Shown here: positions 1 through 64,000 of the stretch, piece after piece | Position numbering within the stretch: position 1 is the first letter of the stretch | Layout of the letters: each line of letters starts with the position of its first letter | NCBI GenBank assembly: GCA_027623325.1 | Contig: JAQBXY010000010.1 | Location: 1 to 64,000, forward strand | DNA length: 64,000 nt | Source of the DNA: Gemmatimonadota bacterium | Lineage (GTDB): Bacteria; Gemmatimonadota; Gemmatimonadetes; Longimicrobiales; Gaopeijiaceae | Reading direction: 5' to 3' | Program-made: the position numbers and the translations under genes | The notes under the pieces: model-generated | Database searches by the model: none | The model's input: the letters and a program-made list of their open reading frames with translations, nothing else | Told to the model about the DNA's origin: nothing

Positions 1-209
1 TGCGACACGAAGTTGAAGGCGCCACGAATCTTGAACGACCCGGCACGCTGTAGGTTCTCACACTTCAGCCGCACGTGAGCCTCCACGTCCTCTGAAATCG
101 AGTGCGAGACGAGCAGGGGCGTCGGGACCGCGACGCCGGCGAGCCGGCGCGCCGCGGACTCGATCTCGGTCAGGCCGACGAGTCCTTCGCCCTGAACGAT
201 TTCACTCAC
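1..209 (-). CDS. ilvA: Threonine dehydratase, N-terminal part (cut by window edge)
   Basis: Only the first 69 codons lie in the window; the rest continues past position 1. The reading frame ends in [20 protein letters not shown], the PLP-binding signature of threonine ammonia-lyases, and Lys60 would form the Schiff base. Fold-type II PLP enzymes of this family deaminate L-threonine to 2-oxobutanoate in the cytoplasm, feeding isoleucine synthesis or threonine breakdown. The proposed GTG start (209-207) overlaps the gyrA TGA stop in a GTGA junction, so translation is probably coupled to gyrA. The C-terminal regulatory part is not visible, so biosynthetic IlvA, catabolic TdcB or a serine/threonine racemase-like relative cannot be separated. 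Confidence 0.85.
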
Positions 210-2734
210 GCCCCCTCACCCTCGACGTCATCCCTGGTCTCGTCGTCGACGTAGTCGATGTCGTCACCGTTGTCGCCGTTCTCTTCATCGATGATCACCC
301 GCGCGACATCGACCACGACATCGCCCTTGTCGAGGTTCATCAACTTCACGCCCTGGGTGTTTCTGCCGATGACCGAGATCTCCGCGATCCGCTGACGATT
401 CACGACCCCGTTCTTCGTCATCATCATCAACTGTTCATCGTCCGAAACGGCTCGGATCGCAACGACCTGACCGGTTTTGGCCGACGTCTTGAGATTGATG
501 ACTCCCGAGCCTCCTCGCTTCTGAAGGCGGTACTCATCGATCGCGGTGCGCTTTCCGAGTCCGTTTTCAGACACGACGAGGATCGTCGATTCGGGCCGCG
601 CGACCACCATGCCGACGACGACGTCGTCCTTCTTGAGCCGGAGCCCTCGAACACCACCCGTAGCCCGCCCCATCTTGCGGGCGTCCGCCTCGGAGAACCG
701 AATCGCCTTACCCTTGCGACTCGCCATGACGATTTCATCGCCATCGGCGGTGATCAACACGTCGATGAGTTCGTCACCCTCCCCGATGTTGATCGCGTTG
801 AGTCCGACCGAACGTACGTTCCCGTACGCGGAGAGGGCGGTCTTCTTCACGACGCCCAGACGGGTACCAAAGATCAGGTACTGGTCGTCAGCGAACTCTC
901 GAACCGGCACCACGGCAGCGATCCGCTCTGCGGGGCCGAGATTCAAGAGGTTCACGATCGGCTTTCCGCGCGATATCCGGCTTCCGACCGGAATCTCCCA
1001 GACCTTGATCCAATAACACTGACCTCCACGTGTGAAGATCATCAGGTAGTCGTGGGTAGACGCGACGAAGAGGTGTTCGACCCAATCCTCCTCTTTCGTA
1101 TCCATCCCTCGTAGACCCCGGCCGCCTCGCCGCTGAGCCCGATAGGTGTCGACCGGAAGCCGCTTCACGTACCCATGATGGGACACGGTTACGACCATGT
1201 CCTCTTCGACGATGAGGTCCTCGACGTTGAACGCGCCGACCGCATGCGTGATCTCCGAGCGGCGGTCATCCCCGTATTTCGCCGACACCTCGGCCAACTC
1301 GTCCTTGAGGATCCCCATCCGGACTTCAGCGGACCCAAGAATACGCTGCAGCTCCGCGATGATCGCTCGTACCTCGGCGAGTTCCTCCTCGAGCTTCTCG
1401 ATCTCCAGCCCCGTCAGCCTGGCGAGGCGCATGTCGAGAATCGCCTTCGCCTGTCGCTCCGACAGTTCGAAGCTCTCCTGAAGTTGCGCCGACGCGCTCT
1501 CGGTGTCCGAGGAACCCCGAATGACTTTGATGACCTCGTCGATGTTGTCGACCGCGATCTTCAGGCCTTCGAGGATGTGATCGCGCTCGAGCGCTCGGGC
1601 CAGGTCGTACTCGCTGCGCTTGACGATGACCACCAGACGGTGGTTGATGAAGTGCTGCAACATCTCGCGCAGTGCCATGACCTTCGGCTGCCCATCCACG
1701 AGGGCGAGCATGATGGTCCCGAAGGTCGACTGCATCTGCGTGTGCTTGTAGAGCCGGTTCAGCACGATCTCGGGCACGGAGTCCCGCTTGAGCTCGATGA
1801 CGATCCGCATGCCATCGCGGTCAGATTCGTCACGCATGTCACGGATGTCGGTCAGTTTCTTGTCGCGGACGAGCTGTGCGATCTGCTCGATCAGGCGCGA
1901 CTTGTTGACCATGAACGGGATCTCGGTGACGACGATCCGTTCGCTGTTCGCGTCGATCTGCTCGACCGTCGCTCGCGCGCGCATGACCACGCGACCACGC
2001 CCGGTCCGATACGCGTCACGGATTCCCTCTCGGCCACACACAAAGCCGCCGGTCGGGAAGTCCGGCCCCGTCACGATGGCCTCCAGTTCCTCCTGTGGGA
2101 GGTCAGGATTGTCGATAAGGGCCGTGGTGGCCGCGACGATCTCCCTCAGATTGTGTGGCGGTATGTTGGTCGCCATGCCGACCGCGATGCCGGAAGACCC
2201 GTTGATGAGCAGATTGGGCACCCGCGCGGGGAGAACCGTCGGCTCCTCGCGGCTACTGTCGAAGTTCGGAGCGAAGCGCACCGTTTCCTTGTCGATGTCC
2301 GCGAGCAGTTCCCCGGCGATCGCCATGAGACGGGCTTCGGTATAGCGATACGCCGCCGCGGAGTCACCGTCCACCGAGCCGAAGTTGCCCTGACCATCGA
2401 CAAGCGGATAGCGGAGCGAGAACGGCTGCACCATCCGGACCATCGAGTCGTATACGGCGGAGTCGCCGTGCGGGTGGTACTTACCCAGCACGTCACCGAC
2501 CACGGTCGCGCTCTTTCGATACGCGCGGCCCGGAGTCAGGCCTGCCTCGCTCATGGCGTACAGGATGCGCCGATGAACGGGTTTGAGGCCGTCGCGCACG
2601 TCGGGCAGTGCCCGCTGGACGATCACGCTCATCGAGTAGTCGATGAACGACTCGCGCATTTCGTCTTCGATTAGGCGAGACAAGACCGTCTGACCGCCTC
2701 CTTCACCACCTCCGAGCTCTAGCTCGTCACTCAT
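206..2734 (-). CDS. gyrA: DNA gyrase subunit A
   Basis: This is the 842-residue GyrA subunit, which cuts and reseals DNA during ATP-driven negative supercoiling together with GyrB. Family landmarks are clear: the N-terminal block [20 protein letters not shown], catalytic Tyr131 in [10 protein letters not shown], and the GyrA box QRRGGRG at residues 534-540, which marks gyrase rather than topoisomerase IV ParC. The quinolone-resistance region reads GDSAVYD with Ser92 and Asp96, the usual susceptible pair. The tail is strongly acidic. The start has an AGGAAGG ribosome-binding site about 8 bases upstream. The gene stands alone behind a likely terminator, with the threonine dehydratase translationally coupled downstream; gyrB is not in the window. 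Confidence 0.98.
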
Positions 2735-2897
2735 ACCTGTGACCTTCCTGTCCAGAATCGTGCCGAACGAAGTTCGACCCTGTGGTCATCGATGATGCAC
2801 GCTCGAGAACTCGTATACACAGGGGCTTTCCCAGTCACGAAGGGGTCTCTTCGAGGGGGCCGCGTGAACGCGTTCGGGGAGGGTTCCCGAGACCGTG

Positions 2898-2934
2898 AAA
2901 AATAACCCCACCGAGGAGGTTGACCAAGCCTCGG
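2898..2934 (-). terminator. Probable rho-independent terminator of the uvrA-glycosyltransferase operon
   Basis: About 47 bases after the glycosyltransferase stop the minus strand reads CCGAGG, a 12-base loop, then CCTCGG, followed a few bases later by TTATTTTT. A six-pair GC stem with a T-rich tract fits an intrinsic terminator and separates this operon from gyrA. The remaining bases to the gyrA start (2735-2897) would hold the gyrA promoter; a TATACG box is visible near 2815 on the minus strand but no convincing -35 element. Confidence 0.5.
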
Positions 2935-2980
2935 AAAGCCTTTCACCACAACGATTTTCGGTCGGCGCGGCAAGCTCCCG

Positions 2981-4003
2981 TCAGGCGACGGCGGCGAAGT
3001 CCCGCAACTCGACCATTCCAGCCCCTTCGAACATCGCCACGAGGCTCGATCTCGCACCCGGCTGGCCCACCGCCGCCAAGTGTAGAGGACCCCTCAACGC
3101 GAGTCCTCCGGAGGTCTCTAGAACCGGCGCACCGTGGATCTCCTGACCGATCTTCCGCGGATCGAGCTCGACGAAGGCAGCCACGCGAGTGCCCGCCGCG
3201 GCCAGCGCTCGCGCCAGCCTCTTTCCGACCGGGCCCGCCCCCCAGATCACCACCTCACGACTGTCACGCGCGAGGGTCTCGCGCAGATAGAACACCTTGC
3301 AAGCGAGAAACGCCGCCGGCTCGTACCGGGCGTCCGTTCGAGAGAGTCGGTCGGGGCCCTCTCGCCAGTTGAGAAGGACCTCGTCCACCTTCCCGAGGCC
3401 GAATCCCGCCGCCCAAAGCCGTAACACCAGGTCATAGTCCTCGGGCCACTCGCGGTCGACGTAGCCTCCGACCGCCTCCATGGCCGCCGCTCGCATGAAA
3501 AGGCTGGGATGAGCGAGCGGGCACTCGACGAACACCCGAGCGGCGATCACCTCGGGGGCGACCAAGGAGTTGATCCAGCGTTCGTATCGTCGTGCCCCGT
3601 CTCGGAGCGCACTCCGCGGGAAGTACCGCACCAGACACCCGCTGGCACCGAGGTCGGGATGTGCCTCCATGAAGGCGAACTGAGCTTCGAATCGATGCCG
3701 GACTGCGATGTCGTCTGCATCCATTCGGGCGAGATAACGGCCTCTGGCCAGGGCCCGTCCCTGCTCCAGGGCCGTGACGATCCCCGCGGGCTCCTGACGG
3801 ACGACGTGGATGCGGCGGTCTCGCCCCGCCCACGCCCGAAGGAGTTCCGGCGTCCCATCAGTCGAGCCATCGTCGACGACCAAGACTTCGAAGTCCGAGA
3901 AGGTCTGCGCCTCGAGGGATGCGATCGCTTCGGCGAGGTGCTCGGCGCCATCCCGGACCGGCATCAAGACGCTGATGGCAGGAGCAGGGGGTCGGACCGC
4001 CAC
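2981..4003 (-). CDS. Family 2 glycosyltransferase with C-terminal Rossmann-like domain
   Basis: The first 220 or so residues form a GT-A glycosyltransferase: PAISVLMPVRDG at the N-terminus, VLVVDDGSTDGTPELL (nucleotide binding) and the DxD-type ARMDADDIA. Such enzymes move a sugar from a nucleotide sugar to a glycan or lipid acceptor; donor and acceptor cannot be read here. The last 90 residues start with EVVIWGAGPVGKRLARAL, a glycine-rich Rossmann motif unusual as a GT2 tail. A longer frame opens at 4075, but the GTG at 4003 lies just behind the uvrA stop with a CGAGG site 8 bases upstream, giving 340 residues. It is co-transcribed with uvrA, with no obvious functional link. Confidence 0.85.
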   Translation of the reverse strand: MAVRPPAPAISVLMPVRDGAEHLAEAIASLEAQTFSDFEVLVVDDGSTDGTPELLRAWAGRDRRIHVVRQEPAGIVTALEQGRALARGRYLARMDADDIAVRHRFEAQFAFMEAHPDLGASGCLVRYFPRSALRDGARRYERWINSLVAPEVIAARVFVECPLAHPSLFMRAAAMEAVGGYVDREWPEDYDLVLRLWAAGFGLGKVDEVLLNWREGPDRLSRTDARYEPAAFLACKVFYLRETLARDSREVVIWGAGPVGKRLARALAAAGTRVAAFVELDPRKIGQEIHGAPVLETSGGLALRGPLHLAAVGQPGARSSLVAMFEGAGMVELRDFAAVA

Positions 4004-4007
4004 GCGG

Positions 4008-6860
4008 CTAGCCTCGATGGAGGGCCAGGACGGCGGCCTCGCGGATGGCCGGAGCCAGGAAGCGGCCCGTCGCACTCTCTGGAATGCTCGCGATGGTCTC
4101 CGGCCGCCCGACCCCCACGATTTCGCCCCCCCGAATCCCCGCCCCGGGCCCCAGGTCGATCACCCAGTCCGCGACCCGGATCACATCAAGGTTGTGCTCG
4201 ATGACCAGAACCGTGTTGCCCGCATCCACGAGCCGCCCCAGGACGTCGAGCAGTTTGTGAACGTCCTCACCCGCGAGTCCCGTGGTGGGCTCGTCGAGGA
4301 TGTAGAGGATCCGGCCCTTTTTGCCCGCGACACGCGCAAGTTCGCGAGCGATCTTGAGGCGCTGGGACTCCCCACCGGACAGAGTCGTAGCCGGCTGGCC
4401 CAGACGGAGATAACCGAGACCGACCTGCTGAAGATGCCAGAGCGCCTTACCGAGCTTTCGCTCTCGAATGAAGAAGCGGATCGCCTCGTCCACCGTTAGC
4501 TCCAGAACCTCCGCGACGTTCCGACCGCGTACCTTCACCTCGAGAACGTCACGCTTGTAGCGGCGCCCGCCACAGCTGTCGCACGTGACGAAGACGTCGG
4601 CCATGAAGATCATTTCGACCTCGACGGCCCCGGCGCCTTTGCACGCCTCACAACGGCCACCGTCGACATTGAAGCTGAAGTGCCCGGGACCATATCCTCG
4701 TTCTCTTGCGAGTGGCGCCTCCGCGAAGAGCTGGCGGACCGAGTCCCAAGCTTTGACGTACGTCACCGGATTCGAGCGAGGCGTCCGGCCGATCGGGTCC
4801 TGATCGACGAGCACCACCCGTTCCAGGTGCTTCAGACCGTCGAGGGAGTCATAGTCACCGACGACTTCGCCAAGATGCTCCTTGGCGCTCGTCTCGCCGG
4901 AGCCCATCTCACTCTCCGCGGCCCGATAGAGCACGTCGTGAACGAGCGTCGACTTCCCGGACCCTGAGACGCCGGTCACCACCGTGAACGTGCCCAGGGG
5001 AATCTCGACGTCGACGCCACGGAGGTTGTGCTGGCGCGCTCCGCGCAGAGTCAGATAGGGACCGTCGATGTTGCGGGGGCGAGGAGAGGGGGCGTTCGGC
5101 GAGCGCCCGGACATGTAACGACCCGTCACCGTATCCTGCTCCGCCAACTGACCGGGAGTACCTTCGAAGACCACCTGCCCTCCATGCTCCCCCGATCCCG
5201 GCCCCAACTCCACGATGTGGTCCGCCTGCCGAATGGCCTGGCTGTCGTGCTCGACGACTACGACGGTATTCCCTGCGGCACGGAGACGGTGAAGGAGGTC
5301 GAGCAGTGCCCCCGTATCCTTCGGGTGCAACCCGACCGTCGGTTCATCGAGGACATAGAGCGTGTCGACCAACGCCGAGCCGAGGGAGTTCGCCAAGTTG
5401 ATTCGCTGAGCCTCACCGCCTGAGAGGGTCCGCATCTGGCGACTCAGCGACAGGTAGCCGAGCCCTACATCCACGAGAAACCCCACGCGTGCCCGTAGCT
5501 CGCGAAGGATCGTCTCAGCGATCTGCTCTTCCATCGGAGAGAGCTGGAGGTCGGCCACCCAGGGAGCCGCATCTTCGAGCGGGAGATCCGCAATTTCTGA
5601 AATGGTGCGACCCGCGACCCTGACGTAGAGGGCCTGAGGGCGAATTCGAGCACCTCCGCAGTCCCTACAGGTGACCGGGCTCTGATACTGCCGCAGAAAC
5701 ACGCGGATGTACTGCTTGTATCGCTTCTTCTCCTTGGAAACGAGAAAGGGCATGACGCCCTCGAACCCCTTGGCGCCGTACAACACTTCGTTCCGAAATT
5801 TCTCGGACAGATCTTCCCACGGTGAGTAGAGTGACACACCCCTCTCCAGCCCGAAGGCTCGCAGCTTATCCCGTTCCTTCGTGTATCGCGGCTTTCCCCA
5901 CGGATCGATCGCGCCTTCCGAGAGCGACCGTTTCGCGTTCGGGACGATCAGTTCGGGGTCGTAATCCAGCGTGGCGCCAAAGCCCGTACAAAGGGGACAC
6001 GTTCCGTAGGGGTTGTTGAACGAGAACAGCCGAGGCGTGGGATCCAGGAACTCCACCTTCGGATGGTCGGGACAACGAAAGTGTTCGGTGAAGAGAAGGC
6101 GCGTTTCTCCGCTCGGCTTGCCGTCCATGACCACCACGACGGCCTCTCCGTCACCCTCCACGAAGCACGTGCCCAGAGAGTCCGCCAGCCGCTCGGCCTC
6201 GTCCGGATCGATCTTGAGTCGATCCACTACCACGAGTAGCTCGCGGGCCGCACTGACATCTCGCTCGAGCTCGATCGGCGAATCGGTGCCCTCCGTCGAG
6301 AGATCAACGGCATCACCATCCGCCAGGAGGCGCACGAAGCCCAAGGCGCGCAGATTGGCAACGATGAGTTCGTGCGTGATTTCGGCGCTACGAGGGAGGG
6401 GGAAGGTCACCTGAATGCGCGTACCTGCGGGCAGCTCCAGGACCCGGTCGACCGCGGAGCTTACCGTATCGGGTCGAACGTGCCGTCCGCACTCCGGGCA
6501 CTCGCTCCGCCCCACACGCGACCACAACAGACGCATGTAGTCGTAGACTTCCGTCGCGGTACCCACGGTCGAGCGACTCGACTTCGTCGGGTTCTTCTGC
6601 TCGATCGCGACAGCCGGTGATATGCCCTCGATCGAATCGACGTCGGGCTTCTCCATCCGTTCCAGGAACTGCTTGGCGTAGGTGGAAAGTGATTCCACGT
6701 ATCGTCGCTGGCCCTCGGCGAAGAGGGTGTCCAGGGCGAGAGAGCTCTTTCCGGAGCCGGACGGACCCGTAATGACCGTAAGGCTTCGCCGAGGCAGATC
6801 GAGATCGATCCCCTTGAGATTGTGCTGGCGGGCGCCACGGATGCGGATGGGGTCGTTCAT
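4008..6860 (-). CDS. uvrA: UvrABC excinuclease subunit A
   Basis: UvrA is the damage-sensing ATPase of nucleotide excision repair; it dimerises, finds bulky lesions and loads UvrB. From ATG 6860 the protein has 950 residues, the normal family length; the open frame extends to 7187 but that extension lacks family sequence. Two ABC modules are present: Walker A at about residues 32-39 and 630-637, with signatures [12 protein letters not shown] and [12 protein letters not shown]. Zinc-binding elements are the CPDH...CPLC pair (the CxxH variant occurs in other UvrA proteins) and the CEAC...CDSC pair in the second half. It is first in an operon with a glycosyltransferase. Confidence 0.97.
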
Positions 6861-7172
6861 CTCACTCTTGCGGAGCTTCCCTAGTCGACGCGGTGGAGCC
6901 AGGAGGGTGAAGGATGATAAGGCGACCGTCCAGAGGTCGTGCGTCATCACGCGGCCCATACGGGTGGCGGGAGGCTGCTGTACGCGTAGGATGACAATCC
7001 GAAGCAAGCACCCACCGCGACCCGTCTCGAGCTCCTCGAACAAGCAGGCCTTAAAGTCGCCTTTCGCGCAGACCGCGTCCTCATCGGGTCGATGGTAGGC
7101 TCCGACGAGCGGACGCGCTGCCGGAACCACTGGCTTGCCCGAACCCCGGCCCGGCTGACATTGTGGAGGTCT
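6861..7172. other. Non-coding stretch between uvrA and the lipoprotein remnant
   Basis: These 312 bases separate two divergent reading directions and should hold the uvrA promoter. Open frames crossing them are extensions of uvrA or unrelated short frames without recognisable protein features. I see no convincing -35/-10 pair, LexA-like palindrome, repeat or RNA gene. Confidence 0.5.
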
Positions 7173-7425
7173 ATGCGTCGCTCTCACACCTACCTGCCCG
7201 CCGTCGTCGGCCTCCTCGTCCTCATCGGGTCGTGCAGTCCGGTCGATTCCCCGACCGATCCGACCCCGGATCCGGTATCGACGCCTGACGTCTCCATCAG
7301 TGTCGGCGCGAGCGACACGTCACCGGTCGACGGTGACACGGTTCGGGTAACGGTCCAGGTCACCAACACGAACCGGACTGGGGCGGCTGCGGTCACCAGC
7401 CTTCAGGTGCTCAACTCCGGTCCGT
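7173..7425 (+). pseudogene. Truncated lipoprotein gene with a CARDB-like segment
   Basis: The ATG at 7173 follows a GTGGAGG ribosome-binding site. The product begins with a signal peptide ending in LVLIGSCSPVDS, a lipobox with Cys21, then a Pro/Asp-rich linker and a beta-rich segment resembling a CARDB/Ig-type domain (DGDTVRVTVQVTNTN). Around 7415-7430 this sequence stops abruptly: beyond it the frame, which stays open to 7625, reads only the antisense of the ADOP permease fragment. The gene has therefore lost its 3' part at a rearrangement point. The original protein was probably an outer-membrane lipoprotein of unknown function. Confidence 0.6.
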
Positions 7426-7660
7426 CCGATCGGCGTCCGATCTCGCTCAACCGCTCGAGCGCGCCATGGACGACCATGTTGGGAATGGTCTTGACCCACA
7501 GCCACGCCACGCTCCACGCGCCAACGACACAGGCCTCCTTGAGTCGGTCCAGAAAAAGCTCGGCTGCGTCCGATCCGTACAGCTCGCGGAAGCGTGGCGG
7601 GAAGATCCCGAGGAGAAGTCGATAGAGTCGCTCCGATCGGCCGACGCGCGGTTCGCTCAT
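7403..7660 (-). pseudogene. Truncated ADOP-family ABC permease (N-terminal fragment)
   Basis: The 85-residue frame carries only the soluble N-terminus of an ADOP permease: LYRLLLGIFPPRFRELYGSD followed by a helical segment ending near ALERLSEIGRR. Intact family members have about 800 residues, with MacB-like periplasmic domains and FtsX segments; here the frame stops at 7403 in sequence belonging to the opposing lipoprotein remnant. The ATG at 7660 overlaps the PadR stop in an ATGA junction, the usual arrangement for PadR-ADOP pairs. The fragment has no transmembrane segment and is very unlikely to work as a transporter. Confidence 0.75.
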
Positions 7661-8022
7661 GACCCCTCTACTGGCAACGAGACGCGGGCCGCCGCCGCGG
7701 CCACGAGTGCCCTCATGCGCATCGCATCAGCCGCCAGGACCTCACGCCCGAACGGCAGCACACGGTAGTATCGCCGCCGTTCATCGCCGCCGCCCCCAGA
7801 AGGACGGCGCTCGGCGGCTTCGATCATGCCCGCCTCGACCAGAGTCCGAATGTGTCGATACAGGTTGCCCGGTTCGAGCTGGATCCGTCCTTGGCTGCGT
7901 TCCTGAATCTCTTTCACGATCCCGTAGCCGTGCAGATCGCCGTCCGTGAGGACCAGCAGGATGTGGAAATCCACCGGCCGGAGCGGCAGATGCGCCGCGA
8001 GAGCGTCGTTGCGGGACGTCAT
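7657..8022 (-). CDS. PadR-family transcriptional regulator
   Basis: PadR proteins are small winged-helix repressors that often control membrane transporters. From ATG 8022 the protein has 121 residues, the usual short form; the longer frame to 8199 runs into the opposite promoter region and is rejected. Family features include the helix-turn-helix block LLVLTDGDLHGYGIVKEI and the recognition segment LEPGNLYRHIRTLVEAGMIE. Its gene is coupled to a truncated ADOP permease, so it may now lack its original target. It could instead control the divergently transcribed exporter, since a palindrome lies in the shared promoter region. Confidence 0.85.
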   Translation of the reverse strand: MTSRNDALAAHLPLRPVDFHILLVLTDGDLHGYGIVKEIQERSQGRIQLEPGNLYRHIRTLVEAGMIEAAERRPSGGGGDERRRYYRVLPFGREVLAADAMRMRALVAAAAARVSLPVEGS

Positions 8023-8043
8023 CGGGACCTCGTTGTGGTCATT

Positions 8044-8091
8044 TTGACTATGCTCAAGTACATCATATACCAGGATCCCGCTTCCCCGCAA
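8044..8091. promoter_or_regulatory. Overlapping divergent promoters with a PadR-type palindrome
   Basis: On the plus strand TTGACT (8044-8049) and TATACC (8066-8071) are 16 bases apart and point to the exporter gene. On the minus strand TTGCGG (8091-8086) and TATGAT (8067-8062) are 18 bases apart and point to padR. The two -10 boxes share the imperfect palindrome GTACATCATATAC (8058-8070). A repressor bound there would block both promoters. The boxes are seen in the sequence; binding by the neighbouring PadR is inferred. Confidence 0.45.
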
Positions 8092-8134
8092 CGGGTACGC
8101 ACCCAACCCCGACTCCGAGGCTTCTCCCGCACGA

Positions 8135-9937
8135 ATGGCCAACGCCGAAACCTTCCACGAAGAGGACGCGCTGGGTAAGGCGTACGACGCCCGGCTCATG
8201 CGCCGCCTCCTGCGCTACCTGCGGCCCTACTGGTGGCAGGTCGCCATCGCGATCGTGATCCTCCTACTCGGCGCGGGCGCGGCGATTGTGGGCCCATGGA
8301 TCGTTCACCTCGTCATCGATGAGGCGATCCCTAACGGTGACGTCCGCTATCTCACGATTCTGGCCGCTGTCTTCTTCGCGTCGATCGTCCTGGGATTCCT
8401 GCTCGAGTACGGCCAGGCGGTGGTTACGACGTGGCTCGGCCAGTCGATCATGTACGACATGCGCTCGGAGATCTTCGAGAAACTCCAACAACTCGACCTG
8501 AGGTTCTACGACAAGAACCCGATCGGGCGACTCATGACGCGGATAACCAACGACGTCGAGACGCTGAACACCCTGTTCAGCTCTGGGATCGTGACGATCT
8601 TCGGGGACGTGTTTACTCTGGGCTTCATCGTCGCGGCGATGCTGAGCATGAATTGGCGCCTCGCCCTCGTCTCGTTCAGCGTCCTACCGCTCGTCTTCGG
8701 AACGGCGTTCATGTTCCGCTCCTACATCCGGGCGGCGTACCGCGATATCCAGGTTCGCATCGCCCGCGTCAACGCCTTCCTGCACGAGCGTATTACCGGC
8801 ATTCGAGTGGTCCAGCTCTTCAATCGTGAAGATACGGATGCCGCGCGCCTTGCCGAACTCAACGACGACCATCTCCAAGCACATCTACGCTCGATCACGT
8901 ACTACGCGCTCTTCTTTCCGGTCATCCAGTTCTTCACCGCGCTGGCCCTCGCCCTGATCATCTGGTACGGAGGCCTGCGCATGCTCGAAGGGGCGTTAAC
9001 GGTCGGAGTGATCGTCGCCTTCCTTCAGTACGCTCGACAGTTCTTCCAGCCTATTCAGGACCTTTCGGAGAAGTACAACCTCATTCAAGCGGCGATGGCA
9101 TCCTCGGAGCGTGTCTTCCATCTCCTCGACGAGGAAGTTGCGATTACCGATGCCGTCGACCCGCTCAGCCTCCCCGCGAGCGGGAGAGGAGAGATCACCT
9201 TCGAGAACGTCTGGTTCGCCTACGACGCCGACGCAGGCGGCGATCGGGACTGGGTCCTTCAGGACGTGAGTTTCACAGTCGCACCGGGGGAGAAAGTCGC
9301 CATCGTCGGGCACACGGGGGCGGGCAAGACGACCTTGATCAACTTGCTCATGCGCTTCTATGACGTGGACCGTGGACGGATCCTGCTCGACGGCGTGCCC
9401 ATCTCCAGGCTCCGCATCGACGACCTGCGCTCCCGCGTGGGGCTCGTGCTGCAGGACGTCTTTCTCTTCAGTCAGGACATCGGCTACAACATTCGCCTTG
9501 GGTCACCCGAGATCGGGCCCGAGCGTGTGAAGGAGGCCGCTGAACGGGTCGGGGCCTCGACGTTCATCAACCGGCTCGAAAAGGGATACGACCAGCCGCT
9601 CGGTGAACGAGGAGCCACACTTTCGGTTGGAGAACGGCAGCTCGTGAGCTTCGCGCGTGCCCTCGCCTTCGATCCGCAGATCCTCGTTCTCGACGAGGCC
9701 ACAAGTTCCGTGGACTCGGAAATCGAAGCCAGAATCGAACAGGCCACCGACGAACTTTTGAGCGGTCGTACGTCGCTGGTCATCGCACACCGCCTCTCCA
9801 CCGTCCAGAACGCGGATCGCATCATCGTGCTCCACCGTGGGAGGGCCCACGAGACAGGAACGCACGACGAGTTGCTCACTCTGGGCGGCCTGTACGCGCG
9901 ACTCTACGAACTCCAGTTCGCGTCCGTGACCGGTTAG
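8135..9937 (+). CDS. MsbA-like ABC exporter (fused permease and ATPase)
   Basis: The 600-residue half-transporter has a type I exporter fold: six transmembrane helices in about residues 35-320, then a nucleotide-binding domain. Walker A starts at Gly392 (GHTGAGKTT), the signature is LSVGE at 496-500 (a mild variant of LSGGQ), Walker B with the catalytic Glu reads ILVLDEATSSVDSE, and the switch His lies in IAHRLSTV. Relatives flip lipid A, lipopeptides or drugs across the inner membrane; the substrate cannot be read here. It is divergent from padR with overlapping promoters. Its TAG stop overlaps the stop of the convergent DUF4015 gene. Confidence 0.92.
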   Translation: MANAETFHEEDALGKAYDARLMRRLLRYLRPYWWQVAIAIVILLLGAGAAIVGPWIVHLVIDEAIPNGDVRYLTILAAVFFASIVLGFLLEYGQAVVTTWLGQSIMYDMRSEIFEKLQQLDLRFYDKNPIGRLMTRITNDVETLNTLFSSGIVTIFGDVFTLGFIVAAMLSMNWRLALVSFSVLPLVFGTAFMFRSYIRAAYRDIQVRIARVNAFLHERITGIRVVQLFNREDTDAARLAELNDDHLQAHLRSITYYALFFPVIQFFTALALALIIWYGGLRMLEGALTVGVIVAFLQYARQFFQPIQDLSEKYNLIQAAMASSERVFHLLDEEVAITDAVDPLSLPASGRGEITFENVWFAYDADAGGDRDWVLQDVSFTVAPGEKVAIVGHTGAGKTTLINLLMRFYDVDRGRILLDGVPISRLRIDDLRSRVGLVLQDVFLFSQDIGYNIRLGSPEIGPERVKEAAERVGASTFINRLEKGYDQPLGERGATLSVGERQLVSFARALAFDPQILVLDEATSSVDSEIEARIEQATDELLSGRTSLVIAHRLSTVQNADRIIVLHRGRAHETGTHDELLTLGGLYARLYELQFASVTG

Positions 9938-11364
9938 CGGCGCCGTACCGAGGTCGTGTCCGCCCCGAGCGAGTCGACCGGCGGCGGCAGGGCTGCAACC
10001 GAGTCGATGACGACATGCCGCCGCGAGACTGGCGTCAGGAGTCCAGCGACTCGGACGAGCGGCTCGTAGCCCCAACCCTCTATCGGCTCGAGCGCCGACT
10101 CGGTGTATCGGCTCCCGGGATTCCAAAGAATCCACTCGTTTACCCCGGCATCGTAGGTTGCCTGGATCTGCGCTCGTACCTCCGGCCCGCCGTAGATCGG
10201 TTGTCCGAGACTGAAATCCTGCAACCACGGCCGTGTCAGTCCCGCCCCCTCCACCGCGGCCGACCTTCGCAGGGCGTCCCGAAGTGCCCTCCTCACGATC
10301 TCGTATGGATACGCGTTGGGAACTTCGACGCCGAAGCTCCCCTCCCAGTAGTGGCTCGGGTAGACCATGGGGAGCGCGACGTCGACCACATCGATGAAGG
10401 ACTCCCACAACTGCCCGATCCCGACGTCGCGCCGAAACGAAGTGGTGACCCCGAAGACGTCGGCGGTCGAGCGAACGGGAAGGTCCGATAGTTCGTCACG
10501 AGCGTATTCGAGGAAGCCGCGAATCGCGTCGACCCGTTCACGCCCCTCGGCGCCGGTAAACACTGCACGATCCATGTCGGATTGCGGGGCGTCCGGAAAT
10601 CGGATGTAGTCCCACTGAATCTCCGGGAAGCCCATCTCCGCCACTTCCCGCGCGATCTGAACGTGGTACTCCCAAACCCCTTCCGAGAACGGGTTCAGCC
10701 AGATGATATCCTTGCTGTCGATCCACACACCACCGGCCGTATCCTGGACGGCCAGCTCCGGCCGGAACCTCGACAGAATCGGATCCTTTACCACAACGAT
10801 CCGGGCGATCGGGTAGATCCCCTCCGCCTCGAGGCGATCGAGTAGAGCCGGCAGATCACGAATCCGTCGCTCTCCGGTTGCCCCGATCTCGTGCGCGAGG
10901 GCGACGTCGGTGCGGTGGCTGATGAAGCCCGTGGCGTCCTTAATGTCGATGACGAGCGCGTTGACCTCTGTCCGTCTCGCCAGTTCCAGAAGCTCCGTCA
11001 TCCGATTGTTCGATCCCGCTGCCCACGCGTTGACGTAGAGTCCGCGGACGTGCTCGGGACGGCGGAAGCGCGCATCGGGGAAGTCGGAAAACTCCCGGGC
11101 CGTGTGGATCATGGGTCCAGACGCATCCAGGTCGGCCGATGGACGCTCCTGGGGAGCCTGCGGGTCCGGTTCGGACGACACCGGCTCCTCCTCGATGGTC
11201 GGCGCGGCGCGGACCTCCGGACCTTCGGCCGTCGGCAGTTTGATGCCCGAGAGCGGCCACTCCGCCGCCGCGTCGGCGGCGTCATCGGCACCCGGAGCAG
11301 CGCCACACGCGATTAGGATCGTCAGCCCGAGGGCGAAGACGCCTCGAGTCACGAGTCGGCACAT
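9934..11364 (-). CDS. Exported putative glycoside hydrolase, DUF4015 family
   Basis: From ATG 11364 the product has 476 residues; the frame opens earlier, but only this start gives a clean export signal (MCRLVTRGVFALGLTILIAC), probably a lipobox with Cys20. A Pro/Glu-rich linker of about 80 residues follows. The catalytic part shows the DUF4015/COG1306 pattern of a TIM-barrel glycosidase-like fold: HVRGLYVNAWAAGS, NALVIDIKDATGFI, EIQWDYIRFPDAP and DVFGVTTSF, with acidic residues at strand ends. No substrate has been settled for this family, and activity here is inferred. It is the last gene of a waaA-rhodanese-DUF4015 operon, which hints at an envelope polysaccharide role. Confidence 0.8.
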   Translation of the reverse strand: MCRLVTRGVFALGLTILIACGAAPGADDAADAAAEWPLSGIKLPTAEGPEVRAAPTIEEEPVSSEPDPQAPQERPSADLDASGPMIHTAREFSDFPDARFRRPEHVRGLYVNAWAAGSNNRMTELLELARRTEVNALVIDIKDATGFISHRTDVALAHEIGATGERRIRDLPALLDRLEAEGIYPIARIVVVKDPILSRFRPELAVQDTAGGVWIDSKDIIWLNPFSEGVWEYHVQIAREVAEMGFPEIQWDYIRFPDAPQSDMDRAVFTGAEGRERVDAIRGFLEYARDELSDLPVRSTADVFGVTTSFRRDVGIGQLWESFIDVVDVALPMVYPSHYWEGSFGVEVPNAYPYEIVRRALRDALRRSAAVEGAGLTRPWLQDFSLGQPIYGGPEVRAQIQATYDAGVNEWILWNPGSRYTESALEPIEGWGYEPLVRVAGLLTPVSRRHVVIDSVAALPPPVDSLGADTTSVRRR

Positions 11365-11381
11365 GGGCAGGAAGGTAGTCC

Positions 11382-11723
11382 TCAGTAGGCCGTCAGGCTC
11401 GGATCCACGTCGGCTCGCCAACCGAGGATTCCGCCCTTGAGGTTGAACACTCGCTCGTATCCGTTTTGAGCGAGAAGGGCCACGGCGACCGCGCTGCGCG
11501 CTCCACTTCGGCAATAGACGACGATCTCCGATTTCGGATCCAGTTCTTCGAACCGCTGCCAAAACTCCCCACTGCGAATGAGCACCTGCCCGTGCGCGGG
11601 CAAGTCGGCGATCGACACTTCGAACGACTCCCGCACATCGACCAGAACAGGAACGTCTCCGGCGTCGAGACGTTCCTTGAGTTCGACGGCTGTGATTTCG
11701 GGTACGGAGGGAGGTCCGTTCAT
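11382..11723 (-). CDS. Single-domain rhodanese
   Basis: This 113-residue cytoplasmic protein is a stand-alone rhodanese. The active-site loop is CRSGARSA with Cys71, which would carry the persulfide, and the domain entry VPVLVDVRESFEVSIADLP is typical. Single-domain rhodaneses transfer sulfane sulfur or act as sulfur carriers; the acceptor is unknown. Its ATG (11723) overlaps the waaA stop in an ATGA junction, so it is translated with the LPS gene. There is no obvious biochemical link between the two. Confidence 0.9.
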   Translation of the reverse strand: MNGPPSVPEITAVELKERLDAGDVPVLVDVRESFEVSIADLPAHGQVLIRSGEFWQRFEELDPKSEIVVYCRSGARSAVAVALLAQNGYERVFNLKGGILGWRADVDPSLTAY

Positions 11724-13021
11724 GCCAACTCGCTCCTCATGAGTTGATCGAGCAGTTCCGCGGTCCGACCGGCGGCGCCGCGATGATTCTCAATATAGCC
11801 GAAGGCACAGCGACCGGCCCGATTTCGCACCGCGTCATCCTGGAGCCAAGCACCGAGCACCTCGGCAAGCACACCGGCATCGGGTGCAATCTTCGCGCCA
11901 CCGGATTCAATGAGCGCCCCGGCCGCGGCACTTCCGTGGTGCCGTGGACCGAACACTACTGGCTTCCCGGCCGCGGCCGGCTCGAGCACCGAGTGGAGCC
12001 CACGAGCGCCGAAACCCCCACCCACGAACGCGACCTCGGCGACCGAGTAGAGGTCGGCGAGCACGCCGACTCGATCGACCACCACCGCATCCAACGCCAC
12101 GGCGCTTCCCGACGACTCCACGTTCGATAACGTGTCGACCCTCCAGCCGTCTCTATTCAGTCGTGAAACGAGGGAGGTCACCCGAAGGGGATGCGGTTCA
12201 TGGGGTGCGACGATGGCGAAGAGCCCGGGCTCAAGAGCTCGTGCCGACTTCAGCGCCGGCAGGAGTCGGCTTTCGTCCTCGAGCCACGTGGAGCCCGCAA
12301 CGACGTTGCGGCGACCGTGACCACGAAACGGTGCGAGCCAGGTGGCACCGGAATCTGCCAGTGCCGCCCGTTCGGCAGCGGCGTCGACCGAGGGATCTCC
12401 CGGCGTATGAAGCGCCGCAGGACGGACACCCATGGCGAGCAGCCGCAGTCCATCCGCCTCGGCCGCGGCACATGCGACGGATAGTCTCACCCACGTCGAG
12501 CGCATGGCCCAGCGTGCCAGCGGCCGTAGTCTTCCGGCACCCTCCCGCACCGTGGCGCCAATGATCGCCGTTGGGATGTCCCGGCGTTCGGCTTCCTCCG
12601 TGAGAACCGGCCAGACCTCAGTCTTCGTGAAGACCACGACGTCGGGACGGAGGGCGTCGAGTACCCTGCCGGAAGTTCCGGGGAGATCCCAAGGAAGGTA
12701 CGTGGCCACGTCGGCACCCACTTCTCGGGCATAGGCCTCCGCGGACTGGGAGAAGAAGGTAAAGACGATCTGGAGGTCGGGTCGCCGATCGACGAGGGCC
12801 TCGATTACGGCGCGAGCCTGCAACGCCTCTCCCGCACTCGGAGCGTGGAACCATGCGACTGGACCCTCAGGATCCCGAAGACTGTGCCCCCACCCTTCGA
12901 GCAACTCATGGGCACGCCGGCGTCCCGCCATCCCTCGCGCGACCTTGGACTCCCCGTGCGAAAGCAGGGGCGCCGCGGCACGAACGGCCGTGACGATCAA
13001 GCGGTACAGGAGCCGCGTCAC
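11720..13021 (-). CDS. waaA: 3-deoxy-D-manno-octulosonic acid (Kdo) transferase
   Basis: WaaA transfers Kdo from CMP-Kdo to the lipid A precursor at the inner face of the cytoplasmic membrane. The sequence shows an N-terminal membrane anchor (LLYRLIVTAVRAAAPLL), the HAPSAGEALQARAVIEAL block with the catalytic-base Glu, VVFTKTEVWPVL, and the GT-B donor-site region GGGFGARGLHSVLEPAAAGKPV. From GTG 13021 it has 433 residues, close to the usual 425. The frame continues to an ATG at 13081, but the family N-terminus begins at the GTG. The gene shows that the cell makes LPS. It leads an operon with a rhodanese and a DUF4015 protein. Confidence 0.93.
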   Translation of the reverse strand: MTRLLYRLIVTAVRAAAPLLSHGESKVARGMAGRRRAHELLEGWGHSLRDPEGPVAWFHAPSAGEALQARAVIEALVDRRPDLQIVFTFFSQSAEAYAREVGADVATYLPWDLPGTSGRVLDALRPDVVVFTKTEVWPVLTEEAERRDIPTAIIGATVREGAGRLRPLARWAMRSTWVRLSVACAAAEADGLRLLAMGVRPAALHTPGDPSVDAAAERAALADSGATWLAPFRGHGRRNVVAGSTWLEDESRLLPALKSARALEPGLFAIVAPHEPHPLRVTSLVSRLNRDGWRVDTLSNVESSGSAVALDAVVVDRVGVLADLYSVAEVAFVGGGFGARGLHSVLEPAAAGKPVVFGPRHHGSAAAGALIESGGAKIAPDAGVLAEVLGAWLQDDAVRNRAGRCAFGYIENHRGAAGRTAELLDQLMRSELA

Positions 13022-13101
13022 CTCCGTTGTGCACTGCGTCGACAGGGCTGGGTCATGGGTCTGAGAATAGGCCCCTGGCAATGCTATTGGTAGATTCAGC
13101 G

Positions 13102-13302
13102 ATGTATTTCCAGATCACGGTCCGGTACGGTGGTCGGTACCAGCGTTACCACACGTTTGGCGTAGAAGCAAAAGACGCGGCCACCGCGCTGCGGCTCGGG
13201 GCGGAGCAAATGCCTCCCGAGATCAGCGCCGAGGCCGACCTCGTCGAAGTACGCGTTGCGGTCGACCCGGAGCAGCGCACGTATCTAGCTGATGAGGCCT
13301 AG
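13102..13302 (+). CDS. Small uncharacterised protein (66 residues)
   Basis: I do not recognise a named family. The 66-residue product starts MYFQITVRYGGRYQRYHTF, looks soluble and shows an alternating beta pattern, then a helix rich in Ala and Glu (DAATALRLGAEQMPPEI) and a final strand (DLVEVRVAV). This would fit a compact beta-alpha-beta fold. It is divergent from waaA and upstream of the SPFH gene. An alternative ATG lies at 13081 in the same frame; neither start has a strong ribosome-binding site. Coding is supported by its sensible composition and by the lack of any competing gene. Confidence 0.55.
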   Translation: MYFQITVRYGGRYQRYHTFGVEAKDAATALRLGAEQMPPEISAEADLVEVRVAVDPEQRTYLADEA

Positions 13303-13364
13303 CAAGGCGCGGCGTCTGGAAACTACTTCGTCCACTAGTGCTCTCAACGGTTACCGATAGAAGA

Positions 13365-13383
13365 ACGGGTCCCACAGACCCGT
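13365..13383. repeat. Perfect 7-bp inverted repeat upstream of the SPFH gene
   Basis: ACGGGTC and GACCCGT flank a five-base loop. No T tract follows, so it is a weak terminator candidate for the small gene ending at 13302. A TAATAC box follows at about 13387, so the repeat may instead lie in the promoter of the SPFH gene as an operator. The role is not determined. Confidence 0.3.
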
Positions 13384-13428
13384 ACCTAATACGATACACG
13401 ACCCCACCCTGAAGCATCGGAGCACACC

Positions 13429-14328
13429 ATGGGCCAGATCATGCTCGCCATCCTCGTGATCCTCATCGGCGCCGTCATTCGGACCGTTGGGCCCGCCATG
13501 GGCAAGCCAAGTGCAGCGGGAAGCGCGAAGCTGACTGGATACGGGTTCATGTTCGCAGGTGTATTGCTCGCGTTCAGCAACACCCTCACGGTGATCTCGG
13601 TCGGTGAGGTCGGTGTTCTGCACTTTCTCGGTAAGATCGACCACCGCCCCCTCACCGAGGGCATGCACGTCGTGAACCCACTGGCGAGTATCGAAAAGAT
13701 GTCCGTCCGCGAGCAGAGTTTCCCCGCGGGAGGTGGGGTGGAGGTGATCGAGGCCCAGACAAGCGAACAGCTGAATGTGAGCCTTGAGGTCGCGATTCTC
13801 TTCCGGCTCGACGGAGCCAACGCGCCCGACCTCTTCCAGCGCTTGGGAGGTGAAGCCAACATCAAGAACAGCATCGTCCTCAACGCCATGCGCAACGGCG
13901 TCCGCGATGCGGTCGCCACGAAGTCGATCAATCAGATCTTCTCCCCCGACCGCCGCGAGGTCGCGACCGATATGCTCAACGCGATTCAAGCCAAGGCCGG
14001 AGACCGGATCGAGGTCGTAGAGGTCTTTGTTCGCGACGTGCAGGCGCCGGCACGCGTGCGCGAGTCGATCGAAGCCAAGCTCGAACGGGAACAGGAAGTC
14101 GCGCAGGAGCGCTTCCAAACCGAAATCATCCAGGAGCGTGCGCTGCAGGCCATCGAGGCAGCGAAAGGGATCGCGGAGGCTCAAAGGATCATCTCCGCTG
14201 GCCTCACCCCTGCGTACCTGACCTTCCACTACATCGAAAAGCTCTCCACCTTGCCGGCTGGTTCGGTCGTGTACGTGCCGACCGAGGGCGGCGTGCCACT
14301 CATGAGATCGATCGGTGGCGGCAACTAG
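13429..14328 (+). CDS. SPFH-domain (prohibitin-like) membrane protein
   Basis: The 299-residue protein has two N-terminal hydrophobic segments (about residues 2-24 and 39-60), then an SPFH/band 7 domain: VISVGEVGVLHFLGKIDHRP, LTEGMHVVNPLASIEKM and ALQAIEAAKGIAEAQRI. The helix after residue 205 is rich in Glu, Gln and Arg (REQEVAQERFQTEIIQERAL), a typical prohibitin coiled coil. Prohibitins and stomatins form ring-shaped membrane assemblies that organise microdomains or restrain FtsH-type proteases. No NfeD or FtsH partner is adjacent. The downstream aminopeptidase gene overlaps its 3' end by 14 bases. Confidence 0.9.
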   Translation: MGQIMLAILVILIGAVIRTVGPAMGKPSAAGSAKLTGYGFMFAGVLLAFSNTLTVISVGEVGVLHFLGKIDHRPLTEGMHVVNPLASIEKMSVREQSFPAGGGVEVIEAQTSEQLNVSLEVAILFRLDGANAPDLFQRLGGEANIKNSIVLNAMRNGVRDAVATKSINQIFSPDRREVATDMLNAIQAKAGDRIEVVEVFVRDVQAPARVRESIEAKLEREQEVAQERFQTEIIQERALQAIEAAKGIAEAQRIISAGLTPAYLTFHYIEKLSTLPAGSVVYVPTEGGVPLMRSIGGGN

Positions 14329-15433
14329 AATCTTCAGGGGCGCGCTCGCCCTTGGCGCCCTTTCGCTCGTCGCAAGCTGCGTCGCGTGTTCGCCCGTCTA
14401 TGTCGTGAAGGCCGGCATCGCCGAGGTCGGGATCCTGCGCGCTCGTCGGCCCATTTCCCGCGTGCTCAACGACACGACGGTGGATGCGGACACACGGGCG
14501 AAGCTGGCCTACGTAGTGGAGGCTCGTCGGTTCGCTGCGAGCAAGTTCGGCATCGAAGTCGGCGATTCGTATACGACCTACACCGAGCTCGACCGCGACA
14601 CGCTCGCCATGGTCGTTACAGCGGCCTATCAAGACCGGCTCGTTCCCAAGACCTGGTGGTTCCCGATCGTGGGACGGGTACCCTACAAGGGTCACTTTTC
14701 CCTGAAGAGCGCGCTCGATGAGGAGGCCGATCTCCAGGCCGAGGGCTACGACACGTACGTGAGGCCGACAGCAGCCTTCAGTACGCTGGGCTGGTTCAAC
14801 GATCCCGTGCTCTCGACAGCCCTGCAAACCGACGAAGTGGAGGTCGTCGCGACCGTCATCCACGAACTCTCGCATCAGCACCTCTTCGTCCCGGGCCAGG
14901 TTGGCTTCAACGAGAGCTTCGCGACCTTCGTGGGCAGAGTCGGCGCCGCGCGCTTCTTCTGTTCGCGAGAAGGCGGCGGGCCCGACTCGGTGAAGTGCCA
15001 GCGGGCGCTCGCGCGCTGGCGCGACTACCAACGCTTCAGCCGGTTTCTCGATGACTTCGTCGAGGAACTGGAGTCAGTCTACGCGGACGACACCCTCTCG
15101 TTCGATGAGAAGGTGGCACGCCGGGCGCCGATCTTCGCGGAAGCGCTGGAGCACTTCGATCGCGCGGTCGCGCCCACGTTCGAGGCGATCTCGTTCAGCG
15201 GCTTCCGTGACACGCCCCTCAACAACGCCACGCTGCTGTCCCGAATTCGGTACTACAATCGCCTGCCGGCCTTCGACGCGTTTCTGCTGGCACATGGTGG
15301 AGATCTCTCGGCCGCGCTCTACGACCTCAAGGCCCGCGCACAATCCGTCGACGACCCGTTCGACCTCCTGCCGGTGGTAGACGAAGTACCGGCCCTCGGA
15401 CCGGCACTCGACTTTGGTCCCGCGAGGCAGTAG
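14315..15433 (+). CDS. Lipoprotein aminopeptidase, COG4324 family
   Basis: This 372-residue protein matches the predicted zinc aminopeptidases of COG4324. It starts with a lipoprotein signal (LGALSLVASCVACSP) where Cys25 best fits the family lipobox, followed by YVVKAGIAEVGILRARRPI, a conserved entry block. The zinc motif is HELSHQHLF (HExxH), followed by the glutamate-bearing FNESFATFVG. It is probably anchored in the periplasm and trims peptides. The GTG start lies inside the end of the SPFH gene, so both are translated from one message; a link between SPFH scaffolding and proteolysis would be familiar but is inferred here. Confidence 0.85.
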   Translation: MAATRIFRGALALGALSLVASCVACSPVYVVKAGIAEVGILRARRPISRVLNDTTVDADTRAKLAYVVEARRFAASKFGIEVGDSYTTYTELDRDTLAMVVTAAYQDRLVPKTWWFPIVGRVPYKGHFSLKSALDEEADLQAEGYDTYVRPTAAFSTLGWFNDPVLSTALQTDEVEVVATVIHELSHQHLFVPGQVGFNESFATFVGRVGAARFFCSREGGGPDSVKCQRALARWRDYQRFSRFLDDFVEELESVYADDTLSFDEKVARRAPIFAEALEHFDRAVAPTFEAISFSGFRDTPLNNATLLSRIRYYNRLPAFDAFLLAHGGDLSAALYDLKARAQSVDDPFDLLPVVDEVPALGPALDFGPARQ

Positions 15434-15465
15434 CTCCGGTGGGTCCACCACAATCGGAGCCATCG

Positions 15466-15888
15466 ATGTCCCAGCGGCACATCCGGTACCGGAGCGGCTA
15501 CAAGTACCAACTGAGCGAAGATCACGTGGATATGGTCGGCGTTCTGCCCGAGTCGCTGATCGTCACGGAGTACATCACGCTCGACGTTGACGGAGAGATC
15601 ACGCTCCGTCGGGGTTACGCCTGGGATGGTCCCTCCGGCCCAACGTTCGACACCCCCAACTTCATGCGAGGCTCGCTCGTCCACGACGCCTTGTATCAGC
15701 TCATGAGACTCGGCGAGCTCGACAGGCATCAGTGGCGGCCCGTCGCCGACTTGGAGATGAGGCGCATGTGCCGCGAAGACGGAATGTGGTCGGTGAGGGC
15801 GTGGTGGCTCTATCAAGGAGTCAAACGATTCGGCAACCCGGCGGCCTCTCCCGAGAGCCGCAAGGTCGTCCAGACCGCGCCGCGTTGA
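15466..15888 (+). CDS. DUF1353-like protein
   Basis: From ATG 15466, with GGAG six bases upstream, the product has 140 residues and no signal peptide. The segment LRRGYAWDGPSGPTFDTPNF followed by GSLVHDALYQLMR resembles DUF1353, a family of phage and bacterial proteins with a conserved HDALY/HDYLY motif. No biochemical role is established for the family. An earlier ATG in frame at 15439 is possible but lacks a good binding site. The gene lies 32 bases behind the aminopeptidase and may share its message. Confidence 0.6.
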   Translation: MSQRHIRYRSGYKYQLSEDHVDMVGVLPESLIVTEYITLDVDGEITLRRGYAWDGPSGPTFDTPNFMRGSLVHDALYQLMRLGELDRHQWRPVADLEMRRMCREDGMWSVRAWWLYQGVKRFGNPAASPESRKVVQTAPR

Positions 15889-15961
15889 TGCCGGGAAGCC
15901 GGAGCGACCTTCGCGGCGGGCTGCTACATTCGCCGAGCACGGACACCCAGGAGACTCAGCC

Positions 15962-16903
15962 ATGACACCGATCGGCGCCGACCAGACCCCCCGAGCCCTA
16001 TCGCGCGCACTACGAACGTGGAGCCGAATCGTGAGGGCGACGATCCCCGCCCTGGCGCTCGCTTGCCTCCCCGCGGCCGCACAGCGCTCCGCCAGCCCGA
16101 GCCCTGGCCAGGAGGTCGCGCTCGTCACCGGATCAACGAGCGGCCTGGGTCGGGAAGTCGCGCTCCGGCTCGGCGCTCGTGGTGCCCACGTCATCGTACA
16201 CGGCCGTAGTGTCGAGCGCGGGAACGAAGTCGTGGACGAGATCAACGCCGGCCCTGGTAGCGCCCGGTTCTACGGTGCGGACTTCGCTTCCTTCGACCAG
16301 GTGCGAGCGCTGGCGGAGGCCATCCTTCGCGACTACGAGCGCCTCGACGTCCTCGTCAACAACGCTGGCTTCGGGTCGGCCCCCAACGAGCGACTCGTGT
16401 CAGAGGACGGCCACGAATTTCGCTTCCAGGTGAACTACCTGGCCCCGTTCCTGCTCACGCACATGCTTCTTCCTTTGGTCCAGGAAAGCACCCCATCGCG
16501 AATCGTGAACGTGTCGTCCCTCGCCCAACAGCCGATCAACTGGGATGACGTCATGATCGAGAATGACTTCAGTGGCGGCCGGGCCTACGGACAGAGCAAG
16601 CTTGCGCAGGTCGGGTTCACCTTCGACTTGCATGAAGCGCTCGCTGGTTCGGGGGTGATGGTGACGGCGCTCCACCCCGCGACGTATATGCCGACCGGTA
16701 TGGTGCGTCGCGCAGGCGCCGAACCCCGTTCGACGATCGACGAGGGCGCCACCGCGGTCATGCAGCTGATCGTGTCCGACAAGATCGAGTCCGGGCTATT
16801 CTTCAACGGTCTCGTGCCACAGCGCGCGCATGCGCAGGCCTACGATCTGGAATCGCGCCGCAGGCTCCGTGAACTGAGCAGAGAGCTGACGGGCCTCCGC
16901 TAG
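15962..16903 (+). CDS. Short-chain dehydrogenase/reductase with N-terminal export signal
   Basis: The 313-residue protein is a classical SDR: nucleotide motif TGSTSGLG at 56-63, NNAG at about 133-136, catalytic Ser186 and the pair Tyr209 and Lys213 in YGQSK. Such enzymes oxidise or reduce alcohols and carbonyls with NAD(P). What is odd is the leader IPALALACLPAAAQRSASP before the Rossmann fold, which looks like a signal peptide although NAD(P) cofactors are cytoplasmic. A second plausible start is GTG 16031, with GGAG seven bases upstream, which makes the leader look even more like a signal peptide. The substrate is unknown, and the gene stands alone between convergent neighbours. Confidence 0.85.
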   Translation: MTPIGADQTPRALSRALRTWSRIVRATIPALALACLPAAAQRSASPSPGQEVALVTGSTSGLGREVALRLGARGAHVIVHGRSVERGNEVVDEINAGPGSARFYGADFASFDQVRALAEAILRDYERLDVLVNNAGFGSAPNERLVSEDGHEFRFQVNYLAPFLLTHMLLPLVQESTPSRIVNVSSLAQQPINWDDVMIENDFSGGRAYGQSKLAQVGFTFDLHEALAGSGVMVTALHPATYMPTGMVRRAGAEPRSTIDEGATAVMQLIVSDKIESGLFFNGLVPQRAHAQAYDLESRRRLRELSRELTGLR

Positions 16904-16947
16904 CGCCTACCCGTCAGCAAACGTCGGGCACCCCTCCATCGAACTGA

Positions 16948-19167
16948 TCAGCGCGTGACCAGGAACGTCGCCTTCACGATCAACCTCCGATCACGGTACT
17001 CGATCAGCGTGTTCGGGTCGCGTCGGATCTCGTCGTAGACGACATAGAGATCGCTCCCCGGAGAGTAGGTCCAACGGAAACGGGCGCTCGTCCCGAACTG
17101 GTCGGTGAGCGAGTTGTACTGTGTGACGGACCGGATGGCCATCGTCGGCGACATCGCGAAGTCGACTCTGAGCGCGGCCAAATCCACGACGAAGTCGCCA
17201 CCCGGAAGCTCGACATCGTTTCGCGTGAATTGTCCCTCGGTCGAGAGTCGGTCGCTGATGCGCAGGCCGAGCTTGACCGTACCATCGGTCCGCTTCCCTC
17301 CATAAAAGTCCTGGGGTGCATAGAGCAGGTTGTAGTAGACCCGCCGTGCAGGATTGCTATCGAAGGAAACGCGCCACTCCGCGAATGAGTAGTCACCCAC
17401 GGGAACTGTCACGCCGTTGAGCGCGAAGGCATTGTCGACCCGGTCGAAATTGTCGTTGTACCACATGTTCAGATAGGCGCCGTTGTCGAAACGTGTCCCG
17501 AGCATGTAGTGCCACCGCTCACCGATGCGGCGTCCGGCCTGATCCGTCGTGTACGTCCAGTTGATCATGGGTGAGAGCACGCGGATGCCCCAGAAGTCCG
17601 GGCGCGGGTTTCGCTCTGCATGAATCTTGGTCGTCTCGATGCCACGCCTGGGCAGAAAGCCGACCTCCGGATTGAAATCTTCGCCGACGTCGACGTGCTC
17701 GGCGTAGAATCGCCAATCGCTGTCGAGCCACGTCGCGTTCACGTACTTCCCGATTCCATCGGCAGAATCCGTCGATCCCGTAACGGGTGTCTCTGTCCTG
17801 GCCACGAATCCCATGACGGTCAGGTTCGGGTGAGGAGCCAGAGACGCGTCGAAGGCATAGGTGCGGTTGTAGTGGTCGCCGTTCGTCTCTTCCTTGTTCA
17901 CCACGAGGCCCCCGATCCGCGACCGGGACCAGATGTTCCGGCTGTACTTCGCGACCAGGAAATTCTCCCCGGAATTGCCGAAGGCCTCGTCGGTCTGCAC
18001 GTCGAGGATCGCGATGTCGTTGCGGCCGATCTTTCCGGTCAGGCGAGCCCCTCCCACGATCGGCACGCTCTCGCCGGTGCTCGACAAGCCGATGCGCCGG
18101 CTGAAGAACAGGTCCGCATAACGCGCGACCGCCGTAGCCGAACCCACCGTGAACTGACCGGAATTCTCGAGAAAGAAATCACGCTTCTCCGGAAAGAAGA
18201 GCTGAAAGCGCGTGAGGTTGACCTGCTCGTCATCCACCTCCGCCTGCGCGAAATCGGTATTCACCGTGATGTCGAGATTCAACCCGGCCGTGACCCCGTA
18301 TTTCATGTCGAGGCCTAAGTCCCGTTCGAACACGTCGTTCTCCGCGCCGGACTCCATGACTCTGCTCGCGCCACTCGTCACAAAAGGCGTCACTCGGAGA
18401 TCCAACCCGCGATTCAACCGCTCCATGCCGTCGAGGCTTCCCGCGAGACTGACCCGCTCGAGATTGAACTCCTTCGAGAGCGGCACCCAGAACACCTGTT
18501 CGTTCTTGCGACCGATGTTGCGCATGATGTTGAGTCCCCAGCTCTGCTGTTCCGCGGCGGGGAAACGGAGCGTAACCATCGGGATGGCTACCTCGGCGAC
18601 CCACCCGTCCTCCACGACGCGCGCGGTGACGTGCCACACGCCGTCCCAATCGCGGTTGATGTTCGAGGTCGGGTACCCCGGACGTGCACCCTCGCCTTCC
18701 GCGAAGATCTGCTGGTCGAGCTGGGCGCCGAGTGGGTTCGTGACGAACATGTACCCGGACCGAGAATCCTTGAACGTGTCGAAGATGATCTGGAAGTTGT
18801 CTTCCTCCAGGATCCGATCCGAGTCACGACGCATCTCGGTGGCCGTGACGCCCTGTGGCGACGAGTCCCAGGCGCGCAGACCCAGGTAGAGGTTCTCGGC
18901 GTCGAACAGGATGTAGACCTCGGTCCGCTCTGTCGGCGGAGCGCCTTCCTCGGGTTCCTGCTGGATAAACTGGTCGATGCGGCCCGCGGCACCCCAGGTC
19001 GCCTCGTCCAGAATGCCGTCAAGTACGGGCGGCGCCGCGGCCCGGACCGCTCGAACCCGATAGGTATCCCAGTTCACCTGTGCCTCGGCCGGTTCGGCGA
19101 GGGACACGAGGATCAGCATGAGAGTACCGAGTCTCAGCGTATTCAATCGGATGTTGTGTATGTGCAT
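16948..19167 (-). CDS. Outer-membrane DUF5916 protein with CBM9-like domain
   Basis: From ATG 19167 the product has 739 residues and a Sec signal (LMLILVSLAEPAEAQ). Residues of about 35-230 form a CBM9-like beta-sandwich: PPVLDGILDEATWGAA, VYILFDAENLYLGLRAWDSS and the WVAEVAIPMVTLRF block. The rest is the DUF5916 region with LFFPEKRDFFLENSGQF and alternating beta strands ending in an aromatic-rich tail, as in an outer-membrane barrel. The family is common in Bacteroidota, Gemmatimonadota and Acidobacteriota and has no proven function; peptide or glycan binding or export has been guessed. It is divergent from an M28 peptidase. A paralogue lies at 27308-29581. Confidence 0.85.
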   Translation of the reverse strand: MHIHNIRLNTLRLGTLMLILVSLAEPAEAQVNWDTYRVRAVRAAAPPVLDGILDEATWGAAGRIDQFIQQEPEEGAPPTERTEVYILFDAENLYLGLRAWDSSPQGVTATEMRRDSDRILEEDNFQIIFDTFKDSRSGYMFVTNPLGAQLDQQIFAEGEGARPGYPTSNINRDWDGVWHVTARVVEDGWVAEVAIPMVTLRFPAAEQQSWGLNIMRNIGRKNEQVFWVPLSKEFNLERVSLAGSLDGMERLNRGLDLRVTPFVTSGASRVMESGAENDVFERDLGLDMKYGVTAGLNLDITVNTDFAQAEVDDEQVNLTRFQLFFPEKRDFFLENSGQFTVGSATAVARYADLFFSRRIGLSSTGESVPIVGGARLTGKIGRNDIAILDVQTDEAFGNSGENFLVAKYSRNIWSRSRIGGLVVNKEETNGDHYNRTYAFDASLAPHPNLTVMGFVARTETPVTGSTDSADGIGKYVNATWLDSDWRFYAEHVDVGEDFNPEVGFLPRRGIETTKIHAERNPRPDFWGIRVLSPMINWTYTTDQAGRRIGERWHYMLGTRFDNGAYLNMWYNDNFDRVDNAFALNGVTVPVGDYSFAEWRVSFDSNPARRVYYNLLYAPQDFYGGKRTDGTVKLGLRISDRLSTEGQFTRNDVELPGGDFVVDLAALRVDFAMSPTMAIRSVTQYNSLTDQFGTSARFRWTYSPGSDLYVVYDEIRRDPNTLIEYRDRRLIVKATFLVTR

Positions 19168-19365
19168 GGTCAAAGAGAACCGAGAAACGGGCCGCTCGCT
19201 ATCATCACCTCGATCAGGACACGCGAGCGGGCCATTTCGTGGAGACCAGGCGATCACCGGTGCTTGCGCCTCTCGGCTTCCCCACCGGATGTTGCCTCGA
19301 CCGTCGCAACAAGCGGCATCCGATCACGGGCTGAAACGACCGGCCCCCTTCATGTGATTCGACCG

Positions 19366-20928
19366 ATGCGCCATTTCCGTGTTTACGCCCTCGTCGCCCT
19401 TCTGGGAACCCACACAGCAGCCGCCGTAGCAGCCCAGGCGCGTTGGCCGGTCGATCTCGACGTCGTCGCGAAGATCAGGGAGGAGGGGCTGCAGCGATCA
19501 CAGCTGCCCAACACCCTGTCCTACATGACCGACGTGCTCGGCGCCCGCCTGACCAACTCGGACGACATGGAGAGAGCACAGCTCTGGGCCATCGACGAGA
19601 TGCGGCGCATGGGACTCGTGAATACCCAACGTGAGCCTTTCATGGACTACGGGGTCAGCTGGGATACCGAATACGTCGCGCTCCACATGATGGAACCCGA
19701 CTACACGCCCATCGTCGGTTATCCCATCGCACACACGCCGAGCACGAACGGAAAGGAGCGGCTGAGTGCCATCATCGCCGACGTGCACACACGGCAGGAC
19801 TTGGACCGCCTTCGCGGAAGGCTCCGGGGGATGGCCGTGATGTCGACCCCGCCCGCGGTCATCGACCAAAGTCGGTACGAGACGGGAACGCCGCGCCGGA
19901 CCGACGCGGAACTCCGAGCCTTGGCCGAGGATGTCATCGTTCCTCCGCCTGGACCCGATCCCTACTTCTCGCGCCTCTATCCGCCGCCACCCAGCAACCC
20001 CGACGTCCTGACGGCGTCCGACAAGCTCGCCTTCTATGTGGCCGAAGGTGCGGCCGTGGTGTTGGAGTCCAGCAGCGGATGGCCGGGTGCGGTGCGCGGT
20101 TTCGCGCGGGCGGATGCCAAGGTGGATCAGTGGTCGCTGGCGGGAACCATGAATGCGGTTCCTGTCATTGCCATTACGCCGGAACACTACAACCGCATGT
20201 ATCGGATTCTCGCTCGGAACATCCCCGTCGAGGTCGAAGTCGAGGTCCGAAATCGTCACGGGTCCGCCGTGACGCAGGCGAGCAACGTGCTCGGTGAAAT
20301 CGCCGGGGGTGACCGGGCCGACGAGGTCGTCATGCTCGGCGCCCACTTCGATACCTGGCATGCGAGCCCCAACGCGTCGGACAACACTTCGGGCGTCGCG
20401 GTCATGCTCGAGGCCATGCGGATTCTGAAGGCCATAGGCGTCCAGCCGCGCCGCACGATCCGGGTGGCGCTTTGGTCCGGAGAGGAGCAGGGATTGTGGG
20501 GGTCGCGTGCCTACGTTCGGCGCCACTTCGGAGACCCCGCTGTCGGTACGACCGCTGCGTACGACAAGCTCTCGGTGTACTTCAATCAAGACTACGGTCC
20601 GGGCCTTTATCGGGGCATCTGGCTCCAGGGCAACGAACACGTTCGCGCTCCCTTCGCCTCGTGGATGGAGCCCCTTCGTGACATGGGCATGACCACAATC
20701 TCAATCCAGGGAGCGGGCAGCACCGACCACGTGCCCTTCGATGACGTCGGCTTGCCCGGATTCCAGTTTCTTCAGGCCCACGTGGGTGGCACGGGCGGTC
20801 ATACCAACCTCGATTTCTTCGACACGATCCCCCTCGACGACCTGAAGAAGAATGCCGTGATCATGGCCGTGTTCGTGTACCAGGCCGCGATGGCAGATCA
20901 AATGCTGCCGAGGCGTGGAGGGCGCTAG
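19366..20928 (+). CDS. Secreted M28 metallopeptidase with PA-like insertion
   Basis: This 520-residue exported peptidase (signal peptide ending near AAVAAQ) resembles carboxypeptidase Q. Zinc-site residues are His327 and Asp339 in GAHFDTWHASPNASDN, Glu373-Glu374 in SGEEQG, Asp409 and a later His in STDHVPF. Residues of about 130-300, between the N-terminal helical part and the catalytic core, fit a PA-type lid. M28 enzymes of this type release amino acids from peptides outside the cytoplasm. The long frame upstream of 19366 is antisense to the DUF5916 gene and is ignored. It is divergent from the DUF5916 gene across 198 bases, so the two may be co-regulated. Confidence 0.92.
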   Translation: MRHFRVYALVALLGTHTAAAVAAQARWPVDLDVVAKIREEGLQRSQLPNTLSYMTDVLGARLTNSDDMERAQLWAIDEMRRMGLVNTQREPFMDYGVSWDTEYVALHMMEPDYTPIVGYPIAHTPSTNGKERLSAIIADVHTRQDLDRLRGRLRGMAVMSTPPAVIDQSRYETGTPRRTDAELRALAEDVIVPPPGPDPYFSRLYPPPPSNPDVLTASDKLAFYVAEGAAVVLESSSGWPGAVRGFARADAKVDQWSLAGTMNAVPVIAITPEHYNRMYRILARNIPVEVEVEVRNRHGSAVTQASNVLGEIAGGDRADEVVMLGAHFDTWHASPNASDNTSGVAVMLEAMRILKAIGVQPRRTIRVALWSGEEQGLWGSRAYVRRHFGDPAVGTTAAYDKLSVYFNQDYGPGLYRGIWLQGNEHVRAPFASWMEPLRDMGMTTISIQGAGSTDHVPFDDVGLPGFQFLQAHVGGTGGHTNLDFFDTIPLDDLKKNAVIMAVFVYQAAMADQMLPRRGGR

Positions 20929-21064
20929 GACCCCGCGGCGACGGGACGTTCACCGAAAGGAGTCGGCACCGAGACGCACTGTGGAGGCCCACCGGGCGGC
21001 GATCAAACGGCACGGCCACATCAAGCGGGGAACCCCTGGCGCGATGTCTTGCGCGATCCAGGTA

Positions 21065-24000
21065 CTACGGACGCTCAACTGACAGCGTCAGAGCCCCATA
21101 CACGAGACGCCCCTGCACGTCCGTGAAAGCCTCGGACTCCGACTCCAGGGCGCGGGCCAACGCCCGCTCCGCGTCCCCGCCGGTTGCAACCGCGGAGCGA
21201 ACGGCCGCGGCGAGGCGACCAACGACTCCGCTCGCTTCGGAGCCGAACTCCGCGAGTTCTTCGGCCCTCCCGAGCGCCGCCAATGCGGACGCGCCGAGCA
21301 GATCGGTCTGGTTTGCTGGGGACGTACCCGAGAGGACTCCGGAGGGAGTGGCCGTGACAACGGCCTCGAATTCCATCCGCGCCCCCGCTTCGTCGCCAGC
21401 CGCACGGGCCAAGGCTCCGAGCAGATAGCGTTGCAGCCGCTCTTCCGGCTCATACGGTCGTCCGAGGCCGAGTCGCTCCGGCCAGGTCATGGCAACTTGG
21501 AGATGTCGGCGAGCCTCCGGTACCGCACCCCGCTGCGCCGCGTCCAGAGCGGCCATGGTGTGCGCGTCGGCGAACAGCTGATGGCTCGAGCTCGCATGCT
21601 CCGAGGGAAGCACACGAATGGCGTCGAGGATTTCGATGGACTCGCCGAAGCGTTGCGTCTGGTTCAGAGCCGTGACGTGTAGGAGTCCCAGAGTGAAGTC
21701 CCCCGGGAATCGATCCCGAGCCGCCGCAGACACGGCCAGGGCATCGTCCCAACGGCTCTCATCCTGGAGGTATTGAATCAGCGGGAGGTGGAGCAGGCGC
21801 TCGCCGGAGTCGATCGCCACTGCACGCCGAAGGTCGGCCTCCGGATCTCCTTGCACCTCCGGCGTCGCCATCACCAGGTGCGCACGACTCACATAGAAGG
21901 GGGCATGGTCGGGGACATCGCCCAAGGTGGCCAGCCGGAACGCCGCCTCGCCCGAGCGATCCCGAGCCCAGAGATTCAGGGCGAGCAGATACGACCACGA
22001 CCAGTGTGGCGAGTGATCCACCGCCCATTCAAGCGCCGTGATCGTCTCGACCCGGTACGGGAATACGAACGACGGATCGATTCCCTCCGCGATCGCAGAC
22101 GAATCCTCCGTTAGCCACGCGTGCCAAAGCGTCAGAATCGGGTGCCCGAGGGCTTCCATGCCCAGCGCCAGGACCGAAACGGCATCCTCGCGTGCGCCCC
22201 TCCGTTCATAGATCGTCGCGAGTTCGAGGAGCTCCTGCTCCGGATACTCTCCGCGAAGGCCGGCTAGGGCCCGACCGGAGGTAGCGTCCTGGGCGGCGAG
22301 GTATCGCTCCGCACGCTCGAAGTGATGAAGAGGATCGATGTGCAGCATCTGCGCCAGCACGCTGTCGGCGGCCTCTCCGTTACCCCTCGCCCTGGCGGCC
22401 ATCGCGAGAAGTTGGAGCGCCGAAAGGTTGAACCGATCGTAGTCCAGAGCCGAGCGGGCGAACCGCTCCGTTTCGCCGAGGTCCCCCCGGGCGAACGCCA
22501 GCTCGCCCAATTGCACGAACGAGACCGATCGGAACGCCATCGAGCGAGCGGCCCATCCGAAGGCCTCCCTGGCGTCGACGCTACGACGAAGTCCTCGGTA
22601 GAGATTTCCGGCGGCGAAGTTCCCCGCTGCATCGTACGCATCGAGTTGGAGGACCCGATCGGCGTGTCTCAGTCCCTCCCGATAACGTCCGCGCCGATAC
22701 TCCAAGTCCGCGAGCCCGAGGAGCGCCTCGCGATTCCAGGGCTGGTCGGAGAGCGCCTCTTCGAAGAGCCTCCGAGCTCCGGCAAGTTCCCTCCCCTGCA
22801 CCAGCTCGCGCGCTGCCATCACCTTACGATCGACGTCGGGGATAGTCGGCATGGCCTCCGCGTCGGTGGCAAACGGTCGGGACAACGCCAGCGCATCGGG
22901 ATCGCTGCGATACTCGACACCCAGACGCCGCAGGTCGACCACAACATCGGCTCCAACAGGCACCTCGATCGAATGGCTGACCGGTCGGAGGGCCTCGAAC
23001 GTCACCGGAATCTCGGCGACAACCGCGCCGCTTGAGGTGACCCGGAGCGTGTCCACGATGTCGCCAAAAGCGTGGGCGTTTACGGTGAGTCGACGGCCCT
23101 CACGGCGCACGAACATCGCTCCGTCCCGGGATGCGTCTGTGAGGCCTCCCAGGCCCTCGACGGGAAACCACGTCTCCGACCAACGATCCGAAGCGCCGGG
23201 ATCGAAGCCGACTTGCGAGATCGGGTTCACATCCGTTCCCGGTGAGTATTGGACCAGCAGGCGTCCAGCCTGGAACTCCACGTACTGTCCGTCGGTGTCG
23301 GTCAGGAGGTCCTCCCAGATACCGCCCTGTCGGGACAGCGACCACAACCAGAGCTTCTGCCCCGGCATTTCCTCGTACCGGGACCAGTGTCCGAATCCGT
23401 AGTCGGCGTCGGCATAATATCCGCCGAAGTGGTCATTGAGTTCACCCACGACGTGATACGACTTGTTGCCTCCGAATCGATTCTCCGCGTAGAGCGGCAG
23501 CTCGCGACCAACGTCGTCGAACGGCCATGAGCGTTCAGCTCCCGGGTGTTCGAGGTACGCGTTGCCTGGAATCGAAAGGACCAGATCCTCGCGAGCGAAC
23601 GCGGCACCGGTCATCCAGTTGTAGTACGGCTGTTCGAGCGTCGTCGGATTTTGCCACAGCACGTTCGTCTCGAAGTACGCGCGATCCGCCGGGAGCCGTA
23701 CTTCGACGCGCCAATTCGTCCTCGACGGAAGGTCCATCGCTCCCACGAAGACGCTGACACTCCCGTCGTCATTCGTGCGCGTCACGTAGTCGACTGGAGT
23801 CGCAGTCGCGGGAGTGTGGCCGATGACGCCGAAGTTGAATTCGATTCCACCCGAGGTCCACGGTCCCCGGAGCGAGATGTTCCTGAACTTCATCACCTCG
23901 TTTCGATAGATGAACTCGTGTCCACTTTCCTTGACCCGAGCACCCCACACCTTTCCGCCGACCTCGGGAAGCACCCAAACCTCGATGTAGTCGTTCTCCA

Positions 24001-24268
24001 GGTGGACGACCTTCCATTCCTTGGGCGCTGACTCATGCGCGTAGCCCACGAACCGGTGGTAGGGATAGAGACGGGCGTCGCGCGTCAGGATGGGGACCGC
24101 GTCGGGCTCGGAAAACGAATAGGTCTCGAGGACCCGGGTCTCCTCGGAAATCCGAGCTGTCCGGTGGGTCTGGGCTGCGACTTCGCTCCCAGCAACCCCA
24201 ATCAGAACCAGCGCGAAGGTCGACGCGACCGACCCGGCTCGGCAGGAAATCGGGCGTAGTGCAGGCAT
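21065..24268 (-). CDS. Exported DUF5107 protein with TPR repeats
   Basis: The 1067-residue protein has a Sec signal (SVASTFALVLIGVAGSEVAAQ) and a GAGGAG binding site before the ATG. Residues of about 40-460 are the DUF5107 region, a galactose-mutarotase-like beta-sandwich (ENDYIEVWVLPEVGGKVWGA, SGGIEFNFGVIGHTP, EQPYYNWMTGAAF). From about residue 480 the chain is built from degenerate tetratricopeptide repeats, for instance NREALLGLADLEYRRGRYRE and GNFAAGNLYRGLRRSVDARE. DUF5107 proteins are thought to bind or process carbohydrates, but no reaction is established. It is a single-gene unit, convergent with the M28 peptidase gene and divergent from arsR. Confidence 0.85.
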   Translation of the reverse strand: MPALRPISCRAGSVASTFALVLIGVAGSEVAAQTHRTARISEETRVLETYSFSEPDAVPILTRDARLYPYHRFVGYAHESAPKEWKVVHLENDYIEVWVLPEVGGKVWGARVKESGHEFIYRNEVMKFRNISLRGPWTSGGIEFNFGVIGHTPATATPVDYVTRTNDDGSVSVFVGAMDLPSRTNWRVEVRLPADRAYFETNVLWQNPTTLEQPYYNWMTGAAFAREDLVLSIPGNAYLEHPGAERSWPFDDVGRELPLYAENRFGGNKSYHVVGELNDHFGGYYADADYGFGHWSRYEEMPGQKLWLWSLSRQGGIWEDLLTDTDGQYVEFQAGRLLVQYSPGTDVNPISQVGFDPGASDRWSETWFPVEGLGGLTDASRDGAMFVRREGRRLTVNAHAFGDIVDTLRVTSSGAVVAEIPVTFEALRPVSHSIEVPVGADVVVDLRRLGVEYRSDPDALALSRPFATDAEAMPTIPDVDRKVMAARELVQGRELAGARRLFEEALSDQPWNREALLGLADLEYRRGRYREGLRHADRVLQLDAYDAAGNFAAGNLYRGLRRSVDAREAFGWAARSMAFRSVSFVQLGELAFARGDLGETERFARSALDYDRFNLSALQLLAMAARARGNGEAADSVLAQMLHIDPLHHFERAERYLAAQDATSGRALAGLRGEYPEQELLELATIYERRGAREDAVSVLALGMEALGHPILTLWHAWLTEDSSAIAEGIDPSFVFPYRVETITALEWAVDHSPHWSWSYLLALNLWARDRSGEAAFRLATLGDVPDHAPFYVSRAHLVMATPEVQGDPEADLRRAVAIDSGERLLHLPLIQYLQDESRWDDALAVSAAARDRFPGDFTLGLLHVTALNQTQRFGESIEILDAIRVLPSEHASSSHQLFADAHTMAALDAAQRGAVPEARRHLQVAMTWPERLGLGRPYEPEERLQRYLLGALARAAGDEAGARMEFEAVVTATPSGVLSGTSPANQTDLLGASALAALGRAEELAEFGSEASGVVGRLAAAVRSAVATGGDAERALARALESESEAFTDVQGRLVYGALTLSVERP

Positions 24269-24391
24269 GGCAGCTCCTCGGACGGTCGAATCCAGCGTCG
24301 AGCGGATCGGACGGGCATTATCGGGATGGCATGCCTACCACACAACCGCGATCGCGCTCGGCGCTCATTCGCAGAACCCAAGCGCCGGTGG

Positions 24392-24424
24392 TTGCCCATG
24401 AGACCCCACTACATTACCATGTAG
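24392..24424 (+). promoter_or_regulatory. arsR promoter with palindromic operator
   Basis: TTGCCC (24392-24397) and TACCAT (24415-24420) are 17 bases apart, upstream of the ArsR gene. The perfect inverted repeat CTACAT-TACC-ATGTAG (24409-24424) covers the -10 box, where a repressor would block polymerase. Its position before arsR suggests autoregulation of the sulfur operon. The repeat is seen directly; the binding protein is inferred. Confidence 0.5.
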
Positions 24425-24455
24425 CGATATAGTGACTAATACACTGAGGCCGACC

Positions 24456-24788
24456 ATGGCGGGACATCTTTCGAACGAAGTGCTCGACCTCATCGCCGAA
24501 CGCTTCCGCATCCTTTCGGAACCGGCGCGACTCAAGATCTTGAACGTGTTGCTCGACGGAGAACGGACCGTATCCGAGCTCGTTGATGCAACCGAGTTGA
24601 ATCAGGCCAACCTCTCCAAACATCTCGGCCTCCTGCGTTCATCGGGATTTGTCGAGCGCCGCAAGGACGGGCTGTTCTCGTACTACCGCGTGGCAGACCC
24701 TTCTGTGACCGACCTCTGCTCGATCATGTGTGGCCAACTCGAAGCCAAGGTCGAAGAGCGAATGGCGCTGCTCGAAGCGGGCATCTAA
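24456..24788 (+). CDS. ArsR-family regulator, probable persulfide/sulfide sensor
   Basis: The 110-residue winged-helix protein has the ArsR core FRILSEPARLKILNVLLDGE and the recognition helix NQANLSKHLGLLRSSGFV. From ATG 24456 a GAGG site lies seven bases upstream. It lacks the metal box ELCVCDL of arsenic sensors and instead has two cysteines, Cys88 and Cys92, spaced CX3C in the C-terminal dimer helix (TDLCSIMCGQ). Known sulfide-responsive ArsR proteins such as BigR and SqrR use a cysteine pair that forms a polysulfide bridge, but one cysteine lies near the DNA-binding domain, unlike here. The operon content supports sulfur sensing. Confidence 0.85.
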   Translation: MAGHLSNEVLDLIAERFRILSEPARLKILNVLLDGERTVSELVDATELNQANLSKHLGLLRSSGFVERRKDGLFSYYRVADPSVTDLCSIMCGQLEAKVEERMALLEAGI

Positions 24789-24807
24789 TCACCCGGACCC
24801 CTGACGA

Positions 24808-25371
24808 ATGACCCTCCTGACGCAGCCCTGGCCCTGGTACGTGGCCGGACCCCTGATTGGACTGATGGTCCCACTCGTGTACCTCTATGCCGGCCGGAAA
24901 TGGGGAATGTCCTCCACGTTTCGGGACGTGTGTGCGGCTACCATCCCCGGTCGCCTGAGCTACTTCGACTACTCTTGGCGCGCCCAGGGTGGGTGGCGTC
25001 TCGCGATGGCGCTCGGCCTGATCGGCGGTGGCTTCATCGGCAGCGTCACAGGCTCGACTGATGTGGCCATCTCGGAGGCCACTCGGCTCGATCTCGTCAA
25101 CCTCGGCCTAGTGGACTTCAGCGGTCTGGTGCCGGTGGACGTCTTTTCATGGGCAGCGCTGACCACTCTGCCCGGTGCCGTGCTCGTCCTGGGAGGTGGA
25201 TTCCTGGTGGGCTTCGGTACGCGGTACGCGAACGGGTGCACTTCGGGCCACGCGATCTCAGGGCTTTCCGCCCTTCGTGTGACCTCTCTCGTGGCGGTCC
25301 TCGGTTTCTTCGCAGGGGGGCTGATCGCGACGCACCTCTTGCTGCCTCTGATCTTCGGAGGCACGTCGTGA
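24808..25371 (+). CDS. YeeE/YedE-type sulfur transporter, first half
   Basis: This 187-residue membrane protein has about five hydrophobic segments and the family signature GFGTRYANGCTSGHAISGLS with Cys144. YeeE/YedE proteins (TsuA type) move thiosulfate or other reduced sulfur compounds across the cytoplasmic membrane, with conserved cysteines contacting the substrate. Full-length family members are roughly twice as long; here the function is split over two adjacent genes. The gene follows arsR by 19 bases and overlaps the second half by four bases (GTGA). Direction of transport and exact substrate are not shown by the sequence. Confidence 0.88.
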   Translation: MTLLTQPWPWYVAGPLIGLMVPLVYLYAGRKWGMSSTFRDVCAATIPGRLSYFDYSWRAQGGWRLAMALGLIGGGFIGSVTGSTDVAISEATRLDLVNLGLVDFSGLVPVDVFSWAALTTLPGAVLVLGGGFLVGFGTRYANGCTSGHAISGLSALRVTSLVAVLGFFAGGLIATHLLLPLIFGGTS

Positions 25372-25835
25372 ACCCCGCGTCCGAACGTTCCGCGTCCATG
25401 GCGACCTTGCCGGAGCGTCTCTGGCCCTACCTGGCCATGGGCATCGTGCTCGGCATCGTATTCACGCGCTCCGAAGTCGTGTCCTGGTTTCGGATTCAAG
25501 AGATGTTTCGGTTCCAGTCTTTTCATATGTATGGGATCATCGGATCGGCAGTCTTCGTCGGTGCGATCAGCCTGTTGCTGATCAAGCGCTTCGAGGCGCG
25601 GTCGCTCACGCGCCGACCCCTCGAGATTCCGAGTGACAACTTCGTCGCCCCGGGTTACCAGTATTGGCTCGGCGGGACGACGTTCGGAGTGGGCTGGGGC
25701 CTGCTCGGAGCATGCCCAGGACCGATTTACGTGCTGTTCGGAAGCGGCGTCACGGTCATGATCGCTGCGTTCGCCAGCGCGATCGCCGGCGTTTGGACCT
25801 ACGGCGCCATCCGACACCGCCTACCTCACAGCTGA
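25368..25835 (+). CDS. YeeE/YedE-type sulfur transporter, second half (DUF6691-like)
   Basis: The 155-residue protein completes the transporter begun by the upstream gene. It has about four hydrophobic segments and the second signature FGVGWGLLGACPGPIYVLFG with Cys116. The GTG start at 25368 overlaps the previous stop as GTGA and has GGAGG seven bases upstream. A long frame opening at 25149 is an out-of-gene extension. The tight overlap implies equal production of the two halves, which probably form one channel-like unit. Confidence 0.88.
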   Translation: MNPASERSASMATLPERLWPYLAMGIVLGIVFTRSEVVSWFRIQEMFRFQSFHMYGIIGSAVFVGAISLLLIKRFEARSLTRRPLEIPSDNFVAPGYQYWLGGTTFGVGWGLLGACPGPIYVLFGSGVTVMIAAFASAIAGVWTYGAIRHRLPHS

Positions 25836-25860
25836 CCGACCACCGCACCAGGAGCCTCCC

Positions 25861-27291
25861 ATGTTTCTCCGCCAGGTCTTCGACCCCGAACTCGCGCAAT
25901 ACGCTTACATCGTCGGCTGTCAGCGGACCGGAGAGGCGATCGTGATCGACCCGGAACGCGACATCGATCGGTACGTCCAGATCGCGGCGGAAGAGGGCCT
26001 TCGCATCGTCGCGGCTACGGAGACACACATCCACGCCGACTTCCTCTCGGGCGTGCGCGAATTCGGCGAGCAGCACGGGACCAAGTTGTATCTCTCCGAT
26101 GAGGGTGACTCGGACTGGAAGTACAACTGGGCGGTCGGAAGTGACTATGACGTCCACCTCCTGAAAGACCAGGATGTCTTCAAGGTCGGCAACATTCGCT
26201 TCGAAGCGCTCCATACTCCGGGCCACACCCCCGAGCACATGAGTTTTCTCATCACGGACCTCGGCGGTGGGGCCACCGGGCCGATCGGCATCGCTTCAGG
26301 GGACTTCGTGTTCGTCGGCGACCTCGGCCGTCCTGATCTGCTCGAGACGGCGGCAGGCGTCGCAGGTGCGCGCGAGCCGTCCGCTCGCCGTCTCTATTCT
26401 TCGACGAAGCGTTTTCTCGCCCTGGAAGACCACGTTCAGGTGTGGCCCGGGCACGGAGCCGGCAGCGCCTGCGGGAAAGCGCTCGGTGCGGTTCCGCAGT
26501 CGACCGTGGGGTACGAGCGGCGCTTCAACGTGGGGCTCTCTTTCGACAGTGAAGCCCTCTTCGTGGATTCCATTCTCGACGGTCAGCCTGAACCGCCTCC
26601 CTACTTCGCCCGCATGAAGGACCTCAACAAGAATGGAGTTCCGCTCCTCGGAGCCGTCCCCTCGGCCAAGCTGTACACCCCGCAGGAGCTCGCAGAGCGA
26701 GGAAACGCCGAGGGCGCGGTCATCGTCGACACACGAGCCGATCGTAAAGCGTTCATGGCGGGCAGCATACCCGGCTCCATCTACGCTCCTCTCGGCATCA
26801 ATTTCGCGATGATCGTCGGGTCGTACATCGATCCCTCCACGAACATCTTTCTTCTGGTCGACGCCGCGGACGTCGACGAGACGGTCCGTACGCTGGTCCG
26901 GATCGGCTATGACCGACTCGGTGGGTACGCGCCGGCCTCGACGCTCTTCGAGTCTGGGGTCGCGGGACAGATCACCCGGCGTGTCGAGTTCGGCGACCTC
27001 GATGCATCGATCGATCCGGCGACCTATACGATCCTCGATGTGCGTGGCGCAGCGGAGTATGCGGGAGGCCACCTTCCGGGGGCGATCAACATTGCGCACA
27101 CGCGCCTGGGTCGTCGCATCGACGAAGTCCCTACCGACAAGCCGGTCCTCGCGTATTGTCGCTCGGGGGCCCGTGCGTCGTCCGCAGTGTCGCTCCTCAG
27201 GAATGCAGGACTCGACGTGACGTTCGTCGACGGAATGGTGTCGTCCTGGCCCGGGTGGACCCAGGACGCAGCAGCTGCGGGCGTCGGGTAA
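25861..27291 (+). CDS. Metallo-beta-lactamase-fold persulfide dioxygenase fused to two rhodanese domains
   Basis: The first 250 residues form an ETHE1/Blh-type metallo-hydrolase: THIHADFLSG (His56, His58, Asp60), GHTPEHMSF (His122) and GDFVFVGDLGRPDLLE. Phe61 sits where many relatives have His, as in other HADF-type members. Two rhodanese domains follow: the first (about 275-370) lacks a catalytic cysteine, and the second has CRSGARASS with Cys433. The layout is like CstB, which oxidises persulfides and passes on sulfur. Such enzymes detoxify glutathione or other low-molecular-weight persulfides using iron and oxygen. It is last in the arsR-yeeE-yeeE operon. Confidence 0.92.
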   Translation: MFLRQVFDPELAQYAYIVGCQRTGEAIVIDPERDIDRYVQIAAEEGLRIVAATETHIHADFLSGVREFGEQHGTKLYLSDEGDSDWKYNWAVGSDYDVHLLKDQDVFKVGNIRFEALHTPGHTPEHMSFLITDLGGGATGPIGIASGDFVFVGDLGRPDLLETAAGVAGAREPSARRLYSSTKRFLALEDHVQVWPGHGAGSACGKALGAVPQSTVGYERRFNVGLSFDSEALFVDSILDGQPEPPPYFARMKDLNKNGVPLLGAVPSAKLYTPQELAERGNAEGAVIVDTRADRKAFMAGSIPGSIYAPLGINFAMIVGSYIDPSTNIFLLVDAADVDETVRTLVRIGYDRLGGYAPASTLFESGVAGQITRRVEFGDLDASIDPATYTILDVRGAAEYAGGHLPGAINIAHTRLGRRIDEVPTDKPVLAYCRSGARASSAVSLLRNAGLDVTFVDGMVSSWPGWTQDAAAAGVG

Positions 27292-27307
27292 GAATCAGCG
27301 CGGTCGC

Positions 27308-29581
27308 CTAGAAGGCGAACAGCTTGGTCACCTTGAGGGTCACACCCCGCTCGAGCACCCGATCCGTCACGCCGCTACCCAGCTGACGTCGCTCGGTGTA
27401 GACGAGGAAGACATCCGAAAGCGGAGCGTGAATCAGGTTGAATCGAGCGTTGGCGATCAACTCCTCGGACGACTCGTTGTACTGCATGAACGCCATGAAG
27501 AACGTGCGCCTGTCATACGCGTAGCGCACTCGCGCCGTGAATAGATCTGCGGTGAACGACGAACCGCCCAGCTCGAGATCATTGTGCTGGGCACCGGCGT
27601 CGAGCGAGAGGTGTTGGTTGGGTCGGAACGTGACCGACCCGGAAATCGACGTGCGCGTCCCGTCGTAGAAGTCGCCCCAACGAACCGCCAGCGTTCCGGA
27701 TAGACGACGGTTTCCCGGCGTGGTCAGCGTCACGGCTGGCTCCAACCACTCGTACTCTCCCACGGTGACGGCCGCGCCACCGATATTCGTGTCTTCGAAC
27801 AGGCGCTCGTAGCGTTGGGCGGCCGTGAGGTTCAGGGATCCACCGTTCATGAACGACACGGCCGTACCGACCTCGACGAGCCGGGTCTCCAGAGCCCCGT
27901 CGAGATTCTGGTAGGCGTCGAAGTCGATGTAAGGATTGAGCTCCAGGATGCCTACACGGCGGACGATGGGGTGGATGCCGACGGTGCCATAGAACCGACG
28001 GACCGCCGTACGATCGATGAAGCCCGTCGCCGGGTTGAAGCCGTCGCCGACCTGTTTGTAGAGACCCGACACGTCCCAGAAGGCGCTGCGCCATGCTGTC
28101 TGGACCATGCCGATATTCGCGTCCTCACCCGTCGGGTTCTCCTCGTCCGTCCGCGCCCAATACGCCGAGAGCAGGACGTTCTGCCGAATCGCCACGTTGG
28201 CATCCAGTCCGTACGCGCGGTTGTAGTCCGACGTCCCCTGCCCTCCGGTATCCTGACGGTTTACGAAAATGCCGCCGATGCTGGAGCCTCCGGCCAGGTG
28301 TCTCTTCACGCGGGCCACCGCAAAATTCTCGGCGATGTAGCCGGCTCCATCTGCCGACGACCCGACGGAGCGCGTCTGCATATCGAGCAACCCGATCTCG
28401 GTATCGTTGCCGATCCGACCCGTGAGTCGGGCTCCGCCACCGATCGGTAGTGGCTCCCTCGTGGGGGACAGGCCAATCCTCCTCGAGTGGAACAGACGAA
28501 AATTCCGTGGACTACTGCCGGTCCGGTAGTTTCGGATCGACACGTCTTGAAAGCCGAACGTACCCTCGTTCTCGAGAAAGAAATCCCGCTTCTCCGGGAA
28601 GAAGAGCGAGAAGCGCGACAGGTTCACCTGTTCGGCATCGACCTCGACCTGGCTGAAGTCGGTGTTGGCCGTAAGATCGAGCGTCATCCTCGGAGTCAAA
28701 CCCCACTTCAGATCGACGCCACCGTCCCACTCCGTGCTGCTCGCACCGACGCGCACCCCGTCCAGATGGTCACCGAGAGCGTAGGGCTTGACCCACAGGT
28801 TGCGGGCTCGCGGAAGGTCCGAAAGCCCATCCAGAGTACCAGCCATGGAAAACTTGTAGATGCGATATTGGGGAGGCACGGGAGCCCACATCGCATCTTC
28901 GTTCCGCCTGCGGATCCTCCGCGAGAAGTTCACCCCCCAGACCTGCTCGCCGTCCACCGGACTGAAGCGTAGCGTCGCAAAGGGGATCGCGAATTCGGCG
29001 ATCCAGCTGGAGTCGTTTACGCTCGTCCGGACGTGGATGATACCCTCCCACGCGGGCACCAGGTCACGTTGATCATTGGACGCCTGCCCGTCAAACACCG
29101 CTCCACCCGGATTGACCGCGAACAGAAATCCGTTCTGACGATCGTGGTACGTGTCGAGGGCAACACCCACGAGGTCCGAGTTGGGCGTATCGAAGTCCTG
29201 CTCCAGGCCCGGGACGCTCAGGTGGTAAGGGTCCGAGTCGTACATCACCGCACCGACGTACAGGTTCTGGTCGTCGTATAGCACGCGGATCGAGGTGCGC
29301 TCGGATGCTGGCATGCCCAGATCCGGCATGGTCTGTATCCAGACGTCCCCGGACGGACGGGTCATCGACCAGGCAGGATCGTCGAGGATGCCGTCGATCA
29401 CCACCGGCGAATCCACCCGAACGGCCGGCATGGACGGACGGGGTACCGACATCGGATCGATGGGATACACGCGATCCGGTGGGACGGGCTGCCTCCCGTT
29501 CGCCACCTGCGCCTCGATCGGCTGAACGAGGAGCGGAGCAAAGAGGAGCGTAGTCAGGGTGCGACGAAGCGCTACGGTCAA
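27308..29581 (-). CDS. Outer-membrane DUF5916 protein with CBM9-like domain (paralogue)
   Basis: The 757-residue protein repeats the layout of the gene at 16948-19167: signal peptide (LTTLLFAPLLVQPIEAQ), CBM9-like domain (VVIDGILDDPAWSM, VLYDDQNLYVGAVMYDSDP), then a DUF5916 region with LFFPEKRDFFLENEGTFGF and many amphipathic strands ending in lysine and phenylalanine. The start codon is TTG at 29581, overlapping the DUF3006 stop as TTGA, with GGAG nine bases upstream; no ATG fits. It is therefore coupled to the DUF3006 and MBL genes, unlike its paralogue, which is coupled to nothing. The function is unproven; a surface binding or barrel role is likely. Confidence 0.85.
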   Translation of the reverse strand: MTVALRRTLTTLLFAPLLVQPIEAQVANGRQPVPPDRVYPIDPMSVPRPSMPAVRVDSPVVIDGILDDPAWSMTRPSGDVWIQTMPDLGMPASERTSIRVLYDDQNLYVGAVMYDSDPYHLSVPGLEQDFDTPNSDLVGVALDTYHDRQNGFLFAVNPGGAVFDGQASNDQRDLVPAWEGIIHVRTSVNDSSWIAEFAIPFATLRFSPVDGEQVWGVNFSRRIRRRNEDAMWAPVPPQYRIYKFSMAGTLDGLSDLPRARNLWVKPYALGDHLDGVRVGASSTEWDGGVDLKWGLTPRMTLDLTANTDFSQVEVDAEQVNLSRFSLFFPEKRDFFLENEGTFGFQDVSIRNYRTGSSPRNFRLFHSRRIGLSPTREPLPIGGGARLTGRIGNDTEIGLLDMQTRSVGSSADGAGYIAENFAVARVKRHLAGGSSIGGIFVNRQDTGGQGTSDYNRAYGLDANVAIRQNVLLSAYWARTDEENPTGEDANIGMVQTAWRSAFWDVSGLYKQVGDGFNPATGFIDRTAVRRFYGTVGIHPIVRRVGILELNPYIDFDAYQNLDGALETRLVEVGTAVSFMNGGSLNLTAAQRYERLFEDTNIGGAAVTVGEYEWLEPAVTLTTPGNRRLSGTLAVRWGDFYDGTRTSISGSVTFRPNQHLSLDAGAQHNDLELGGSSFTADLFTARVRYAYDRRTFFMAFMQYNESSEELIANARFNLIHAPLSDVFLVYTERRQLGSGVTDRVLERGVTLKVTKLFAF

Positions 29582-29856
29582 AGGATGACGTCTCCGCCCG
29601 GATCCCGCTTCTTGAGCGCTTCGATCGCGGCCTGACCTTGGGAGCGACGTGCCGATTCTACGGCGTCGTCGCGGACGGATGCCTCCCAGATCGGCTCTCC
29701 GACGGTGCCAACGGGGACGCGGAGGACCGCCCCTTCGACCGCGTGGGGTCCGAGCAGCTCCGCTGCCACTTCGACCACGGTCTCAGAGTCGTCTTCCACG
29801 AGTATCGCTAGGCCGTTCTCGACCCGGTCGACGACCCAGATCTCTTCACTACTCAT
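29578..29856 (-). CDS. DUF3006 domain protein
   Basis: The 92-residue protein matches DUF3006, a small beta-rich domain: EEIWVVDRVENGLAILVEDD followed by VEGAVLRVPVG. Members are short cytoplasmic proteins without known activity, and they often sit beside ComEC-like metallo-hydrolase genes, as here. The start overlaps the end of the MBL gene by eight bases and the stop overlaps the TTG start of the DUF5916 gene, so the three genes form one coupled unit. The C-terminal half is charged and probably helical. Confidence 0.85.
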   Translation of the reverse strand: MSSEEIWVVDRVENGLAILVEDDSETVVEVAAELLGPHAVEGAVLRVPVGTVGEPIWEASVRDDAVESARRSQGQAAIEALKKRDPGGDVIL

Positions 29857-31105
29857 ATACGTACCTCAGCACGGTCGAGCCCTGGGCATCGAAAAGAGTC
29901 GCCACATCACCGTCGTTGTTCCAGACCGCCCTGCCATTGTTCATGAAGAATGACACCCCGTCCGCCACGCCATAGCCTGTGTAGACCACCACGCGCCGAC
30001 CCGCCTCAATCCGTGCGTCATCGGGGAACCGGAAGCAACGACTCGCCACGTCGCACAGTAACCAGCGCCCGAGGTCCACGGCGTTGGAGGCGTGACTCTC
30101 GATGACCACGTACTCGCCATTGAGGTTGCGGTGATCGTCACCGGGGGCGTCGGGAATGACCAGGAGCGAGAGGAGCGCGTTGCCGGGCTCCGACTCCGTA
30201 GCGGAATGCGTCTGGCCGGAGGTGTCGGAGCCACCCGATTCAGTCGATTCGCCCTCATCACGGTCCCGCCCGAGTACGACCTCGTAGGTGCCATCCGCAT
30301 ACCCGAGAATCGTGACGTGGCCATCGCGATCCGTTCGGAATACATCGCTTGCCACCGCCGAAAAGGCGGTGAGCGCCTCGGGCCGGGGATGCTCGTAGCT
30401 GTTGTCCCGTCCGACGGAGATGACGACGACTTCTGGCCGGGCCACTTCGAGAAAGTCACGGGTGAAGCCATTCTGGCTGCCGTGATGTGCCGCTTTGAGA
30501 AGTGTTACGTCGGGTACGACGCCGCTCCTTACGAAGTGCGTCAGCTCCTCCTCCTCGGAGTCACCACTGAAGAACGCCGAGAAGCGACCAAACCGCACCA
30601 CCAGACCCACCGACCGGTTATTGTGATCTACCGCGTCCACCGGCGGAAGGGGCAATACTTCGATCGAGGCGCTTCCGAGGGCGATGCTCCGTGGAACGGC
30701 CTCCAGATAGGTGACCTCGGACAATCGCTCGAGCGCCTCCATCAGCCGACGGTAGGTGGCCGTGGTATGCGACTGCCCGTTGTCCATGTAGAACCGCACG
30801 GGCCTCGCAGTCAGGACATCGACCATACCCCCGATGTGGTCGGCGTGTGGGTGGGTGGCAACGAGGAGGTCGATCCCTTCGATGTTCATCTGCTGCAAGA
30901 AACGGAGGGGTGCCCCGGGCCCCGCGTCGATCATCGCGGTTTGACCTTCCGGCGCGCGGATCACCACTGCGTCCCCTTGGCCCACATCAAGGAAGGTGAT
31001 CTGGATGGACGGCTCCTGAGCCCAGATCGGGGCTGCTGCAACCAACACCCCCATCAGGGCGCCGACGATATGCCGGCGAGCGAAGGCGAAGGGTCCGAAA
31101 CTCAT
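29849..31105 (-). CDS. Exported ComEC-like metallo-hydrolase with lamin-tail domain
   Basis: From ATG 31105 the product has 418 residues with a Sec signal (RHIVGALMGVLVAAAPIWAQ). Residues of about 32-290 are the metallo-beta-lactamase part related to the C-terminal domain of ComEC: FLDVGQGDAVVIRAP, THPHADHIGG (His85, His87, Asp89, His90), FSGDSEEEE and AAHHGSQNGF. The last 110 residues (NLNGEYVVIESHASNAVDLG, GRRVVVYTGYG) look like a lamin-tail/LTD beta-sandwich. Such stand-alone proteins may degrade nucleic acid or other phosphodiesters outside the cytoplasm; this is inferred. It is the first gene of the operon with DUF3006 and DUF5916. Confidence 0.88.
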   Translation of the reverse strand: MSFGPFAFARRHIVGALMGVLVAAAPIWAQEPSIQITFLDVGQGDAVVIRAPEGQTAMIDAGPGAPLRFLQQMNIEGIDLLVATHPHADHIGGMVDVLTARPVRFYMDNGQSHTTATYRRLMEALERLSEVTYLEAVPRSIALGSASIEVLPLPPVDAVDHNNRSVGLVVRFGRFSAFFSGDSEEEELTHFVRSGVVPDVTLLKAAHHGSQNGFTRDFLEVARPEVVVISVGRDNSYEHPRPEALTAFSAVASDVFRTDRDGHVTILGYADGTYEVVLGRDRDEGESTESGGSDTSGQTHSATESEPGNALLSLLVIPDAPGDDHRNLNGEYVVIESHASNAVDLGRWLLCDVASRCFRFPDDARIEAGRRVVVYTGYGVADGVSFFMNNGRAVWNNDGDVATLFDAQGSTVLRYVYE

Positions 31106-31142
31106 ACCTGAACGATAGAAGGTCGGACAGTGTAGCGCAGTC

Positions 31143-31859
31143 ATGCCCCTTCCCCATGACAGTTGGGCCGACCAATACGAGACGGTCATGGCCCTCACGT
31201 TCGGCGACCTCTACGCACGGCTCACGTCGGCCGCGCTGGATGAGATCCGGGGCCGAATAAGGCCTCCCGCGTCGATCGTCGACTTCGGCGCCGGGTGCGG
31301 ACGGCTCTCCATACCGTTGGCGGCGGAGGGGTATCTGCTTACCGCGGTCGAGCCATCGCCGGCGATGCTTGGGCAGTTACGCACGCGCACCGGGGATCGA
31401 GATGTGAACGCCGTTGAGTGCACCATGCAGGAATATCGCTCCGATCGGAAGCACGATCTCGCACTGTGCGTATTTACGGTCGTGGCTTATCTGCTCGACG
31501 AGCGAGCACTGCGCGCGGCTTTGTCCGCGGCCGCGCAGTCTCTGCGGCCGGGCGGGCTCTTCTTGCTCGACGTTCCTGATGCATCCGTGTTCGAAGGCTT
31601 CGACCACGACTCGGGGGATATCATGCGCCGCGTCGAGATCGCGTCGGCTGGAGCGTCTCTTTATCAGTTCAATGAAGAGACCACTCTCAGAACCGATGAC
31701 GGCCCCCAGACGTATAGGGACAGCTTTCCGATCCGACACTGGAGGAAGGAAGAGATCCTCGGCGCAACGGAACAGGCGGGCTTCGTCACGGAGGCCGACG
31801 TCACCGCGCGCTTCGAGGACCTGGGGGCGGAGTACCTTCTGCTCCGGCTCGCCCGTTAA
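31143..31859 (+). CDS. Class I SAM-dependent methyltransferase
   Basis: The 238-residue cytoplasmic protein has the class I methyltransferase motifs: motif I SIVDFGAGCGRLSIPLA (SAM binding), the acidic motif II LTAVEPSPAML, and post-I and motif IV segments around KHDLALCVFTVVAYLL. The substrate cannot be derived; small-molecule methylation is the usual role of this group. The gene is divergent from the MBL operon across 37 bases. Its TAA stop overlaps the stop of the small membrane protein gene on the other strand. Confidence 0.85.
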   Translation: MPLPHDSWADQYETVMALTFGDLYARLTSAALDEIRGRIRPPASIVDFGAGCGRLSIPLAAEGYLLTAVEPSPAMLGQLRTRTGDRDVNAVECTMQEYRSDRKHDLALCVFTVVAYLLDERALRAALSAAAQSLRPGGLFLLDVPDASVFEGFDHDSGDIMRRVEIASAGASLYQFNEETTLRTDDGPQTYRDSFPIRHWRKEEILGATEQAGFVTEADVTARFEDLGAEYLLLRLAR

Positions 31860-32071
31860 GCGACTTCGCTCGCCTTCCTCGATCGGCGGTAGAAGAAGGC
31901 GCCGACACCGATCGCTGCCACGAGTCCCAGCGTGATGAGCAGAATCTTGAGCGCGAGCGCGAGAAGCCCCATGACCCATGCGGTCACGGGCACCATCAAG
32001 ATCTTGAGCGCCTCGAGTAGGAGGAACCCGATGACCCCGGTCGCTGTTAGTCCGGCTGCAAACCTCATCAT
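31856..32071 (-). CDS. Small membrane protein (71 residues)
   Basis: I cannot assign a family. The 71-residue product has two hydrophobic segments, about residues 4-30 and 33-62, joined by a very short turn and followed by the basic tail YRRSRKASEVA, which would remain in the cytoplasm. Sequences of this kind are often annotated only as hypothetical membrane proteins. A CGAGG site lies about nine bases upstream of the ATG. Its TAA stop overlaps the methyltransferase stop by three of four bases (TTAA). Confidence 0.6.
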   Translation of the reverse strand: MMRFAAGLTATGVIGFLLLEALKILMVPVTAWVMGLLALALKILLITLGLVAAIGVGAFFYRRSRKASEVA

Positions 32072-32123
32072 GCGAAACTACCTCGGATGTGGGTACCTTC
32101 GGAGGCCATCTACATAGTACCGC

Positions 32124-32139
32124 CGTAGAGGACTCTACG
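32124..32139. repeat. Perfect inverted repeat CGTAGAG-GA-CTCTACG
   Basis: This seven-pair palindrome with a two-base centre lies between the plug-protein gene and the small membrane protein gene, both on the minus strand. It could be a hairpin ending the upstream message or an operator for the small gene. No T run follows on the minus strand, so an operator or weak terminator is equally likely. Confidence 0.35.
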
Positions 32140-32187
32140 TGCCTCCCTTCTTTCGTGTTTCAGACGGGGTCCGCGGCCATTCGGTTG

Positions 32188-33057
32188 CTAACCCACGATC
32201 CCGAGAGTGAGAATTCCGAACAGAAGTCCAAGCCCCACACCGATCCGCGACTTGCTCCAACCCGATTCGCCACCCACCTCGGGCTCCTTCGTCCAAAAGA
32301 GCACGACACCACACTGGGTGCCCCCGGCATCCTGGTATTGCACGGGGGCGAAGAGGGAGGACGAATAGACTTCGACACCGGCAATGAGGTCCGGTGACAA
32401 GAGATCGTCGATCGAGTGTTGCGCCGACTGTTGGACGCGAACGCCATCGATGAACGTCCGTGCGACACAACCACCCGCGACGATTACGCTGCGATCCAAT
32501 CCGAACGCACCACCGACCGAACTGACCGAAACGCCCGGGACGCCTAGCACCAAATTGGATGGTGTGGACATGGGTCGCCGTTCGATCTCCGACTCGGTAA
32601 TGAAGTAGCCGGCCCGCCCCGGATCGTTCATTCGGCGCCGAAAGTCGGCGAGGCGCCCCATCCCTGAATTCATCGCGACGACCGTGATTGGATCCAGGGG
32701 AATCGCTTCCACGCCGAGTCGGACCTCAACGTCAAGAGTAGCATCTGTCCCGAGCGCGAAACTGGCCGTACCCCAACTCGCGTATCCGAGATGGCTCACC
32801 TCCAGCTGGACCAGGCCGGCGGAGTCGGCGACCAACTCGAAACGGCCATTGTCTTCGGAAACGGCGACGGCGCGTACGTTGCCTTCCGTGTCGCGAAGAA
32901 TCAGGCGCACATCCTCGATCGGGTTGTTCGACCCCGACTCGAGTACGACACCCCGCACGGTTTGGCCGGCCGACGGGGTCGCAACGTAGACCGCCACAAG
33001 CAGCGTCAGTCCCACGGAGCGGGCCAGGCACGTCGCGATCGAGACGCCGGATACCAT
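32188..33057 (-). CDS. Carboxypeptidase-regulatory-like plus TonB-plug protein without barrel
   Basis: From ATG 33057, with AGGAGG upstream, the product has 289 residues. After a signal peptide (VGLTLLVAVYVATPSAGQ) comes a carboxypeptidase-regulatory-like domain (VRGVVLESGSNNPIEDVRLI, then DNGRFELVADSAG), then a TonB-receptor plug-like domain (SNLVLGVPGVSVSSVGGA, IDGVRVQQSAQHSIDDLLSP). Full TonB receptors continue with a 22-strand barrel, but this chain ends after a short hydrophobic stretch (GVGLGLLFGILTLGIVG). Two cysteines, in GGCVARTF and GTQCGVVLF, could form a disulfide. Short plug proteins of this kind are frequent in Gemmatimonadota. An in-frame ATG at 33099 lacks a binding site. Confidence 0.75.
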   Translation of the reverse strand: MVSGVSIATCLARSVGLTLLVAVYVATPSAGQTVRGVVLESGSNNPIEDVRLILRDTEGNVRAVAVSEDNGRFELVADSAGLVQLEVSHLGYASWGTASFALGTDATLDVEVRLGVEAIPLDPITVVAMNSGMGRLADFRRRMNDPGRAGYFITESEIERRPMSTPSNLVLGVPGVSVSSVGGAFGLDRSVIVAGGCVARTFIDGVRVQQSAQHSIDDLLSPDLIAGVEVYSSSLFAPVQYQDAGGTQCGVVLFWTKEPEVGGESGWSKSRIGVGLGLLFGILTLGIVG

Positions 33058-33176
33058 CGGTGGGCAGGCCTCCTGGGATTCGGGGTGTTCGTCGATCATA
33101 CGTAGGCAGGGACCGATAATTTCCTAGGAAGGTCCACCGATGGCGCCCTACATTCCCGAAACCCGGGGGTGAGACA

Positions 33177-33938
33177 GTGAAATCGCAGAGCCGACTCTTT
33201 CTTCTAGCGGTCCTTGTATACACGGCAGGCGCATGCGCGCCGAAGGCCGTGCCGCTCGCCACTCAGCCGGCCCCGCCGTCGGTCGTGGACACGGTCGTCG
33301 TCGTAGACACCGTGCGTGTCGAAACCGAAGCCTCAGCTGACGCGGAGCTGCAGACTCAGGTAGCGCGCCTCCAGATCCAGCTTCTCGAACGTGACGTTCG
33401 CCTGGAGGGAATGCAGGAGCAGCTCGACGCGACTCGCCAAGAAGTGGTCAGGAATTTGGCCAAGCTCCAGAGTCAGGCCAGCCGGGCGGAAGCGGCATCG
33501 GGCATGGCCGAAGCCGAGATCGCCCTTCAGGCACTCGGACGTGTTCAGGGCGGAACGAATCTTCCGGAGTTTGATGAGGCCCAGTCCCGGATCGGGGAAA
33601 GCACCGCAGAGTTCGGCACCGAGAACTACGGGGGCGCACTCTATCTCGCGACGCAGGCACGTGCGCTCGTGCGGACGGGGCAATCGCGCCTGCGTGGGGC
33701 CGGTGCCAGTTCGCTCCTGGCTGGGGAATCTCTCTTCGCGGTCCCCGTCCCTCTGGAGACCGTGCAACGCACGAACGTGCGCTCAGGACCAGGCCTGACC
33801 TTCGACGTCCAATTCACGCTGGATGAAGCGGCCGCCGTGGTCGGGCATTCTTACACGAGCCAATGGGTACGCGTGGTCGACGAGCAGGGTCGCGAGGGAT
33901 GGGTGTTTCATACCCTCGTGAAGGGCCGCGCCCGATAG
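33177..33938 (+). CDS. Lipoprotein with coiled coil and SH3 domain
   Basis: The GTG start is preceded by GGGGGTGAG. The 253-residue product has a lipobox (FLLAVLVYTAGACAPK, Cys20), a Pro/Val-rich linker, a long coiled coil over about residues 55-115 (LQTQVARLQIQLLERDVRL), a helical region similar to tetratricopeptide segments, and a C-terminal bacterial SH3 domain (QRTNVRSGPGLTFDVQFTL, VVDEQGREGWVFHTLV). Such proteins usually attach to peptidoglycan or the cell envelope. No enzymatic site is seen. It is divergent from the plug protein and convergent with the ADOP-GGDEF gene. Confidence 0.8.
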   Translation: MKSQSRLFLLAVLVYTAGACAPKAVPLATQPAPPSVVDTVVVVDTVRVETEASADAELQTQVARLQIQLLERDVRLEGMQEQLDATRQEVVRNLAKLQSQASRAEAASGMAEAEIALQALGRVQGGTNLPEFDEAQSRIGESTAEFGTENYGGALYLATQARALVRTGQSRLRGAGASSLLAGESLFAVPVPLETVQRTNVRSGPGLTFDVQFTLDEAAAVVGHSYTSQWVRVVDEQGREGWVFHTLVKGRAR

Positions 33939-33964
33939 GGAGACGCGGCGGCCCGTGGTAGGCG

Positions 33965-36472
33965 CTACTTCTTCTTCGGCGCTGCCTTTCTTCTTGCCGC
34001 GGGCGACTCCTTCTTCGCTTCATCCGCAGGTGCGTCCGTCTTCGGCGCGGGCTGCCCGGCCGCCATGACACGATCCCGCCCACTCTCCTTCGCCTCGTAG
34101 AGCGCTACGTCAGCGGCCGCGATGAGGTCCTTGGCAGAAGCACCATGGGTCGGGTACTCCGAAGCGCCGATGCTCACCGTTACCTGACGGCCGTCGAAGA
34201 CCTCCTTCGCCAGCCTCGTGCGAATCCGTTCCGCTGCGTCGACCGCGCCCTGTAGATCACAGTCGGGAAGAAGAACGATGAACTCTTCGCCACCGTATCG
34301 GGCCGGGATATCGGGTTCACGCGTCGCCTCTCGCACGACCCGACCCATACCCATCAGCACCTGATCGCCGGCCGGATGACCGAAGGAGTCGTTGTACTGT
34401 TTGAAGCGATCGACGTCCATCATGAGTACGGCGAACTTCCGCTCGTGGCGGGATGCGCGATGGATCTCCTTGTCGAACTCCTGCATCACGTACCGACGAT
34501 TGAAGAGGGACGTAAGCGCGTCGGTCATCGAGATCCGTTCGAGCTCCACATTCTGCTCCCGGAGAATCGAGCTAGCCTCATCGATGACGATCACCGGTAC
34601 GTTGCCGACCCGGTCTTCCTCGGTGAACACCCGGCCCTCGATGACCTCGATGCCCATCACGTCGAAGTAGTCCGCGCTCACGATGTCGTACTGCGCGAAG
34701 CGCTGTTCATCCGTCGGCTCGATTCGAAACCCCCAGGGCATGTTCACCCCGGCCATCGGCGGACTCGTCGCGATCGCGACATCGAGCCCTCGGGCCTGGA
34801 GATTCTGTAGGAGGACTCGCCAGTAGATGGCCCGACTTTCAGGCGTCGGGTACCGCTCACCCCTAGCCATGATCTCGGCAGATGCCACCCCTTGAGCCTC
34901 GAATCCGAGGTCGACGCCTTGAAGCGTCACCACGTGTCGGATCACCCCCGCCCCGGTGGTGGCGAGCAGCGTGGTGAGCGCGACCTGACTGGCGACGAGG
35001 GCGCTTCGACCGGCCAGGCCGGTTCCAATGCCCGTGGCGCTGCGACCGATGGCGGGCGCCACCCCCCGCGACAACAGGTAGCCGAGAAGCCCAACCAGCC
35101 AGCCCGACAGAAGCGCCAAGGCCAGAATTGCTCCGCCAACACCGGCGCTGAGGCGCACATCTCCGGCCCGCGGCACGTCGGAGGGCACGAGCGCCGCGAG
35201 CGGGATGAGGAGCCCGTAGGCGACGAGTAGCGCGAACCCTCCCGCCATCGCTCCGACGAGAACCGCTTCAACGAGACTGCCGCGCATGAGCCTTCGTTCC
35301 GATGCGCCCAAGGCGAGACGAATCCCTCGATCATGGCGCCCATCTACCGTCCTCGCTGCTACGAGGCCCGCGACGTTCACGACTGCAAGCAGAAGAAAGA
35401 CGCAGCCGGCGGCGAGCAGGAGGCCCATGACACCGCGATAGGGGCGCATGAGTTCTTCGGTGAGGCTCACCGCTTCTCCACCCCACCCACGGTGATGGGC
35501 AAAGCGTTCCCCGAAGGAGAGGACGACCCGGTTCATCTCCGCCGTCGCATCGTCCACCGAGTGTGTAGGAGCGACGCGAGCGACCACATCGATATACCTC
35601 GCTCCCCGCATGCCCAGCACGAGTTGGTCCGGGCCGAAGGACATGCGCACGATCAGCTCTGCGTCGTCAGGATATCCGGACGGAAGTCGCACGACGCCCA
35701 CGATCCGGTGCGACTCACCGGAGAGCATGAGTGATCCGGATCCGACGACGCCGGGATCGGCTCCGAACACTCGTCGCCAGAAGGCCTCCGAGAGCACCAC
35801 CTCCGGAGCATCTTCATCGAAAGACAGGGCGCGCCCAAAAAGGGGGGCGATCCCGAGGATTTCAAACAGCTCCGGTGAGACGACGAGAGCGGTGATCCGT
35901 GATGTTCCCTCCTCCCTCCTCCAGTCGAGGACGTTCCGAGATACGCCGGCGACGGCCGAAACGGTGGTCCAGTCGTACGCGCGGAGATCTTCGAGGAAGG
36001 GTGGCGACAATCGCCAGCGGGTGCGCTCTACCTCGGCGCTACCGGCAGCCAGAGGTTCCACTTCGAGGAGCCGAACCACTCGCTCCGGGTCAGGAAACGG
36101 CATCGGCGCCAGCCAAACATGCCAAGCCACGGAAAGTACGGCGGCGGCTGACGCCAGGCCGATCGCGAGCGTACCGGTCACTCCCGCCGTGTAGAGGGGC
36201 TTTCGTCTCAAGACGCGGAGGCTCTGGCGGATGTCGCCGATCAGCCCCTGCCACGAACGACGATTGAGCAGGTCGAGATCGGGCACCGCTGCCGCGGAGA
36301 TCGCGCGGACAGCTTGCGACCAGTACCAACGCCGAGCGGCTCCGGCGCCGGACTCCTCCGCGATCGCCAAGAACCGTTCACCGAGGTCCTCACAAATGAA
36401 CGGACGATCCTCGCGCGCTGAAAAGAGTCGCACCAACGCCCTGGCGAGCTGCGGCACCTCGGGCTTCATCAC
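33965..36472 (-). CDS. Chimeric ADOP permease-GGDEF diguanylate cyclase
   Basis: The 835-residue frame joins two unrelated parts. Residues 1 to about 632 are an ADOP permease: N-terminal helical domain, TM1 (about 96-120), MacB-like periplasmic domain, an FtsX block with three TMs (about 355-475), TM5 (about 500-520) and the start of the second MacB domain, ending VPVIVIDEA. Residues from about 634 are a diguanylate cyclase: a linker SSILREQNVELERIS, MTDALTSLFNRRYVMQEF, GGEEF at 727-731 and an I-site RxxD at 718-721, then a Lys/Ala-rich tail. The last part of MacB domain 2 and the final three TMs are missing. Five TMs predict a periplasmic GGDEF domain, where there is no GTP. The start overlaps the PadR stop (ATGA). 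A real fusion, a decayed locus or an assembly join are all possible. Confidence 0.8.
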   Translation of the reverse strand: MMKPEVPQLARALVRLFSAREDRPFICEDLGERFLAIAEESGAGAARRWYWSQAVRAISAAAVPDLDLLNRRSWQGLIGDIRQSLRVLRRKPLYTAGVTGTLAIGLASAAAVLSVAWHVWLAPMPFPDPERVVRLLEVEPLAAGSAEVERTRWRLSPPFLEDLRAYDWTTVSAVAGVSRNVLDWRREEGTSRITALVVSPELFEILGIAPLFGRALSFDEDAPEVVLSEAFWRRVFGADPGVVGSGSLMLSGESHRIVGVVRLPSGYPDDAELIVRMSFGPDQLVLGMRGARYIDVVARVAPTHSVDDATAEMNRVVLSFGERFAHHRGWGGEAVSLTEELMRPYRGVMGLLLAAGCVFLLLAVVNVAGLVAARTVDGRHDRGIRLALGASERRLMRGSLVEAVLVGAMAGGFALLVAYGLLIPLAALVPSDVPRAGDVRLSAGVGGAILALALLSGWLVGLLGYLLSRGVAPAIGRSATGIGTGLAGRSALVASQVALTTLLATTGAGVIRHVVTLQGVDLGFEAQGVASAEIMARGERYPTPESRAIYWRVLLQNLQARGLDVAIATSPPMAGVNMPWGFRIEPTDEQRFAQYDIVSADYFDVMGIEVIEGRVFTEEDRVGNVPVIVIDEASSILREQNVELERISMTDALTSLFNRRYVMQEFDKEIHRASRHERKFAVLMMDVDRFKQYNDSFGHPAGDQVLMGMGRVVREATREPDIPARYGGEEFIVLLPDCDLQGAVDAAERIRTRLAKEVFDGRQVTVSIGASEYPTHGASAKDLIAAADVALYEAKESGRDRVMAAGQPAPKTDAPADEAKKESPAARRKAAPKKK

Positions 36473-36804
36473 CCGCCCCCCTCGGCAAGGGGGCTACTGA
36501 GCCCCTGCCACAGCCCCTCGAGGAGAGCACGGGAGCGGTCGATCGCGGCCTCCCCCTCTGCCAGCAGTCGATAGTCGCGCGTCGTCCTCCGACCGGGAGC
36601 GTTTCCCGTGCCCACACGCGAGGACACCAGAGCCTTACGCTCCATTCGCTTCAGGGTCACGTATACCGCGGGAATCGATACGTCCCTTCCCGTCGCATCG
36701 AGAATCTCGCGGTGGATCGACGCGCCGTAGGCATCGTCTCCGAGGCGGGCGAGAGCGAGCAAGACAACGAGTTCGAACTCCCCGAGATAGTCACGACCAC
36801 CCAT
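36469..36804 (-). CDS. PadR-family transcriptional regulator (ADOP-associated)
   Basis: The 111-residue regulator starts MGGRDYLGEFELVVLLALARLGDDAYGASIH in family terms (ATG 36804, GGGGG upstream) and carries the recognition segment IPAVYVTLKRMERKALVSSR. ADOP-linked PadR proteins typically begin with this LGEFE block. An upstream in-frame start at 36831 would fall inside the operator and is rejected. The gene overlaps the permease start by four bases (ATGA). A perfect palindrome in its promoter region is the likely operator, so autoregulation is expected. The PadR at 7657-8022 belongs to another subtype. Confidence 0.9.
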   Translation of the reverse strand: MGGRDYLGEFELVVLLALARLGDDAYGASIHREILDATGRDVSIPAVYVTLKRMERKALVSSRVGTGNAPGRRTTRDYRLLAEGEAAIDRSRALLEGLWQGLSSPLAEGGG

Positions 36805-36826
36805 GGATCCCCCGTGAGGCAGCAAC

Positions 36827-36850
36827 AACATTGTTTAGGTAAACAATGTT
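36827..36850 (-). promoter_or_regulatory. Perfect palindromic operator upstream of padR
   Basis: AACATTGTTTA and TAAACAATGTT are exact reverse complements separated by GG, 23 bases ahead of the padR ATG. It lies in an AT-rich patch in an otherwise GC-rich region, where the promoter should be. Eleven-base perfect arms fit a homodimeric PadR regulator. Binding is inferred from position and symmetry. Confidence 0.7.
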
Positions 36851-36893
36851 TATTAACTGGACACCGGAACCGCAACCCCCAGGTACCTCTGCC

Positions 36894-37490
36894 CTAGAGG
36901 TCCACCCAGACGCCGCCCGGCCCCGCGTTCACGATGCGGGTGTCACGTTCCCATGATTCCTGGGTCCAGCACGCGTGTATATGCCCACATACCGCGAGCC
37001 GAGGCTGAGCGCGCTCGATCGTCTCCAGGATCGCCCGACTACCCAAGTGGTGCCCGCCCACCTCGTCGACATGCCCCAGGGGTGGAGCGTGCGTCACCAG
37101 AACCCCACCCGTGGGACACGAATCGAGCAGGGTTCGGGCCCCACCCTCACTGAGGTCGAAGCTCCAGGAGCCGAAGGGTGTCACCGGGACCGCCCCACCG
37201 AGTCCCCAGAATCGGATCCCGTCGAGGTCGCATCCGGTCCCGTGCAGCACGTGTGCGGCCGACCATCCAAGGCACGCCGCGGCAAGCTCCGCGTCGGACT
37301 CGCCGTTCCCGGCAACCAGCACCGTGGGCGCCGTGATGGCCGACAAGATGTCGACCGTCTCCTGAAGCCCCGTTCGCATGACGCCGAGGTCACCCGCGCA
37401 GATGACGACATCCGCATCGACGGATCGCGCGACGAGGCGCTCGGCCGCATCCGCATCGCAGTGGACGTCACTGAACAACAGAAGTCTCAT
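36894..37490 (-). CDS. Calcineurin-like metallophosphoesterase
   Basis: From ATG 37490 the protein has 198 residues, the normal size for a small bacterial metallophosphoesterase. Metal-site motifs appear in order: LLFSDVHCD (DxH), VICAGDLG (GD), VAGNGESD (replacing the usual GNHD), VLVTHAPPLGHVDE and CGHIHACWTQ (GHxH). The Gly in place of the His of GNHD is a notable change that may alter catalysis. Substrates of this group range from cyclic nucleotides to Nudix-like products. An extension to 37559 lacks family sequence. It is divergent from the M28 lipoprotein gene. Confidence 0.85.
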   Translation of the reverse strand: MRLLLFSDVHCDADAAERLVARSVDADVVICAGDLGVMRTGLQETVDILSAITAPTVLVAGNGESDAELAAACLGWSAAHVLHGTGCDLDGIRFWGLGGAVPVTPFGSWSFDLSEGGARTLLDSCPTGGVLVTHAPPLGHVDEVGGHHLGSRAILETIERAQPRLAVCGHIHACWTQESWERDTRIVNAGPGGVWVDL

Positions 37491-37601
37491 GCCGCGCAAT
37501 CTAGCAGCCCGTTGCAGAAACAAGTGAGGCTCATTGCCCCGTTCCGGTCGAATCGACATGCTGAATCCGCCGCGTCGCCGACCCGTTCAGGAGCACCACC
37601 C

Positions 37602-39290
37602 ATGAAGAGCATCCGCCCATCTCTACTCCAGCTGGTTATCCTGGCACTTCCGGGACTCACGCTGGGCTGCGGCGGGAGTGCAGACGAGGTCCCCGGTCCC
37701 GTGCTCCTCGACACACCCGAGGTTCAGGCGGCGCTAGATGCCATTCGCCCTGAGGCGATCGAGCACCATATCGGCGTGCTCGCGCACGACTCTCTCCAGG
37801 GTCGTGCCCCCGGCACCGCGGGCTTCGAAGGTGCGATCCGATACGCCGAAGCCACACTGGAGGCGATGGGGCTGGAGCCCGCTGGCCATCGGGGCACGTT
37901 TCGGCAGCCCGTTCCCCTCCGCCAGAGCACGGTCAACGAGGGATCGAGCGGCATGCGGATCACTTCTGCGTCGGGGACGAGAAGGCTCCGCTACGACACC
38001 GACTTCTATCTGAGCCCCGATCAACTCCGCGAGTCGGTCGCGATCGCAGATGCGCCGGTTGCCTTCATAGGGTACGGAGTCAGCGCTCCTGCCCTCGGAT
38101 ACGACGACTATGCCGACATCGACGTCACCGGCAAGGTCGTCGCTTTCCTCAGCGGGGCCCCTTCCGTATTTCCGAGCAACGAGCGCGCCTACTACTCGTC
38201 CGGTGCCACGAAGCAGGCCGAAGCCATCGCACGAGGCGCGGTAGGGATTCTCACGTTCTGGGATCCAGCGGATGTACGATTCCGCTGGGACGTGAACGCG
38301 GCGCGCGCGAAGCGGGGCAGTTTCGCCTGGGTCGACAGACTCGGAAACCCGAATCGGGCGTCCGAAGAGATTCTGGGGTCGGCCTCACTCAACCATTCCG
38401 CGGCCGCAGCGCTCTTCGCCGGAGCACCGGTCTCGATCGAGGCAGCGGTAGCCGCCGCGGCCGCGAGCACACCTCAGGCATACGACCTCGCCACGCGAGT
38501 CTCGATGGATACGCGCACCACCCACGTGAAGGTCGAGAGCTGGAATATCCTCGCACGCCTGGAAGGCAGTGATCCCGAGCTGCGCAACGAGTACGTCACC
38601 TACGTTGGCCACATCGACCACTTCGGCGTGGGTGTCGAAGTGAACGGCGACGACATCTACAACGGGGCGCACGACAACGCTTCGGGCACGTCGATCGTTT
38701 TTGAGATCGCTCGCGCCTACGCCAGTCTGCCCACCCCTCCCCGTCGCTCCATCCTGTTCATGATCGTCACGGCCGAGGAGTGGGGCCTGCTCGGCTCCGA
38801 CTATTTCGTCCAGAATCCGACGGTTCCGCAGTGGAACCTCGTTGCCAACTTCTCGCTCGACATGCCGTTCCTGTTCCACCCGCTCCGCGATGTCGTGCCG
38901 TACGGCTCCGAACATTCGAGCTTGGGTGGATCGGTGGCAGCCGCCGCGGAGCACATGGGCATCGGTATCGGTCCCGACCCCATTCCGGAGCAGGTCCTGT
39001 TCATCCGAAGTGATCACTTCAGCTTCATACGACAGGGGATCCCAGCACTCTTCATCAAGAGCGGCTTCGAGACGGGGGATCCGGCCCTGGATGGCAGCGC
39101 GATGAATGCGGCGTACCGTTCCAACGTCTACCACACGCCGTTCGACGAGGTCGGCCAGGCGTTCGACTTCGGAGCCGGTGCCGATCACGCGCGCCTCAAC
39201 TTCCTGACGGGGTACATCGTGGCGCAGGAGACCGCACGTCCCACCTGGAACGCAGGCGACTTCTTCGGCGGCCTGTTCGGGCGGCGTTGA
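37602..39290 (+). CDS. M28 metallopeptidase lipoprotein with PA domain
   Basis: The ATG at 37602 follows AGGAG by eight bases. The 562-residue product has a lipobox (LVILALPGLTLGCGGS, Cys23), a PA-type domain (about residues 140-300, with FIGYGVSAPALGYDDYADI) and the M28 catalytic core. Zinc and catalytic residues are His337 in YVGHIDHFG, Asp358 in NGAHDNASGTS, Glu392-Glu393 in TAEEWGLLGS, and a late His in SDHFSF. M28 lipoproteins trim peptides at the cell surface or in the periplasm. The frame upstream to 36975 is antisense to the phosphoesterase. A symporter gene follows in the same direction. Confidence 0.93.
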   Translation: MKSIRPSLLQLVILALPGLTLGCGGSADEVPGPVLLDTPEVQAALDAIRPEAIEHHIGVLAHDSLQGRAPGTAGFEGAIRYAEATLEAMGLEPAGHRGTFRQPVPLRQSTVNEGSSGMRITSASGTRRLRYDTDFYLSPDQLRESVAIADAPVAFIGYGVSAPALGYDDYADIDVTGKVVAFLSGAPSVFPSNERAYYSSGATKQAEAIARGAVGILTFWDPADVRFRWDVNAARAKRGSFAWVDRLGNPNRASEEILGSASLNHSAAAALFAGAPVSIEAAVAAAAASTPQAYDLATRVSMDTRTTHVKVESWNILARLEGSDPELRNEYVTYVGHIDHFGVGVEVNGDDIYNGAHDNASGTSIVFEIARAYASLPTPPRRSILFMIVTAEEWGLLGSDYFVQNPTVPQWNLVANFSLDMPFLFHPLRDVVPYGSEHSSLGGSVAAAAEHMGIGIGPDPIPEQVLFIRSDHFSFIRQGIPALFIKSGFETGDPALDGSAMNAAYRSNVYHTPFDEVGQAFDFGAGADHARLNFLTGYIVAQETARPTWNAGDFFGGLFGRR

Positions 39291-39304
39291 GCCGGGTGGT
39301 TTCC

Positions 39305-39391
39305 GTGACCGATTCCCTGGTACTCGCGATCACGACCCGTCGTATCGCTTCCGCGATGGGCTCCTTGATTGGTTGGCTGATCGGCGGGTGA
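39305..39391 (+). CDS. Possible small membrane peptide upstream of the symporter
   Basis: A GTG start (39305) opens a 28-codon frame ending TGA at 39391. Its product has a short charged head (MTDSLVLAITTRRIASA) and a hydrophobic tail (MGSLIGWLIGG). Some SSS-family transporters have tiny partner proteins encoded upstream. Evidence is limited to position, length and composition; the upstream GGGTGG is only a weak binding site. It may be chance. Confidence 0.25.
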   Translation: MTDSLVLAITTRRIASAMGSLIGWLIGG

Positions 39392-39488
39392 ACCACGATG
39401 GGCCGCCGGTGGCGCCGACTCGGCTCCGCTCGCCTGACCGTCCCTCGTCGGCCAGATTGCTGCCCGTCGAACCACATGGAGGCCTCCC

Positions 39489-40874
39489 CTGAACGCAGTA
39501 CTCTTCGGCGTCCTCGGATACGTTTTCGTCCAGTTCGCGATCGGCATCGCGGTGTCGCGGCGGATCAAGACCGAAGACGACTATCTGGTAGCCGGACGTT
39601 CGCTCGGCCCGGTACTCGCGACCTTCACAGTTTTCGCGACGTGGTTCGGAGCGGAAACGTGTATCGGCGCGGCGGGAGCCGTCTATCAGATGGGCCTCTC
39701 GGGCGGAACGGCGGACCCGTTCGGCTACGCGCTCTGCGTGATCATCACTGGGCTGGTGCTCGCGGTGCCGCTCTGGCGTCTGCGTCTGACCACCATCGCC
39801 GATCTGTTCCGGATCCGTTTCGATCCGACGGTAGAACGGGTCGCCGTGCTTCTCATGGTGCCGACTTCGCTCTTTTGGGCGGCCGCTCAGATCCGAGCGT
39901 TCGGCCAGGTCCTCTCGGCGGCATCGGGTCTGGACGTCGCCCTCACAGTCACGATCGCCGCGGGTGTCGTGATCGCCTACACGATGTTCGGTGGCCTGCT
40001 CGCCGATGCCTGGACCGACCTCGTTCAGGGCATCGCGCTCATCGTCGGACTCGCGATCCTGTTCGGCATCGTCGTGCGCACCGAAGGACTCGACATCATT
40101 TCGGCACTCGGTCCGGGTGCGCTCAATCCGCTGGGGTCCGAACCCCGACCCATCCTCGAGATCGTGGAGGAGTGGGCGGTCCCGGTCGTCGGTTCGCTCG
40201 TCGCGGCCGAATTGCTCGCGCGGATCATCGCGACCCGCTCGGAAGCGGTGGCCCGGAATGCCACGGTAGTGGCAGGTGTCGCCTACTTCGGGATCGGACT
40301 CATGCCCGTGATCCTGGGACTCATGGGCGCGGCACTCATGCCCGGGCTCGCTGAGCCGGAGCAGATCCTTCCGCTTCTCGCGGAGCGTTATCTGCCAACG
40401 GGTCTCTACATACTTTTCGCCGGCGCCCTGGTCTCCGCGATCCTGTCCACAGTCGATAGCGCGCTGCTCGCGGCCTCGGCGCTCGTGTCCCACAACATCG
40501 TGGTCCAGATGAAGCCCGGCCTCTCGGATCGCAACAAGGTGCGGGTAGCCCGCGCGGGCGTGGCCATCTTCGGTGTCGCCGCGTATCTGATGGCGGTGCG
40601 GGCCGAGCGCGTCTACGAACTCGTCGAAGAATCCTCCGCCTTCGGCACCGCGGGAATCGTCACGATCGTCATGTTCGGCCTCTTCACGAAGATCGGAGGC
40701 CGAGCGAGCGCACTAGCGGCCCTGATCGCCGGGGTGACCGCGTGGGTCGGAGGAGCCTACATCCTGGATCTCCCCTACCCCTATATCACCTCGATGGTGT
40801 GGGCGATCACTGCCTATCTCGTTGTCGCGGCGGCCGGGTCGGTGCCGGAGCGTGAACTCGTTCCGATCACCTGA
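39489..40874 (+). CDS. Sodium:solute symporter (SSS family), apparent CTG start
   Basis: The protein is a sodium-coupled symporter of the SSS family with many hydrophobic helices and the signature DYLVAGRSLGPVLATFTVFA. ILSTVDSALLAASALVSHNI is the conserved helix 8 region with sodium-ligating residues. The first transmembrane helix (LFGVLGYVFVQFAIGIAVSRRI) lies upstream of the only canonical start in frame (GTG 39552). In-frame CTG at 39489 has a perfect GGAGG six bases upstream and yields 461 residues, while starting at 39552 removes that helix. I favour CTG. Substrates of SSS proteins include sugars, amino acids, nucleosides and vitamins; none can be singled out. Confidence 0.88.
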   Translation: MNAVLFGVLGYVFVQFAIGIAVSRRIKTEDDYLVAGRSLGPVLATFTVFATWFGAETCIGAAGAVYQMGLSGGTADPFGYALCVIITGLVLAVPLWRLRLTTIADLFRIRFDPTVERVAVLLMVPTSLFWAAAQIRAFGQVLSAASGLDVALTVTIAAGVVIAYTMFGGLLADAWTDLVQGIALIVGLAILFGIVVRTEGLDIISALGPGALNPLGSEPRPILEIVEEWAVPVVGSLVAAELLARIIATRSEAVARNATVVAGVAYFGIGLMPVILGLMGAALMPGLAEPEQILPLLAERYLPTGLYILFAGALVSAILSTVDSALLAASALVSHNIVVQMKPGLSDRNKVRVARAGVAIFGVAAYLMAVRAERVYELVEESSAFGTAGIVTIVMFGLFTKIGGRASALAALIAGVTAWVGGAYILDLPYPYITSMVWAITAYLVVAAAGSVPERELVPIT

Positions 40875-40898
40875 CGCCGAGCTCACCAATGACCGACG

Positions 40899-42239
40899 TC
40901 ACCGAATCAGGTAATAGCTCGTCTGCCGGCCATCGATCCAATCCCAGCCACCGTCGAGTAGCGCCGCGTCCTCCTCGAGCGCGAAGCGCACGGACTGCCC
41001 GTCCCATTCCGGAACATCGTAGCGCGCGTTGAGCTCGATGGAGTGCCAGGTGTTGGTGCGGAGCACGTAGTCGCCACGTACCGGGACGCCGCCCTGGTAG
41101 TCGGTCATTCCGATCGGTGGGCCTGCCCCATGGCCATGATATCCGATGGCGTGGCAATAGATCGTGGCGTCGATACCCTCAACCCGGGCCTGGGCAAGCG
41201 CACCGGCCAACGCCTCGTTTCCGGTGGCGCCCGCCGGTCCGTGCATCATCGTGAGTTCCTGGAGACGATTTGCGCGCCGAAGCCCCTCCTTCAATCCCGC
41301 GGGCGCGTCGGTTTCTCCCGGCAGCAGCACATAGGCGTTGTGCTGGGTGTCGGTCGAGTAGCCGAGCCCGATGATGCCGAAGTCGGTGTGCAGCAGGTCG
41401 CCCCGTTCGATCACCGTTCCATGAGGGCCGGCTTCCGGGATACCTCCCCTGCGCTGCACGTTGACGGAAGGGTGAAACCACGCGCCGAGGCCCAGTTCGG
41501 CGACCCGCTGACGCATCCACCAGACCACGTCCTGGTTGGTGGTGACACCCGGCACGACGACCTGATTCGAGAACGCCTCGGCAATCACCTGGTGGGCGAT
41601 CCGCATGACACCCCGGTACTGATCCGTCTCCCGCGGCAGCTTGGATTCGAGCCACCCTACCGCGAGCATCTCAGCCGACTCGAGCCGGCTCGAATACTCG
41701 GGCCCGAGCGCATCGACGAGCCGGAGGTACTCGTTGTGGGTCAGGCCGTCGGCGTGGTTCCACCGATCGGAGACGTTGATGCCGATCCGAGTCGGCTTCC
41801 GGTCTTCGACCAGGCGCCGGAGGCCCACATACTGAGAGTCGTTATGGGTCGGGTAGACATCGTACGCGCCCTGGTAGTCGGCGCGCCCGACGCTGATGTG
41901 TTCGACGCCCCGTCCGGGTCCGAGGTCGTTGAACACCAGGATCGTGCGCCGCCTCGATGAGTAGGTCGTGATCGGTGCCATCGACTGGAACACCGGATCC
42001 GAGTTGTACTCGCGCGTGATCACGAGCCACATGTCGAATCCTTCGCGGCGCATGAGTTCCGGCAGGAGGGTGTCGAAACGATCCGCGATACGCTGCGAGA
42101 CCAGTGGGTCTTCCTGCCGGTGCGTCAGAACCGCGTTGTTCGGCTGCATCTGTTCGGTGCGCGGAAGCTGCGCGACGAGCGGGCTCGCACCGAGCGATAG
42201 GGCGGCGAGGGTCAGGACGGCAGAACGGGCACGGATCAT
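40899..42239 (-). CDS. Exported M24 metallopeptidase (Xaa-Pro aminopeptidase type)
   Basis: The 446-residue protein has a signal peptide (VLTLAALSLGASPLVAQ) and a creatinase/aminopeptidase P fold. The two-metal site is complete: Asp286 in LLHTDFGI, Asp297 in YSTDTQH, His368 in AIGYHGHGAGP, Glu402 in SIELNA and Glu422 or Glu423 in FALEEDAAL. Family members remove N-terminal residues preceding proline. Export places it with the other secreted peptidases in the window. It is convergent with the symporter gene, 25 bases apart. Confidence 0.92.
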   Translation of the reverse strand: MIRARSAVLTLAALSLGASPLVAQLPRTEQMQPNNAVLTHRQEDPLVSQRIADRFDTLLPELMRREGFDMWLVITREYNSDPVFQSMAPITTYSSRRRTILVFNDLGPGRGVEHISVGRADYQGAYDVYPTHNDSQYVGLRRLVEDRKPTRIGINVSDRWNHADGLTHNEYLRLVDALGPEYSSRLESAEMLAVGWLESKLPRETDQYRGVMRIAHQVIAEAFSNQVVVPGVTTNQDVVWWMRQRVAELGLGAWFHPSVNVQRRGGIPEAGPHGTVIERGDLLHTDFGIIGLGYSTDTQHNAYVLLPGETDAPAGLKEGLRRANRLQELTMMHGPAGATGNEALAGALAQARVEGIDATIYCHAIGYHGHGAGPPIGMTDYQGGVPVRGDYVLRTNTWHSIELNARYDVPEWDGQSVRFALEEDAALLDGGWDWIDGRQTSYYLIR

Positions 42240-42337
42240 GGATGTACTCCGGGACGATTGCGACGGTGCATCCCTCCAATCGGGGCCCGGGAGTCGGGAG
42301 GCGCAAGACGCCCGAGCGTCCGGCGCGGAAGCCCACC

Positions 42338-43390
42338 TCAGCGCAGGGCGTCGAGCGTTTCCCAGGACTGAGCGCGTCGCCCCTGCTCCACATCGTGAAT
42401 CAACTCGACGAGCCGTCCGGTCAGCGGAGTCGCGATGCCGACCTCGGCGCCGAGGGCCACGATTGGGGCGATCTGTGCGTCGACTTCAGTCTGGCGTTTC
42501 CGCACCGCGAGATCGCGCCACACACCGCTGTGACTCTTGGCCGACCCCCGATTGAAGCGCACGAGCCGGTCGAGGCTTTCTTGCGCCGTGGCGTCGGTCG
42601 CGCCGGGGGCGAAGGCGCTGGGATCGAATCCATCGAAGGGCTCGGGAGAAACCCCGCGCGCAGCGGCCACCGCCATTGCCTCCCGCGCGAGCCCGATCAG
42701 GAGCGGGCGATGCCGCACCGAGTCGAGCACATCGGCGATCGACGCGTCGGTGAGCGCCGTCGCGAACAGCATCGAGCCGTAGGCGAGTTTCCCCCAGAGG
42801 TATCCCCAGATATGGCTGGTCAGAACCGTGTCGGGCTCGAACACCCGAAGGAGTTCATGGACGGCCACTACGCGCTGGCTTCGGGCGCCATCGAGCTCGC
42901 CTACCACGACCGCACCCCGGTTGCCCCGCATGATCACAGCAGGCTCGAGCACATCGGCGCCGAAGTTCACGAAACAGCCTACGGTTCGATGCGCTCCGAT
43001 GCGCTCGGCAATCACGACTTCGTTAAGGCCGTTCTGGACCGAGACGACAAAGCCGTCGTCCGCCAACAAGGGGGCGATCACCGCAAGCGCGTCCTCCGTG
43101 TGGTGCGCCTTCACCGCGAGCAGGATCAGCCCCAGGCCGGGCGTCACGTCCTCGGGGTGAACACAGGACGCGGGTACGCGAAACTCGTCCACCGGCCCCA
43201 CGATGCGGAGGCCATGCGCTCGGATCGCCTCGGCATGCGCAGCGTCGGTATCGACGAAGAGAACGTCCATGCCCGCACGGATCAGCCAGGCACCGATGCA
43301 ACCACCCACGGCGCCGGCGCCCCAGATGACGATGGGGTCGGAACCGGAGCCGGGCGGGGGAAACTTCGGAGTCGAGTCTTCAGCAGGCAT
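42338..43390 (-). CDS. panE: 2-dehydropantoate 2-reductase (ketopantoate reductase)
   Basis: PanE reduces ketopantoate to pantoate with NADPH in pantothenate and CoA synthesis. From ATG 43390 the protein has 350 residues. It has the nucleotide motif VIWGAGAVGGCIGAWL near the start, LLAVKAHHTEDAL and VVSVQNGLNE in the Rossmann domain, and the C-terminal helical domain with the catalytic-type WGYLWGKLAYGSMLF. A longer frame to 43558 is antisense to the kinase gene region. PanE homologues include broader-specificity ketoacid reductases, so the pantothenate role is likely but not certain; no other pan gene is near. Confidence 0.82.
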   Translation of the reverse strand: MPAEDSTPKFPPPGSGSDPIVIWGAGAVGGCIGAWLIRAGMDVLFVDTDAAHAEAIRAHGLRIVGPVDEFRVPASCVHPEDVTPGLGLILLAVKAHHTEDALAVIAPLLADDGFVVSVQNGLNEVVIAERIGAHRTVGCFVNFGADVLEPAVIMRGNRGAVVVGELDGARSQRVVAVHELLRVFEPDTVLTSHIWGYLWGKLAYGSMLFATALTDASIADVLDSVRHRPLLIGLAREAMAVAAARGVSPEPFDGFDPSAFAPGATDATAQESLDRLVRFNRGSAKSHSGVWRDLAVRKRQTEVDAQIAPIVALGAEVGIATPLTGRLVELIHDVEQGRRAQSWETLDALR

Positions 43391-43529
43391 TGGGCCAGGC
43401 TCGCGGGGGCATGATGCCCAAGCTCGCGTCGGTGCGGTTCGCTCGCCACGTCGACCCCCCCGGACCGCTTGCGTCATCTGCCCGGATGATGGGATGTTGC
43501 GCCCCTCTCGAACGCCGTGCGGAGGCCTG

Positions 43530-46221
43530 ATGCCGGACCCCATCGAACGCCTGAACAAAGCCCTCGAAGGCCGCTATCACGTCGAGCGCGAACTCGGCCA
43601 GGGCGGGATGGCCACGGTCTACCTGGCCGATGACCTCAAGCACGAGCGCAAGGTCGCCCTGAAGGTCCTGAAGCCGGAGTTGGCGGCGGTCGTGGGAGCC
43701 GAGCGCTTCCTTCACGGAAATCAAGACGACGGCCAGCCTGCAGCACCCCAACATCCTTCCGCTGCACGACTCCGGGGAGGCCGATTCCTACCTCTACTAC
43801 GTCATGCCGTTCGTAGAGGGCGAAAGCCTGAGGGAGAGGTTGGGTCGCGACGGTCAGCTCCCGGTCGATGAGGCCGTCCGCATGGCTCGCGAGATCGCCG
43901 AGGCGCTCCAGACGGCCCACGAACACGGTGTCATCCACCGGGACATCAAGCCGGCGAACATCTTGCTCTCCCGAGGCCGGCCGCTCGTGGCGGACTTCGG
44001 GATCGCGCTCGCGGTGAGCGCCGCAGGCGGCGGGCGCATGACCGAGACCGGCTTGAGCCTGGGGACGCCGTACTACATGAGTCCGGAACAAGCGTCGGCG
44101 GATCGCATCCCCGACGCCCGCTCCGACGTGTACTCGCTGGGCTGCGTGCTCTATGAGATGCTCACCGGTGAGCCGCCCTACACCGGGGCGAGCGCCCAAG
44201 CGGTCCTGGCGAAGATCCTCACCGAAGACGCCCGCCGGCCGACCACCGCGCGCGCCTCGATCCCGCCGAACGTGGATGCGGCGATCCGGTGCGCCCTGCA
44301 GAAGCTGTCGGCGGATCGGTTCACTTCCATGCAAGGATTCGCCGACGCTCTGTCGGACCCCGGCTATCGGTACGGGACGGAAACGGCTCAGGGCGACGGG
44401 GCCTCCTCGTCGTGGAAGCGCGCGACCCAGATCCTGAGCGGGGCTACGGCACTTCTCGCGATCGGGCTCGCGTGGTCACTCTCCGGCGTCCTCACTCCGG
44501 ACGCCAGGCCCGTCGCTCGTTTCACCATGGCGTTCGACGAAGGGCAAGGGCTCGCGCCCGGGCTACCGTGGCTCGAATTCGAGGTCTCCCCGGACGGTGC
44601 CAGCTTCGTCTACGCCGGGCCCGGGGCCACAGGCGGAACACAGATCTGGCTCCGGGCCTTGAACGACCTAGAGCCCCGTCCGCTCCCCGGAACTCAGGAC
44701 GGGATCGCCCCGACGTTCTCCCCCGACGGAGCGTCCGTCGTCTTCTGGGTAGGTGGGGGGCTCAGCGTGGTGTCGCTCACGGGGGGACCGCCGTTTCGCC
44801 TTCTCGAAGAGGGCGCTGTCGGCGGAACGGCATGGTCCGACGACGGGTGGGTGTACTACGGCGAGGCGCTCGGGATCCGACGTCTCCCGGCGAGTGGGGG
44901 GGAGTCGGAGGTCGTCGCGACACCACCTGAGGCAGGCGATTACCGGTGGCCCCACAGCCTACCCGGCGGCCGCTCGCTACTCGTCACTCACTCGAGCGGG
45001 GCGCCCACGAACAGCCGTATCGCCGCCGTGTCGGTCGAAAGCGGCGAGGTGACGGACCTCATCGCCGGCGCGATGGCTCGGTACGCGGCATCGGGTCACC
45101 TCGTCTATACGGCGGCCGATGGCACACTTATGGCGGCCCCCTTCGATGCCGATCGACTCGAACTGCTCGGTCCGTCCGTAGCGATCCTTCAGGGAATCCA
45201 GATCAAGGGGGGTTCGGCATCGACCTTCTCGATTTCCCGCTCCGGCACCCTTCTCTACAAGTCGGGTTCGTCCCAGACCGGTCTGTACAACCTGGTGTGG
45301 GCGACGCGAGACGGAACCGTCACACGTGTCGATCCGACGTGGACCTTCGACGGTTCGTCTCCCACCTCAACGGGTGCGGACGAGGTCAGCGTGGAGCTGT
45401 CCCCCGACGGAAGACGGGCTGCGGTGAAGATCAACTCCGACGCCGGTGAGGACATTTGGGTGAAGGAGCTCGACCGCGGCCCCCTCTCACGCTTGACCTT
45501 CGACGCTAGGGTCGACCGGCGCCCCCGTTGGTCCGCGGACGGGACCCGGATCTATTTCAATAGTGATCGGGGTGAGACCCGCGACCTGTGGGAGCGACGC
45601 GCGGACGGAACGGGCTCGCCTACGCTGCTCCTGGACCTGGAGCGTCCGATCCTGGAGGTACAACGCTCGCCCGACGAGGAGTGGTTCATCCTGCGGCTCG
45701 GCGGCGTCGCAAACGTTACGGGTGGGCGCGATATCGTCGGGATGAGGAAGGGTGACACCGTCATCGTCCCGCTCGCGGCCGAATCCTATGACGAGAAGGC
45801 TCTTACGCTCTCTCCGGACGGGCGCTGGCTGGCCTACGAGTCCACGGAAACAGGCGTCGATGAGATCTACGTACGGCCATTCCCCGACGTGAACGAGGGT
45901 AAGTGGCAGGTCTCCACGACGGGGGGGATCTCGCCGCGCTGGTCGCGATCGGGAGACGAGTTGTTCTTCGTGAGCGGGGCCCGGGACATGACGGCTGCTC
46001 GAATCGAGGCGAGCGGGGGCGGCGTCAGGGTGGGGGAGCGAATTCCGCTGTTCAACGTAGATGAACGTGCCTTTCAGATTTATAGCAACTACACAACGTA
46101 CGACGTCGCGCCCGACGGCCGATTCCTGATGATTCAGTTCGACGTCGATGAGCAGGGGGCGAGCCGACTCGTGCTCGTCGAGAACTGGCTCGAAGAGTTG
46201 AAGCTGCGCGCCCCCAACTGA
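43530..46221 (+). CDS. Ser/Thr kinase with C-terminal PD40-type propeller, frameshifted near 43711
   Basis: ATG 43530 has GGAGG just upstream. The kinase domain starts GRYHVERELGQGGMATVYLA with Lys45. The reading frame breaks at 43710-43712, where CTTCACGG would need to be CTCACGG (one extra T) to give FLTEIKTTASLQHPNILPL. Downstream in the other frame, from Met 43804, follow HRDIKPANILL (Asp138), DFG (Asp155) and YYMSPEQA. A transmembrane helix (about 300-320) leads to a periplasmic beta-propeller with repeated SPDG motifs. Restored, the protein has 896 residues, a normal PknB-propeller receptor. The break is either a real mutation or a sequencing or assembly error; without the repair the kinase lacks its N-lobe. 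Confidence 0.85.
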
Positions 46222-46249
46222 TCGGCCGCGAGGCGCTGAGCGGGTCCGA

Positions 46250-47536
46250 CTACGGCCGCATACCACCCCGGAATCGGGCACCCAACCCGTCACGATCCAC
46301 CGCCACGCCGCGCAGATACACCGCTGAGATCCGACGGGTATTCGTGATGTCGTCCAGCGGGTTGGCGTCGAGGACCACGAAGTCGGCGCTCTTGCCCGTG
46401 GCCAGCGTGCCGACATCCGGCATGCGCATCAGCTCCGCGGACGTACCGGTCGCGGCGACGATGACTTGGGCGGCGGTCATGCCAGTCCGGACCATGTCTT
46501 CCATTTCGAGGTGCGTGGCCCACGGCACACCTCCGTCCGTGCCGAATGCGATCTTGATTCCTTCTCGGTTGAGACGGGCGAGGTTGCGGGCCTGGATGCC
46601 GAACGATGCCTGTGCGGCGGGGCGGTCCGTCGAGCGCTCCTGCATGGACTGCACCTCGTCGGCCGGTACTGAGCCACTCAGCCACGCGAAATCGACGGCC
46701 ACACCCGGATCGGGAAGGTTGGGAACCAGCACGACGTCGGGCCGCTCCTTCCACAGCGCCACGAGCTCGTCATCGATATCACGGTCGCGAATGCCGTGGG
46801 CGAACATGTCGATGCCCGCCCGCAGCAGCCCCTTGGCGTCTTCCAGAGTGAATACGTGCGCCGTGACGCGCAGACCGTTGCTGTGCGCTTCTTCGATCAC
46901 CGCACCGTACAGAGCGGGCGTGAGCTTCGGGTATTGGCCGTTACGGTCGTCGACCCAAATCTTGACGACATCGACCTGCTGCGCGGCCAACTCCTGCACC
47001 GCCGCGCGGGCCTCCGCTTCACTCGTGATCCAGAACGGGACTTCCGAGCGGCCCGGCTCCGGCGCCGTGATGCCGCGTCCTGCCAAACGTGCCTGAGCAC
47101 CGTCAGCCACGACCTCGTTCCGCATGTCAAAGAGCACGTTGGCGCTGTCGAGGCCGAGGCTCATGACCGCGCCCGCCCCGTAGTAGGCCATGTGTTGCAG
47201 CAGATCGACCCGTGCTTCACGCGTGGACGGTAGGTGAACGTGCGCGTTCACGATGGCCGGCATCACCGTCTTGCCACTGAGGTCGATGTGTTGGGCACCT
47301 CGTGGGACCTGAACCGCGGCCCCCTCCCCCACGAGGGTAATGCGGTCGCCCTCCACGACGAACACGGCATTCTCGATGGGGGCGCTGCCGTCCCCGATGA
47401 TGAGACGCGCGCCCTCGAACACCGTCGCTCCAGCTCCGCCGTCTGATCCGGAGCAAGCAGCCATCGCCAGCGCGGCGAGACAGAGGGCGACCGCGGTCGC
47501 GACCGGAGTCCTGGAACTTCTCGACGTGTAGCGCAT
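46250..47536 (-). CDS. Lipoprotein amidohydrolase
   Basis: The 428-residue protein is an amidohydrolase-superfamily member with a lipobox (CLAALAMAACSGSDGG, Cys28). Metal-site motifs are NAHVHLPST, a lysine-bearing strand VDVVKIWVDD, TAHVF and AFGTDGGVPWA (HxH, Lys, His and Asp positions). The pattern fits imidazolonepropionase, Xaa-Pro dipeptidase or related cyclic-amidase-like relatives; export and anchoring suggest peptide or drug-like substrates outside the cytoplasm. The specific reaction cannot be stated. It is convergent with the kinase gene and divergent from the sugar dehydrogenase gene. Confidence 0.88.
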   Translation of the reverse strand: MRYTSRSSRTPVATAVALCLAALAMAACSGSDGGAGATVFEGARLIIGDGSAPIENAVFVVEGDRITLVGEGAAVQVPRGAQHIDLSGKTVMPAIVNAHVHLPSTREARVDLLQHMAYYGAGAVMSLGLDSANVLFDMRNEVVADGAQARLAGRGITAPEPGRSEVPFWITSEAEARAAVQELAAQQVDVVKIWVDDRNGQYPKLTPALYGAVIEEAHSNGLRVTAHVFTLEDAKGLLRAGIDMFAHGIRDRDIDDELVALWKERPDVVLVPNLPDPGVAVDFAWLSGSVPADEVQSMQERSTDRPAAQASFGIQARNLARLNREGIKIAFGTDGGVPWATHLEMEDMVRTGMTAAQVIVAATGTSAELMRMPDVGTLATGKSADFVVLDANPLDDITNTRRISAVYLRGVAVDRDGLGARFRGGMRP

Positions 47537-47692
47537 GACTACCCCATGGCGGAAGTGAAGCGTGCAGACTGAGGCCTATCACCCCGGAGATATCGCGGCA
47601 AGTGCGCTGGCGACCTTTCCGGCCCGCGACCCGACCTGTACTTCATCTGACGGCGCAGACTCATTTTCGCCGGACAGCCCGAGGGACCGCTC

Positions 47693-48928
47693 ATGAACGC
47701 TCCGCTCACGTCGACCTTTTCGCTCCTCGCGCTCGTGTTGTGCGCGTGTGCGCCGTCCGATCCGCTGCCCGAACGGGATGCGTCTACGGTATTCCCGTCC
47801 GTCTATCATGACTTCCGACTCGACACGGTCGTCGCGGAACTGGTTCACCCCTTCGCGATGACGTTCACTCCCGAGGGTGACATGCTGGTCACCGAACGCC
47901 CGGGCCGGCTCCGCATTGTGCGCGATGGCGTTCTTCTTCCCGATGCCGTGCTCGGCCTGCCCGACATCCTCTACCTGGGCAACGGAGCCCGGTCGATGGA
48001 CGGACGAGAGCAGGCGGGCATGCGAGACGTGATTCTTCATCCGGACTTCGCGAACAACCGACTCCTCTATCTGAGCTACACCAAGCCCGGCCCCGACTCC
48101 ATCGGAAACCTCGCCGTCGTACGCGGGCGCTTCGAGGGAGACAGGCTCTCGAACGTCGAGGAGATCTTCCACGCCCGCGCGGCCGGCAATGGAAGCGATC
48201 GCAGTTCGATGTGGGGAGGGCGACTCGCCTTCGACCGAGACGGCTACCTCTTCGTCACGCTCGGCGATCGGCAATGGCCATCCGCGGGAGATCTCTGGGC
48301 CCACCCCGCTCAGGATCTGTCGAACCACAACGGTACGACGGTGCGGCTCCACGACGACGGGCGTATTCCCGACGACAACCCCTTCATCGGACAGGCCGGC
48401 GCCCTACCTGAGATCTGGGCGTACGGCCATCGGAATGCTCAGGGCCTCGCGATTCACCCCGTGACGGGCGACGTGTGGCAGAACGAGCACGGGCCTCAGG
48501 GCGGTGATGAGCTCAACCTCATCGGCCGGGGCCTCAACTACGGCTGGCCGGTCGTCGGCTACGGCGTGAACTACACCAGCGGGCGAACCATACACGAGGG
48601 CACACTGCGGGAAGGCATGGAGCCGCCGGTGCACGTGTGGGTCCCATCGATCGGGGTCTCCGGCATGTTGTTCTACGGCGGGGACCGCTTTCCCGAGTGG
48701 CGAGGTGACATGATCGTCGCGGGCCTCAGCGGGCAGCGGCTCGTACGCCTCCGACTCGACGGTCAGAAAGTCGTCGCAGAGGAAACGCTCATTCGCGGCC
48801 TGGGTCGCATCCGCGATGTGCGCGAGGGACCCTCTGGGTACATCTATCTCGCGATCGATGGAGACGCTCGCGGGTACGACGGGGACCCTACACCGATCGT
48901 TCGTATGCAGCCGGTTACGGCCCGCTAG
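47693..48928 (+). CDS. PQQ-dependent sugar dehydrogenase, lipoprotein
   Basis: The 411-residue protein has a lipobox (LLALVLCACAPSDP) and the soluble aldose dehydrogenase fold: VVAELVHPFAMTFTPEGD, REQAGMRDVILHPDFANNRL, WGGRLAFDRDGYLFVTLGD, IWAYGHRNAQGLAIHPVTGD and NYGWPVVGYG. These are the marks of a six-bladed propeller that binds PQQ, as in E. coli YliI. Such enzymes oxidise aldose sugars in the periplasm and feed electrons to the respiratory chain. A GAGGG site precedes the ATG. No PQQ synthesis genes are in the window. Confidence 0.9.
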   Translation: MNAPLTSTFSLLALVLCACAPSDPLPERDASTVFPSVYHDFRLDTVVAELVHPFAMTFTPEGDMLVTERPGRLRIVRDGVLLPDAVLGLPDILYLGNGARSMDGREQAGMRDVILHPDFANNRLLYLSYTKPGPDSIGNLAVVRGRFEGDRLSNVEEIFHARAAGNGSDRSSMWGGRLAFDRDGYLFVTLGDRQWPSAGDLWAHPAQDLSNHNGTTVRLHDDGRIPDDNPFIGQAGALPEIWAYGHRNAQGLAIHPVTGDVWQNEHGPQGGDELNLIGRGLNYGWPVVGYGVNYTSGRTIHEGTLREGMEPPVHVWVPSIGVSGMLFYGGDRFPEWRGDMIVAGLSGQRLVRLRLDGQKVVAEETLIRGLGRIRDVREGPSGYIYLAIDGDARGYDGDPTPIVRMQPVTAR

Positions 48929-49013
48929 CGGCGGGCTCCGCATCCTCGCCCCGCCGCCTGATCGCACATACCTTCCTCGTCTTCCTGCCGCCACAACAGA
49001 ACGGACGCACCGC

Positions 49014-51032
49014 ATGACTCGCTCAACTTCGAAGATCCTGGCCGGCCTGGCCCTCCTGTTGGCCTCGGCCCTTCCCGCGACCGCTCAGTTCCCCCCTGCC
49101 ACCGACGCGCAGCGAGCCGCGGGGGCTCGGGTAACCGAGGTACGGTTCGGCACCGCCGAGTTGGTCATACCGAGAGGTGAAACCGTCTCGGTCCAGGCCG
49201 GCTTGTACGACGCCGCCGGCAATCCCGTAACGGGCGCGGTCGCCGTCCTTTATGCTCGGAGCGGAGCCAGTCCAACTTTCTCGACCATAGGTGGACCGAT
49301 CGCCCTGACCGGCGTGGAGCCCAGCCAGGGCCAGCTCACGGCGGTGGTCATGGTGCCGGCGGATCAGGGGGGGATGTTCGGCGTCGCGGGGGCGCGCGCT
49401 CTCGGCTCACTGCCGATGCGCGTGCTCGATTACCCGGCCGCTTCGATCGAGATCGCGGAACCGGCGTACACGGTCTACACAGGGACTTCCCTTCAAATGC
49501 GCGGCCGGGTGCTGACCACACAGGGCGGGGAGCACGCCTCGGCCCGGGTCGTTTGGCAATCATCGGCCCCTTCCACCGTCGCGATCACGCAGGGCGGCAT
49601 TCTCACGGGAGTCGCAGCCGGAAACGCGGTCCTCACCGCGCGGAGTGAGGGCGGAGTGTCCGCAGAGTACTCGGTGCGCGTGGTGGCGAACCCTGTACGT
49701 ACGATCAGCATTACCCCGGGCAGTGTGCAGACCCGCCGCGGCGACGTCGTCGAATTCGACATCGCGGCCCGGGATCAGCAAGGCAACGCGGTCACGGACA
49801 TCGCCCTCGACTATTCGGTTTCCGGCCTCGACGGAACGGGCGGCTTCGTCTACGAGGACGGAACCTTCGTCGCCGAAGAGACGGGAGCCTACCGCGTGAT
49901 CGTCAGCTCAGGTGGCGCCTCCGCGGCGGCGGTCGTCGAAGTCGCCGACCGGCCGGATCCGGTCACGGTGGAATTCCTGGACCACGGCGTGCGAGCCGAG
50001 GTGGCGACATCCGACCTCTGGGTCTTCGAAGGCCGTGACGGTCAGGACTACGCCTACACGGGCACGCACGCCCAGGGGGGCGGTCAGCGCATGTTCGTCT
50101 GGCGCGTCACCGACCCCAGCAATGTCGTTCTGGTTGATTCGGTGGTCGTCGACGCCCGAGTGGTCAACGACGTGAAGGTGAACGCCGACGCGTCGTGGGC
50201 AATCATCACCCGCGAAGGCGCCAGCACACGCCGCAACGGAATCGTCGTTCTCGACCTCGCCGATCCGGCTCACCCGACGATCATGTCGGAGCTGACGGAC
50301 AGCCTTACGGGCGGAATCCACAACGTGTGGATCATGGGTGACATCGTGTACGCCGTGAACGACGGCACGAGCGCTATGAACATCATCGATATGAGCGACC
50401 CCGCGAATCCGAAGCACGCAGGGCGTTACGAAATCAAGCCGGGGGACACGAACAAGTCACTGCACGACGTGTGGGCCGAGGACGGATATGCCTACCTCTC
50501 CTACTGGGACGATGGACTCGTCATCGTCGACGTGGGCGCAGGCACGCACGGCGGCACTCCGACCAATCCGGTGTTCGTATCGAGCATCGCCTATCCCGAA
50601 GGAAACACACACGTCGCGTGGCGCGATCGCAACTACGTCTTCCTGGGAGATGAAATCGGCACCGCCGATGGGATGCGCGGATTCATTCACGTAGTCGACG
50701 TGAGCGACATCGACAACCCTCGTCAGGTCGCCAAGTACGATCTCCCCGAGGCGGGAGCGCACAACGTTTGGATCGACGACGAGACGCTCTACATCGCCTA
50801 CTACCAAGGCGGTCTTCGCGTGGTCGACATCAGCGGCACGCTCCGCGGCGACTTGTACCGTCAGGGTCGCGAGATCGGGTTCTTCCGGACCGAGGCCGCC
50901 GAGGGTGAGGGGCTCGAAGCGAATTCGGCAAATGCGTGGGGCCCGCAGGTCTTCAAGGGCAACCTCTTCGTCAGCGACATGACGAGCGGCCTATGGGTCG
51001 TGAAGCACGCCAAGCCCCGCCCGATCACCTGA
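49014..51032 (+). CDS. Exported LVIVD-repeat protein with Ig-like domains
   Basis: The 672-residue product has a signal peptide (LAGLALLLASALPATAQ). The first 310 residues hold Ig-like domains: a beta-rich opener, a BIG2-like domain (ARVVWQSSAPSTVAITQGGI followed by LTARSEGG) and another sandwich. From about residue 330 the LVIVD repeats begin, with IVVLDLADPAHPTI, MNIIDMSDPANPKHA and IHVVDVSDIDNPRQVAK, forming a propeller-like fold. LVIVD proteins are surface or secreted proteins of unknown role, probably in binding. The next gene starts within its stop (TGATG), so both are made together. Confidence 0.88.
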   Translation: MTRSTSKILAGLALLLASALPATAQFPPATDAQRAAGARVTEVRFGTAELVIPRGETVSVQAGLYDAAGNPVTGAVAVLYARSGASPTFSTIGGPIALTGVEPSQGQLTAVVMVPADQGGMFGVAGARALGSLPMRVLDYPAASIEIAEPAYTVYTGTSLQMRGRVLTTQGGEHASARVVWQSSAPSTVAITQGGILTGVAAGNAVLTARSEGGVSAEYSVRVVANPVRTISITPGSVQTRRGDVVEFDIAARDQQGNAVTDIALDYSVSGLDGTGGFVYEDGTFVAEETGAYRVIVSSGGASAAAVVEVADRPDPVTVEFLDHGVRAEVATSDLWVFEGRDGQDYAYTGTHAQGGGQRMFVWRVTDPSNVVLVDSVVVDARVVNDVKVNADASWAIITREGASTRRNGIVVLDLADPAHPTIMSELTDSLTGGIHNVWIMGDIVYAVNDGTSAMNIIDMSDPANPKHAGRYEIKPGDTNKSLHDVWAEDGYAYLSYWDDGLVIVDVGAGTHGGTPTNPVFVSSIAYPEGNTHVAWRDRNYVFLGDEIGTADGMRGFIHVVDVSDIDNPRQVAKYDLPEAGAHNVWIDDETLYIAYYQGGLRVVDISGTLRGDLYRQGREIGFFRTEAAEGEGLEANSANAWGPQVFKGNLFVSDMTSGLWVVKHAKPRPIT

Positions 51033-52195
51033 TGAAGATTCAGATGCGCACCGGAAGCGGTGTCCTCGCCGCACTTCTGATTCTCGCCGCCTGTGTCACC
51101 GAGTTGAACGCGCAGGCAGAGGGTGGGAAGTACTGGGCTTATGTGGCGAACGAGTCTTCGGACATCGTCTCACTCGTGCGCTTCGACGGTCAGACCGTGG
51201 TGGAGGAGAAGGCGATCCAAGTCGGTTTCCATCCCGCCGACTTGGACGGGGCGCACGGGATCACCGTGTCCCCGACGGGACAGCACTGGTATGTATCGAT
51301 CGCACACGGACAGCCGTACGGTCAGATCTGGAAGATGGAGACCGGGACAGACCAGTTCGTCGATTCGGCAGTGGTCGGACTCTTTCCAGCCACGATGTCG
51401 ATGACGCCCGACGGCGCTTCACTCTTCGTCGTGAACTTCAACCTGCACGGCGATCCGATCACGAGTTCCGTGTCGGCGGTCTTTACGCCGTTCATGCAGG
51501 AACTCAGCAAGATCGACACGTGTGTCATGCCCCACGGTAGCCGGGTCAGCCGGGACGGAGCGCGGCACTATTCGACGTGCATGATGGCCGATCAACTCGT
51601 CGAGACCGGCGTCCAGGATCTTCACGTGTCGCGTCGCTTGATGCTCACAGAGGGCTACGAGCACGTCATGCCGGGCGATCACGGCATGGGTGGCGAACAC
51701 GAGATGGGCGGCATGGAGATGGGCGGTGGCATGGACATGGCCGCATCAGGCATCTGCAAGCCGACGTGGGTCGTGCTCTCCGTCGACGATGAGCGGATCT
51801 TCGTTCCGTGTAACGGAAGGGGGGACGTGCTCGAGATCGACGCGAAGTCGCTCAAGGTGCTCCGTCGGTTCCCGACCGGACGCGGACCGTACAATGCGGA
51901 CGTCACTCCGGACGGGACGAAGCTGGTGGTCACGCTCAAGGGCAACCAGGCTGTCGCGATCATCGATCTCGCCACCGGCACCGAAAAGCGTGTACCCACG
52001 AGCCAACCGGTGACGCATGGCGTCGTCGTCACGCCCGATAGCCGTTATGCGTTTGTCACGAACGAAGCCGTCGGAGCCACACGTGGCACCATCGATGTGA
52101 TCGATCTTCGGACGGGTACAGTCGCGGCGAGTACGCCGCTGCACTATCAGCCCGGCGGGATCGGGTTCTGGAAGATGGAGTCGGGCCGAGAGTAG
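51032..52195 (+). CDS. Exported YncE-like propeller with Met/His-rich loop
   Basis: The 387-residue product starts with a signal peptide (VLAALLILAACVTELNAQ) and folds as a YVTN-type propeller (WAYVANESSDIVSLVRF, VFVTNEAVGATRGTIDVID type repeats). Between His211 and Met236 lies a loop with a dozen Met and His residues (DHGMGGEHEMGG), a composition typical of copper-handling periplasmic proteins. Cysteines 163, 183 and 242 and the repeated HG motifs (GAHGIT, MPHGSR, THGVVV) near blade starts add possible metal ligands. The ATG overlaps the upstream LVIVD stop (TGATG). The copper role is inference; the propeller is clear. Confidence 0.85.
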   Translation: MKIQMRTGSGVLAALLILAACVTELNAQAEGGKYWAYVANESSDIVSLVRFDGQTVVEEKAIQVGFHPADLDGAHGITVSPTGQHWYVSIAHGQPYGQIWKMETGTDQFVDSAVVGLFPATMSMTPDGASLFVVNFNLHGDPITSSVSAVFTPFMQELSKIDTCVMPHGSRVSRDGARHYSTCMMADQLVETGVQDLHVSRRLMLTEGYEHVMPGDHGMGGEHEMGGMEMGGGMDMAASGICKPTWVVLSVDDERIFVPCNGRGDVLEIDAKSLKVLRRFPTGRGPYNADVTPDGTKLVVTLKGNQAVAIIDLATGTEKRVPTSQPVTHGVVVTPDSRYAFVTNEAVGATRGTIDVIDLRTGTVAASTPLHYQPGGIGFWKMESGRE

Positions 52196-53310
52196 CTCGA
52201 CAGCTCCCGGTCGAAAGCAGCGAGTGGAGTATCCTCGCTGTCGTAGACGGCTCGCCCATCTACCATGTGACCCAGGTGGAGACTCCTGCGCACGAGATGG
52301 CTGGCCAGAAACTGCCGTTTGACGTTCCGGAAGCCAAAGAAGACGTCGCCGCCCTGTAGCGTGATGGGAGCATCAAAATCACGGGCGAGATCGCGCAACG
52401 CGGCCTCCACGACGCCGCGATTCACCGTCTGCTTTCCTGCCCGCCCCTGAATGAACCGAACCGTGCGATCGAGTGAGACGACGCCCTTACCCGCTAAGGA
52501 TGTCTCCACCACGTAGCCCAGGGCGTATCGTCGCAACGTCTTGACCTGACGAAAACGAAAGTGACGGTGATTTCGCACCACGGCGAGTGAGCCACCGGCC
52601 ACCAACACGACACCGGCCGCCAGCACCGCGACGGCCGCGGAGCCAACGGCGACGGACAGCAGCAGGGGCACACTGGCGACCATGACGCCCCCGGCACCGA
52701 CCGCAGCGACGCCGGCCTTGGCCCACCTGCGGCTCCTTCGTGAATGGTCCATGGGGTCGTCGGAACGGACCCACGCCGGGCGTGGTTCACGCGGATCGAA
52801 ACGACCCAACACGCTCGTCATCAGCTCCGGAAACGCGTACACCACGTGCCCGTCCAATCCGGAGTGCGGCTCTCCGCCGTAGTAGGACACCAATCGCTGC
52901 ATCTCCACCTCGGCCTCAGCGAGTGGGAGTCCCGTTTGCTCGATCAGCTCCGCCAGGCTGATCACGCCCTCGCGAGCCCGAATCAGTCTGAGGGTTCTTC
53001 GGTCGAACACGATCTGTCGGGCCCGGGCGAGCGCCCTGTCTGGTTTCCGCTCGGGGATCCGCTCTCCGGTCCGCCGTTTCTGGACGGCTTCCGAAGGGAC
53101 GCCGGTCGCCCGGTAGGTCAGGTCGCCGCCCTCGAGCACTCGGACCTGCCCCACCCCCGTCGCCATCAGCTGATCGATCGACGCGTCGAGTTCGGCGCGA
53201 GACAACCCGGTGAGCGTCAGGAGGTCACCGAGCGTGGCCTCCCCGCCCAAGGCCCGCAACGCGTGCAGGACTTGGTCTCGAGCATCGACTGATTGGGTGG
53301 GTTCCGACAC
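52147..53310 (-). CDS. Membrane protein with repeated winged-helix-like domains
   Basis: I do not recognise a named family. From GTG 53310 (GGGAG upstream) the protein has 387 residues. It has three helix-turn-helix-like regions: about 8-68 (RDQVLHALRALGGEATLGDL), about 105-160 (GVISLAELIEQTGLPLAEAE, ending GHVVYAFPEL) and about 280-335 (GVVEAALRDLARDFDAP, ending GGDVFFGF). A pair of hydrophobic helices (about 195-245) lies between the second and third. No catalytic residues stand out. The domains look like a membrane-bound sensor or scaffold. The frame extends to ATG 53370. Its 3' end overlaps the YncE-like gene by 49 bases on the opposite strand. Confidence 0.6.
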   Translation of the reverse strand: MSEPTQSVDARDQVLHALRALGGEATLGDLLTLTGLSRAELDASIDQLMATGVGQVRVLEGGDLTYRATGVPSEAVQKRRTGERIPERKPDRALARARQIVFDRRTLRLIRAREGVISLAELIEQTGLPLAEAEVEMQRLVSYYGGEPHSGLDGHVVYAFPELMTSVLGRFDPREPRPAWVRSDDPMDHSRRSRRWAKAGVAAVGAGGVMVASVPLLLSVAVGSAAVAVLAAGVVLVAGGSLAVVRNHRHFRFRQVKTLRRYALGYVVETSLAGKGVVSLDRTVRFIQGRAGKQTVNRGVVEAALRDLARDFDAPITLQGGDVFFGFRNVKRQFLASHLVRRSLHLGHMVDGRAVYDSEDTPLAAFDRELSSYSRPDSIFQNPIPPG

Positions 53311-53395
53311 GCCGACCGTTACTCCCGGTGGAGAAGTCGGGGTAGCATAGCCTCCCGACCAGCCCGGCACATCGGCCGGCCCCGGCTAGGAGTTC

Positions 53396-53643
53396 ACCCA
53401 CGTGCTCCGGGCCCGTCCCCCAATAGTCGAACAGGATGACGCCTGAACCCATGCTGGGGTACGCCGGGTAGTTCGCCTGGAGCGTCGGGTACTGATCGGA
53501 CGTATGTGTGCATTCCAGACGCCGGCCAGAATGTCCTCGCTGAGCACGGCACCGTACACGATCGTGACCGTTCCGTTCGCGGAAAGGGTTACGGTCGCGG
53601 TGTTGTTCCACGCCGCTTCGTCGTGGTCCTGGAACGATATGTC
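53396..53643 (-). pseudogene. Decayed remnant of a secreted protein gene
   Basis: In the minus strand a protein-like segment starts right after the stop of the next gene: ISFQDHDEAAWNNTATVTLS, then VTIVYGAVLSEDILAGVWNA. Past about 53505 the sense continues in another frame: HTSDQYPTLQANYPAYPSMG, then SGVILFDYWGTGPEHVGEL. Both parts look like the end of a large secreted beta-sandwich protein, joined by a single-base frameshift, with no start and no signal peptide. I read this as the remnant of a gene that was cut by the insertion or movement of its neighbour. Confidence 0.5.
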
Positions 53644-54289
53644 AGCCGATCGCGATCGCCCAGCCCATCTTGACGAGGTAGGGGGCCACTTTTTCAGGGA
53701 CGACCGTGGTGGATAGGACTTCGAGCCCACCGGTCGGCTGATAGATCACGACCTGTCGCAGGAGATCGAGGCTCATGCTCCACCGCTCCACACCCAGCAC
53801 CAGAGCGTGGGGGCCGAAACTGAAACGCACCTCGGCACCCGAGTGCCAGCTGCTCATCTTCTTGTTCCACAGCCGCGCGGCACCGATCCGAGCCCGCGGA
53901 CTCACAGGCGACAAGGGAAAGGGCTCGACCAAAGCAGAGAGTTGGGTGCTGAATAGCGAAGTGCCAATCACGTCGTCTGAATAGACCCCTCGAGTAAAGG
54001 GCACACCGATCTGGGGTGGCGCTTGGAGCGCGAGGTAGCACGTCTCCCCGCCGATGCCCAGGCTCCTTACGATCGCACCCTCTACGCCCACGAACGGTAG
54101 GATCCAATAGCTACCTCTGGCCGCGACTCCCGCCGCCCTCTGCTCGCAATAGCGCTCCGCAAACTGAGAGGGGTAGTCGACGAACGCGCCCATGTCGAAA
54201 CCGGCCTCGAATCTGCGAGGCCCTGTCTGGGCCTCGACGACACCAACCAGAACGAGCTGGGCCAGCAACACATAACGAAGCGTCGTCAA
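53642..54289 (-). CDS. Exported outer-membrane-like protein (unknown)
   Basis: The start is TTG at 54289, with GGGAGG five bases upstream. The 215-residue product has a signal peptide (VLLAQLVLVGVVEAQ) and alternating hydrophobic and polar strands: RFEAGFDMGAFVDYPSQF, GSYWILPFVGVEGAIVRS, AEVRFSFGPHALVLGVERW. This is the look of a small eight- or ten-stranded outer-membrane barrel. Two cysteines (CEQR and TCYL) could pair. I find no family name. It is divergent from the cupredoxin gene and borders a decayed gene remnant on its 3' side. Confidence 0.6.
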   Translation of the reverse strand: MTTLRYVLLAQLVLVGVVEAQTGPRRFEAGFDMGAFVDYPSQFAERYCEQRAAGVAARGSYWILPFVGVEGAIVRSLGIGGETCYLALQAPPQIGVPFTRGVYSDDVIGTSLFSTQLSALVEPFPLSPVSPRARIGAARLWNKKMSSWHSGAEVRFSFGPHALVLGVERWSMSLDLLRQVVIYQPTGGLEVLSTTVVPEKVAPYLVKMGWAIAIG

Positions 54290-54382
54290 TAGGTCCTCCC
54301 TGTAGTCGCGCGGGCTCGGGAGAGTCCGCCCTCACATCTACGATCGGACAACCCCTTCCGTGACGGTCCTCGCGAGGCCAAG

Positions 54383-54429
54383 AGCATGACGAAACAATTA
54401 TTCATGCTCAGCGTATTTCTTTCACGCTG
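54383..54429 (+). promoter_or_regulatory. Two adjacent inverted repeats upstream of the cupredoxin gene
   Basis: AGCATGA and TCATGCT (54383-54389 and 54402-54408) are exact reverse complements with a 12-base AT-rich loop. Immediately after, CAGCGT and ACGCTG (54409-54414 and 54424-54429) form a second pair around nine bases. They lie in the leader of the cupredoxin gene, just before the AAGGAG site at about 54465. A regulatory hairpin, operator pair or the terminator of an unseen transcript are possible. Confidence 0.35.
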
Positions 54430-54476
54430 CCGGGAGCTGAGATCGAGCCCGGAACAGCCACATCAAGGAGACAAGT

Positions 54477-55133
54477 ATGAGGACTTTCCGTTCGATGAAG
54501 TACGTGGGGATGCTTTCGATGGCAGGTCTCGTCGCCGCATGCGGCGACAGCACAGGGCCCGACCCGGAGCCCCCGGCGGCGACGTTGAGCGTCGTCAGTG
54601 GAGCCGGGCAGAGCGCGGTGACGGGGACAGCCCTTCCGACTCCGCTGACCGTGCGGGCGAGCCAAGGCAGCGCCGGCATGGCTGGAGTCGCGATTTCCTG
54701 GGCGGTGACCGCGGGCGGAGGAAGCGTGAACCCCACGACGTCCACAACCGACGGCAACGGCAGCGCCTCGACGACCTGGACCCTCGGTCCGAACGCCGGA
54801 GCCAACACCGTGGAGGTATCGTCGACCTCCGTTACCGGAGCGCCACTCTCCTTCACGGCAACCGGAACAGTCTTTGTTCCACCGCCCAGCCAGGCAGCCG
54901 TGTCGGTTCAGGACAACTCCTTCAGTCCCGCCACGCGCACCCTCGCGGTGGGTGGAGACGTCACCTGGACGTGGGCCGGGTCGAATACACACAACGTGAC
55001 GTTCAGCGCCGGGCCCAACTCTGTGAGCCAGGCCGCCGGCACGTTCGTGAGGAACTTCCCAACCGCGGGTTCCTTCGGATACCTGTGCACGATCCATGGA
55101 GCCTCGATGTCGGGCACGATCACCGTCTCCTAG
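54477..55133 (+). CDS. Cupredoxin-domain lipoprotein with Ig-like domain
   Basis: The ATG has AAGGAG six bases upstream. The 218-residue product has a lipobox (LSMAGLVAACGDSTGP, Cys22), an Ig-like domain (about 35-132) and a plastocyanin-like domain at the C-terminus. The blue-copper ligands are all present: His172 in THNVTF, and Cys204, His207 and Met211 in YLCTIHGASM, the Cys-x2-His-x3-Met pattern. It could carry electrons at the outer membrane or surface. The redox partner is unknown. A strong hairpin follows its stop. Confidence 0.9.
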   Translation: MRTFRSMKYVGMLSMAGLVAACGDSTGPDPEPPAATLSVVSGAGQSAVTGTALPTPLTVRASQGSAGMAGVAISWAVTAGGGSVNPTTSTTDGNGSASTTWTLGPNAGANTVEVSSTSVTGAPLSFTATGTVFVPPPSQAAVSVQDNSFSPATRTLAVGGDVTWTWAGSNTHNVTFSAGPNSVSQAAGTFVRNFPTAGSFGYLCTIHGASMSGTITVS

Positions 55134-55135
55134 CA

Positions 55136-55179
55136 CTTCGGGGGGCGTGGTGGCAGACGCCGCCCCACGCCCTCCGAAG
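55136..55179 (+). terminator. Strong hairpin after the cupredoxin gene
   Basis: CTTCGGGGGGCGTGG (55136-55150) pairs with CCACGCCCTCCGAAG (55165-55179) almost perfectly around a 14-base loop, two bases after the stop codon. The following bases are ATCGTTCTACTT, T-rich but not a pure run. A terminator or 3'-end stabiliser fits best. Confidence 0.6.
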
Positions 55180-55259
55180 ATCGTTCTACTTGGCGCCGCC
55201 CTGGACGTTGTCCACGCCGAGGGCCACGATTACCCGATCGTTCCCCGGGGAGAATCGTC

Positions 55260-57764
55260 ATGCGCCGCCAGCTCTTCACTAGCCTGATCGCCCTTTGGGC
55301 CGCCCTGATGACTGCGAGCTCGACGGTCGCTCAGGTGGCGGCTCCACCTCCCAATTTCGACGACTACGTCCGACGAGTCATGGAGCGTTTTGCGGTCCCG
55401 GGGCTTTCGGTCGCGATTGTGAAGGACGGGGCCGTCGTGCTCGTGAAGGGATACGGCGTGCGCCGACTCGGCGAGAGCGATCGAGTCGACGCCGAAACGC
55501 TCTTCGGAATCGCTTCGAACACGAAGGTCTTCACGGCGACGGCGCTAGGCATCCTGGTGGAAGAGGGCAAGCTGGAATGGGACGCGCCCGTCGTTCGGTA
55601 TTTGCCGTCGTTCCAGATGTACGACCCCTGGGTGACTCGCCACATCACCGTCCGCGACTTGCTGGTGCACCGAAGCGGGCTCGGACTCGGAGCCGGGGAC
55701 CTCATGTTCTGGCCACCGTCGACGTTCTCTCGCCCGGAACTCGTCGAGCGTCTGCGCTACATCCCGCCGGCGACGAGCTTTCGTAGCGCCTACGCGTACG
55801 ACAACGTCCTCTACCCTGTAGCAGGTGAGGTCATCGAGGCAGTTAGCGGCCAGAGCTGGGAGGACTTCGTCGCCTCTCGGATCTTTGGGCCTGCCGGAAT
55901 GCGGGGCAGTGACGTTCGCCTCTCGCACCCAGACGCGGTGGCCAACGCTGCGATGACCCACGCCCGTGTGGACGGTACCGTCCAGGCCGTCACGCCGTAC
56001 CTCGGTGATGTGGTCAACCCCGCGGGCGGAATCTTCTCGAATGCCAGCGACATGGCGCGTTGGGTCATGGTGCAGCTCGACTCCGGCCGCGTCGCTGATG
56101 GCGGGCGGGTCTTCGGACCGTCCGTCACGCGTGAACTCTGGGAACCGGTTACGCCGATTGAGTTCGGGCAGCCTCCCGCCGAGCTCGCTCCCCTGCAGCA
56201 TGACTTCCAGTTCTACGCTCTCGGCCTCGGCGTCCGCGACTACCGGGGTCGCCGCATGCTGACCCACACCGGCGGGCTCCCGGGCTACCTGTCGCAGGTG
56301 GCCTTCATTCCCGACCTGAAGCTCGGGGTCGTCGTGCTCACGAACCAGGAGTCAGGTGAGGCGTTCAACGCCATCACGTACCAGGTGCTCGACCACTACC
56401 TGGGCGCTCCAGCGTGGGATTGGCTAGGTGGCTTCAGCACCGTGAAGGCTCGCGCCGACGCCGCGCTCGCGGCCTTCGAAGCGGGGACGGGGGCGGCCCG
56501 GGACGAGGCGTCCACCCCCTCTCTTTCACTCGGACGCTACGCCAGTACCTACCGGGACGCGTGGTACGGTGACATCGGCATCGCCCGGAAGGGTGAAGGA
56601 CTGGAGATCCGTTTCTCCCGAAGCCCCGATCTCGTCGGCGAGATGGTGCATTGGCAGCACGACACGTTCCTCGTCCGGTGGCACAAACGTGAGCTTCGGG
56701 CCGATGCGTTCATCACCTTCGCGCTGACTCCCGGCGGGAACATCGATCACGCGACCATGCAGCCCGCCTCGCCCGCCGTCGACTTCAGCTTCGACTTCCA
56801 GGACCTCATGCTGATGCCGGTCCGACCGGAGTCCACCGTCCCCGCGCCGGTGTCGGCAGGTTGGCTTCCGCTCATCGGCGAATATGCCACGGACTCCGAT
56901 ACGCTCTCAGTCCTCGAGCAGGACGGAGAGCTGGCCCTCCAGAAGTGGAGCGGCTCCCGATCTCGTCTCCACCCGTCGCTCGACGGGGGATTCACGACCG
57001 ACGTTGGCGAACGAGTCACCGACCGCATCGGAGCCGAGCGTGGAGGGAGCGACCTGTCCTTCGACGGTCGAATTTTCACGAGACTGGCGCTGGGCGGGGA
57101 GGACGGAGGCACGTTCCGCATCGACCCGGTCCGACCCACCGCCGCGCTCCGCGTCGAGGCGCTCGCCGCTTCTCCTCCCGTGGAAGAAGGCGACTTCCGG
57201 GCATCCGATCTCGTGGAGTTGGTCACGCTCGATCCGACCATCAAACTCGACATCCGATATGCGACGACGAACAACTTCATGGGAGAGGCCTTCTACTCCG
57301 CACCCCGAGCCTTTCTGCAAAGGCCCGCCGCTGAAGCACTCGTGCGCGCCCATCGCTGGCTCGGCGAGCGCGGGTATGGCCTCCTGATCCACGACGGCTA
57401 CCGACCGTGGTACGTCACTCGAATGTTTTGGGACGCTACGCCGGAAGATCTGCGCGTTTTCGTCGCGAATCCCGCGAACGGCTCTCGACACAACCGCGGT
57501 TCGGCGGTCGATCTCACCCTCTATGACCTCCGCACCGGCGCGCCGATCGAAATGCCCGGCGGGTATGACGAATTCTCGCCGCGCTCCTTCCCCGACTATC
57601 CCGGGGGGACCGATCGTCAACGATGGCACCGCGAACTCCTCCGCGAAGCGATGGAGCGCCAGGACTTCTCCGTCTACGAAGCCGAATGGTGGCACTTCGA
57701 CTACAACGATTGGCGTAGCTATCGCATTGGGAATGAGCGCTTTGAGGCCTTGTCACTGCGCTAA
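55260..57764 (+). CDS. Serine hydrolase (beta-lactamase class C fold) fused to VanX-type D-Ala-D-Ala dipeptidase
   Basis: The 834-residue protein is exported (SLIALWAALMTASSTVAQ). Residues of about 30-380 are a serine beta-lactamase/D-aminopeptidase-like domain with SxxK at Ser86-Lys89 (IASNTKVF) and the YxN equivalent Tyr180-Asp-Asn182. A DUF3471-like middle part follows. Residues of about 645-834 are an M15D dipeptidase: DGYRPW, His744 and Asp751 in RHNRGSAVD, and Glu809 with His812 in EAEWWHFD, the exact VanX zinc and catalytic spacing. Together the domains could attack D-amino-acid peptides from peptidoglycan. ATG 55260 has GGGGAG seven bases upstream. It stands between a terminator and a small truncated gene. 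Confidence 0.9.
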   Translation: MRRQLFTSLIALWAALMTASSTVAQVAAPPPNFDDYVRRVMERFAVPGLSVAIVKDGAVVLVKGYGVRRLGESDRVDAETLFGIASNTKVFTATALGILVEEGKLEWDAPVVRYLPSFQMYDPWVTRHITVRDLLVHRSGLGLGAGDLMFWPPSTFSRPELVERLRYIPPATSFRSAYAYDNVLYPVAGEVIEAVSGQSWEDFVASRIFGPAGMRGSDVRLSHPDAVANAAMTHARVDGTVQAVTPYLGDVVNPAGGIFSNASDMARWVMVQLDSGRVADGGRVFGPSVTRELWEPVTPIEFGQPPAELAPLQHDFQFYALGLGVRDYRGRRMLTHTGGLPGYLSQVAFIPDLKLGVVVLTNQESGEAFNAITYQVLDHYLGAPAWDWLGGFSTVKARADAALAAFEAGTGAARDEASTPSLSLGRYASTYRDAWYGDIGIARKGEGLEIRFSRSPDLVGEMVHWQHDTFLVRWHKRELRADAFITFALTPGGNIDHATMQPASPAVDFSFDFQDLMLMPVRPESTVPAPVSAGWLPLIGEYATDSDTLSVLEQDGELALQKWSGSRSRLHPSLDGGFTTDVGERVTDRIGAERGGSDLSFDGRIFTRLALGGEDGGTFRIDPVRPTAALRVEALAASPPVEEGDFRASDLVELVTLDPTIKLDIRYATTNNFMGEAFYSAPRAFLQRPAAEALVRAHRWLGERGYGLLIHDGYRPWYVTRMFWDATPEDLRVFVANPANGSRHNRGSAVDLTLYDLRTGAPIEMPGGYDEFSPRSFPDYPGGTDRQRWHRELLREAMERQDFSVYEAEWWHFDYNDWRSYRIGNERFEALSLR

Positions 57765-57836
57765 GATTCCAAGTTTGCTGCGGCCCGGGCCCGCGCCTAC
57801 TTTGCGCGCACTATTCATACTGCCTGGAGGACCAGC

Positions 57837-58007
57837 ATGCGTCACAGAATCATCTGCGCCGTCGCCGCAGCGTTACTCACCACCGCGACGTTCGGCGCGG
57901 ACCCGATTTTCGCCCAAGAGACCACCGGGCTCGAAGGTGTCTGGGTGTTCACCAGTGCCGACGAGAGCAACCAGCGGGGTGCGTTCATGTTCACCTCCGG
58001 CAGCTAG
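57837..58007 (+). pseudogene. Truncated lipocalin-like secreted protein (56 residues)
   Basis: This short frame has a good GGAGG site and a clean signal peptide (MRHRIICAVAAALLTTATFG, cleavage after FAQ). The mature part, TTGLEGVWVFTSADESNQRG followed by AFMFTSGS, looks like the first two strands of a lipocalin-like domain (LEGxWxFTSAE...FMFTxxxYS). It ends in two consecutive stop codons where the family would continue, 17 bases before the M14 gene. I read it as the remnant of a longer gene; a genuine short secreted peptide is possible. Confidence 0.5.
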
Positions 58008-58024
58008 TAGCGAACTCTCAGCCC

Positions 58025-59707
58025 ATGCGTCGACACCTTTGCGTCGCGGTCTCACTGGTCACCGTCGGGGTCATCTCCCCGACGGTGGCCTGTGCCCAGA
58101 GCACCGGACTCATCGACTTCGACCACTATCACACGCTGACTGAGATCGAGACGTATCTGCAGGCACTCGCGTCGCAATTCCCGGACCTCGTGACGCTCGA
58201 TGTGATCGGACAGAGCCGGGAGGGCCGTGACATCTGGGCCGTCGATATCAATAACTCGGAGACCGGCCCTGCGTCGACCAAAGCCGGATTCTATGTAGAC
58301 GGCAACATTCACGGAGGCGAAGTACTGGGCGGCGAGGGTGCCCTGGCCTTTCTGGATCGAATCGTGGCGGGCCACGGGCGCGATGGGCCGCTCACCGAAC
58401 TCGTAGACAACCGCGCCTTCTACATTGTCCCGATCGTGAATCCGGATGGACGCGCGATCTCCGTGGACACGCCGGAGAACCATCGATGGAACGTGCGGCC
58501 CGTCGACGAAGACGGCGACGGCGCGTTCGACGAGGATCCGCCGGAGGACCTCGACGGAGACATGCGCATGCTTCAGATGAGGGTACGTGACCCCGGCGGT
58601 GATTGGGTCGAGCACGCCACCGACGCGCGACGCATGGTGCGCGCGGCCCGTGATGCGCCGGCGAATGGGCGCTATCGCCTCCTGACCGAGGGCGTCGACA
58701 ACGACGGAGACGGTCGCTTCAATGAGGATCGGATCGGAGGCGTCGACCTCAACCGCAACTTTCCCGCCAACTGGAGCGCCGCGCAATTCGCGTCAGGGCC
58801 TTTTCCCCTCTCCGAGCCCGAGACGCATGCTCTGGTCAGGTACATCACGGAGCGCCCCAACATCGCGGCCGTCCACACCTTTCACACGAGTGGTGGACTC
58901 ATCCTGCGCTTCCCGACACTCGCCGACCAGGACTGGGACTTTCCGGCGGCGGATCTCGAGGCGTACCGGCGTATTGCCGAGGACGGGGTGACGATCACGG
59001 GATATGCGAACTACGCTTATGAAAAGCAGGTGATCGTCGACTTGATGAACCCCGGTCACGGCGTCTTCAACGACTGGGCTTCCAAGGAGTTCGGCGTACT
59101 GGCGATCACCACGGAGATGTGGGGCCACGCCATCGGCGAGGGCCAGGACGCACTCTTCGCCTGGAATGATGACGTTCTGGGCGGCACGGGCTACGTCGAC
59201 TGGTACCCCTTCACCCACCCTGATCTGGGCCCCGTGGAATTGGGAGGTTGGGATCGTTGGTCGACCTCCAGCCCACCCGACGCGATGATCGCAGCAGAGG
59301 TCGACCGCAACGTCCGCTGGGTTCTCACCTTCGCGGAGAAGACACCTCAGGTCGCCGTGCTGGACGTCGAGGTGTCCCGCACTGCCGCGGGCCTGGCGAT
59401 CGGCGCGACCGTCGCGAACGTAGGATGGATGGCGACCGCCACGGTCCACGCCACGGAAGGCCTCGGGATCACCAAACCGGTACGAGCGACCCTCGAGCTG
59501 TTCAACGCAGAGCTCGTTACGGGAGAGGCCAGCGTTCCACTCGGTGTGCTCCCCGGTCGTCAGGACGGCCGCCCGACCACGCGCGCCGTGAGCTGGACCG
59601 TGCGCATCCTCGACGGCGACGTGCCCGCGCGAGCAGTGATCGAGGTCTGGTCTGAGAAGGCGGGCACGGTGCGGCGTACGTTGGAGCTATCGGCGCGCGG
59701 ACGCTAA
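58025..59707 (+). CDS. Exported M14 zinc carboxypeptidase
   Basis: The 560-residue protein has a signal peptide (VSLVTVGVISPTVACAQ) and the M14 fold: HGGE at His96-Glu99 (first zinc ligands), GVDLNRNFPANW, His284 or His287 in VHTFHTSGG as the third ligand, and TEMWG with the catalytic Glu. Two acidic loops, VDEDGDGAFDEDPPEDLDGD (160-179) and VDNDGDGRFNED (224-235), resemble calcium-binding repeats inserted in the catalytic domain. A C-terminal beta domain of about 110 residues follows. Family members remove C-terminal residues from peptides. It is convergent with the esterase gene. Confidence 0.92.
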   Translation: MRRHLCVAVSLVTVGVISPTVACAQSTGLIDFDHYHTLTEIETYLQALASQFPDLVTLDVIGQSREGRDIWAVDINNSETGPASTKAGFYVDGNIHGGEVLGGEGALAFLDRIVAGHGRDGPLTELVDNRAFYIVPIVNPDGRAISVDTPENHRWNVRPVDEDGDGAFDEDPPEDLDGDMRMLQMRVRDPGGDWVEHATDARRMVRAARDAPANGRYRLLTEGVDNDGDGRFNEDRIGGVDLNRNFPANWSAAQFASGPFPLSEPETHALVRYITERPNIAAVHTFHTSGGLILRFPTLADQDWDFPAADLEAYRRIAEDGVTITGYANYAYEKQVIVDLMNPGHGVFNDWASKEFGVLAITTEMWGHAIGEGQDALFAWNDDVLGGTGYVDWYPFTHPDLGPVELGGWDRWSTSSPPDAMIAAEVDRNVRWVLTFAEKTPQVAVLDVEVSRTAAGLAIGATVANVGWMATATVHATEGLGITKPVRATLELFNAELVTGEASVPLGVLPGRQDGRPTTRAVSWTVRILDGDVPARAVIEVWSEKAGTVRRTLELSARGR

Positions 59708-59763
59708 GAGGAGCGGACGCAAAGAGACGAGGAAGTGAAGACGAATGGGGTCCGCTCTGGTCC

Positions 59764-61488
59764 CTATTCGCCGCCCGGCCGATACGGTCCGAGTGAGAAG
59801 GTGCCGACCAACGACACGATTTCGCCCGACCGCCACGCGGACATCGTGTACTCCGATGCCTGCGTGCGCAGTTCACGAGCCAGCCAGCGGTAGAGTCCTT
59901 CGACGCCGCCGCCCTCCGCGAAGAACGGCTCCCCGCCGAAGGTCAACAGCACATCGCCGGGTCGAAGCCCCGCACGGGCAGCCGCACCTCCGTCCGTCAC
60001 CTGCCCAATCCGCACGGCGACCTGCTCCGGTGCCGTCGGCTCGACACCCGCGGGCAGTGGAATCTCTTCCCCGCTGAATCCCACCGTCGGAAAGCGCTCT
60101 TCGAGCGCGCCTACGGCGTACATCTCCCAGAATGAGAGCGTACCCTCCGCATGGGTCGGCTCTAATCGAGACGTGAGTGATCTCCCTTCTGCGACGGAGG
60201 CCGGAATGCGCGGCACCTCGACTTCGACCTGCGCTGCATAGACGCGGCGTTCATCCACGGTCGCACGAACATCATCCAGCGCGCCCCGAAAGGATCGTTC
60301 GAGTCGTCCCTGCCACACGCGCTGGCCGTTCACGACGACGGTGAGCGGTTGATCCAGGTCCACGAGTCGGTCGTTCAGACGCAGGCGGACGGTGCCGGTC
60401 GAGCGGGCAACGATGTGGATTTCGGTCGGGCTCACGATGCGAGCAGAAACCACTCCCTGCCGGTCGCGGGACTCCAACCAGAACACGCGCCTCGACGTCG
60501 CAGCGATTCCACGGTGTGGCACACGCAGGACCTCGGCCGGGTCCACCCTCCGGGGACGGCTGTCGAGCCATCGGAGCACATCTGGATAGTGCTCGGAAAA
60601 GCCCTCGTGGGCCCGGTCACCGAACTCGCGATACACCAAGTCGTTGCCCAAGGCGGTGAGGATCTCGCTCAGGGCACGCGGGCCGCTCACTCCGCGGATA
60701 TTCCTATCCTGCGTGCCCTCCAACACGTAGACCGGCACGGGTGCGAGACTCCGGAGCAGGTGCTCGCGCGACTCCCCCTCCGTAGAGACCGGGACGATCG
60801 CGGAGAACCAGTCGGGGTGTGCGGCCGCATACGCGATCGAGAAGTTGGACCCGAGAGAAATTCCCGTAGAGACGATGCGGTCGGGGTTGATCGAGAATCG
60901 GGCTCGTACGTCGGCGATGACAGCCCGCGCCTCTTCCGGTTGAAGGATCTCGTAGGGAAGTCGATCCTCGGTTCGACCATCCCGAGACACCACGTCGATC
61001 ATGGCGGGAGAGGCGACGATCCAACCGGCGGCCTCCGTCGATTCGGACCAGACCTGGATCATGTTCAGAGCACTGCGAACCGCGCCTTCGACGCTTCCGG
61101 GCGGGCCCCCGTGCATCGCGAACATCAGGGGCCATTGCCGATCGGGGGTGTACCCGCGCGGCAGACGTACCCAGACCGGCACGACCCGCCCACCTGGGAC
61201 GTCGACGACGAACTCGTTGAGTACCTCTCCGACGGAGGGCACCCCACCCGGAGATACCGGAGGGCCAGCACGCAGGATCTCCTCGAGGTCGTGCATGTCG
61301 GCGCGGCTGGCGCCCTCGGCCCATGAGGCCTCGCGTAGAGCTGCGTCCGCCGCGGCGAAGTCGGCAGGACTCTCAGGCCATAGGTACGCGCGCACCACCC
61401 CGGCGTCGACCTGAGCATCCGCGCGCCACGGACCGCACAGGAGAAGTGCGCTCAATAGCAGCCAAGGCCGCGCCACCTTCGGCCTCAC
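59764..61488 (-). CDS. Exported alpha/beta-hydrolase esterase with PDZ domain
   Basis: The 574-residue product has a signal peptide (PWLLLSALLLCGPWRADAQ). The catalytic part is an esterase of the PHB-depolymerase/feruloyl-esterase type: VWVRLPRGYTPDRQWPLMFA, the oxyanion loop MHGGPPGS, and the nucleophile elbow GISLG with Ser211; a His is expected near RAHEGFSEHYPD. After a beta region comes a C-terminal PDZ domain (QVTDGGAAARAGLRPGDVLL). PDZ fusion suggests docking to a partner protein. Its ATG overlaps the M20 stop (ATGA), so both are produced together. Confidence 0.88.
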   Translation of the reverse strand: MRPKVARPWLLLSALLLCGPWRADAQVDAGVVRAYLWPESPADFAAADAALREASWAEGASRADMHDLEEILRAGPPVSPGGVPSVGEVLNEFVVDVPGGRVVPVWVRLPRGYTPDRQWPLMFAMHGGPPGSVEGAVRSALNMIQVWSESTEAAGWIVASPAMIDVVSRDGRTEDRLPYEILQPEEARAVIADVRARFSINPDRIVSTGISLGSNFSIAYAAAHPDWFSAIVPVSTEGESREHLLRSLAPVPVYVLEGTQDRNIRGVSGPRALSEILTALGNDLVYREFGDRAHEGFSEHYPDVLRWLDSRPRRVDPAEVLRVPHRGIAATSRRVFWLESRDRQGVVSARIVSPTEIHIVARSTGTVRLRLNDRLVDLDQPLTVVVNGQRVWQGRLERSFRGALDDVRATVDERRVYAAQVEVEVPRIPASVAEGRSLTSRLEPTHAEGTLSFWEMYAVGALEERFPTVGFSGEEIPLPAGVEPTAPEQVAVRIGQVTDGGAAARAGLRPGDVLLTFGGEPFFAEGGGVEGLYRWLARELRTQASEYTMSAWRSGEIVSLVGTFSLGPYRPGGE

Positions 61489-62813
61489 TCTTCGGTCGCC
61501 GGCCGGTTTCGCAGATAGTCGAGGAGGAGGTTCGACATCGCTCTCATACCGATCGGAACCGACGCATCGTCGGCCTGGAAGGTGGGTGTGTGATGTCCTC
61601 CCGACTCGACTCCATCCGCGACCATCCCCAGGCGGAAAAAGAAGCCGGGAATCTCGTTGGCGAAGTAGGCGAAATCTTCGCCACCCATGACCGGGTCGAG
61701 TACCTCCACGTTCCTCGCTCCCACGACCCGGCCCAACGTCGGCGCCATCCGCTCCGTGAGAGCACGATCGTTGATCGTAGCCGGCGTACCGCGATCGTAG
61801 ACGAGTTCATAACTGCCCCCGCCCGCCGCCGTGACACCGGCAAGGATCTCACCCATCCGTCGCTCCACGGCGTCGCGCACATCGGGGTTGTACGTGCGTA
61901 CGGTTCCCTCGAGCCACATCTCATCCGGGATGATGTTGAAGCGTGTTCCCCCGCGCATGATGCCCACCGTGATGACACTCGGTTCGAGCGGGGGGAGGTT
62001 CCGCGACCGGATGGTCTGCAGCGCCATGACCGCCTGTGACGCCATCACGACCGGGTCGATACCGAGCTCCGGGTACGCCCCATGCGACTGTTGGCCGATG
62101 ATCCGAATCGTGAAGTGATCTACCGCAGCCAGCGCCGGCCCGGGAGAGTAGCCGAGCGTGCCGACGGCCATCGCCGCGAGAGTATGAAGACCGAAGATCG
62201 CGGAAGGCCGCGGGTTTTCGAGCACTCCCTCGGCCACCATGAGATCTGCACCGCCCTCCTCGCCCGGCGGTGGACCCTCCTCGGCCGGCTGGAAGATGAA
62301 CTTCACCACACCGGGAATCTCCGCCCGCATGGAGGCGAGGACGGAGGCCACACCGAGTTGGACGGCGGTGTGTACGTCGTGTCCGCAGGCGTGCATGACC
62401 CCGACATCTTGGCCCAGATAGTCCGTCCGCACCGTCGAGGCGAACGCGTAGGGTGTGTCCTCCGTCACGGGCAACGCATCCATGTCTGCACGCACGGCGA
62501 CGGTATCGCCCGGGAGCCCGCCCCGCAGAATGCCGACGACGCCGGTGTGGGCCACGTCGACCGTCACTTCGTCGAAGCCGAGCGACCTCAAGTGTTGGGC
62601 AACGAGCGCCGAGGTCATGAACTCACGATTCCCGAGTTCGGGGTTCTGATGAATCTGATGGCGAAGCTCGATGATCTGGGCCGCGAAGCGGTCCACCGCG
62701 GCATCAACTGCGGGGTCCTGGGCTCGGACACCCGCCGGGAGCGCAACGCACAACGGAAGCGCGACGCTCAAAAGGAGCGCCGGCAGAATACCTCGGGAAC
62801 TCGTGCGTTTCAT
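61485..62813 (-). CDS. Exported M20 amidohydrolase (hippuricase/IAA-amino acid hydrolase type)
   Basis: From ATG 62813 (GGGAGG upstream) the product has 442 residues with a signal peptide (ILPALLLSVALPLCVALPAG). Metal-site residues are typical of this family: Cys143, His145 and His148 in HACGHDVHTA, Glu178-Glu179 in QPAEEG, and a late His in GGHHTPTF. These enzymes split N-acyl amino acids such as hippurate or indole-acetyl amino acids into acid and amino acid. An earlier in-frame start (62909) is less likely, being without a signal peptide. The gene leads a two-gene unit with the esterase-PDZ gene and is divergent from the sulfatase. Confidence 0.92.
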   Translation of the reverse strand: MKRTSSRGILPALLLSVALPLCVALPAGVRAQDPAVDAAVDRFAAQIIELRHQIHQNPELGNREFMTSALVAQHLRSLGFDEVTVDVAHTGVVGILRGGLPGDTVAVRADMDALPVTEDTPYAFASTVRTDYLGQDVGVMHACGHDVHTAVQLGVASVLASMRAEIPGVVKFIFQPAEEGPPPGEEGGADLMVAEGVLENPRPSAIFGLHTLAAMAVGTLGYSPGPALAAVDHFTIRIIGQQSHGAYPELGIDPVVMASQAVMALQTIRSRNLPPLEPSVITVGIMRGGTRFNIIPDEMWLEGTVRTYNPDVRDAVERRMGEILAGVTAAGGGSYELVYDRGTPATINDRALTERMAPTLGRVVGARNVEVLDPVMGGEDFAYFANEIPGFFFRLGMVADGVESGGHHTPTFQADDASVPIGMRAMSNLLLDYLRNRPATEE

Positions 62814-62962
62814 CGATTCATGCCTCCCTTGGAGTGGATCCGAGTGGCACGGTAGGCGAGCACACCACGCCGGACAAGGCGGACCCCCTCGCTGTCCTCG
62901 GGCCCACACGACTTCTATGATCCGTCCTTCTCGACTCGCCCGATCAACGGAGGTCCGGCCCC

Positions 62963-64000
62963 GTGACGAGCCGCCTGCTCATTAGCGTACTCTCCCTCGT
63001 AGTCGTCGCATGCACGACCGAGACACCGCCGCCTCCGAACATCATCTACATGCTGGCGGACGATCTCGGCTACGGGGAACTCGGCTCGTACGGGCAGACC
63101 AAGATCCGGACGCCGAATCTCGACGCGTTGGCCACCGAGGGGGTGCGCTTCACGCAGCACTACTCGGGAAGCCCCGTATGTGCTCCGTCGCGCGGCACGC
63201 TCATGACCGGGCTCCACACCGGCCACGGACAGATCCGCGACAACTTCGAGGTCGGTGGCTACCCCGATCCGGACGAGCTGGGGCAGATGCCGCTCGACTC
63301 GGGAACCTACACGTTGGGACGCATGCTTCAGGACGCGGGATACGTGACCGCGGCGATCGGGAAGTGGGGCCTGGGAGGCCGCGGCACGATCGGTGAACCG
63401 CACCACCAAGGCTTCGACTACTTCTTCGGCTACCTCGATCAGCAGCTCGCGCACAACTACTACCCGACCCACCTGTGGCGGAATGGTGAGCGAGTCGAGC
63501 TGGACAACGAGTACTTCCACCCGCACCAGAGATTCGCCGGCGACGACCCGAACGATCCGGGTGCGTACGCCGCGTATCAGGGCAACGAATACTCGCTCGA
63601 CGTCATGGCGGACGACGCGCTTCGCTTCCTCGATGAACACCGCGACGTGCCGTTCTTCCTGTACCTGCCGTTCGCGGTGCCGCACCTCGCGCTTCAGGTG
63701 CCGGACTCTTCGCTCGTGGAATACGAAGGGGCCTTCGACGAAGAACCGTATCTGGGCGATCGGAGCTACCTGCCCCACCCCCGCCCCCTCTCGGCGTACG
63801 CCGGCATGATCACTCGTATGGACGCCCACATCGGTCGGATCCTCGAGCGCCTCGATGAGTTGGGACTCGCCGAGAATACCATCGTCATGTTCAGCAGCGA
63901 CAACGGTGCGACCTACACGGGTGGAGTAGACGCCTCGTACTTCGACAGCAGCGCGGGGCTCCGCGGGCTCAAGGGTTCGGTATACGAGGGGGGCGTGCGC
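62963..64000 (+). CDS. Sulfatase, lipoprotein (cut by the right edge)
   Basis: The first 346 codons lie in the window and run off the right edge. The GTG start (62963) has GGAGG nine bases upstream. The product opens with a lipobox (VLSLVVVACTTE, Cys17), then NIIYMLADDLGYGELGSYG with Asp33 and Asp34 (calcium ligands) and PVCAPSRGTLMTG with Cys73 in the C-x-P-S-R motif that is converted to formylglycine. The frame ends with the conserved LRGLKGSVYEGGVR region. It hydrolyses sulfate esters outside the cytoplasm; a formylglycine-generating enzyme must be encoded elsewhere. The substrate, sulfated polysaccharide or small ester, is not visible. Confidence 0.92.
   Translation, partial: MTSRLLISVLSLVVVACTTETPPPPNIIYMLADDLGYGELGSYGQTKIRTPNLDALATEGVRFTQHYSGSPVCAPSRGTLMTGLHTGHGQIRDNFEVGGYPDPDELGQMPLDSGTYTLGRMLQDAGYVTAAIGKWGLGGRGTIGEPHHQGFDYFFGYLDQQLAHNYYPTHLWRNGERVELDNEYFHPHQRFAGDDPNDPGAYAAYQGNEYSLDVMADDALRFLDEHRDVPFFLYLPFAVPHLALQVPDSSLVEYEGAFDEEPYLGDRSYLPHPRPLSAYAGMITRMDAHIGRILERLDELGLAENTIVMFSSDNGATYTGGVDASYFDSSAGLRGLKGSVYEGGVR

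Follow-up and report, generated by a model that had tools for sequence, protein, structure and literature searches.

Gene fragments between uvrA and an ABC exporter gene

The window, that is, the whole 64,000-nucleotide stretch of DNA analysed here (G000:C36:1-64000), belongs to a genome of 3.35 Mb which is assembled into 60 contigs and rated 100% complete. Between uvrA and the gene of an ABC exporter it holds pieces of a histidine leader, of hisG, of a lipoprotein gene and of an ADOP permease gene in series, followed by an intact PadR gene (Table 1). The leader and hisG pieces lie on the plus strand and in their original order.

Table 1. Features of the probable histidine operon scar and of its flanks in the window.
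Feature	Position	Strand	Evidence
uvrA, left flank of the scar	4008..6861	-	tblastn to relatives' uvrA adjoining the his operon or the ABC gene
Histidine leader/attenuator ghost	6910..7038	+	covariance model E 7e-8; blastn 82% over 85 bp
hisG fragment, about codons 27-54	7026..7109	+	tblastn, hisG HMM, DNA identity
Lipoprotein gene, 5' fragment	7173..7422	+	signal peptide with lipobox; partial DUF11; weak relatives
ADOP permease gene, 5' fragment	7403..7660	-	85-aa frame, about 76 residues ADOP
Tail-to-tail junction	7410..7438		where similarity ends on both sides
PadR regulator, intact	7657..8022	-	Pfam PadR E 3e-15; relatives' identity
ABC exporter, right flank of the scar	8135..9937	+	Pfam ABC_membrane and ABC_tran; survey

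In the preliminary description a plus-strand lipoprotein gene and a minus-strand ADOP gene were said to meet tail to tail, both having lost their 3' parts near 7415-7430. This is confirmed, the limits of similarity agreeing with that position within about 10 bp. The lipoprotein gene starts at the ATG at 7173 and, as read from the sequence, has a ribosome-binding site (GTGGAGG) and a lipobox (LIGS/C). Its first 80 or so residues resemble a secreted lipoprotein with a DUF11-like domain just beginning (Pfam PF01345; at E 0.007 the match does not reach the cut-off). Relatives resemble it as far as residue 79 (about 7409), and the open frame reaches 7625 only through an antisense reading of the ADOP piece. 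The related proteins are weakly similar and most have much longer open frames; no convincing intact ortholog was found among the relatives searched. A lipoprotein gene beside the ABC exporter of G017 matches weakly (E 5e-8 in one search, 0.006 in another) and might be regarded as a weak candidate.

ADOPs are duplicated orphan permeases which have PadR as a partner. The ADOP frame of the window begins at 7660, at the stop of PadR, in an overlapping ATGA, and an overlap or near-overlap is found in four relatives. Alignment with the intact ADOPs of G005 (51% identity) and G125 (47%) extends to residue 75-78 or so (7427-7438), and the ADOP N-termini of G005, G125 and G048 are 47-59% identical to the fragment. 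Past this point the frame runs antisense into the lipoprotein gene and is stopped at 7403. It has no Pfam match over its 85 residues, and the two permease domains which follow the N-terminal prefix are absent; it is a gene fragment. Most likely the lipoprotein and ADOP frames are both dead.

PadR retains its winged-helix domain (PF03551, 56 bits against a cut-off of 27) and is 66-70% identical to its counterparts in G048, G127 and G125. Its identities to that of G048 at the three codon positions (78/83/40%) are typical of selection on the protein, which would have acted over most of the divergence between the window and G048. As had been proposed, the regulator is left without its permease, and this is likewise so in G048 and G127. 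PadR now stands head to head with the ABC exporter, and this divergent layout suggests that it might control the exporter. An operator pattern seen by eye in the divergent promoter did not beat randomised sequences (shared-motif score 60, null maximum 60 in 40 randomisations), and we make no claim for it.

The genome of the window possesses 27 PadR genes, all with open frames. Seventeen have a full ADOP frame, six a broken one and four none near; the window PadR is counted among these four, the ADOP body query not covering its stump. The idea that PadR outlives ADOP genome-wide was rejected, since PadR is about eight times shorter and the counts are no evidence of selection. The broken ADOPs after PadR (for example G000:C3:25590-26248, C31:14156-17073 and C26:216795-219843) have frame breaks or large internal losses. 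A second PadR-ADOP pair, with an ADOP frame of 842 aa, is located in the window at 34580-36759 (-). In a wider contig collection PadR found no match and the ABC exporter distant matches only.

Remnants of a histidine leader and of hisG

The preliminary description had counted two truncated genes, but hisG is also truncated in the same scar, which holds a broken his leader as well; truncation therefore affects at least three genes, not two. A covariance model was built from nine his+ relatives, the window being excluded. Over the 90-kb contig it gave one credible site, the leader ghost of Table 1 (40.7 bits), the next best scoring 12.8 bits (E 0.51), and blastn located the same ghost with an E value of 3e-16. 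The model recovers the six held-out loci which hold the region upstream of hisG, and it scores two his-less genomes strongly as well, with a leader in G127 at 87.6 bits and one in G013 at 63.3 bits. Among the other 14 loci searched G108 gave weak matches (24 bits) and 13 gave none. A comparison of the window scar with Rfam gave no match up to an E value of 1.

What is left of the leader is the tail of the His leader peptide (RHHAAHTGGGRLLYA, then a stop) and the 5' arm of the terminator. There is no in-frame start codon, two His codons remain, and the 3' arm of the terminator and its T-run are gone; it is thus a remnant rather than a member of the attenuator class. The terminator ends abruptly in its loop, where the sequence passes into the hisG fragment. 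This fragment matches HisG of G011 at 64% over 28 residues (tblastn against a small database, E 7e-8), and its DNA is 79% identical over 66 bp. It is also the best match of the contig to the hisG HMM (15.8 bits, E 7e-4; 300 randomised copies gave no more than 6.3 bits); the fragment is short, and the HMM score taken alone is modest. The stretch 7110-7172 showed no credible match to anything.

A short His-rich frame precedes hisG in all 15 genomes in which this region was read, and a terminator hairpin with a T-run was present in all ten leaders folded out of the 15 his+ ones. We predict that the leaders of the his+ relatives are his leader-peptide attenuators. They include those at L031:8748-8887 (-), L036:8488-8624 (-) and L285:2938-3074 (+), with peptides such as MTNPIHHRHHHHHAAHSGGEGLVRA (then a stop); these gave no Rfam match, and at seven loci no leader matched an Rfam family at the gathering score. 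In its relevant passages PMC9413887 describes attenuators of his operons from Proteobacteria and, as a new finding, from some Firmicutes, and the pertinent part of PMC2965389 states that, as of 2010, a function had been assigned to almost none of the attenuators predicted in phyla like Acidobacteria. Among the titles and abstract beginnings of the open-access literature searched, none dealt with a his attenuator from Gemmatimonadota or with a scar of this kind.

The uvrA-his-exporter locus in related genomes

In related genomes hisG-D-C-H-A-B-F-IE is found between uvrA (-) and the ABC exporter (+), usually running into the latter, which in most of the his+ relatives read is the gene directly after hisIE. 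The exporter was searched for in 121 genomes, 91 of which had a match at E 1e-50. The surroundings of uvrA or of the exporter were read in 50 of these 121 genomes, all of the family, the window included and stretches off the locus being uncounted. His genes stand before the exporter in 19 of these, usually as hisD-C-H-A-B-F-IE, to which hisG is added if the stretch extends that far, and in most of the 19 the spacing between hisIE and exporter is a few to about 60 bp. Two others (G017, G097) have his genes at a greater distance upstream, one (G006) retains hisIE alone, and five have a single hisC-like gene at the locus. uvrA adjoins the exporter without any his gene in 13, including the window. 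The remaining ten are uninformative, mostly owing to contig ends or to stretches lacking uvrA and his; G127, the two sides of which are on two contigs, is one of them. This pattern suggests that uvrA-his-ABC is the likely ancestral order.

No gene of the relatives' his operon was found in the window. hisD is absent from the window genome; it was found in one of 13 genomes tested, namely G005, the source of the query. HisA/HisF (PF00977) gave only a sub-threshold match (19.5 bits) in the window genome and was above cut-off in 23 of 36 genomes and in 14 of 14 controls. The genome-wide absence of his genes thus refers to hisD and HisA/HisF in a 60-contig assembly. Exceptions among genomes with his-less loci are G013, G002 and G092, which hold a HisH-HisF-like pair elsewhere, and G016, with a partial HisA/HisF match at a contig end. 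G143 and G144 (L291, L292) possess a divergent his operon elsewhere, possibly a replacement by transfer, and lack the standard one; that of G143 has a His-rich leader of its own.

Several relatives display comparable junctions. In G048 hisIE (+), the operon being kept, meets an ADOP stump (-) of 100 codons which is followed by an intact PadR (-). In G127, the sister of G048, the his attenuator is joined to an ADOP stump of 25 codons; PadR is again intact, and neither hisD nor HisA/HisF was found. G127 is a simpler version of the window scar. G001 lacks both his genes and ADOP, and its PadR is a relic interrupted by an internal stop. The preliminary description had proposed looking for intact versions of both truncated genes near each other in relatives. 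PadR-ADOP pairs with a permease body were found in G125 (885-aa ADOP frame) and G005 (open to the contig end), in both cases on a contig other than that of the ABC gene; the lipoprotein gene had no convincing intact ortholog. Between the first PadR and the exporter of G048 (L095:5500-7750) there are, besides other debris, a second PadR and remnants of another ADOP, consisting of a short N-terminal piece and a C-terminal end.

On a tree derived from uvrA and ABC pieces, with loss of his treated as irreversible, nine loss-only events are required at the locus for 29 genomes, or eight for 26. Support is high for the placements of G127 with G048 (0.98), G092 with G041 (0.996), G006 with G005 (1.0) and G013 beside G010/G011 (1.0), and lower (0.84) for the precise position of the window genome. 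Among the relatives this operon seems to have disappeared on several occasions from one and the same place.

Origin of the scar and comparison with known systems

On the strength of the fragments and the way they are ordered and oriented, of an assembly in which hisD and HisA/HisF are missing and of similar losses in relatives, we consider it very probable that region 6910-7660 is the decayed scar of a histidine biosynthesis operon. The main loss is that of the his operon. The ancestral order would have been uvrA (-), his leader and attenuator, hisGDCHABFIE (+), then lipoprotein (+), ADOP (-) and PadR (-), and lastly the ABC exporter (+). In G048 an ADOP-PadR unit indeed occupies the interval between hisIE and the ABC gene, which shows that such a placement is possible. 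The position of the lipoprotein gene is presumed, and no relative displays the full order with an intact lipoprotein gene. Deletions of varied size may have removed the leader start, the terminator and the beginning of hisG. Some 6.5 kb of operon, as estimated from G005, would then have been lost from hisG codon 54 onwards, and with it the 3' part of the lipoprotein gene and the ADOP body, in one event or more, leaving pieces of the leader, hisG, the lipoprotein gene and ADOP and sparing PadR and the exporter. The number and sequence of these deletions are our reconstruction, and the cell presumably needs external histidine.

The junction had originally been ascribed to one deletion or inversion end point. 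Deletion is indeed the best cause, but a single end point does not suffice: with a hisG fragment and a broken his leader in the scar at least two deletions are needed, one of them within the region from the attenuator to the start of hisG. Inversion or translocation was rejected. An inversion should have left the other halves somewhere, and the ADOP body, expected at about 50% identity to that of G125, was not found elsewhere in the genome (best longer match 37%); the remainder of the G017 lipoprotein had no match either, in a search run without a positive control. That one end point joined an intact convergent lipoprotein-ADOP pair, the his operon being unrelated, is very improbable: the junction itself is one breakpoint and its tail-to-tail layout would fit one deletion, but it leaves unexplained why a leader ghost and a piece of hisG lie within a few hundred base pairs and why the his operon is missing. 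Misassembly or misbinning might be suspected in a multi-contig assembly, but the flanking uvrA and ABC genes are direct neighbours in 12 other genomes and the pieces occur in ancestral order inside a 90-kb contig, which makes such an artefact extremely improbable.

Alternatively, the short ADOP frame and PadR might be a maintained two-gene unit of regulator and prefix domain, the short frame encoding a functional small protein. PadR accompanies an ADOP stump in G000, G048 and G127 with the stop/start overlap kept, and the codon-position identities between the stumps of G000 and G048 (67/70/44%) are no worse than those between copies with a permease body (54/66/35%, G125 and G005). Constraint before truncation would explain this codon pattern, however, and G001 keeps only its PadR relic. 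Furthermore the stumps measure 76, 100 and 25 codons and run into three different neighbours, namely the lipoprotein gene, hisIE and the his attenuator, so that a short protein conserved among relatives, which the preliminary description held would show the frames to be functional, is rejected. We regard a maintained unit as quite improbable and prefer to see the ADOP stump as part of the histidine operon scar.

After loss of the operon an attenuator could conceivably persist and control the ABC exporter, formerly the last gene of the operon, by histidine supply; we think this rather unlikely as yet. G013, a genome without hisD, has a complete His leader with a weakened terminator directly before the exporter (L035:2676-2827 (-)). 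In the window such control would have been lost, and PadR may have replaced it.

This is ordinary gene decay, yet it is a clear fossil of repeated histidine-operon loss. What looked like a gene junction becomes one member of an ordered series, in which a conserved his operon with its own attenuator appears to have been lost several times from one place. Its stages are the intact operon, hisIE only, the attenuator without the operon, attenuator and hisG fragments, and the clean junction. Such a series opens questions on the course of decay in pathway genes and in their regulation, on whether a regulator survives its targets, and on which of the family's members rely on outside histidine. It also illustrates that a pair of short frames can conceal older, smaller fossils.

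With ADOP-PadR systems the locus shares a permease gene which begins at the PadR stop, intact in G125 and, up to the contig end, in G005; the window keeps only about 76 permease codons. The his+ relatives resemble the his leader-peptide attenuators of the E. coli/Salmonella type, and the Firmicutes examples as given in the relevant passages of PMC9413887, in having a short His-rich leader peptide and a strong terminator with a T-run before hisG, whereas the window leader lacks the start, most His codons and the 3' half of the terminator. Amino acid auxotrophies have been described in another order of Gemmatimonadota (in the pertinent part of PMC11651109), and histidine is listed among the putative auxotrophies of the Palauibacterales of this phylum in the corresponding section of PMC10469786. 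As in auxotrophy through loss of a biosynthetic operon, the pathway genes tested have been lost here; compared with the Palauibacterales as treated in that section, the scar in the window can be read down to single bases, and within one family the loss is found repeatedly at a single locus.

Follow-up and report, generated by a model that had tools for sequence, protein, structure and literature searches.

A single open reading frame in the 64,000-nt stretch of Gemmatimonadota DNA analyzed here (hereafter, the window) joins the N-terminal part of an ADOP-type permease to the C-terminal part of a diguanylate cyclase (DGC), and we consider it probable that this chimera is a lineage-specific in-frame fusion made by local rearrangement, with both parent functions lost. 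The first-pass annotation of this DNA had left a choice between a new membrane-tethered c-di-GMP switch and a decayed or misassembled locus. Our results favor the second, in the form of a genuine-looking local rearrangement, and give no support to a conserved switch. The structural claims of that annotation all proved correct, although it left the strand, which is minus, unstated.

Layout of the chimeric frame and its join

The frame occupies positions 33965..36472 of the minus strand and comprises 835 codons, read without a stop from 36472 down to 33965, with a GTG start codon that overlaps the stop codon of the upstream padR gene. Both the open frame and the profile matches bear out the earlier reading of a permease (residues 1 to ~632) running directly into a GGDEF domain: Pfam places MacB_PCD at residues 99-315, FtsX at 355-461, and GGDEF at 649-801 (E 9e-46). 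The best family hit is to the NCBIfam ADOP profile TIGR03434, in which residues 78-633 match positions 2-567 of 803, scoring 338.7 against a curated cut-off of 622.3 that even intact relatives miss (546.8 and 495.3). With this partial match below the cut-off and the last three helices absent, the product is not a full-length ADOP permease.

By identity to intact permeases, the permease part (residues 1-632; 34577..36472, minus strand) consists of a cytoplasmic prefix, TM1, MacB core 1, TM2-4, TM5, and the first ~60% of MacB core 2. The DGC part (33965..34576, minus strand), delimited by identity to seven DGCs of the family, comprises a coiled stalk, the GGDEF domain (34070-34528), and a Lys/Ala-rich tail. 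Stalk and GGDEF domain (residues 637-810) are intact, with PF00990 matched over positions 2-161 of 161 and the motifs GGEEF, DVDRFKQYND, and FNRR all present. The GGEEF active-site (A-site) motif at residues 727-731 (34280..34294, minus strand) and the inhibitory RxxD (I-site) motif, here REPD, at residues 718-721 (34310..34321, minus strand) are unaltered, as annotated.

Compared codon by codon with three permeases and five DGCs, the frame has its join at residues ~632-637 (34564..34577, minus strand): in alignment with the intact relatives, permease similarity ends at ...VPVIVIDE (34577) and DGC similarity begins by LREQN (34550-34564), leaving at most four codons between the two unassigned. 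On the cyclase side the cut falls directly after the HAMP domain of intact DGCs, so that stalk and GGDEF domain remain whole. On the permease side it interrupts the second MacB core near position 128 of the 207 in the core profile, in agreement with the earlier placement of the join near 34573, where the second MacB domain breaks off. A domain border is therefore respected on one side only, an outcome that an unselected break could give. No mobile element and no repeat linking the two sides was found at the join, the only repeats there being imperfect ones of 14-26 nt. Codon-position G+C is alike in both halves and in the neighbor genes, and thus gives no sign of foreign DNA; foreign origin or contamination was rejected on this match and on the placement of the GGDEF domain among genomes of the same family.

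Parent genes, flanking genes, and the lost halves

Intact counterparts of the permease part were found in six relatives. Over residues ~7-632 it is 54% identical to the permease of genome G005 (869 aa), 49% to that of G008 (865 aa), and ~40-44% to those of G009, G017, G099, and G109. The G005 and G008 proteins include the rest of the second MacB core and a further three helices, and the other four align to the same C-terminal part. As the first-pass annotation had noted, these last three helices (G005 residues 744-852, two of them exceeding the hydropathy threshold in G008) have no counterpart in the chimera. The PadR-family regulator gene whose stop overlaps the chimera start (36469..36831, minus strand) matches Pfam PF03551 just below the cut-off and encodes a protein 70-72% identical to the PadR beside the permease in G005 and G008, and the same order of padR and adjacent or overlapping permease recurs in all six relatives. 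A palindrome with perfect 10-bp arms, AACATTGTTT-ACCT-AAACAATGTT, lies before padR (36827..36850), and similar A/T-rich palindromes precede padR in G008 and G009. This element is likely the PadR operator here and a candidate for that role at ADOP loci.

The GGDEF half is 53-70% identical over 169 residues to cyclases of G005, G006, G024, G110, G135, G136, and G137, with the whole cyclase present in G005, G006, G110, G136 (locus L026), and G137. Pfam checks of those from G005, G006, and L026 showed membrane proteins of 620-663 aa with a dCache-HAMP-GGDEF architecture, the dCache score in G006 lying under the Pfam cut-off. In G135 (L158:9040-10251) the orthologue occupies a frame of 403 aa, and its N-terminal part is read in a different one; this may be a second broken cyclase or the effect of a sequencing indel. 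Convergent with the chimera is a gene for an SH3-domain protein (33177..33938, plus strand), homologues of which stand tail to tail with the cyclase in six of the seven relatives, the exception being G024, where the contig is short. This convergence of SH3 and dCache-HAMP-GGDEF genes recurs in six genomes from three of the family's genera, irrespective of the outer neighbors, and the SH3 protein is a possible functional partner of these cyclases.

Set beside its two parent families, the chimera has the N-terminal prefix, first MacB core, TM1-TM5, and overlapping upstream padR of the ADOP family (TIGR03434), duplicated orphan permeases of MacB/FtsX type that are linked to padR, but lacks TM6-TM8 and half of the second MacB core. 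It likewise keeps the stalk (LREQN..ELE), the complete GGDEF domain with A- and I-sites, and the convergent SH3 gene of the cyclases of G005, G006, and L026, but carries a permease part in place of their sensor, both membrane helices, and HAMP. The missing dCache domain, two helices, and HAMP domain are absent from the rest of the genome as well as from the frame, which is thus not a dCache-HAMP-GGDEF cyclase.

The genes on either side place this chimera within a permease locus. To the right, the arrangement is that of G005, with padR, a metallophosphoesterase gene (36894..37559, minus strand) that lies upstream of the padR-permease pair both here and in G005, and a shared region at 37.6-39.3 kb. 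To the left, past the SH3 gene, the order is that of G008: a gene for a carboxypeptidase-regulatory/TonB-plug protein (32188..33099, minus strand), which in G008 directly follows the intact permease; a gene for a conserved small membrane protein of 71 aa (MMRFAAGLTATGVIGFLLLEALKILMVPVTAWVMG...; 31856..32071, minus strand; ~80% conserved), found behind the padR-permease pair in G005 and G008; and a gene for a metallo-beta-lactamase-fold protein (29849..31198, minus strand), next in the downstream order in both. G005 shares only the last two of these left-flank genes. Because both outer flanks are permease neighbors, a piece of the cyclase locus sits inside the permease locus. A conserved 72-nt element of the left flank was considered as a tRNA and rejected, being part of a small protein gene instead.

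These flanks bear directly on the possibility of an assembly artefact, in which a true permease-DGC-SH3-plug tandem, or two loci lying apart, was shortened by the assembler or by a mixed population. The draft genome, in 60 contigs, has an estimated contamination of 3.84%, and relatives do carry permease and cyclase as separate, intact genes. The first-pass annotation had expected such separate genes to mark an artefact; the genes are there, but a single-point misjoin is rejected, since the permease's own downstream genes resume beyond the SH3 gene. In addition, no repeat links the sides of the join, composition is uniform, and the lost halves (~230 codons from the permease end and ~437 from the cyclase start) are not left over on any contig. 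A search of the 3.35-Mb assembly with the N-terminal half of the cyclase (G006 residues 1-427) returned no convincing match elsewhere, and for the permease C-terminus only distant paralogues of ~30% identity. We therefore regard an artefact as unlikely, though it ranks next after lineage-specific fusion.

The two parents are not neighbors in relatives. In G005 they lie among unrelated genes on separate contigs, with the nearest contig ends 9.6 kb and >33 kb away. The cyclase-SH3 pair adjoins infC in G005 and G006, with an icd-like gene on its other side in G006, yet neither a donor scar nor a cyclase remnant was found at icd (contig C60) or infC (contig C59) of the present genome, where the neighbors differ. 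A second donor-flank marker gave no match and carries no weight for the donor site.

With the whole chimera as query, the join was absent from 121 family genomes and 154 order genomes, a set with one genome per species; the halves were found only separately. Comparison with related genomes had been suggested as a check on the join, and its occurrence in no other species (0/121 and 0/154) gives no support to either a conserved permease-GGDEF fusion family or a conserved new switch. No searched genome showed the intermediate order permease-DGC-SH3-plug either. At the search thresholds used, neither gene turned up in most other genomes of the genus, so absence of permease or cyclase is common in the group.

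Predicted topology and activity of the product

Combining helix counts with the known MacB/ADOP layout, we assign the intact relatives a cytoplasmic N-terminus, TM1, an outside core 1, TM2-TM4, TM5, an outside core 2, and TM6-TM8. Because the chimera ends after TM5 and ~60% of core 2, its GGDEF domain is predicted to lie outside, in the periplasm, where there is no GTP. The helix count thus supports the earlier suggestion of a periplasmic GGDEF domain under the usual ADOP topology. AlphaFold models, built for both proteins from shallow alignments and used as supporting evidence only, give the core-2 remnant (residues ~520-640) a pLDDT of 26-55 with almost no strands and the GGDEF domain a pLDDT of ~90, whereas the corresponding region of the intact G005 permease has regular strands at a pLDDT of mostly 56-89. 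The fusion leaves half of a second periplasmic domain, and with core 2 halved, three helices lost, and the GGDEF domain predicted to lie outside, the full-length product is unlikely to work and is most likely inert both as a permease and as a cyclase.

A membrane-tethered switch would require an altered topology that keeps the GGDEF domain cytoplasmic, with the first periplasmic core domain sensing a signal. The sequence shows an undamaged GGDEF domain and five intact helices, and TM5 is somewhat less hydrophobic than in G005 and G008 (below 1.5 vs 1.96 and 1.92); moreover, a laboratory case in which a DGC is joined in frame to a fatty-acid desaturase gene (PFLU0184-0183) had an active phenotype (PMC4395868). 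However, the TM5 sequence is ordinary for the family and so gives an outside C-terminus, the join falls within a half-deleted periplasmic domain predicted to be disordered, and the protein is known from one genome only, leaving this alternative highly improbable.

A free cyclase could also be made from the same message. Sequence inspection identified a candidate internal start, CGGGAG-CAGAAT-GTG (34547..34561, minus strand), at codon 642, which might yield a free GGDEF protein of ~194 aa from a PadR-driven message. Under such promoter capture, the permease part would serve as a leader and the cyclase would be cytoplasmic. A precedent exists in Pseudomonas fluorescens, where deletions have joined a DGC to the gene upstream of it and increased DGC transcription (PMC4395868). 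Consistent with promoter capture, the cyclase is cut just past HAMP with the whole GGDEF domain and its A- and I-sites retained, and the Shine-Dalgarno-like CGGGAG lies 6 nt ahead of GTG 642. Against it, GTG 642 is one such site among 14 candidate starts and may easily be chance, and GGDEF domains without a stalk often dimerize poorly. We judge promoter capture distinctly improbable. Taken together, a naturally fixed fusion in which the DGC domain, under the PadR-controlled permease promoter, has become a new working source of c-di-GMP, whether free by internal start or membrane-bound with changed topology, appears quite unlikely.

Proposed history and significance

For the favored reading, a lineage-specific fusion with loss of both functions, we envisage that the DGC-SH3 pair was placed between the permease and the genes formerly downstream of it, and that a deletion of ~2 kb (230 + 437 codons) then fused permease and cyclase in frame. 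Replacement in one step by a fragment carrying the SH3 gene and the 3' half of the cyclase would have the same end appearance. By either route the permease would be left with three helices fewer and half of its second periplasmic domain, and the cyclase would lose its sensor, both membrane helices, and HAMP relay. The result would be a young fusion gene becoming a pseudogene, presumably still transcribed from the PadR-controlled promoter. Set beside the observed breakpoints, parents, flanks, and absences, the order of these events and their effect on function are what we infer.

The kept frame across the join, which has a 1 in 3 probability by chance, counts against loss of function. Decay is also not visible, because neither half changes faster and all catalytic motifs are kept: the end branch of the permease half is 0.45 in the window copy vs 0.56 and 0.66 in relatives, that of the GGDEF half is 0.14 vs 0.12-0.34, and positions invariant in other species are retained at 92% and 98% in the two halves, respectively. 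The fusion event may thus be recent, or its product may be in use.

Other cyclase genes of the genome are altered as well. One GGDEF gene (C22:16201-16755; L164) has an in-frame TAA nonsense codon inside the GGDEF domain, and a frameshift immediately ahead of the GGDEF domain splits a GAF-GAF-GGDEF cyclase at C8:~293600 (L155:8600-8610). Together with the chimera, this brings the altered cyclase genes of the genome to three or more, unless indel errors in the draft are responsible.

In gene structure, the chimera resembles the fusions of P. fluorescens wrinkly spreaders, in which deletions repeatedly fused an upstream gene in frame to a DGC (PFLU0184-0183, PFLU4305-4306, PFLU4313-4308) and activated the cyclase through raised transcription or altered protein context (PMC4395868); deletion-born DGC fusions are also the subject of Farr et al. 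2017, as cited in the review PMC10333796. Here, too, an upstream gene is joined in frame to a DGC whose GGDEF domain is kept. Unlike the chimera, which is known from sequence, the wrinkly-spreader fusions arose under laboratory selection and have demonstrated activity, and unlike theirs, the parent genes of the chimera are not neighbors in relatives and its join leads into the periplasm. No paper describing a MacB/FtsX-GGDEF fusion was found in the literature searched.

If functional, the chimera would be a natural counterpart of these laboratory-evolved DGC fusions, a rare new c-di-GMP wiring caught at birth. If it is not functional, it would illustrate that scans for odd architectures can mistake a break in a single genome for a new signaling protein, and would provide a clean example of how the neighbor genes of relatives can settle such a case.
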